Below, in pieces: positions 1-19,889 of a DNA stretch of 19,889 nucleotides (position 1 is its first letter; each line of letters opens with the position of its first letter). Origin of the DNA: Candidatus Pygmaiobacter gallistercoris (GTDB lineage: Bacteria; Bacillota; Clostridia; Oscillospirales; Ruminococcaceae). A program made the position numbers and the translations under genes. The stretch lies in NCBI GenBank assembly GCA_019113125.1, contig DXIA01000091.1:1-19889 (forward strand), in the 5' to 3' direction. Below the pieces are notes generated by a model that saw only the letters and a list, made by a program, of their open reading frames with translations, was not told the DNA's origin and did not search any database.

Positions 1-114
1 CCCCTCAAGCCTTGGTGGCTTGGGGGGCCGCTCTGAGTGCTTTCTACGCCAAAAGTCTACGGCAGAACTAAACTTCCCGCAGGGAAGTTGCGTTTTCTTA
101 TTCTGCCACACCTT
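1..114 (-). repeat. Left-edge copy of a dispersed hairpin repeat (truncated by the window edge)
   Basis: Positions 1-114 are the reverse complement of the right-edge element. Positions 1-68 match 19771-19838 with one difference (T at position 5), and 92-114 match 19744-19766 with one difference. Between these blocks this copy carries about 23 bases (69-91) that replace 4 bases in the other copy; 71-89 form a perfect 8-bp hairpin, AACTTCCC-GCA-GGGAAGTT. The window starts inside the main hairpin: 17-27 (GGCTTGGGGGG) can pair with 1-11 across the loop TTGGT, the T at 5 giving a G-U pair. The element lies just downstream of the leftward cold-shock gene and reads in the same direction as that gene. 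The repeat itself is directly visible; its family is unknown to me. Confidence 0.9.
71..89. repeat. Extra small hairpin inside the left repeat copy
   Basis: AACTTCCC (71-78), loop GCA, GGGAAGTT (82-89) is a perfect 8-bp inverted repeat. The right repeat copy has only AACG at the same place (19767-19770), so this is an insertion or deletion difference between two copies of one element, and it shows the copies are separate genomic loci. Confidence 0.8.
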
Positions 115-144
115 GTGGAGAGACCTTTTTGTTTGGCGTGTCGC

Positions 145-357
145 TCAGATGGCAGTCACGTTGACAGCGCGCATCTTGCTGCTGTTCTTCGGATCGGGCT
201 CGACGTCAAAGGTGACCTTCTGGCCCTCAGCCAGGGTCTTGAAGCCCTCGGCCACGATGGCGGAGAAGTGGACAAAAACGTCGCCGCTGCCGTCGTCGTC
301 AGAGATAAAGCCAAAGCCCTTCTGCTCGTTGAACCATTTCACAGTACCGGTGTGCAT
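145..357 (-). CDS. Cold-shock protein, CspA family (single CSD domain)
   Basis: A 70-residue single-domain cold-shock protein that binds single-stranded RNA/DNA and acts as an RNA chaperone in the cytoplasm. The whole protein is one OB-fold. RNP1 is seen as KGFGFI (residues 13-18), RNP2 as VFVHF (27-31), and the family opening [15 protein letters not shown] is present. The ATG at 355-357 is preceded by GGAGG (365-369 on the opposite strand) at 7-nt spacing. The promoter lies about 120 nt upstream, so the mRNA has a long leader (about 115 nt), as is usual for cold-shock mRNAs, which suggests temperature-dependent RNA folding (inference). The leader contains a run of nine U (397-405). Transcription runs leftward into the edge repeat. 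Several csp paralogues are common in Firmicutes, so I do not assign a letter. Confidence 0.97.
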
Positions 358-479
358 AGTAGTGCCTCCAAAAAAATTATTTCGCTTCTGTCGTACAAAA
401 AAAAACCGCCTGCCACGTAAATCATCAGTATCGACCTACGCTGCATGCGGAGTCATTGGTACCGTCAGAATACACTGTT

Positions 480-508
480 AGTATAGCACAGAGAAAACAA
501 AAGTACAA
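480..508 (-). promoter_or_regulatory. Promoter of the cold-shock gene
   Basis: On the minus strand TTGTAC (503-508) and TATACT (480-485) are separated by exactly 17 bp, and the -10 is preceded by TGC, an extended -10. The start site would be near 473, giving a leader of about 115 nt before the csp ATG. Confidence 0.8.
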
Positions 509-569
509 CTGCCGCGGGCAAAAATTTTTCGCCCCGGTTCGACCGTTTTGGGCAGGAAAATACAGGGAA

Positions 570-602
570 GGGCCCGCGCCGGATTGGGCTTGGCGCGGGC
601 CC
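570..602. repeat. Strong GC-rich inverted repeat (hairpin)
   Basis: GGGCCCGCGCC (570-580) is perfectly complementary to GGCGCGGGCCC (592-602), with an 11-nt loop (581-591). A T6 run lies 10 nt further on the plus strand (613-618), which is too far for a canonical intrinsic terminator, so its role is unclear. Confidence 0.7.
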
Positions 603-734
603 ACAGCAAAGGGTTTTTTGCGGCGGCGAAACCGTCGCGGTTGGATGCAAAGGGATGCATCCGCAGGAAGAGGGAGGCGGGGGACGATATGGCCAAACGC
701 CCCCTGTTTTACCCGATGACGGGTGCTTGGTTAA

Positions 735-750
735 GTTAGTTTTAACTAAC
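735..750. promoter_or_regulatory. Operator-like palindrome GTTAGTT-TT-AACTAAC
   Basis: A perfect 7-bp inverted repeat with a 2-bp centre, followed by a further TAAC unit (751-754). The shape resembles binding sites of dimeric MarR or TetR-type repressors. No such regulator is encoded in the window and the nearest gene is about 140 bp downstream, so the assignment is inference from symmetry alone. Confidence 0.4.
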
Positions 751-801
751 TAACAATAGCTTACCAGATCTCTTCCCAAATGTCAATCTTTTTTTTAAAA
801 A

Positions 802-814
802 TTCAAAATTTGAA
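802..814. promoter_or_regulatory. AT-rich palindrome TTCAAA-A-TTTGAA
   Basis: A perfect 6-bp inverted repeat around one central base, 34 bp upstream of the ytvI-like gene's -10 element. It could be an operator, but AT-rich palindromes of this size also occur by chance. Confidence 0.25.
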
Positions 815-847
815 AGGAAGATGGGCGTATGCTCGTTCTATGGATTG

Positions 848-856
848 TGGTATAAT
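848..856 (+). promoter_or_regulatory. Extended -10 promoter of the ytvI-like gene
   Basis: TGGTATAAT is a perfect extended -10 element. No good -35 hexamer is seen at 16-18 bp, as is typical when the TGn motif is present. It lies 35 bp before the chosen start codon. Confidence 0.65.
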
Positions 857-890
857 AAAATCAAATGCGTAAGGTTAGGAGGTGAATAAA

Positions 891-1982
891 GTGGAAGTGG
901 AACGGATGAAGAATTTTCTGATCAAATTTCTCTATTACGGTCTGTTGGTGGCGATCTTCTACTGCCTGCTCAAGTTCGTACTTCCCTTTTTCATGCCCTT
1001 TGTTCTGGCGTTTATGATTGCGCTGCTGCTCAAAACGCCGGTCAACCGGTTGTCCAAGGCGCTGCACGCCCCCAGAACACCGGTGGCGGTGGTGCTGCTG
1101 ATCCTCTTTTATGTGGTGGTCGGCACCCTGCTGGCGCTGCTCAGCACCCGGGCGGTCATTGTGGTCGGGGAACAGCTGCGCTCACTGCCCGCATTTTACA
1201 GCAGCACGCTGGAGCCGGCGATCCTTCAGGTGCAGGAATGGGTGGGCGGTTTTCTCTCCCGGCTGGACCCCGAGGCGATCGCTCTGCTGGACGGGGTGGG
1301 GGACAGCCTGACCAAAGCGCTGGCCTCGGCGGTGACCGGGCTGTCCAGCCTTGCGATGCCGGCGATGACGACGGTTGCGGCCTGGGTGCCGGCCTTCTTT
1401 GTCAAGCTGCTGCTGATGATCATCTCGAGTTTCTTCTTTGTGGTGGATTACTACAAGGTGGTCAGCTTTCTCGCCCGGCTGCTGCCGCCGCGCGGACGGG
1501 AGATGCTGTTCCGGATCAAGCGCAACGGGGTGGATACCGTCTTCAAGTTCGGCCGCGCCTACGCAATGCTGTTGGGGCTGACCTTTGTTGAGCTGGCGAT
1601 CGGCTTTTCACTGCTCGGGGTCCGCGCGGCGATTCTGGTCGCGCTAATCACCGCGGTGGTGGACATTCTGCCGGTGCTCGGCACCGGCACCATCCTGATC
1701 CCCTGGGGGATCTACGAGCTGATCAGCGGTCAGTTCGGGATGGGAATCGGGCTGCTGGTGCTCTATGCGCTGATCACGGTGGTGCGCCAGTCGCTCGAGC
1801 CCCGGGTGGTTGGCCGGCAGATCGGGCTCTACCCGCTCGCGACGCTGCTGTGCATGTTCGTCGGGGCACAGCTGTTCGGGTTCTGGGGCCTGTTCGGGCT
1901 GCCGATTACACTGGTCATTATCATCCAGCTGCGGCGGGAGGACCGCCAGCAGGCCGAGTCGTCTCAGACAGAAGAGCAATAA
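891..1982 (+). CDS. ytvI: AI-2E family permease, sporulation membrane protein YtvI-like
   Basis: A polytopic membrane protein of the AI-2E transporter family, 363 residues. The conserved C-terminal half contains DILPVLGTGTILIPW (about residues 254-268), then RQSLEPRVVGRQIGLYPL and a last hydrophobic helix, which matches the YtvI branch of the family; YtvI is linked to sporulation in bacilli, but the transported substrate is not established. N-terminal helices start at about residue 10, and a central amphipathic part contains FFFVVDYYKVVSFLARLLP. The start is GTG at 891 because AGGAGG (877-882) sits 8 nt upstream; the in-frame GTG at 882 lies within this ribosome-binding site and is unlikely. 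The gene stands alone between its own promoter and a perfect terminator. Family assignment is firm, the YtvI subtype fairly so. Confidence 0.9.
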   Translation: MEVERMKNFLIKFLYYGLLVAIFYCLLKFVLPFFMPFVLAFMIALLLKTPVNRLSKALHAPRTPVAVVLLILFYVVVGTLLALLSTRAVIVVGEQLRSLPAFYSSTLEPAILQVQEWVGGFLSRLDPEAIALLDGVGDSLTKALASAVTGLSSLAMPAMTTVAAWVPAFFVKLLLMIISSFFFVVDYYKVVSFLARLLPPRGREMLFRIKRNGVDTVFKFGRAYAMLLGLTFVELAIGFSLLGVRAAILVALITAVVDILPVLGTGTILIPWGIYELISGQFGMGIGLLVLYALITVVRQSLEPRVVGRQIGLYPLATLLCMFVGAQLFGFWGLFGLPITLVIIIQLRREDRQQAESSQTEEQ

Positions 1983-1990
1983 CGCGTATC

Positions 1991-2026
1991 AACCGGCTTG
2001 CGCCACGTTGCGCAAGCCGGTTTTTT
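1991..2026 (+). terminator. Intrinsic terminator after the ytvI-like gene
   Basis: AACCGGCTTGCG (1991-2002) pairs perfectly with CGCAAGCCGGTT (2011-2022) across an 8-nt loop, followed by an uninterrupted T run (2021-2026). It starts 8 bp after the stop codon. Confidence 0.93.
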
Positions 2027-2070
2027 AATTGCAGCACAAATTGAGTTCGCGGCAAAGCGTCCGGTTTTGC

Positions 2071-2099
2071 TTGCGGTACCGAGATGGAGCGATTATAAT
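2071..2099 (+). promoter_or_regulatory. Probable promoter of the RND exporter gene
   Basis: TTGCGG (2071-2076), a 17-bp spacer and a consensus TATAAT (2094-2099) lie 59 bp before the chosen ATG and after the preceding terminator, so the RND gene starts a new transcript here. Confidence 0.6.
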
Positions 2100-2157
2100 T
2101 AATAACGTATGTCTGAATATTGCACCAAAGGTAAAAACGGGAAGGCAAGGGAAAGCA

Positions 2158-5100
2158 ATGCTCGCAAAATACAGCGTAAAAAAGCCCTACACGGTACTGG
2201 TTGCGGTAGTTCTGGCCCTGGTATTGGGGGCGGTGTCTTTTTTCGGGATGACCACCGACCTGCTGCCAAAGCTGGAACTGCCCTATGTGGTGGTGGTCAC
2301 CACCTATCCGGGAGCAGATCCCGAAAAGGTGGAAAAGACGGTCACCCAACCGCTTGAAGCAGCGCTTGGCACCGCCAGCGGCCTGAGCAGCATCAGCTCG
2401 GTGTCACAGGAAAATTCCAGCATGATCATTCTGGAGTTTGAGCAGTCGGTCAATATGGACTCGGTCATGATCGAACTGTCGAGCAGCATTGATCTGGTGC
2501 GCGGGTCGCTGGACGACACGGTCGGCAGCCCGATGCTGCTGCAGATCAGCCCAGACATGCTGCCGGTGATGGTCGCAAGTGTCGACGCGGACGGAATGGA
2601 TGCCGCCGCCCTCAGCACGCTGGTCGACAAGACGATCACCCCCGCATTTGAACGGTTGGATGGGGTCGCGTCGGTCACCGGGACCGGACTGATTGAACAG
2701 AAGGTGCAGATCACCCTCGATCCCGATCGGATTGCCGCGCTCAGTCAGAAGCTGCAGAACGCGGTGATCAGCCGGATGGATGAGGCGCAGCAGCAGCTCG
2801 ACGCGGGGGCGGCCGAGATCCAGCAGGGGCTTGCCGGCATTGAGGACGCCCGCAGCCAGCTTGGCTCCCAGCTCACCTCCACCGCGAGTGAGCTTGCCTC
2901 GGCGAGCGCCGAGGTGGATGCCGCGGTGGCAAACCTCTCGGCACTGCTCGCGCAGGAGACCGCCCTCAAAGCGCAGCGCACCGGCCTTGAGATGGAGCAG
3001 ACCGGACTGCAGAACCTTGTTGACCAGTATGAGAAGATCGACGGACAGCTCACCGCCCTCGCCGGGGTGGGACCGCTGCCGTCCGATTTTAGCCTTCGCT
3101 GGCTGGTGGACGCGGGCGAGGAGAATTTCAACACCAACTTTCTGCCGCTGCTCACCGCCTTTGCGCCGGATCTTGCCGGCTCGATGGATTTTGCCGCATT
3201 GAGCGGGCTGCAGCAGGGCTATGATCAGGCCGTCGACCGGTTGCCCGCCATCGCGGATGCGCTTGCAAATCTTGACAACCAGCAGGCGGTCATCGACGGA
3301 ATGAAACCCCAGCTCGAGGCGGGACTCGAGACGGCAAAACAGGGATACGCACAGCTCGAGAGCGGCAAGATCAGCGCCTCGGTCGGGATTGCCGAGGGCA
3401 GCGCCTCGCTCGAGAGCGCGGCACAGGGGCTGCAGCAGGCGCAGAGCGAGCTCGACACCGCCCGCGCCCAGCTCGACACCGCCCGCGAGACGGCGCTGCA
3501 GCAGGCGGATCTCTCGGCGCTGTTGACCCCCGAGATGATCAGCGGCATCCTGACCGCCCAGAACTTCTCCATGCCGGCCGGCAGCATTTCCGGAGAGGGC
3601 GAGAGCTCGATGGTGGTCAAGGTCGGCGACCAGTACCAGAGCATCGACGAACTGGCCCAGACGCTGTTGGTCGATACCGGAGACACCGGCATCGGGCAGA
3701 TCCGGCTTTCGGATGTCGCCACGGTCGAGCTGACCGATAATCAGGGCGAGACCTATGCCAAGGTCAACGGCAACGACGGGGTGCTGCTCTCCTTCCAGAA
3801 ACAGAGCACCGCCTCCACCGCAGATGTGGCCGACCGGCTGGGGGAGGAGATCGAGACCCTCGAGCGTGAGAACCCCGGTCTGCACATCACCCCGCTGATG
3901 GACCAGGGAGATTATATTCATATGGTCACCGACAGTGTGCTGAGCAACCTCGCGGTGGGCGGTCTGCTGGCGATCCTGGTGCTGATCTTCTTCCTCAAGG
4001 ATTTCCGCCCCACCCTCATCATCGCGGCCAGCATCCCGATCAGCCTGATGGTCGCGGTGACCCTGATGTACTTCAGCAACGTCACCCTTAACCTGATCTC
4101 GCTGTCCGGCCTCGCGCTCGGGGTGGGGATGCTGGTGGACAACAGCATTGTCGTCATCGAGAACATCTACCGGCTGCGGGCGCAGGGGGTCAGTCCGGTC
4201 CGGGCGGCGATCTCGGGCGCAAACCAGGTCGCCGGGGCGATCCTTGCCTCCACCCTGACCACCGTCTGCGTTTTCCTGCCGATCGTCTTTACCGAGGGCA
4301 TCTCTCGCCAGCTCTTCACCGATATGGGGTTGACCATTGCCTACAGTCTGCTGGCAAGCCTTGTGGTCGCGCTGACCCTTGTCCCCGCGCTGGGCTCGGT
4401 GGTGCTGCGCGGCTCCCGGGAGCCGCGCCGGAGCTGGTTTGACCGGATGGTCACAGGGTACGAAAAGCTGCTCAACTGGTCGCTGCATCACCGCGCGGTG
4501 GTGCTCGGCGGCGCTGCGGCGCTGCTGGCGTTCGCCTGCTTTGGCGCTGCGGTGATGGGCACCGCCTTTTTGCCCCAGATGAACAGCAACCAGATGTCCG
4601 CGACCCTGACCCTGCCGGCCGAGGCGGACAAGGAGCAGCGGACCGAAACCGCCGACGAGGTGGTCCGCCGTCTGGGCGAGATCGACGGGGTTTCGACCGT
4701 CGGCGCAATGGAGGGCGGCGGTCTGATGGGCGGCGGCGGTGACGGCGCGATCAGCCTGTATATCCTGCTTGAGGATGCCAGCCGCTCCAACACGGAGCTG
4801 GCCGATGAGATGGAACAGAAGGTCGAGGGGCTCGACTGCACCCTCGAGGTCAATGCCTCGACGATGGATCTGTCGGCCCTCGGCGGCAGCGGCATCGAGA
4901 TCGAGCTGCGCGGTCAGGATCTCGATGCGCTGCGGCAGGCCGCCGAGGATCTTGCCGACAGGATCGGAGAGATCGAGGGCATCGTGGATGTTTCGACCGG
5001 TGAGGAGAGTGCGGACCAGGAGCTGCGGATCACGGTGGACAAGGACGCCGCGATGTCCCGCGGGCTCACCGTTGCGCAGGTCTATGCCGAGATCGCCGGC

Positions 5101-6000
5101 GCACTCGCGGGGGACAGCACCGCCACCACCCTCACCGAGGGGGAGAATAGCTATCCGGTGGTGATCGCAAAAGGGGAGAGCATCGACCGGGATGCACTGA
5201 CAAATTATACCCTCACCGGCACCGGCGCCACCGGAGAGGAGCAGACGGTGAAACTCTCCGAGATCGCAAAGATCAGCGAGGAGCCGGCCCTCTCCTCGAT
5301 CCGCCGGGAGAGCGGCTCCCGGGTGATGTCGGTCACCGCCGGGGTCGCAGACGGCTACAATGTCGGCCTGCTCGGCCGGCAGCTGAACACCCTGCTGGAG
5401 GACTGGCAGCCGCCTGTCGGGGTCAGTGCCGCGCTGCGGGGTGAGAACGAGACCATCACCAACGCGATGATGGATCTGCTCAAGATGATCGCCCTCGCGG
5501 TGGTCTTCATCTACCTGATCATGGTCGCCCAGTTCCAGAGCCTGCTCTCTCCGTTCATCGTCCTCTTCACGCTGCCGCTCGCCTTCACCGGCGGCCTGCT
5601 GCTGCTCTGGGTCTCGGGCTGCGACCTCTCGGTCATCGCGATGCTGGGCTTTTTGGTGCTGGCCGGCGTCGTGGTCAACAACGGCATCGTCTTTGTCGAC
5701 TATGCAAACCAGCTGCGGGATGAGGGCATGGAGCGGCGGCAGGCACTGCTGCAGACCGGGCGCGACCGGATTCGGCCGATCCTGATGACCGCACTGACCA
5801 CCGTGCTCGCGATGACCACGATGGCGCTCGGCATCGGGGATGGTGCCGAGATGACCCAGCCGATGGCAATCGTCACCATTGGCGGACTGAGTTATGCCAC
5901 CCTGCTCACCCTCTTTGTGGTGCCGGTCATCTACGACCTGCTCGCGGCGCATCGCCGCCCGCCGGTGCAGCTTGATCCGGACGAGAGGGATGCATTATAA
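2158..6000 (+). CDS. RND-family efflux permease (HAE1/AcrB-like) with a large coiled-coil insertion
   Basis: A 1280-residue proton-driven RND exporter in the cytoplasmic membrane. TM1 is at about 12-31, TM2 starts near 597, TM8 near 1104; the two halves repeat as usual. TM4 reads GMLVDNSIVV: the first of the two relay aspartates is kept (D661) and the second is Asn, as often in Gram-positive members; the TM10 region carries VVNNGIVFVDY. Usual family length is about 1030. The excess is one block, roughly residues 195-453, between LDPDRIAA and LTPEMISGILTAQNF of the porter domain: two long Ala/Gln/Leu-rich helices (about 195-301 and 362-450) flanking a small middle region, i.e. an antiparallel coiled-coil hairpin. 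The ATG at 2158 is chosen for AGGGA 5 nt upstream and because it directly precedes TM1; the frame is open 43 codons further upstream. No adaptor (HlyD-type) gene is adjacent. The substrate is unknown. Confidence 0.95.
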   Translation: MLAKYSVKKPYTVLVAVVLALVLGAVSFFGMTTDLLPKLELPYVVVVTTYPGADPEKVEKTVTQPLEAALGTASGLSSISSVSQENSSMIILEFEQSVNMDSVMIELSSSIDLVRGSLDDTVGSPMLLQISPDMLPVMVASVDADGMDAAALSTLVDKTITPAFERLDGVASVTGTGLIEQKVQITLDPDRIAALSQKLQNAVISRMDEAQQQLDAGAAEIQQGLAGIEDARSQLGSQLTSTASELASASAEVDAAVANLSALLAQETALKAQRTGLEMEQTGLQNLVDQYEKIDGQLTALAGVGPLPSDFSLRWLVDAGEENFNTNFLPLLTAFAPDLAGSMDFAALSGLQQGYDQAVDRLPAIADALANLDNQQAVIDGMKPQLEAGLETAKQGYAQLESGKISASVGIAEGSASLESAAQGLQQAQSELDTARAQLDTARETALQQADLSALLTPEMISGILTAQNFSMPAGSISGEGESSMVVKVGDQYQSIDELAQTLLVDTGDTGIGQIRLSDVATVELTDNQGETYAKVNGNDGVLLSFQKQSTASTADVADRLGEEIETLERENPGLHITPLMDQGDYIHMVTDSVLSNLAVGGLLAILVLIFFLKDFRPTLIIAASIPISLMVAVTLMYFSNVTLNLISLSGLALGVGMLVDNSIVVIENIYRLRAQGVSPVRAAISGANQVAGAILASTLTTVCVFLPIVFTEGISRQLFTDMGLTIAYSLLASLVVALTLVPALGSVVLRGSREPRRSWFDRMVTGYEKLLNWSLHHRAVVLGGAAALLAFACFGAAVMGTAFLPQMNSNQMSATLTLPAEADKEQRTETADEVVRRLGEIDGVSTVGAMEGGGLMGGGGDGAISLYILLEDASRSNTELADEMEQKVEGLDCTLEVNASTMDLSALGGSGIEIELRGQDLDALRQAAEDLADRIGEIEGIVDVSTGEESADQELRITVDKDAAMSRGLTVAQVYAEIAGALAGDSTATTLTEGENSYPVVIAKGESIDRDALTNYTLTGTGATGEEQTVKLSEIAKISEEPALSSIRRESGSRVMSVTAGVADGYNVGLLGRQLNTLLEDWQPPVGVSAALRGENETITNAMMDLLKMIALAVVFIYLIMVAQFQSLLSPFIVLFTLPLAFTGGLLLLWVSGCDLSVIAMLGFLVLAGVVVNNGIVFVDYANQLRDEGMERRQALLQTGRDRIRPILMTALTTVLAMTTMALGIGDGAEMTQPMAIVTIGGLSYATLLTLFVVPVIYDLLAAHRRPPVQLDPDERDAL

Positions 6001-6052
6001 TAGAGAAAAACACCAAACCGCCGCGGCTGATGTCCGCGGGGAAGGAGCGAAC

Positions 6053-6517
6053 ATGAAACCGAAGACTGTCCGCAAACCCCTGCCGGGGCTCGCGCTGATC
6101 TACTATCTGGTGCTGGCCATCACGATGGCGCGGGATCTTGCCAGCCTGATCGAGACCGTCCGTTTTTATCTGGAAAACTGGAACGTCGCCTATCAGACCC
6201 TTGCCGCCGCCGACCTGCTGCTGCGGGCGACCGGACTGTTGCTGGGCGGGATGATGCTCTGGTTTCTCTCCCACCGGGATCCGCGGTTCCAGCTCACCCT
6301 CATCCTCGATATTGCCAGCCGGCTGCTCTATCTGCTGATGGCGATGCTACTGCTGCGCACTGCGGCGCCGATGGCTGCGGCCTCGCTGGTGCTGTCGGCG
6401 GTCTGGTACACCTACTTCCGCTTTTCGCCGAAGTTCGCCCAGGCGATGGCACCGGATGTACCGGAAGAATCGACAGAAGAAGCGCCGGAGGAATCCGAAA
6501 CGGAACAGAAATCCTGA
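6053..6517 (+). CDS. Small four-helix membrane protein (possibly DUF2569-like)
   Basis: A 154-residue protein with four hydrophobic segments at roughly residues 10-30, 50-75, 83-100 and 105-125, and an acidic, Glu-rich tail (EESTEEAPEESETEQ). The end of the last helix, VWYTYFRFSPKFAQAM, resembles the conserved end of DUF2569 proteins; this is a weak family guess. The ATG at 6053 has GAAGGAG (6041-6047) 5 nt upstream. It lies 52 bp downstream of the RND gene with no terminator between, so the two are probably co-transcribed and this protein may assist or accompany the pump (inference from position). A strong hairpin terminator follows 9 bp after the stop. Function unknown. Confidence 0.85.
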   Translation: MKPKTVRKPLPGLALIYYLVLAITMARDLASLIETVRFYLENWNVAYQTLAAADLLLRATGLLLGGMMLWFLSHRDPRFQLTLILDIASRLLYLLMAMLLLRTAAPMAAASLVLSAVWYTYFRFSPKFAQAMAPDVPEESTEEAPEESETEQKS

Positions 6518-6526
6518 AAAGTGTGC

Positions 6527-6559
6527 AAAAAAAGATCCCTCGGCAGAGGGATCTTTTTT
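6527..6559. terminator. Bidirectional terminator between the RND operon and the MATE gene
   Basis: A-rich AAAAAAAGATCCCTC (6527-6541) pairs with GAGGGATCTTTTTT (6546-6559) over the loop GGCA. With an A run on one side and a T run on the other it should stop transcripts arriving from both convergent genes. Confidence 0.93.
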
Positions 6560-6566
6560 ATCTGCA

Positions 6567-7946
6567 TTATTCCAGCGGTTCGAGTTCGGTGATCTCCTCG
6601 ACCAGATCAATCGCTTTGTCCGGGGTGGTGTGCCAGCTGCCATGCCGGTAAAAGACGACCGACATTGCAGTGGAGGCCAGCCAGCCGACCGGCCAGGCAA
6701 ACCAGATTCCGGTCTCTCCAAAGGCGGAGGCGAAGACCAGCGCCAGCACCACCCGCAGCAGCAGATCGGTAAAGGTGGCGGCCATAAAGGGCCCCATTGC
6801 ACCGGCGCCGCGCAGGATGCCGTCCGAGACCAGTTTTGCCGAGACCACCGGATAGAAGGGGGCAAGCACCCGCAGGAAGAGGGTGCCGGTGGTGATGGCC
6901 CGGGCGGATCCCTCATCCATAAAGAATCCGACCAGCTGTCCGGCCCAGATCAGATAGATCGCCATCAGCGGGACACAGATCACCCAGACCATCCGAAGAC
7001 CGGCCCAGAATCCCTGCCGTACCCTGGAATAACGGGCCGCGCCGATATTCTGCGCGGTGTAGTTCGAGATGCCGTTACCCAGTGTGGTGAAGGAGGTCAC
7101 CACCATGTTGTTCAGCTTGACCGCGGCGGAGTAACCGGCGATGACCGAGGATCCAAACCCGTTGACCGTTGCCTGGATCACGATATTGCCCACCGAGATG
7201 AAACTCTGCTGCAAAATGCTCGGGACCGCGATGACGGTGATCCGGCGCAGCAGCGGGACCGAGAAGAGCGGTACCTTGCCCGCATCCGGCAGCGCGGAGA
7301 GTCGGCGCAGTACCGCAATGATCGCCAGCACACAGCTGACCCCCTGGCAGAGGAAGGTGGCCCAGGCGACGCCGGCGACCCCCATCTTGAAGGCGGTGAC
7401 AAAGAGGATATCGACAAAGATATTCGAGACCGAGGAGGCCGCAAGGAAGAGGAAGGGGGTGCGGGAATCCCCGAGCGCCGAGAAGATGCCGGTGGCGATG
7501 TTGTAGAAGATCAGAAAGACCAGTCCGCCGATGTAGATCCGCAGATAGAGGGCGGAGTCGGAGAAGATCTCCTGCGGGGTGCGGATCAGCCGCAGCAGCG
7601 GCCCGCAGAGGGCCAGGCCGAGGGTGGTCAGAACAACGGTCAGAAGACCGCTGGCGATCCAGGCGGTGTAAACCGCGGTGCGCAGCTGGCGGTAGTCCTT
7701 CGCGCCGAACAGCTGGGAGACCACCACCGAGCAACCGATGTTGCAGCCGAACGCAAAGGCGATGAAGATGAGGGTGATCTCATAGGAATTGCCCACCGCA
7801 GCGAGTGCGGCCTCCCCCACGAATTTGCCCGCGACAAGGCTGTCGGCGATGTTGTAGAGCTGCTGAAAGATGATACTGGCAAACAGCGGCAGACAAAAAC
7901 GCCAGAGCACCCGCTGCGGGCTGCCCACCGTAAGATCGTTGTTCAT
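6567..7946 (-). CDS. MATE family multidrug/Na+ (H+) antiporter
   Basis: A 459-residue twelve-helix exporter of the MATE family, close to the usual 450. The first helix region contains LPLFASIIFQQLYNIADSLVAGKFVGEAALAAVGNSY, with the paired NIADS and VGEAALAAVGNS signatures; the second half repeats the fold with PSILQQSFISVGNIVIQATVNGFG. Such proteins export cationic drugs or metabolites across the cytoplasmic membrane; the substrate is not readable. The ATG at 7944-7946 is preceded by GGAGGAAGAGGAACA; longer in-frame extension upstream runs through the control region and is not coding. It is transcribed divergently from a LysR-type gene across an interlocked promoter pair with an operator just upstream of this gene's -35, so it is the likely LysR target (inference). 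The C-terminal tail, after the last helix, is acidic. Confidence 0.96.
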   Translation of the reverse strand: MNNDLTVGSPQRVLWRFCLPLFASIIFQQLYNIADSLVAGKFVGEAALAAVGNSYEITLIFIAFAFGCNIGCSVVVSQLFGAKDYRQLRTAVYTAWIASGLLTVVLTTLGLALCGPLLRLIRTPQEIFSDSALYLRIYIGGLVFLIFYNIATGIFSALGDSRTPFLFLAASSVSNIFVDILFVTAFKMGVAGVAWATFLCQGVSCVLAIIAVLRRLSALPDAGKVPLFSVPLLRRITVIAVPSILQQSFISVGNIVIQATVNGFGSSVIAGYSAAVKLNNMVVTSFTTLGNGISNYTAQNIGAARYSRVRQGFWAGLRMVWVICVPLMAIYLIWAGQLVGFFMDEGSARAITTGTLFLRVLAPFYPVVSAKLVSDGILRGAGAMGPFMAATFTDLLLRVVLALVFASAFGETGIWFAWPVGWLASTAMSVVFYRHGSWHTTPDKAIDLVEEITELEPLE

Positions 7947-7980
7947 TGTTCCTCTTCCTCCTTTTTTCACAAACAGTCTT

Positions 7981-8009
7981 ATTATAACCTTGTCACAGCT
8001 CTCTGTAAA
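7981..8009 (-). promoter_or_regulatory. Promoter of the MATE gene
   Basis: On the minus strand TTTACA (8004-8009) and a consensus TATAAT (7981-7986) are separated by 17 bp. The start site near 7974 gives a leader of about 28 nt. Confidence 0.8.
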
Positions 8010-8018
8010 AGATATAAT
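7990..8018 (+). promoter_or_regulatory. Promoter of the LysR-type regulator gene
   Basis: TTGTCA (7990-7995), 17 bp, then a consensus TATAAT (8013-8018). It overlaps the oppositely directed MATE promoter almost completely, so polymerase could occupy only one at a time. Confidence 0.8.
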
Positions 8019-8038
8019 TGATATCATAGACATATCAA
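8018..8038. promoter_or_regulatory. Probable LysR operator, TTGATAT-N7-ATATCAA
   Basis: A perfect 7-bp inverted repeat with a 7-bp spacer, which fits the T-N11-A pattern of LysR-type boxes. Its centre (8028) lies about 54 bp upstream of the predicted MATE start site, the usual activation position, and it overlaps the -10/start region of the regulator's own promoter, the usual autorepression position. Confidence 0.75.
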
Positions 8039-8065
8039 AAAAGCATAATAAAGGGGAGAAAAAGA

Positions 8066-8082
8066 CCGCGGCCATGCCGCGG
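8066..8082 (+). other. GC hairpin abutting the lysR ribosome-binding site
   Basis: CCGCGGC (8066-8072), loop CAT, GCCGCGG (8076-8082) is a perfect 7-bp stem ending directly before GGGAAG (8084-8089), the only ribosome-binding-like sequence of the regulator gene. An ATG in the loop opens a 6-codon frame whose TGA (8092-8094) overlaps the regulator's ATGs. An effect on translation is inference. Confidence 0.5.
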
Positions 8083-8093
8083 CGGGAAGAATG

Positions 8094-9008
8094 ATGGTCA
8101 ACTACGAGTACTATCGGGTCTTTTACCATGTCGCCTGCTGCGGCAGCTTTACCGCCGCAGCCCGGGTACTGCACACCGGGCAGCCAAATGTCACCCGCAC
8201 CATCGGGCAGCTGGAGCAGGCGCTGGGCTGCAGATTGTTTGAGCGCAGCAACCGCGGGGTCACCCTGACCGAGTCGGGGCGTCGGCTGCTCGGGCGGGTG
8301 GCCATCGCCTGTGAACAGCTGGAACTCGGAGAGCGGGATGTCACCGCCGGCACACAGGGTGGCACGGTACTGCTGGGTGCCACCGACACTGCGCTGCGGG
8401 GATTCCTGATCGACCGGCTGGCAGAGTACCAGCGCAGCCATCCCGCTGTGCGGCTGCGGATCCGGGGCGGCACCGCGCCGCAGGCGGTGGATGCACTGCG
8501 CCGGGGGGAGGTGGATCTCGCGGTGGTCGCTGCAGAGCCGCCCGGTCAGCAGGGAGACCTGCACCGGGTCCGGCTGCGCCGGTTTTCGGATCTGCTGATC
8601 GGCGGGCCGCAACACCGCACCCTCGCGCAGGGTCCTCTGGGGCCCAGGGAGCTGGCCCGACACCCGCTGATCCTGATGGGTCAGGGGAGCGGGACCTACG
8701 AGATGTACAGCCGGATCTACCTCGGTCAGGGGATGATCCTCCGCCCCGACATCGAGGTCGAGAGTGACGAAATAATCCCCGCGCTGGTTGCGCGGGGACT
8801 TGGGATTGCATTTGTGCCGGAATTTTTTGCGCGCCCGGGCCTGGAAGACGGCAGCCTGACCCTGCTGCAGCCCACCTTTGCGCTGCCCGGGCGAAGCATC
8901 TCCGCCTTTTGGCAGCCCTCCCGTCCGCCCGCCGGCCCGGCGGGGGAACTGCTGCGCTTTTTGGAAAAGGGAGCGATCAGCGGCGGGCCGACAGCTGATC
9001 CAGCGTGA
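8094..9008 (+). CDS. LysR-type transcriptional regulator
   Basis: A 304-residue LTTR. The N-terminal winged helix-turn-helix spans about residues 2-60 (NYEYYRVFYHVACCGSFTAAARVLHTGQPNVTRTIGQLEQALGCRLFERSNRGVTLTESG), read here only as segments such as SFTAAARVLHTGQPNVTRTI; the substrate-binding domain follows from about residue 90 to the end. There are two adjacent ATGs (8091 and 8094); 8094 is preferred because GGGAAG (8084-8089) is then 4 nt away, but 8091 is possible. It is divergent from the MATE gene with a perfect LysR-type box between them, so it most likely regulates that exporter and itself (inference). The 3' end overlaps the convergent glycosyltransferase gene by 32 bp. The inducer is unknown. 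Confidence 0.95.
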   Translation: MVNYEYYRVFYHVACCGSFTAAARVLHTGQPNVTRTIGQLEQALGCRLFERSNRGVTLTESGRRLLGRVAIACEQLELGERDVTAGTQGGTVLLGATDTALRGFLIDRLAEYQRSHPAVRLRIRGGTAPQAVDALRRGEVDLAVVAAEPPGQQGDLHRVRLRRFSDLLIGGPQHRTLAQGPLGPRELARHPLILMGQGSGTYEMYSRIYLGQGMILRPDIEVESDEIIPALVARGLGIAFVPEFFARPGLEDGSLTLLQPTFALPGRSISAFWQPSRPPAGPAGELLRFLEKGAISGGPTADPA

Positions 9009-10224
9009 GCGCGTCGGTGTGGGGGATCGGGTCCCAGTTTTTCTGGTGATGCAGCAGACTGACAAAGGTGATCGCGAGCCAGCTGGCGAGGAAGAGCCAG
9101 AACGAGAGAATGCTCTTGAGCATCCCCTGTGCTGGGCGGCGGTGCAGCAGGACGGCGGCAAGGGCCGCGGCACTGGAGGCAGCGGCGCTCAGCAGCACCG
9201 TACCCGCGCCGGCCGCTGCGGTCAACAGCATCGCGACGGTGGAGGGGGCGGCATGAAACAGCATCACGGCGGTGCCGAAGGCCCCGCCGACGGCGGCGGC
9301 CATCTGCACGGCGGGGGAGAGAAAGGTCATCCAGAGATCAAAGCTGATCATCCGCTTTTCACTCACCGCCTGCGCCAGCAGCCGGCTGCCGTACAGCCGC
9401 AGGCCCTGCAGGCTGCCGGTGGTCCAGCGGCGGCGCTGTTTCCAGGACTGGCGGAAGGTCAGCGGCTGCTCATCATAGATGACCGCGCCGGGCACAAACC
9501 GCACCCGCTCGCCCGCGAGCACGCACTGGGCGGAGAACTCATAGTCCTCGGTCAGGGTACGGGTCTGCCAGCCGCCCAGCCGGCGCAGCAGCGCAAAGCT
9601 GACCATAAAACCGCTGCCCCCGATCAGCGAGGAGAGGCCGATTGCCTCCCGCGCGGCGTTGTAAAACCGGCTGAGCATCCAGTAGCAGATCGAATAGCAG
9701 CCGCTGATCGCACTCTGCCGCGGGTTTTTGCTGTCCCGGAACCCCTGTGCCGCCGCGGCGCCGGCGCGGTAGGCATCGTTCATCCGGGCGAGAAAGTCGG
9801 GGTCGACGAGGTTGTCGGCATCAAATACACAGACCGCATCGGCCCAACCCTCGCCGAGCAGAAGGTCCACCGCCTGCCGCAGTGCCTCTCCCTTGCCGGT
9901 GACCTTACCGGTGGGACGCAGTACCCGCGCGCCATGGTCCAGCGCGACCTGCTCGGTGTGGTCGGTGCAGTTGTTCGGGACGACCAGCACCTCAAACAGC
10001 GCACGGGGATACCGCTGGGCAAACAGGCTGTCCAGCAGGTTGCCCAGCACCGCCTCCTCATTGCGGGCGGCGATCACCACCGCAAACCGGGTGGACGGGG
10101 CGACGACGGGATAATGGGGACGCCGGCGCAGCCCGAACAGGGCGATCACCCCAAAATATAAACTGTATGCGGCGGTCAAAAGTCCACCTGCAGCGAGTAT
10201 CCAGAACAGAAAACCTCCGCGCAT
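8977..10224 (-). CDS. Membrane-bound family 2 glycosyltransferase
   Basis: A 415-residue processive-type GT2 enzyme. One helix lies at about residues 5-30; the cytoplasmic catalytic domain follows with VVIAARNEE (nucleotide-sugar site), FDADN (DxD), TEDYE (catalytic base) and QRRRW (the Q/RxxRW motif), then two to three helices to about residue 398. This order is that of cellulose/hyaluronan/poly-GlcNAc synthase-like enzymes, which transfer a sugar from a UDP-sugar to a growing chain or acceptor at the membrane. Sugar and acceptor cannot be read. The ATG at 10222-10224 has GAAGGAGGG about 6 nt upstream. It may share a transcript with the small membrane protein gene 115 bp upstream, since I see no terminator between them. 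No other polysaccharide genes are nearby. Confidence 0.94.
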   Translation of the reverse strand: MRGGFLFWILAAGGLLTAAYSLYFGVIALFGLRRRPHYPVVAPSTRFAVVIAARNEEAVLGNLLDSLFAQRYPRALFEVLVVPNNCTDHTEQVALDHGARVLRPTGKVTGKGEALRQAVDLLLGEGWADAVCVFDADNLVDPDFLARMNDAYRAGAAAAQGFRDSKNPRQSAISGCYSICYWMLSRFYNAAREAIGLSSLIGGSGFMVSFALLRRLGGWQTRTLTEDYEFSAQCVLAGERVRFVPGAVIYDEQPLTFRQSWKQRRRWTTGSLQGLRLYGSRLLAQAVSEKRMISFDLWMTFLSPAVQMAAAVGGAFGTAVMLFHAAPSTVAMLLTAAAGAGTVLLSAAASSAAALAAVLLHRRPAQGMLKSILSFWLFLASWLAITFVSLLHHQKNWDPIPHTDALTLDQLSARR

Positions 10225-10339
10225 CGAAATCCCTCCTTCGACCGGCCTCGCCGGTCCTCATCCTGATTCTATCATTAAGACGAGGAAAAGGGAGTGATTT
10301 CTTCAAAAGGATACAAATGATTTACAGGATGGACACAAT

Positions 10340-10510
10340 TTAATAACAGAGCACAAAATAGATCACATAGAGCCAGCCCAGCAATCCGTGAAAGATGGCC
10401 CAGCCCACCGAATGCCAGGTCGTGTAACTGACCACCATCGCCAGTGCGCAGCCGAAACTGATCCCGGAACGGGCGGTTTTGTACAGGGTGGTCTGCCGTT
10501 TCTCCTCCAT
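10340..10510 (-). CDS. Small conserved-looking membrane protein (56 residues)
   Basis: A 56-residue protein with two hydrophobic stretches, about residues 16-30 (SFGCALAMVVSYTTW) and 34-55 (WAIFHGLLGWLYVIYFVLC), and a short charged N-terminus (MEEKRQTTLYKTARSG). The start at 10508-10510 is supported by a perfect AGGAGG (10518-10523) at 7-nt spacing; the longer in-frame start lacks such a site. A promoter with good spacing lies 32 bp upstream of the start. I recall similar short Trp/Tyr-rich membrane proteins in Clostridia but have no function to give. The gene downstream is the glycosyltransferase, in the same direction. Confidence 0.8.
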   Translation of the reverse strand: MEEKRQTTLYKTARSGISFGCALAMVVSYTTWHSVGWAIFHGLLGWLYVIYFVLCY

Positions 10511-10541
10511 TTCAATGCCTCCTGTTCCCTTTGTTTTCTTA

Positions 10542-10570
10542 AGTGTAGCATGCCACCCGGTTCCGGTCAA
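10542..10570 (-). promoter_or_regulatory. Promoter of the small membrane protein gene
   Basis: On the minus strand TTGACC (10565-10570), 17 bp, TACACT (10542-10547) preceded by TGC (extended -10). Confidence 0.65.
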
Positions 10571-10588
10571 GAAACCCGGTGCGGGAGA

Positions 10589-10617
10589 TTGTAATTTGTT
10601 CCAAATTTCAGTAAGAT
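10589..10617 (+). promoter_or_regulatory. Promoter of the CPBP-tadA-DUF3592 operon
   Basis: TTGTAA (10589-10594), 17 bp, TAAGAT (10612-10617): 4 of 6 matches in each hexamer with ideal spacing, 32 bp before the ATG and back to back with the leftward promoter at 10542-10570. Confidence 0.55.
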
Positions 10618-10649
10618 AGAAAAGAACAACACAGAGGGAGGCGGATCAC

Positions 10650-11588
10650 ATGAGAACAGGGGCGCCGCGGCGGGACAACCTGTATTATGCGGCAAATCTG
10701 ATCGGGCTGGCGGTGATCGGCTACCGGCTGCTCGGCGAGCTGCTTCAGTTTCTGCTGTCCTCGGTCCTCGGGGCGAATCTGGCCGATGGAAAGGCTCTTC
10801 CAGTAGCAGTGGGGGTGCTGCTCAACGGCCTGTTTGCCGCGATCAACCTTGCGCTGCCCACCCTCTGGCTGCGCCGGGCGGCCCGTCCGCTCGCACCCGC
10901 ACCGCTTGCACTGCGTCGGCCCGGCAGGGTCGCGCTGGTCGCGCTGCCGCTCTTTCTCTGCTATACCACCCTGTGCAGCGTTGCGGCGAATCTGCTGCGG
11001 ATGCTGCTCGGACTGGGCGGATACACCCCGCCCTCCGGCGTCACGCTCCCTGAGGGGGCGGGACCGCTGGCCCTCGCCTTTCTCTCGATCTGCGTGATCC
11101 CGGCCATCGGGGAGGAACTGCTTTTCCGCGGCACCATTCAGCGGCTGCTCGCCCCCTACGGCGATTGGTTTTCCATCATCGTCAGCTCGGTTTTTTTCGC
11201 CCTGCTCCACGCCGATCTCTCCCAGATTCCCTCGATCTTCGCCCTCTCGCTGTTTCTGGGATATCTCGTCGCCGCCTACGGCAATGTCACCGATGCGATG
11301 CTGCTGCACTTTTTCAATAATCTGTCCGGTTTTCTGCAGCTGTGGGCCCGCCAGCAGATGGACGGCACCAATGTCATGGCGCTCACCGCAATCCTGTTCA
11401 GCATCTATTTTGCCGCCGGGCTCGGGGCGCTGGTCGTGGTGCTGCGCCACCGGCCGCTGCCGAAACTGCCCCGTTATCCCACCCGCAAAAATCGGATGGG
11501 ACGCACCGAGCGGGTGCTCAGCGCCCCCTTCTTTACGATCACCCTGCTGCTGCTCGTGCTGACCTGTGTGATGGAGTATTTCAGATGA
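10650..11588 (+). CDS. CPBP-family intramembrane metalloprotease (CAAX protease-like)
   Basis: A 312-residue polytopic membrane protein with the three CPBP (Abi/Rce1) motifs in order: EELLFRG (E155, E156, R160), FALLHAD with H187, and HFFNN with H220 and N223. These residues build the glutamate/histidine metal site of the family, which cleaves or processes membrane-associated substrates; many bacterial members have no known substrate and some act in bacteriocin immunity. The ATG at 10650 has GAGGGAGG (10634-10641) 8 nt upstream. The C-terminus adds a basic loop (PRYPTRKNRMGRTER) and one last helix. Its stop overlaps the tadA start (ATGA at 11585-11588), indicating translational coupling; the protein has no evident functional link to tRNA editing. 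Confidence 0.94.
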   Translation: MRTGAPRRDNLYYAANLIGLAVIGYRLLGELLQFLLSSVLGANLADGKALPVAVGVLLNGLFAAINLALPTLWLRRAARPLAPAPLALRRPGRVALVALPLFLCYTTLCSVAANLLRMLLGLGGYTPPSGVTLPEGAGPLALAFLSICVIPAIGEELLFRGTIQRLLAPYGDWFSIIVSSVFFALLHADLSQIPSIFALSLFLGYLVAAYGNVTDAMLLHFFNNLSGFLQLWARQQMDGTNVMALTAILFSIYFAAGLGALVVVLRHRPLPKLPRYPTRKNRMGRTERVLSAPFFTITLLLLVLTCVMEYFR

Positions 11589-12079
11589 TGGATCAACAAC
11601 AGAAAGACGCGTATTTTATGGGCCTTGCCCTCACACTGGCCCGCCGCGCCGCTGCGCTCGGGGAGGTTCCGGTCGGGGCGGTGGTGGTCCGGGACGGTGA
11701 GGTGGTCGGCGAGGGGTACAACCTGCGGGAGAGCGGAAAGAGCGCGCTGGCCCACGCCGAGCTCATTGCCATTCGGGATGCCTGTCGCCGGCTCGGGGGC
11801 TGGCGGCTGTGGCAGTGCGACCTCTATGTCACCCTCGAGCCCTGCCCGATGTGCACCGGCGCGGCGATCAACAGCCGGCTGGTGCGGGTTGTCTACGGTG
11901 CGCGGGATCCCCGGGCCGGCTGCTGCGGCAGCCTGATCGATCTTACCGCGCTGCCCTTCAACCACCGCCCTCAGCTGGTCGGCGGGGTACGGGAGGAGGA
12001 ATGCGCCGCCCTGCTGCGTCAGTTCTTTGCGGATCTGCGCCGCGCGCGGGCGGAGAGAAAGGAGCGGCTAAAGCCATGA
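11585..12079 (+). CDS. tadA: tRNA-specific adenosine deaminase TadA
   Basis: A 164-residue zinc deaminase that converts adenosine-34 to inosine in the anticodon of tRNA-Arg(ACG), letting it read CGN codons. The zinc and catalytic residues are complete: H57-A-E59 and P86-C87-P-M-C90. The N-terminal helix (ALTLARRAAALGEVPVGAVVV) and the NLRE region match the family, and the length is normal. ATG at 11585 or 11588 may be used; both overlap or abut the end of the protease gene (ATGA). Its own stop overlaps the next start in another ATGA (12076-12079), so three genes are translationally coupled. This is an essential enzyme in most bacteria, so the operon should be constitutively expressed (inference). 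Confidence 0.97.
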   Translation: MMDQQQKDAYFMGLALTLARRAAALGEVPVGAVVVRDGEVVGEGYNLRESGKSALAHAELIAIRDACRRLGGWRLWQCDLYVTLEPCPMCTGAAINSRLVRVVYGARDPRAGCCGSLIDLTALPFNHRPQLVGGVREEECAALLRQFFADLRRARAERKERLKP

Positions 12080-12465
12080 TCGCGGTTTGGATCGTCGGAG
12101 GTGTATTTCTCTTCGTCGGCCTGCTCTATGCGCTGCCCCGGTATCTCCGGCTCATCTGCTGCCGGGCAAAGACACAGGGAATCCTGATCACCGCCCGCAG
12201 CGCGCCGGGCACAGGCCCCCAGCCGGTCCGCGCGGGCTATCGTTATCTTGTGGATGGGGTGGAGTATACCGCATCGACCGGCTGGACGAACTTCGGCGCT
12301 TTTCGGGTCGGAGAGCCGCGCGAGGTCCGATACGATCCCCGCCATCCGCACCGGTCCTATCTGCCCTGGAGCGGACAGCTCCTGGGCTGCCTGCTCGGGA
12401 CGGTTTTCGCCCTGACCGGGGCGGCGGTGCTCCTCGCCGGACTCTGGCTGCAGCACATCTTATAA
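12076..12465 (+). CDS. DUF3592-like membrane protein
   Basis: A 129-residue protein with a helix at each end (about residues 3-20 and 103-126) and a soluble middle of about 75 residues. The middle has the pattern GYRYLVDGVEYTAS ... FRVGEPREVRYDPRHP, which is the hallmark of DUF3592 (VDG-x-Y, then VG-x-x-V-x-YDP-x-x-P). The function of this family is not known. The start ATG overlaps the tadA stop (ATGA), so it is the last gene of the coupled three-gene operon; a perfect hairpin terminator begins right after its TAA. Confidence 0.88.
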   Translation: MIAVWIVGGVFLFVGLLYALPRYLRLICCRAKTQGILITARSAPGTGPQPVRAGYRYLVDGVEYTASTGWTNFGAFRVGEPREVRYDPRHPHRSYLPWSGQLLGCLLGTVFALTGAAVLLAGLWLQHIL

Positions 12466-12506
12466 AAGGAGGACGGCGGGAATGTGAATTCCCGCCGTCC
12501 TCTTTT
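12465..12506. terminator. Bidirectional terminator between DUF3592 and dehydrogenase genes
   Basis: GAGGACGGCGGGAA (12469-12482) pairs perfectly with TTCCCGCCGTCCTC (12489-12502) over a 6-nt loop; AAA (12465-12467) on the left and TTTT (12503-12506) on the right let it serve both converging transcripts. Confidence 0.9.
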
Positions 12507-12515
12507 CGCAGTGTT

Positions 12516-13475
12516 TCAGTTGACGATATTCTTCGGCTTTCCATCGAGAAAGCTGCGGAAATTGTCGGTCACGATGGCCGACAGCCGCGCGAGCGATTCG
12601 GCGGTTGCCCAGGCAATGTGGGGGGTGATCAGCGCGTTGTCGCAGCCCAGCAGCGGATTGTCCGGCCGGATGGGTTCGACCCCGACCACATCGGTGCCGA
12701 AGAATCCCAGATGGCCGCTGTGCAGCGCCCGAGCGACGGCGGCATCATCCGCCAGTGCGCCGCGGGCGGTGTTGATCAGGATCGCGCCCTCCTTCATCTT
12801 GGCCAGCGCCGCATCTCCGATCATGCCCCGGGTGGCATCGGTGGCCGGGCAGTGCAGGGTGACGATGTCGCTCACCGCCAGCAGTTCGTCCAGCGACAGG
12901 AAGGTGACACCGTCCGATGCGTATTCCGGGCGGACGGTGCGGGTGTGGCAGACAACCTTCATCCCAAACCCCTGTGCGATCCGGGCCACACGTCGCCCGA
13001 TGCTGCCGTAGCCGACGATGCCGATCGTTTTGCCGGCCAGCTCCCGCTGCGGGGTGATGCCGTACTGCGGCTTGATGTCGGTCTGCCAGCAGCCGCCCTT
13101 GATCGCCCGGTAGTACCGGTCGGGACACTGGCAGATCGAGAGCAGCAGCGAAAAGACATGCTGCGCAACCGAGTCGGTCGAATAGCCGGGCACGTTTGCA
13201 ACCGGCACGCCGTGCCGCCGGCAGGCGGCAATATCGAGACTGTCGGTGCCGGTGGCGGTCAGGCCGATCCAGCGGATCTTCGGACAGGCATCGAGCACCG
13301 CGTCATCGATATAGGTTTTATTGACCACCACAAACTCGGCATCGCCGATCCGCTCGGCTGCCTTATCATAGGGAGTCCGGGGCCAGGCATCCACCTCGTC
13401 CACCAGCGCGGCCAGTCCGCTCCAGTCAAGATCTCCCTCGTTGAGTGCATACGAATCCAGAATCACCAGTTTCAT
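12516..13475 (-). CDS. D-2-hydroxyacid dehydrogenase (hydroxypyruvate/glycerate dehydrogenase-like)
   Basis: A 319-residue NAD(P)-dependent oxidoreductase of the D-isomer 2-hydroxyacid dehydrogenase family. The Rossmann motif is GYGSIG (within GIVGYGSIGRRVARI). The catalytic triad is present as Arg in NTARGALAD, Glu in GVEPI and His in TPHIAWAT. The N-terminal part with TGTDSLDIAACRRHGVPVANVPGYSTDSVAQHVF read in segments (e.g. NVPGYSTDSVAQHVF) fits the glycerate dehydrogenase/hydroxypyruvate reductase branch. The ATG at 13473-13475 has AGGAGG 6 nt upstream. The upstream gene runs 50 bp into this one, so they form one leftward unit. A link to the serine genes 2 kb away (hydroxypyruvate/glycerate connects to 3-phosphoglycerate) is possible but inferred; substrate specificity cannot be read with certainty. 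Confidence 0.92.
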   Translation of the reverse strand: MKLVILDSYALNEGDLDWSGLAALVDEVDAWPRTPYDKAAERIGDAEFVVVNKTYIDDAVLDACPKIRWIGLTATGTDSLDIAACRRHGVPVANVPGYSTDSVAQHVFSLLLSICQCPDRYYRAIKGGCWQTDIKPQYGITPQRELAGKTIGIVGYGSIGRRVARIAQGFGMKVVCHTRTVRPEYASDGVTFLSLDELLAVSDIVTLHCPATDATRGMIGDAALAKMKEGAILINTARGALADDAAVARALHSGHLGFFGTDVVGVEPIRPDNPLLGCDNALITPHIAWATAESLARLSAIVTDNFRSFLDGKPKNIVN

Positions 13476-14166
13476 TCTGTTCCTCCTGCGGGCCGGGACT
13501 CTCCCGGTTGGTCTCACCGTCACGGATCAGCAGCAGGCTGCCGTCCGCCTCCAGCGCAACGCCGCGCCAGCCCTCTTCCAGCCGCCGGCCGACAAGCCGG
13601 GTGTCAGCGGGGTCGAGGCGCAACTCATGCCCCTTATTATAATCGGTTTGACTGCGCGATGCAAGCAGCAGCCAGCAGGGACACAGCCGCAGCAGCGGCC
13701 GCAGTCCGACGAGAACGAACCCCGCCGCGAGAAAGGGGGCAAGCCCTGCCCGGGCGCGCACCGGCAGCGCGGTGAATACGCCGCCACGCCGGTAGGCCGC
13801 CGCCCGCTCAAGACTCAGCTGTGCCAGTGCACCCAGCAGCTCTCCGGCACCCTCGGCAACCGCCGGCGCCCAGATCAGCATCTGTCGGCGGGGGAGGACG
13901 GGGAAATTTCCGGTCAGTGCCGCGGGGTCAACGCAGAGCCGACAGGGGGCGTCGAGCGGCAGAAAAATGCCGCAGCAGCGCAGCGCCTCACCCGAAAACC
14001 ATCCCCAGAGCTCCCCCTGTACCAGTGCGGCGTGAAGCTCGGCAAAGGTCGGCCGGGCGTCCTGCGGAAGCGCGGTGCGGTTGAGCACATCCAGCGCCGG
14101 CAGGTCGGCGGCGAGCAGACGGCGGCAGGTGATTTTGGGGGACAGATCGAATGTTTGCTGGTTCAC
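13426..14166 (-). CDS. Acetyltransferase-like protein (weak GNAT resemblance), function unknown
   Basis: A 246-residue cytoplasmic protein I do not recognise with certainty. The N-terminal half (ITCRRLLAADLPALDVLNRTALP, GELWGWFSGEALRCCGIF) looks like the first strands of a GNAT fold, and ERAAAYRRGGVFTALPVRARAG followed by FLAAGF resembles the acetyl-CoA-binding and post-helix part; the classical Q/RxxGxG/A motif is not clear, so activity is doubtful. The start is GTG at 14164-14166, with GGAAGGGAA about 5-8 nt upstream; an ATG at 14194-14196 is the alternative. The 3' end overlaps the dehydrogenase gene by 50 bp in another frame, so the tail (from about residue 230, charged and low-complexity) may be non-conserved. 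The C-terminus is polar and has no membrane segment. Confidence 0.7.
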   Translation of the reverse strand: MNQQTFDLSPKITCRRLLAADLPALDVLNRTALPQDARPTFAELHAALVQGELWGWFSGEALRCCGIFLPLDAPCRLCVDPAALTGNFPVLPRRQMLIWAPAVAEGAGELLGALAQLSLERAAAYRRGGVFTALPVRARAGLAPFLAAGFVLVGLRPLLRLCPCWLLLASRSQTDYNKGHELRLDPADTRLVGRRLEEGWRGVALEADGSLLLIRDGETNRESPGPQEEQNETGDSGFVCTQRGRS

Positions 14167-14307
14167 GGCGATTCCCTTCCTCTCCGCCCGCAGCATGCGG
14201 GCAAAACGCGAATTTGAGCCGCGAGATACCGCCGCCCTTCCTCTTATTTTATGCGCGGGGTTCCGGTTTCTTGCCGCCGGGCAGTGGATTTTTGATAGAA
14301 AATCGTA

Positions 14308-14313
14308 TATAAT
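14308..14313 (+). promoter_or_regulatory. -10 element before the membrane-anchored protein gene
   Basis: A consensus TATAAT lies 48 bp before the ATG at 14362, in an AT-rich pocket between two divergent genes. No good -35 is seen at 17 bp. Confidence 0.5.
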
Positions 14314-14361
14314 GAAAAAAACTGCCCCTCCGGGCGGCATACAACGGAAGGAGACGCACGG

Positions 14362-14871
14362 ATGAGGGGCGTTGGGCGAACAATACTGAAAATCTTCGGC
14401 GCGTTTGTGCTGATTGCGGTGGCGGCGGTGGCGAGTCTGCTGATCAAGGAGACACTGGACTCCACCGATCCCGAGAACAATATGCCGCTGATCGAGGCCT
14501 CGGTCGGCTACACCAAACTCAATGTGGTCCGGGCGAATTTTGAGTGGAACTTTATCACCCGGACCGTCTATGGTCCCGCCCTCTCGGATGAGCAGGGGGA
14601 CATCCCGCTCGCACCGCTGGAGGTCACCCCCAACACCCGTCTTGTCGTGGTGATGAGCAACCCAAACTATCTCTCGATGAAGATCTCGCGGGCGGACGGG
14701 CTGTCCGATATCAATTATATTGAGCTGTATGGAGATGAGATCCTCACCCCCTCGGTGCCTGGAATCTATAAATACAAGATCGAGGTTGCCTACAAAAAGG
14801 GGAGCCTGCTGTATTATACCGCCGTCAAGGTGGTCGGCTCCACCATTTTTTCGTCCGAAGAGACAGATTGA
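14362..14871 (+). CDS. Membrane-anchored extracellular protein of unknown function
   Basis: A 169-residue protein with one N-terminal helix (about residues 8-28, ILKIFGAFVLIAVAAVASLL) preceded by Arg/Lys, so it is probably anchored with the rest outside the cell. There is no lipobox Cys and no clear signal-peptidase site. The external part looks like a beta-sandwich: TPNTRLVVVMSNPNYLSMKI, then PGIYKYKIEVAYKKGSLLYYTAVKVVG, the latter resembling the last strands of immunoglobulin-like domains. I do not recognise the family. The ATG has AAGGAG (14347-14352) 9 nt upstream. It is a single-gene unit with a -10 box upstream and a perfect terminator directly after. Confidence 0.85.
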   Translation: MRGVGRTILKIFGAFVLIAVAAVASLLIKETLDSTDPENNMPLIEASVGYTKLNVVRANFEWNFITRTVYGPALSDEQGDIPLAPLEVTPNTRLVVVMSNPNYLSMKISRADGLSDINYIELYGDEILTPSVPGIYKYKIEVAYKKGSLLYYTAVKVVGSTIFSSEETD

Positions 14872-14876
14872 TCTGA

Positions 14877-14916
14877 AAAAGGGTCGAAACGGGATTCCGT
14901 TTCGACCCTTTTATTT
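14877..14916 (+). terminator. Intrinsic terminator after the membrane-anchored protein gene
   Basis: AAAAGGGTCGAAACGG (14877-14892) pairs perfectly with CCGTTTCGACCCTTTT (14897-14912) over the loop GATT, followed by more T-rich sequence. One of the strongest terminators in the window. Confidence 0.95.
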
Positions 14917-15256
14917 TGCAGGTGTTTTTAAAGCGGCGGCCTGCTGCCCCCATTGACTTTGTGAGCTTGGGTGTGCCGCATGCTTTGCTGTCGGGTTATC
15001 TGGGCTGTAACGAGTCGACCATCTGTCTGATCATATTTTGCGGTACCGGAATGGGCGCCTCACCACAGCTGCTTTTTGTTTGTCAACCGGACAGGAAAAA
15101 CTGTTTTCAATATAAGGACATTTGTAATCCTATCAAAAAAAGATTGGCTTTTTTGTCCGCGATTCTTGCAGTTTTGCCGTATTTTTCGAGACAAAAATCC
15201 GGTACAATAAAGGGACAGGAAACAACTGAGAAAATGAAAGATGGAGGGAGAAAGGC
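14917..15256 (+). other. 340-bp gene-free region upstream of serC, with possible leader structure
   Basis: No convincing gene is present. From about 15080 it turns AT-rich. GGACA (15116-15120) and TGTCC (15154-15158) can close a structure around the A/T hairpin AAAAAAG-ATTGG-CTTTTTT (15136-15154). This lies upstream of the -10-like TACAAT (15203-15208), so it would be in the serC mRNA only if a further promoter exists upstream. No T-box consensus (AGGGUGGNACCGCG) or other known riboswitch was recognised. Confidence 0.45.
15203..15208 (+). promoter_or_regulatory. -10 element of the serC-serA operon
   Basis: TACAAT lies 48 bp before the serC ATG. The -35 region is poor (TATTTT at 17 bp), so the promoter may be weak or need an activator. 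Confidence 0.45.
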
Positions 15257-16333
15257 ATGGCGCGTGTATACAACTTCAGCGCGGGCCCCTCGATGCTGCC
15301 GCTTGCGGTGCTCGAACGGGCGCGGGATGAGCTGCTGGATTACGCCGGCAGCGGGCAGTCGGTGATGGAGATGAGTCATCGATCTGCGGTCTACGACGCC
15401 ATCATCAAGGATGTCGAGCTGCGGCTGCGCCGGGTGCTCGCAATTCCCGACAATTATAAGGTCGGCTTTTTCCAGGGCGGGGCATCGACCCAGTTCGCGA
15501 TGGTGCCGCTCAACCTGATGACCACCGGCGAGGCGGACTATGTGGTGACCGGCAACTTCTCAAAGAAGGCGGCGCAGGAGGCGGAGAAGTTCGGCAAGGT
15601 GCATATCGTCGCCTCGAGCAAGGACCGCAACTTCACCTACATTCCGTCTGAGATCCACTGCACCGAAAATGCGAGCTATCTGCACATCTGTGAGAACAAC
15701 ACCATCTTCGGCACCCGGTATCCGACACTGCCGGATACCGGTGATGTCCCGCTGGTCGCCGATATGAGCAGCTGCATCCTCTCCCGGCCGACCGATGTCT
15801 CAAAATACGGCCTGATCTACTTCGGGGTGCAGAAGAATGTCGCCCCGGCCGGCATGGCGGTGGTGATCGTGCGGGAGGATCTGCTGGGCCATGCCGGCCC
15901 GTCGGTGCCGACCATGCTCAACTACCAGACCATCATCGATGCGGGCAGCATGTACAACACCCCGCCCTGCTGGTGCATCTATATGATGGGGCTGGTGCTG
16001 GAGTATCTCGAGGAGGAGGTCGGCGGTCTGGCCGAGATGGAGCGGCGCAACAACGAGAAGGCAGCGCTGCTCTATGATTATCTTGACAGCCAGAGTTTCT
16101 TCCAAAATCCGGTGGAAAAGCCGTTCCGCAGCATCATGAATGTCACCTTCACCAGCCCGTCGCAGGAGCTGGACAAAAAGTTCTGCAAAGAGGCCGAGCA
16201 GCGTGGACTTGTCAACCTGAAGGGACACCGGCTGGTCGGCGGGATGCGGGCCTCGATCTACAATGCGATGCCGATCGAGGGGGTCCGTGCGCTGATTGAC
16301 TTCATGCGGGAATTTGAAAAGGAGAATGGGTGA
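15257..16333 (+). CDS. serC: Phosphoserine aminotransferase
   Basis: A 358-residue PLP-dependent class V aminotransferase. It converts 3-phosphohydroxypyruvate and glutamate into phosphoserine and 2-oxoglutarate, the second step of serine synthesis, and can also serve the PLP pathway. The N-terminus VYNFSAGPSMLP and GFFQGGASTQFAMVPLNL are diagnostic; K193 in YFGVQKNVAPAG is the PLP lysine, preceded by VADMSSCILSRP; the end has GGMRASIYNAMP. Length is normal (about 360). The ATG has GGAGGGAG (15243-15250) 6 nt upstream. Its stop is 4 bp before the serA start, so both are made from one mRNA and are probably translationally coupled. Confidence 0.98.
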   Translation: MARVYNFSAGPSMLPLAVLERARDELLDYAGSGQSVMEMSHRSAVYDAIIKDVELRLRRVLAIPDNYKVGFFQGGASTQFAMVPLNLMTTGEADYVVTGNFSKKAAQEAEKFGKVHIVASSKDRNFTYIPSEIHCTENASYLHICENNTIFGTRYPTLPDTGDVPLVADMSSCILSRPTDVSKYGLIYFGVQKNVAPAGMAVVIVREDLLGHAGPSVPTMLNYQTIIDAGSMYNTPPCWCIYMMGLVLEYLEEEVGGLAEMERRNNEKAALLYDYLDSQSFFQNPVEKPFRSIMNVTFTSPSQELDKKFCKEAEQRGLVNLKGHRLVGGMRASIYNAMPIEGVRALIDFMREFEKENG

Positions 16334-16337
16334 GCGT

Positions 16338-17501
16338 ATGTATCATGTTATGACCTTGAACAGCATCTCCCCCAAGGGGGTGGAGCGGCTGCCGGCCAGC
16401 CTGTTCCAGCTGACCGATGATCCCGCGGAGGCGGCGGGGATTCTGGTGCGCAGCCAGAACATGCAGGAGATGGAGCTGCCCGAAGGGCTGCTTGCGGTGG
16501 CGCGGGCGGGCGCCGGGACCAACAATATCCCGATCGACCGCTGCACTGCGCAGGGGATCGCTGTCTTCAACACCCCCGGCGCAAACGCCAACGCGGTCAA
16601 AGAGCTGACAATTGCGGGGCTGGTACTCGCCAGCCGCAATATTGCCCCCGCGCTCTCCTGGGTCTCGACCCTCGCGGGGGAGGGGGAGGCGGTCGGCAAG
16701 CTGGTCGAGAAGGGAAAGAGCCGGTTCGTCGGCCCGGAGCTCGCCGGCAAGCGGCTGGGGGTCATCGGTCTGGGCGCGATCGGGGTCAAGGTTGCAAACA
16801 CCGCCACCCACCTCGGGCTGGAGGTCTTCGGCTATGATCCCTACATCTCGGTCGAGTCGGCCTGGAATCTCTCGCGCAATGTCGTCCACTGCGTCAACCT
16901 CAACGACCTCTACCGGCAGTGCGATCTCATCACCATCCACGTACCGGTCACCCGGGAGACCACCGGGTTTATCAACAATGAGGCGATTGCCCAGATGAAA
17001 CCCGGGGTGCGGATTGTCAATTTCGCCCGGGGTGAGCTGGTGGACGAGGGCGCGATCCTCTCGGCGACCCACAGCGGCAGGGTGGCCTGCTATGTCTGCG
17101 ATTTCCCCAGCGCGGCGCTGATCGGGCAGCCCGGCGTAGTCACGCTGCCGCATCTCGGCGCCTCCACCCCCGAGAGCGAGGAGAACTGCGCGGTGATGGC
17201 GGCGGAGGAGCTCAAGGATTATCTGCTCAATGGCAACATCCGCAACAGCGTGAATCTGCCGGATGTGGAGCTGCCGCGGGTCGGCGGCAGCCGGGTCTGT
17301 GTGCTGCACCGCAACATCCCCGGCATGCTGTCCGGCATCACCGGCGCGGTCAGCGACGCGTCGCTGAACATCGAGAATCTGGTCAACAAGGGGCGGGGAG
17401 AGATCGCCTACACCATGCTGGATGTCTCCGGCAGTGTCGGCGGGGCGGTTGTCAACCGGCTCAAGGGTCTTGCGGGGAGCATCCGGGTGCGGATCATCTG
17501 A
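16338..17501 (+). CDS. serA: D-3-phosphoglycerate dehydrogenase (short form with ACT domain)
   Basis: A 387-residue enzyme that oxidises 3-phosphoglycerate to 3-phosphohydroxypyruvate with NAD+, the first committed step of serine synthesis; it feeds SerC encoded just upstream. The Rossmann motif is GLGAIG (VIGLGAIGVKVANTA); catalytic R231 is in NFARGEL and H272 in LPHLGAST. The Glu of the usual triad is not at its standard place: the segment reads VCDFPSA (D255), a form I know from clostridial SerA. The C-terminal about 75 residues (RVCVLHRNIPGMLSGITGAV ...) are an ACT domain, the usual site of serine feedback. The ATG at 16338 is preferred over the one at 16326, which lies 1 nt from GGAG; GGGTGA precedes 16338. 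A terminator follows. Confidence 0.96.
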   Translation: MYHVMTLNSISPKGVERLPASLFQLTDDPAEAAGILVRSQNMQEMELPEGLLAVARAGAGTNNIPIDRCTAQGIAVFNTPGANANAVKELTIAGLVLASRNIAPALSWVSTLAGEGEAVGKLVEKGKSRFVGPELAGKRLGVIGLGAIGVKVANTATHLGLEVFGYDPYISVESAWNLSRNVVHCVNLNDLYRQCDLITIHVPVTRETTGFINNEAIAQMKPGVRIVNFARGELVDEGAILSATHSGRVACYVCDFPSAALIGQPGVVTLPHLGASTPESEENCAVMAAEELKDYLLNGNIRNSVNLPDVELPRVGGSRVCVLHRNIPGMLSGITGAVSDASLNIENLVNKGRGEIAYTMLDVSGSVGGAVVNRLKGLAGSIRVRII

Positions 17502-17510
17502 AAAAGGAAC

Positions 17511-17544
17511 AGGGCGGCGGGACGCGCAATCCCGCCGCCCTTTT
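17511..17544 (+). terminator. Intrinsic terminator after serA
   Basis: GGGCGGCGGGA (17512-17522) pairs perfectly with TCCCGCCGCCC (17530-17540) over a 7-nt loop, flanked by A/T and followed by TTTT. Confidence 0.92.
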
Positions 17545-17580
17545 GCTAAAAAAATGCTGCAATCGCCTTGACGCCGGGTA

Positions 17581-17586
17581 TATAAT
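17581..17586 (+). promoter_or_regulatory. -10 element before the CobW-type GTPase pair
   Basis: A consensus TATAAT in GGTATATAATAGG lies about 58 bp before the ATG. A TTGACG (17568-17573) is only 7 bp away and cannot be its -35; the best at 17 bp is TGCAAT (17558-17563). No recognisable Zur or Fur palindrome was found. Confidence 0.45.
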
Positions 17587-17644
17587 AGGGATTATGGGGG
17601 ATAACGCCCCAGAGAACCAAAAAAGGAAAGACGTGAAGTAAAAG

Positions 17645-18757
17645 ATGACAAAGATTGATATTTTCTCGGGCTTTCTTGGCGCGGGGAAAACGACCCTGAT
17701 CAAGAAACTGATCCGGGAGGTCTTCACCGGCGAGAAACTGGTATTGATTGAGAACGAGTTCGGTGAGATCGGGGTTGACGGGGGCTTTCTCAAAGAGTCC
17801 GGCATCCAGATCACCGAGATGAATTCCGGCTGCATCTGCTGCAGCCTGGTGGGTGATTTCGGCCGTGCACTCGAACAGGTGCTTGACCAGTACCACCCCG
17901 ACCGGATCCTCATCGAGCCCTCCGGCGTCGGCAAGCTGTCGGACGTCATCCGGGCGGTGCAGCGGGTCGCGGATCACGCTCCGATTGCCCTCAACAGCTT
18001 TACCACCGTCGCCGATGCGACCAAGTGCCGGGTGTATATCAAGAACTTCGGCGAGTTCTATGACGATCAGGTCAGCCACGCCAACACCATCATCCTCAGC
18101 CGCACCGGCGGGATGGACGAGGCGAAACTCGAAAAGGCGGTCGCGCTGCTGCGGGAGAAGAACGCCACCGCGACCATCATCACCACCCCGTGGGAGGAGC
18201 TGTCCGGTGACCAGATCCTCGCCGCGATGGAGCGCCGCACCACCCTCGATCAGGAGCTGAAACTGCTGGCGGAGGAGACCGCGGCGGAGCATCATCACGA
18301 CGATGACGAGTGCGATGACCCCGAGTGCAGCTGCCATGATCACGATCATGAGCATGAGCATGATCACGAGCATGAGCATCACCATCATCATGATGACGGC
18401 GAGTGCGACGATCCCGAGTGCAGCTGCCACCATCACCATGACCACGAGGGACATGAGCATCACCATCATCACCACGCTGACGAGGTTTTCACCAGCTGGG
18501 GCATGGAGACGCCTCGCAAGTACACCGAGGCGGAGCTGCGGTTCGCGCTGGAGGCCCTCACCGATGCGGTCAGCTACAGTGTGGTGCTGCGGGCCAAGGG
18601 CATTCTGCCCGCGTCCGACGGCGAGTGGCTGCACTTTGACTATGTCCCGGGCGAGATCGATATCCGCCGGGGTCCCGCCGATGTGACCGGCCGCCTCTGC
18701 GTGATCGGCTCCAAGCTGGATGAGGAGAACCTCACCGAGCTGTTCCATCTGGCCTGA
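17645..18757 (+). CDS. CobW/G3E-family GTPase with His/Cys-rich metal-binding insert
   Basis: A 370-residue G3E P-loop protein, a family that delivers metals such as zinc, cobalt or nickel to target proteins. Walker A is GFLGAGKTT (9-17); the metal motif CxCC is C63-I-C65-C66; IEPSGVG with E91 fits the switch/Walker B region. The guanine-specificity NKxD motif is replaced by LSRTGG, as I recall from related clostridial members. Residues about 216-280 are a metal-binding insert with 27 His and two copies of CDDPECSCH about 30 residues apart, 6 Cys in all. The CobW C-terminal domain (RFALEALTDAVSYSVVLRAKGILP ... GEWLHFDYVPGEIDI) closes the protein. The ribosome-binding site is weak: AAGGAAAG lies 14 nt from the ATG. 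It is followed 14 bp later by a second GTPase gene. Substrate metal is unproven. Confidence 0.95.
   Translation: MTKIDIFSGFLGAGKTTLIKKLIREVFTGEKLVLIENEFGEIGVDGGFLKESGIQITEMNSGCICCSLVGDFGRALEQVLDQYHPDRILIEPSGVGKLSDVIRAVQRVADHAPIALNSFTTVADATKCRVYIKNFGEFYDDQVSHANTIILSRTGGMDEAKLEKAVALLREKNATATIITTPWEELSGDQILAAMERRTTLDQELKLLAEETAAEHHHDDDECDDPECSCHDHDHEHEHDHEHEHHHHHDDGECDDPECSCHHHHDHEGHEHHHHHHADEVFTSWGMETPRKYTEAELRFALEALTDAVSYSVVLRAKGILPASDGEWLHFDYVPGEIDIRRGPADVTGRLCVIGSKLDEENLTELFHLA
18291..18480 (+). repeat. His/Asp/Cys codon-repeat region with duplicated CDDPECSC cassette
   Basis: Low-complexity coding repeat built of CAT/CAC, GAC/GAT and GAG codons. Two copies of a cassette GAGTGCGA(T/C)GA(C/T)CCCGAGTGCAGCTGCCA lie 90 bp apart, starting near 18309 and 18399; each codes for CDDPECSCH and is followed by alternating His/Glu/Asp. 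It looks like an in-frame tandem duplication that grew a metal-binding loop. Confidence 0.85.
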
Positions 18758-18771
18758 GGGGAGGGGAACGG

Positions 18772-19713
18772 ATGATCCCGCTTTATCTGTTCACCGGCTT
18801 TCTCGATGCCGGCAAGACCAGCTTTATCCAGGAGACGATGGCGGATCCTCGCTTTTCCAGCGGGGAGAAGACCCTGCTGCTCCTCTGCGAAGAGGGAGAG
18901 GAGGAGTACGATCCCAAGAAATTTGCCGGCGGAGAGAATGTCACCATCGTGACCATCTCGGATCAGGCGGAGATGACCGCCCAGTATCTGCGCAACCTCA
19001 CCGCGAAGTACCACAGTGACCGGGTGGTGCTGGAGTACAACGGAATGTGGCCGATGTCGGTGCTCATCACCAACATGCCCCGCAACTGGCAGCTCTACCA
19101 GCACATCATGGTTGCAGATGCCGGCAGTTTTGCCCTCTACAACGCGAATATGCGCTCGCTGGTGGTCGAGCGGCTGGCCAGCGCCGAGATGGTGCTCTTC
19201 AACCGCTGCAGCCCCGACACCGATAAGGAGGAGCTGCATAAGATTGTCCGCTCCACCAACCGGCGCACCGATATCATCTATGAATATCCCGACGGCAATG
19301 TCGAATACGACGAGATCGAGGATCCATTGCCCTTTGACATCGAGGCGGATCCGGTCGAGATTGCGCCGGACGACTTTGGGCTGTGGTATATGGACATCAC
19401 CGACGATCCTCAAAAGTATGCCGGCAAGCGGGTGAAGTTCCTCGCTCAGGTCGCGCAGTCGCCCCGGGTGCCGAAGGGGGCGTTCGCTGCGGGCCGGTTT
19501 GTGATGACCTGCTGTGTGGAGGACATCACCTTTGTCGGTCTGGTCTGCAAGTATGAGAAGGCGGCGAGCCTCAAGAGCCGGGACTGGGTCACCGTCACCG
19601 CCCGCATCAAGCTGGAGTATGCGGCCATCTACGGCGGCAAGGGACCGGTGTTGGTGGCGGAGTCGATCGAACCGGCACAAAAGCCGGAGCAGGAGGTCGT
19701 CTATTTCAGCTGA
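18772..19713 (+). CDS. CobW-like GTPase fused to a YcgQ/TIGR03943-type C-terminal domain
   Basis: A 313-residue protein in two parts. The N-terminal 200 residues are a CobW/G3E-like P-loop domain: Walker A GFLDAGKTS (9-17), EYNGMW where the sibling has IEPSG, and NRCSPDTD in place of NKxD; the CxCC metal motif is absent (LLLCEEGEEEYD there instead). From about residue 203 to the end, WYMDITDDPQKYAGKRVKFL, RFVMTCCVEDITFVGLV (C247-C248) and SRDWVTVTARI match the conserved soluble domain of YcgQ (TIGR03943), the partner of the YcgR permease and CobW proteins in metal-stress operons; here the membrane part is absent. The ATG has GGGGAGGGG just upstream and lies 14 bp after the previous gene, so both GTPases are co-expressed and perhaps work as a pair (inference). 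Confidence 0.9.
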   Translation: MIPLYLFTGFLDAGKTSFIQETMADPRFSSGEKTLLLLCEEGEEEYDPKKFAGGENVTIVTISDQAEMTAQYLRNLTAKYHSDRVVLEYNGMWPMSVLITNMPRNWQLYQHIMVADAGSFALYNANMRSLVVERLASAEMVLFNRCSPDTDKEELHKIVRSTNRRTDIIYEYPDGNVEYDEIEDPLPFDIEADPVEIAPDDFGLWYMDITDDPQKYAGKRVKFLAQVAQSPRVPKGAFAAGRFVMTCCVEDITFVGLVCKYEKAASLKSRDWVTVTARIKLEYAAIYGGKGPVLVAESIEPAQKPEQEVVYFS

Positions 19714-19743
19714 CCGAAAAAACAACAAAAAAAGGATGCCCTA

Positions 19744-19889
19744 AAGGTGTGGCAGGATAAGAAAACAACGGTTCTGCCGTAGACTTTTGGCGTAGAAAGC
19801 ACTCAGAGCGGCCCCCCAAGCCACCAAGGCTTGGGGGGCCGCTCTTCACACTTTCTCCATCCAAAATTCTGAGGCAGAACTGCAAAGCA
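19744..19889 (+). repeat. Right-edge copy of the dispersed hairpin repeat
   Basis: This copy starts about 30 bp after the last stop codon, in the same orientation as that gene, and matches the left-edge copy in inverted orientation with two base differences and one indel in the shared part. Starting at 19771 it is a long imperfect palindrome (listed separately). The block 19744-19766 (AAGGTGTGGCAGGATAAG...) precedes the hairpin and is shared by both copies, so the element is larger than the hairpin. The window ends before its right boundary. Confidence 0.9.
19771..19880 (+). other. 110-nt long imperfect hairpin of the repeat (possible structured RNA or MITE)
   Basis: Paired blocks from outside in: GTTCTGCC/GGCAGAAC (19771-19778 with 19873-19880), AGA/TCT, TTTTGG/CCAAAA, GAAAG/CTTTC, and an 18-bp perfect stem AGAGCGGCCCCCCAAGCC (19805-19822) with 19828-19845 around the loop ACCAA. 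Between them are a 2x2 loop, a 1x1 mismatch, a 4x5 loop and a 5x5 loop. About 40 base pairs in all. Regular internal loops flanked by conserved stems are more like an RNA or mobile-element fold than a simple terminator; there is no T run after it. Confidence 0.8.

What the first reader, a model, noticed from the sequence alone, without database searches (positions are those of the whole stretch)
19744..19889. A long hairpin repeat closes both ends of the window, in opposite orientation
The first 114 and last 146 bases are inverted copies of one element (68 of 69 and 22 of 23 bases shared in two blocks). Both copies sit directly downstream of a gene (csp, CobW-YcgQ fusion) and read in that gene's direction. 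The right copy folds into about 40 base pairs with regular internal loops and an 18-bp terminal stem. No transposase is near. It may be a high-copy intergenic element (REP/MITE-like) or a 3'-end structured RNA. The sequence ending in this repeat at both sides is what one would expect if assembly broke at a multi-copy repeat.
Basis: partly seen in the sequence, partly recalled or inferred. Interest (0 to 1): 0.75.

Follow-up and report, generated by a model that had tools for sequence, protein, structure and literature searches.

The report
Mobile hairpin element in terminator loops
The repeat at both ends of this contig is half of a small mobile element that sits in the loops of gene-end hairpins and carries a conserved folded motif related to hairpins found in many members of one order of gut bacteria, for which I found no earlier description.

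Summary
The repeat is real but is only part of an element. The window is a whole contig of a fragmented genome bin. The complete element (279-404 bp) has an end stem (P1), a long hairpin (P2, the reported stretch) and a second hairpin (P3), predicted to form a three-way junction. The bin holds 37 left and 44 right ends; 48 of 396 contig termini lie inside a copy, so assembly did break here. Copies sit in loops of intrinsic terminators with a 2-bp duplication (15 of 20 unselected full copies); relatives have plain terminators at tested sites. Orientation relative to genes is not fixed. Optional small hairpins occupy five slots.

A covariance model of P3 built only from genomes outside the genus still finds P3 in five of six genus copies tried (104-113 bits). 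It matches 126 of 394 genomes of the order, but only one genome outside the order in a 299-genome phylum sample. P3 loops are better conserved than its covarying stems. P2 resembles P3 on the opposite strand, a REPIN-like inverted pair. No Rfam family reaches its threshold over the element, and no mobilising enzyme was found. Best reading: a non-autonomous mobile element whose folded single strand is under selection; what moves it is unknown.

The parts
19745..19889 (+). right copy of the element, left half only (left end, P2, first 3 bases of P3); cut by the contig end
19745..19766 (+). left end AGGTGTGGCAGGATAAGAAAAC (5' arm of P1)
19771..19880 (+). hairpin P2 (the reported long hairpin)
19767..19886 (-). 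P2 read on the minus strand matches the P3 covariance models (R1 32.1 bits, R2 28.8 bits)
19727..19741 (.). A tract and first arm (GGATGCCC) of the interrupted terminator of the 18772-19713 gene; its partner arm is not on this contig and I did not find it among the ends read
19743..19744 (.). AA next to the element, candidate copy of the 2-bp duplication
1..113 (-). left copy of the element, left half only; cut by the contig end inside P2
92..113 (-). left end of this copy
69..91 (-). slot-1 optional hairpin module (GCAACTTCCCTGCGGGAAGTTTA on minus)
1..68 (-). truncated P2 of the left copy
114..115 (.). duplicated dinucleotide (CA on minus), also present beside the right end on contig C171
117..130 (.). 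arm and T tract (GGAGAGACCTTTTT) of the interrupted csp terminator; the partner arm lies at the end of contig C171
145..357 (-). csp, cold-shock protein gene, upstream of the left copy
18772..19713 (+). gene upstream of the right copy: cobW domain and DUF1980 C-terminal domain

Best explanation
Both window ends are halves of copies of a non-autonomous mobile element that inserts into the loop of intrinsic, mostly two-way, transcription terminators and duplicates 2 bp there. SHOWN by computation: many copies with precise ends, 2-bp duplications, terminator-loop sites, plain terminators at the same sites in relatives, a predicted three-way junction with P1 next to the terminator stem, compensatory changes in P1 and P3 (few in P2), relatives of hairpin P3 through the order with loops more conserved than stems, and similarity of P2 to P3 on the opposite strand. 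INFERRED: the hairpin acts as a folded single strand (RNA, or single-stranded DNA) recognised by a factor supplied in trans; the inverted P2/P3 pair gives each strand one sense hairpin; a self-closing element in a terminator loop leaves the two arms able to pair, so insertion is cheap for the host. UNKNOWN: the enzyme.
For: 74 ends, control 0; 37 left and 44 right ends. T tract beyond 63 of 78 G000 ends and 13 of 17 G002 ends against 5.2% of random positions; flanking arms complementary in 19 full copies (-17.0 against -11.6 kcal/mol for mismatched pairs, 0 of 20,000 permutations). Flanking dinucleotide identical in 15 of 20 unselected full copies (8.0 expected, 68 of 100,000 permutations as high) and 14 of 15 sites chosen by matching arms. 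Plain hairpins at the csp site in G001, G002 and G005 and at five more sites in G002. Nested insertion. Fold z -16.2. Covariation. Loops more conserved than stems. R2, built without genus sequences, finds genus P3 at 104-113 bits in 5 of 6 copies tried. P2 on minus. G-U over A-C on the motif-sense strand.
Against: No mobilising enzyme found. 5 of 20 full copies lack a matching dinucleotide and several full copies have non-matching arms; chimeric joins could explain some but this is not shown. RNAalifold's own consensus omitted P1 and gave a covariation term near zero. A crude test found a T or A tract at the stem edge in only 7 of 29 order-wide loci, and the G494/G475 relatives are not obviously in terminators, so the terminator target is supported for this genus and the Subdoligranulum copy, and for a few other loci by eye, not for the whole order. 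P2 reached the P3 model in 4 of 7 sources (one partial) and 3 of 26 loci. The wobble excess rests on few pairs in the genus and is partly a fitting bias. A5-A7 are fitted to the structure.
Confidence: 0.6

Rival explanations
1. A conventional MITE: moved by the DDE transposase of an ordinary insertion sequence through the sequence of its terminal repeats; the internal hairpins are by-products.
For: Inverted ends, short duplications and empty sites; related MITE-like repeats in G494 and G475 have fixed GGGCG ends beside YTA, as an IS-derived MITE would.
Against: End sequences change with compensation while P3 loops stay; every left or right end read in G000 led into the same element type, and no longer copy with a gene was seen (bin 91.6% complete); the duplicated dinucleotide varies.
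Confidence: 0.25
2. A REPIN-type element moved by a RAYT tyrosine transposase as single-stranded DNA.
For: Inverted pair of related hairpins; wobble excess on the sense strand.
Against: No Y1_Tnp match in G000 or G002, the bins with most copies; matches in 4 of 13 genomes searched (G005, G432, G565, G653). A 2-bp duplication is not expected for that chemistry (recalled).
Confidence: 0.08
3. A host 3'-end RNA or long terminator that spread by recombination and is not mobile.
For: Conserved fold, location at gene ends.
Against: Precise ends, duplications, plain terminators in relatives, nested insertions.
Confidence: 0.06
4. An assembly artefact.
For: Both copies are at contig ends of a fragmented bin.
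Against: Internal full copies in G000 and G002 and one in a record listed as circular of Subdoligranulum variabile; control pattern 0.
Confidence: 0.01

Closest known systems
REPINs and REP elements (PMC3116915, PMC3733652; passages seen)
   Same: Small non-autonomous extragenic repeats made of two inverted palindromic units predicted to fold in single-stranded DNA or RNA; some REP families lie inside palindromes, and CGTC REPs lack a dedicated transposase.
   Different: REP units are 20-40 bp with GTAG or CGTC tags; here each hairpin is about 110-120 nt with conserved internal loops, plus a P1 end stem, a 2-bp duplication and terminator loops as targets; no tyrosine transposase in the two bins with most copies.
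BOX elements of Streptococcus pneumoniae (PMC3049150; passages seen)
   Same: Composite, modular, folded intergenic repeats with a variable number of inner hairpin modules; ends pair with each other.
   Different: No relatedness tested; here five slots for optional small hairpins, a terminator-loop target and a different host group.
IS1272 / IS1182 family (PMC5678879; abstract and two sections seen)
   Same: Stem-loops of differing sequence are the target.
   Different: IS1272 replaces the stem-loop and leaves no duplication; here the arms are kept and 2 bp are duplicated; no transposase gene inside.
Insertion sequences that enter REP palindromes, such as IS1397, ISKpn1, IS621 (PMC1525189; passages seen)
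   Same: Insertion into extragenic palindromes.
   Different: Full insertion sequences with a repeated-sequence target, not terminators of differing sequence.
Group IIC introns (recalled, no paper read)
   Same: Associated with terminator hairpins.
   Different: Said to insert beside the stem-loop rather than in the loop; no intron model was matched by the elements in the Rfam scans.

Membership tests
MITE | short element without a gene, inverted ends | tested here: met
   279-404 bp, inverted ends
MITE | target-site duplication | tested here: met
   15 of 20 full copies, 8.0 expected; 14 of 15 arm-matched sites
MITE | ends shared with an autonomous insertion sequence in the same genome | tested here: not met
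   the ends read in G000 led into the element itself, none into a longer element with a gene; bin incomplete
REPIN | two inverted homologous palindromic units | tested here: met
   P2 minus strand against the P3 models; 3 of 26 further loci, so not seen in most loci
REPIN | cognate RAYT tyrosine transposase in the genome | tested here: not met
   no PF01797 match in G000 or G002; both bins incomplete
REPIN | GTAG-type tag beside the palindrome | not tested
   no search made for a tag
BOX element | boxA-boxB-boxC sequence modules | not tested
   no comparison with BOX sequences made
IS1272-type stem-loop replacement | target stem-loop removed, no duplication | tested here: not met
   both arms kept and dinucleotide duplicated
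IS110-type bridge-RNA element | DEDD recombinase and guide loops matching target and donor | not tested
   considered only because end variants track the dinucleotide
Rfam families | match at the curated score over the element | tested here: not met
   window, four bin loci and nine outside loci scanned; the matches reaching gathering (a tRNA and a purine riboswitch) lie outside the elements; weak Gut-1 (29.6 bits, gathering 50) over slot-1 modules and MIR2646 (29.6, gathering 245) over one outside hairpin

The most novel reading that the evidence does not exclude
An order-wide class of mobile elements built around a folded strand: a conserved, loop-rich hairpin, carried once on each strand, is what an unknown trans-acting recombinase or reverse transcriptase recognises, while the ends need only pair and co-vary with the chosen target dinucleotide. 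By entering terminator loops as a self-closing fold, the genus-level branch becomes part of the terminator itself, a nearly cost-free niche.
Probability: 0.22. Interest if true: 0.9.

Novelty: new variant of a known kind. Interest (0 to 1): 0.72.

Why it matters
Hairpins matching the P3 model occur in 126 of 394 sampled genomes of the order, 19 of which (G000 included) reached the limit of nine scored matches, and no Rfam family reaches its threshold over the copies scanned. So an abundant structured motif of gut bacteria seems to be unannotated. It offers a concrete case of selection on the fold of a mobile element, a clear terminator-loop target with filled and empty sites, and a practical cause of broken assemblies in these genomes.

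Tried and rejected
Chance or two-copy repeat: rejected. Fixed orientation relative to genes: rejected; a first script counted spurious open frames and was replaced. Tyrosine-transposase link: not supported. Small modules as free repeats: none seen outside elements in 187,821 bases of the bin, about 12% of it. Phages: no blastn match; a strict core pattern found nothing in viral contigs. Other family genomes gave only single matches with 1-2 mismatches, a level the reversed control also shows, apart from an exact match in G116 near a contig end. R1 scores of 35-50 bits alone are not specific, since antisense strands of the same hairpins reach 52 bits; hence loop identity, phylum samples and a model without genus sequences. 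A pseudoknot between GGGTGC and GCACCC in P3 was dropped because GGATGC variants would break it (by eye). One strand for the whole element: not supported, P1 13 G-U to 18 A-C, P2 9 to 24, P3 37 to 4 on plus.

Rows dropped: the degenerate end at C71:13410 is left out of the end counts. The 15 sites were chosen by matching arms; C45/C65 among them is the miss. Six full copies with non-matching arms (C185, C155, C113, C179, C40, C182) were not in that set; one search repeats the dinucleotide count on the 20 of 21 full copies with both flanks (C182 is not in that list). In one search, 78 G000 and 17 G002 ends had full flank and 19 copies had 30 bases on both sides. In one search the association table used 33 left and 38 right ends (CCGG-type ends and ends without flank left out). 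A2 used 15 of the 25 sequences of A1.

Search for earlier description: ten full-text searches. In the listings and the passages I saw, no paper describes this element. Most subscription journals are not held, so this is weak evidence of absence. PMC9208149 and PMC10969869 were seen as passages only and added little.

Full report
OBSERVATION. The window is the whole of contig C37 in a bin of 1,602,688 bases in 198 contigs, 91.6% complete. Bases 1-68 and 19771-19838 are inverted copies (99%), and 92-114 matches 19744-19766. The right copy folds far better than shuffles, the truncated left copy less so. Rfam gives no match in the window at gathering scores.

THE FULL ELEMENT. The bin holds many copies, and a short outer repeat recurs inverted some 250 bases further on. 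Reading copies with flanks gave: left end AGGTGTGGCAGRATAAGAAAAC, hairpin P2 (the reported stretch), hairpin P3, right end GTTTTCTTATYCTGCCACACCT. The end pattern, with up to 3 mismatches, has 74 matches in the bin and none for its reversed control. I counted 37 left and 44 right ends; 48 of 396 contig termini lie inside a copy, 21 entered from a left and 27 from a right end. So the contig did break at a multi-copy repeat, and both window copies showing left ends is no rule. The 21 full copies found by pattern (12 in G000, 9 in G002) measure 279-404 bp.

MODULES. Length differences come from small hairpins present or absent at five slots. The window's left copy has a slot-1 module (69-91); the right copy has none there. 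None of six module sequences was seen outside elements in 187,821 bases of the bin.

TARGET. Outside both ends lie an A tract and a G+C-rich arm facing the element: it sits in the loop of a terminator. A T tract (at least 5 T of 6, reading outward) lies beyond 63 of 78 ends in G000 and 13 of 17 in G002, against 5.2% of random G000 positions. In 19 full copies with both flanks the arms are complementary (-17.0 against -11.6 kcal/mol; 0 of 20,000 permutations), although several copies have poorly matching arms. Some arms match other contig ends better, which hints at chimeric joins. The flanking dinucleotide is the same on both sides in 15 of 20 full copies (8.0 expected, 68 of 100,000 permutations as high) and in 14 of 15 sites chosen by matching arms, 5 within one contig and 10 across contigs. 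At the csp site the missing half is the end of contig C171, while G001, G002 and G005 have plain hairpins there (for example GGTCTCTCC-TGAC-GGAGAGACC in G001); G002 also has plain hairpins at five more of the 15 sites. A variant element is nested inside another at C72 and C95.

ORIENTATION. By a simple coding score, 26 of 37 left ends (10 away, 1 uncalled) and 29 of 43 right ends (11 away, 3 with too little flank) in G000 face the 3' end of the nearest gene, mostly 14-60 bases off. The element has no fixed orientation.

FOLD AND COVARIATION IN THE GENUS. A full copy with its terminator arms folds into one three-way junction with P1 next to the terminator stem (-204.1 kcal/mol, z -16.2; opposite strand -189.5, z -18.3). 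For the structure I named, over 25 sequences 23 pairs have changes on both sides (shuffles 14.2 +/- 1.7; slid 4-8): nine in P1, six in P3, five in the inner P3 helix, three in P2; further pair types did not exceed shuffles (138 of 500 as high). RNAalifold's own consensus left out P1, had 8 such pairs among 75 and a covariation term near zero. The ends vary in sequence while mostly keeping their pairing (AGGTGTGGCAG, AGGCGCGGTGACG, AGCCGGCGTGACG).

SPREAD. By DNA the element is narrow: 3 of 7 genomes of the genus, plus one contig end in G116, which from contig length and number is bin E04__bin110 and may be misbinned or horizontal. Nine of the ten named matches belong to bins called uncultured Pygmaiobacter. 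A model of P3 (R1) matched 11 of 295 order genomes including G000 (E up to 0.01; nine others at 0.001 or better) and only G000 among 299 genomes of the phylum sample (E up to 0.001). R2, built from 12 matches outside the genus, matched 126 of 394 order genomes and 65 of 169 genera (E up to 1e-4), and in the phylum sample 4 of 299: G000, two of the same order and one outside it (G935, 4.6e-6). R2 gives 104-113 bits to P3 of five G000/G002 copies it was not trained on; a sixth, the diverged C182 copy, was not matched. R2 derives from matches first found with R1, so it is independent in training sequences, not in discovery.

LOOPS AND STRAND. In the 12 outside matches 21-29 of 36 unpaired positions but only 21-37 of 57 paired positions are identical to the genus, while 82-96% of pairs form; antisense control rows show 12-13 of 36 unpaired. 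On the 12, 36 of 37 pairs change on both sides (shuffles 25.6); on 31 sequences all 37 do, 388 cells against 114 in shuffles. These alignments are fitted to the structure. G-U exceeds A-C 65 to 10, in 26 of 28 untied rows (the fit favours G-U). On the unfitted genus alignment, over variable pairs, G-U: A-C on plus is 37:4 for P3, 9:24 for P2 (so 24:9 on P2's own minus strand) and 13:18 for P1; a few pairs carry most of these counts. P2 matches the P3 models on the minus strand: window 32.1 bits against 15.4 on plus (R1) and 28.8 (R2), 4 of 7 sources showed it, one partly. In Subdoligranulum variabile it scores 48.8 bits (E 3e-9), and 3 of 26 order-wide loci show it. I read the element as two related hairpins in inverted orientation; the loci where P2 does not match may carry a diverged or different second hairpin.

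A NAMED CARRIER. blastn against plasmid records gave one record, OY725846.1 of S. variabile, listed as circular. It holds the same architecture at 123103-123383 in a terminator loop with AA on both sides; a second, weaker P3 match (36.6 bits) lies near 347.8 kb.

MECHANISM. Established by comparison: insertion (precise ends, duplication, empty sites), target and structure in the genus. Inferred: the folded hairpin is what is recognised, since its loops outlast ends and stems; two inverted copies give each strand one sense hairpin, whichever of two convergent genes is transcribed or whichever strand is single during replication; a self-closing element leaves the terminator arms able to pair. 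Unknown: the enzyme. No tyrosine transposase was found in G000 or G002. Order-wide, the terminator target is not general: a crude test found a T or A tract at the stem edge in 7 of 29 loci, and the G494/G475 relatives lie beside YTA instead.

COMPARISON. REPINs are inverted hairpin pairs (PMC3116915, passages); some REP families lie in palindromes (PMC3733652, passages); BOX is modular (PMC3049150, passages); IS1272 targets stem-loops but replaces them without duplication (PMC5678879, abstract and two sections). None has all the features seen here, so I rate it a new variant of a known kind.

LIMITS. Fragmented bins; rough E-values; gene calls by a simple score; no expression data; all 12 genome searches used.

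Noticed in passing
G000, 33 left and 38 right ends: End variants (positions 8 and 12) track the duplicated dinucleotide: left G8/A12 with CA in 10 of 14 against 0 of 19 others (p 1.1e-5); right T8/G12 with CA in 7 of 11 against 2 of 27 (p 7e-4). Unexplained; subfamily descent could contribute.
   Followed up: partly
G494 and G475: 62 and 18 matches to a GGGCGTATCTGAAAAC left end; the copies read are mostly 134-160 bp MITE-like repeats beside YTA, several carrying the same hairpin core.
   Followed up: partly
G000:C72 6136-6170 and C95 5663-5698: A CCGG-type element is inserted inside the P3 stem of another element.
   Followed up: partly
G000 contigs C113, C179, C185, C155, C182: Full copies whose two flanking arms do not match each other; C179's right arm matches C48's left arm, which suggests chimeric joins in the bin.
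   Followed up: partly
window 18290-18475: A 93-bp tandem pair encoding a His/Asp-rich stretch inside a CobW-family protein.
   Followed up: no
window 18772-19713: Protein with a weak cobW domain match and a DUF1980 C-terminal domain, next to a second CobW gene.
   Followed up: no
L174 (G115:C18), 1501-1626 and 1797-2074: A P3-type hairpin lies 170 bases from a T-box-like leader on the other strand (88 bits, gathering 93).
   Followed up: no
G000:C71 13410: A lone degenerate end beside an ordinary hairpin, perhaps a remnant of a copy.
   Followed up: no
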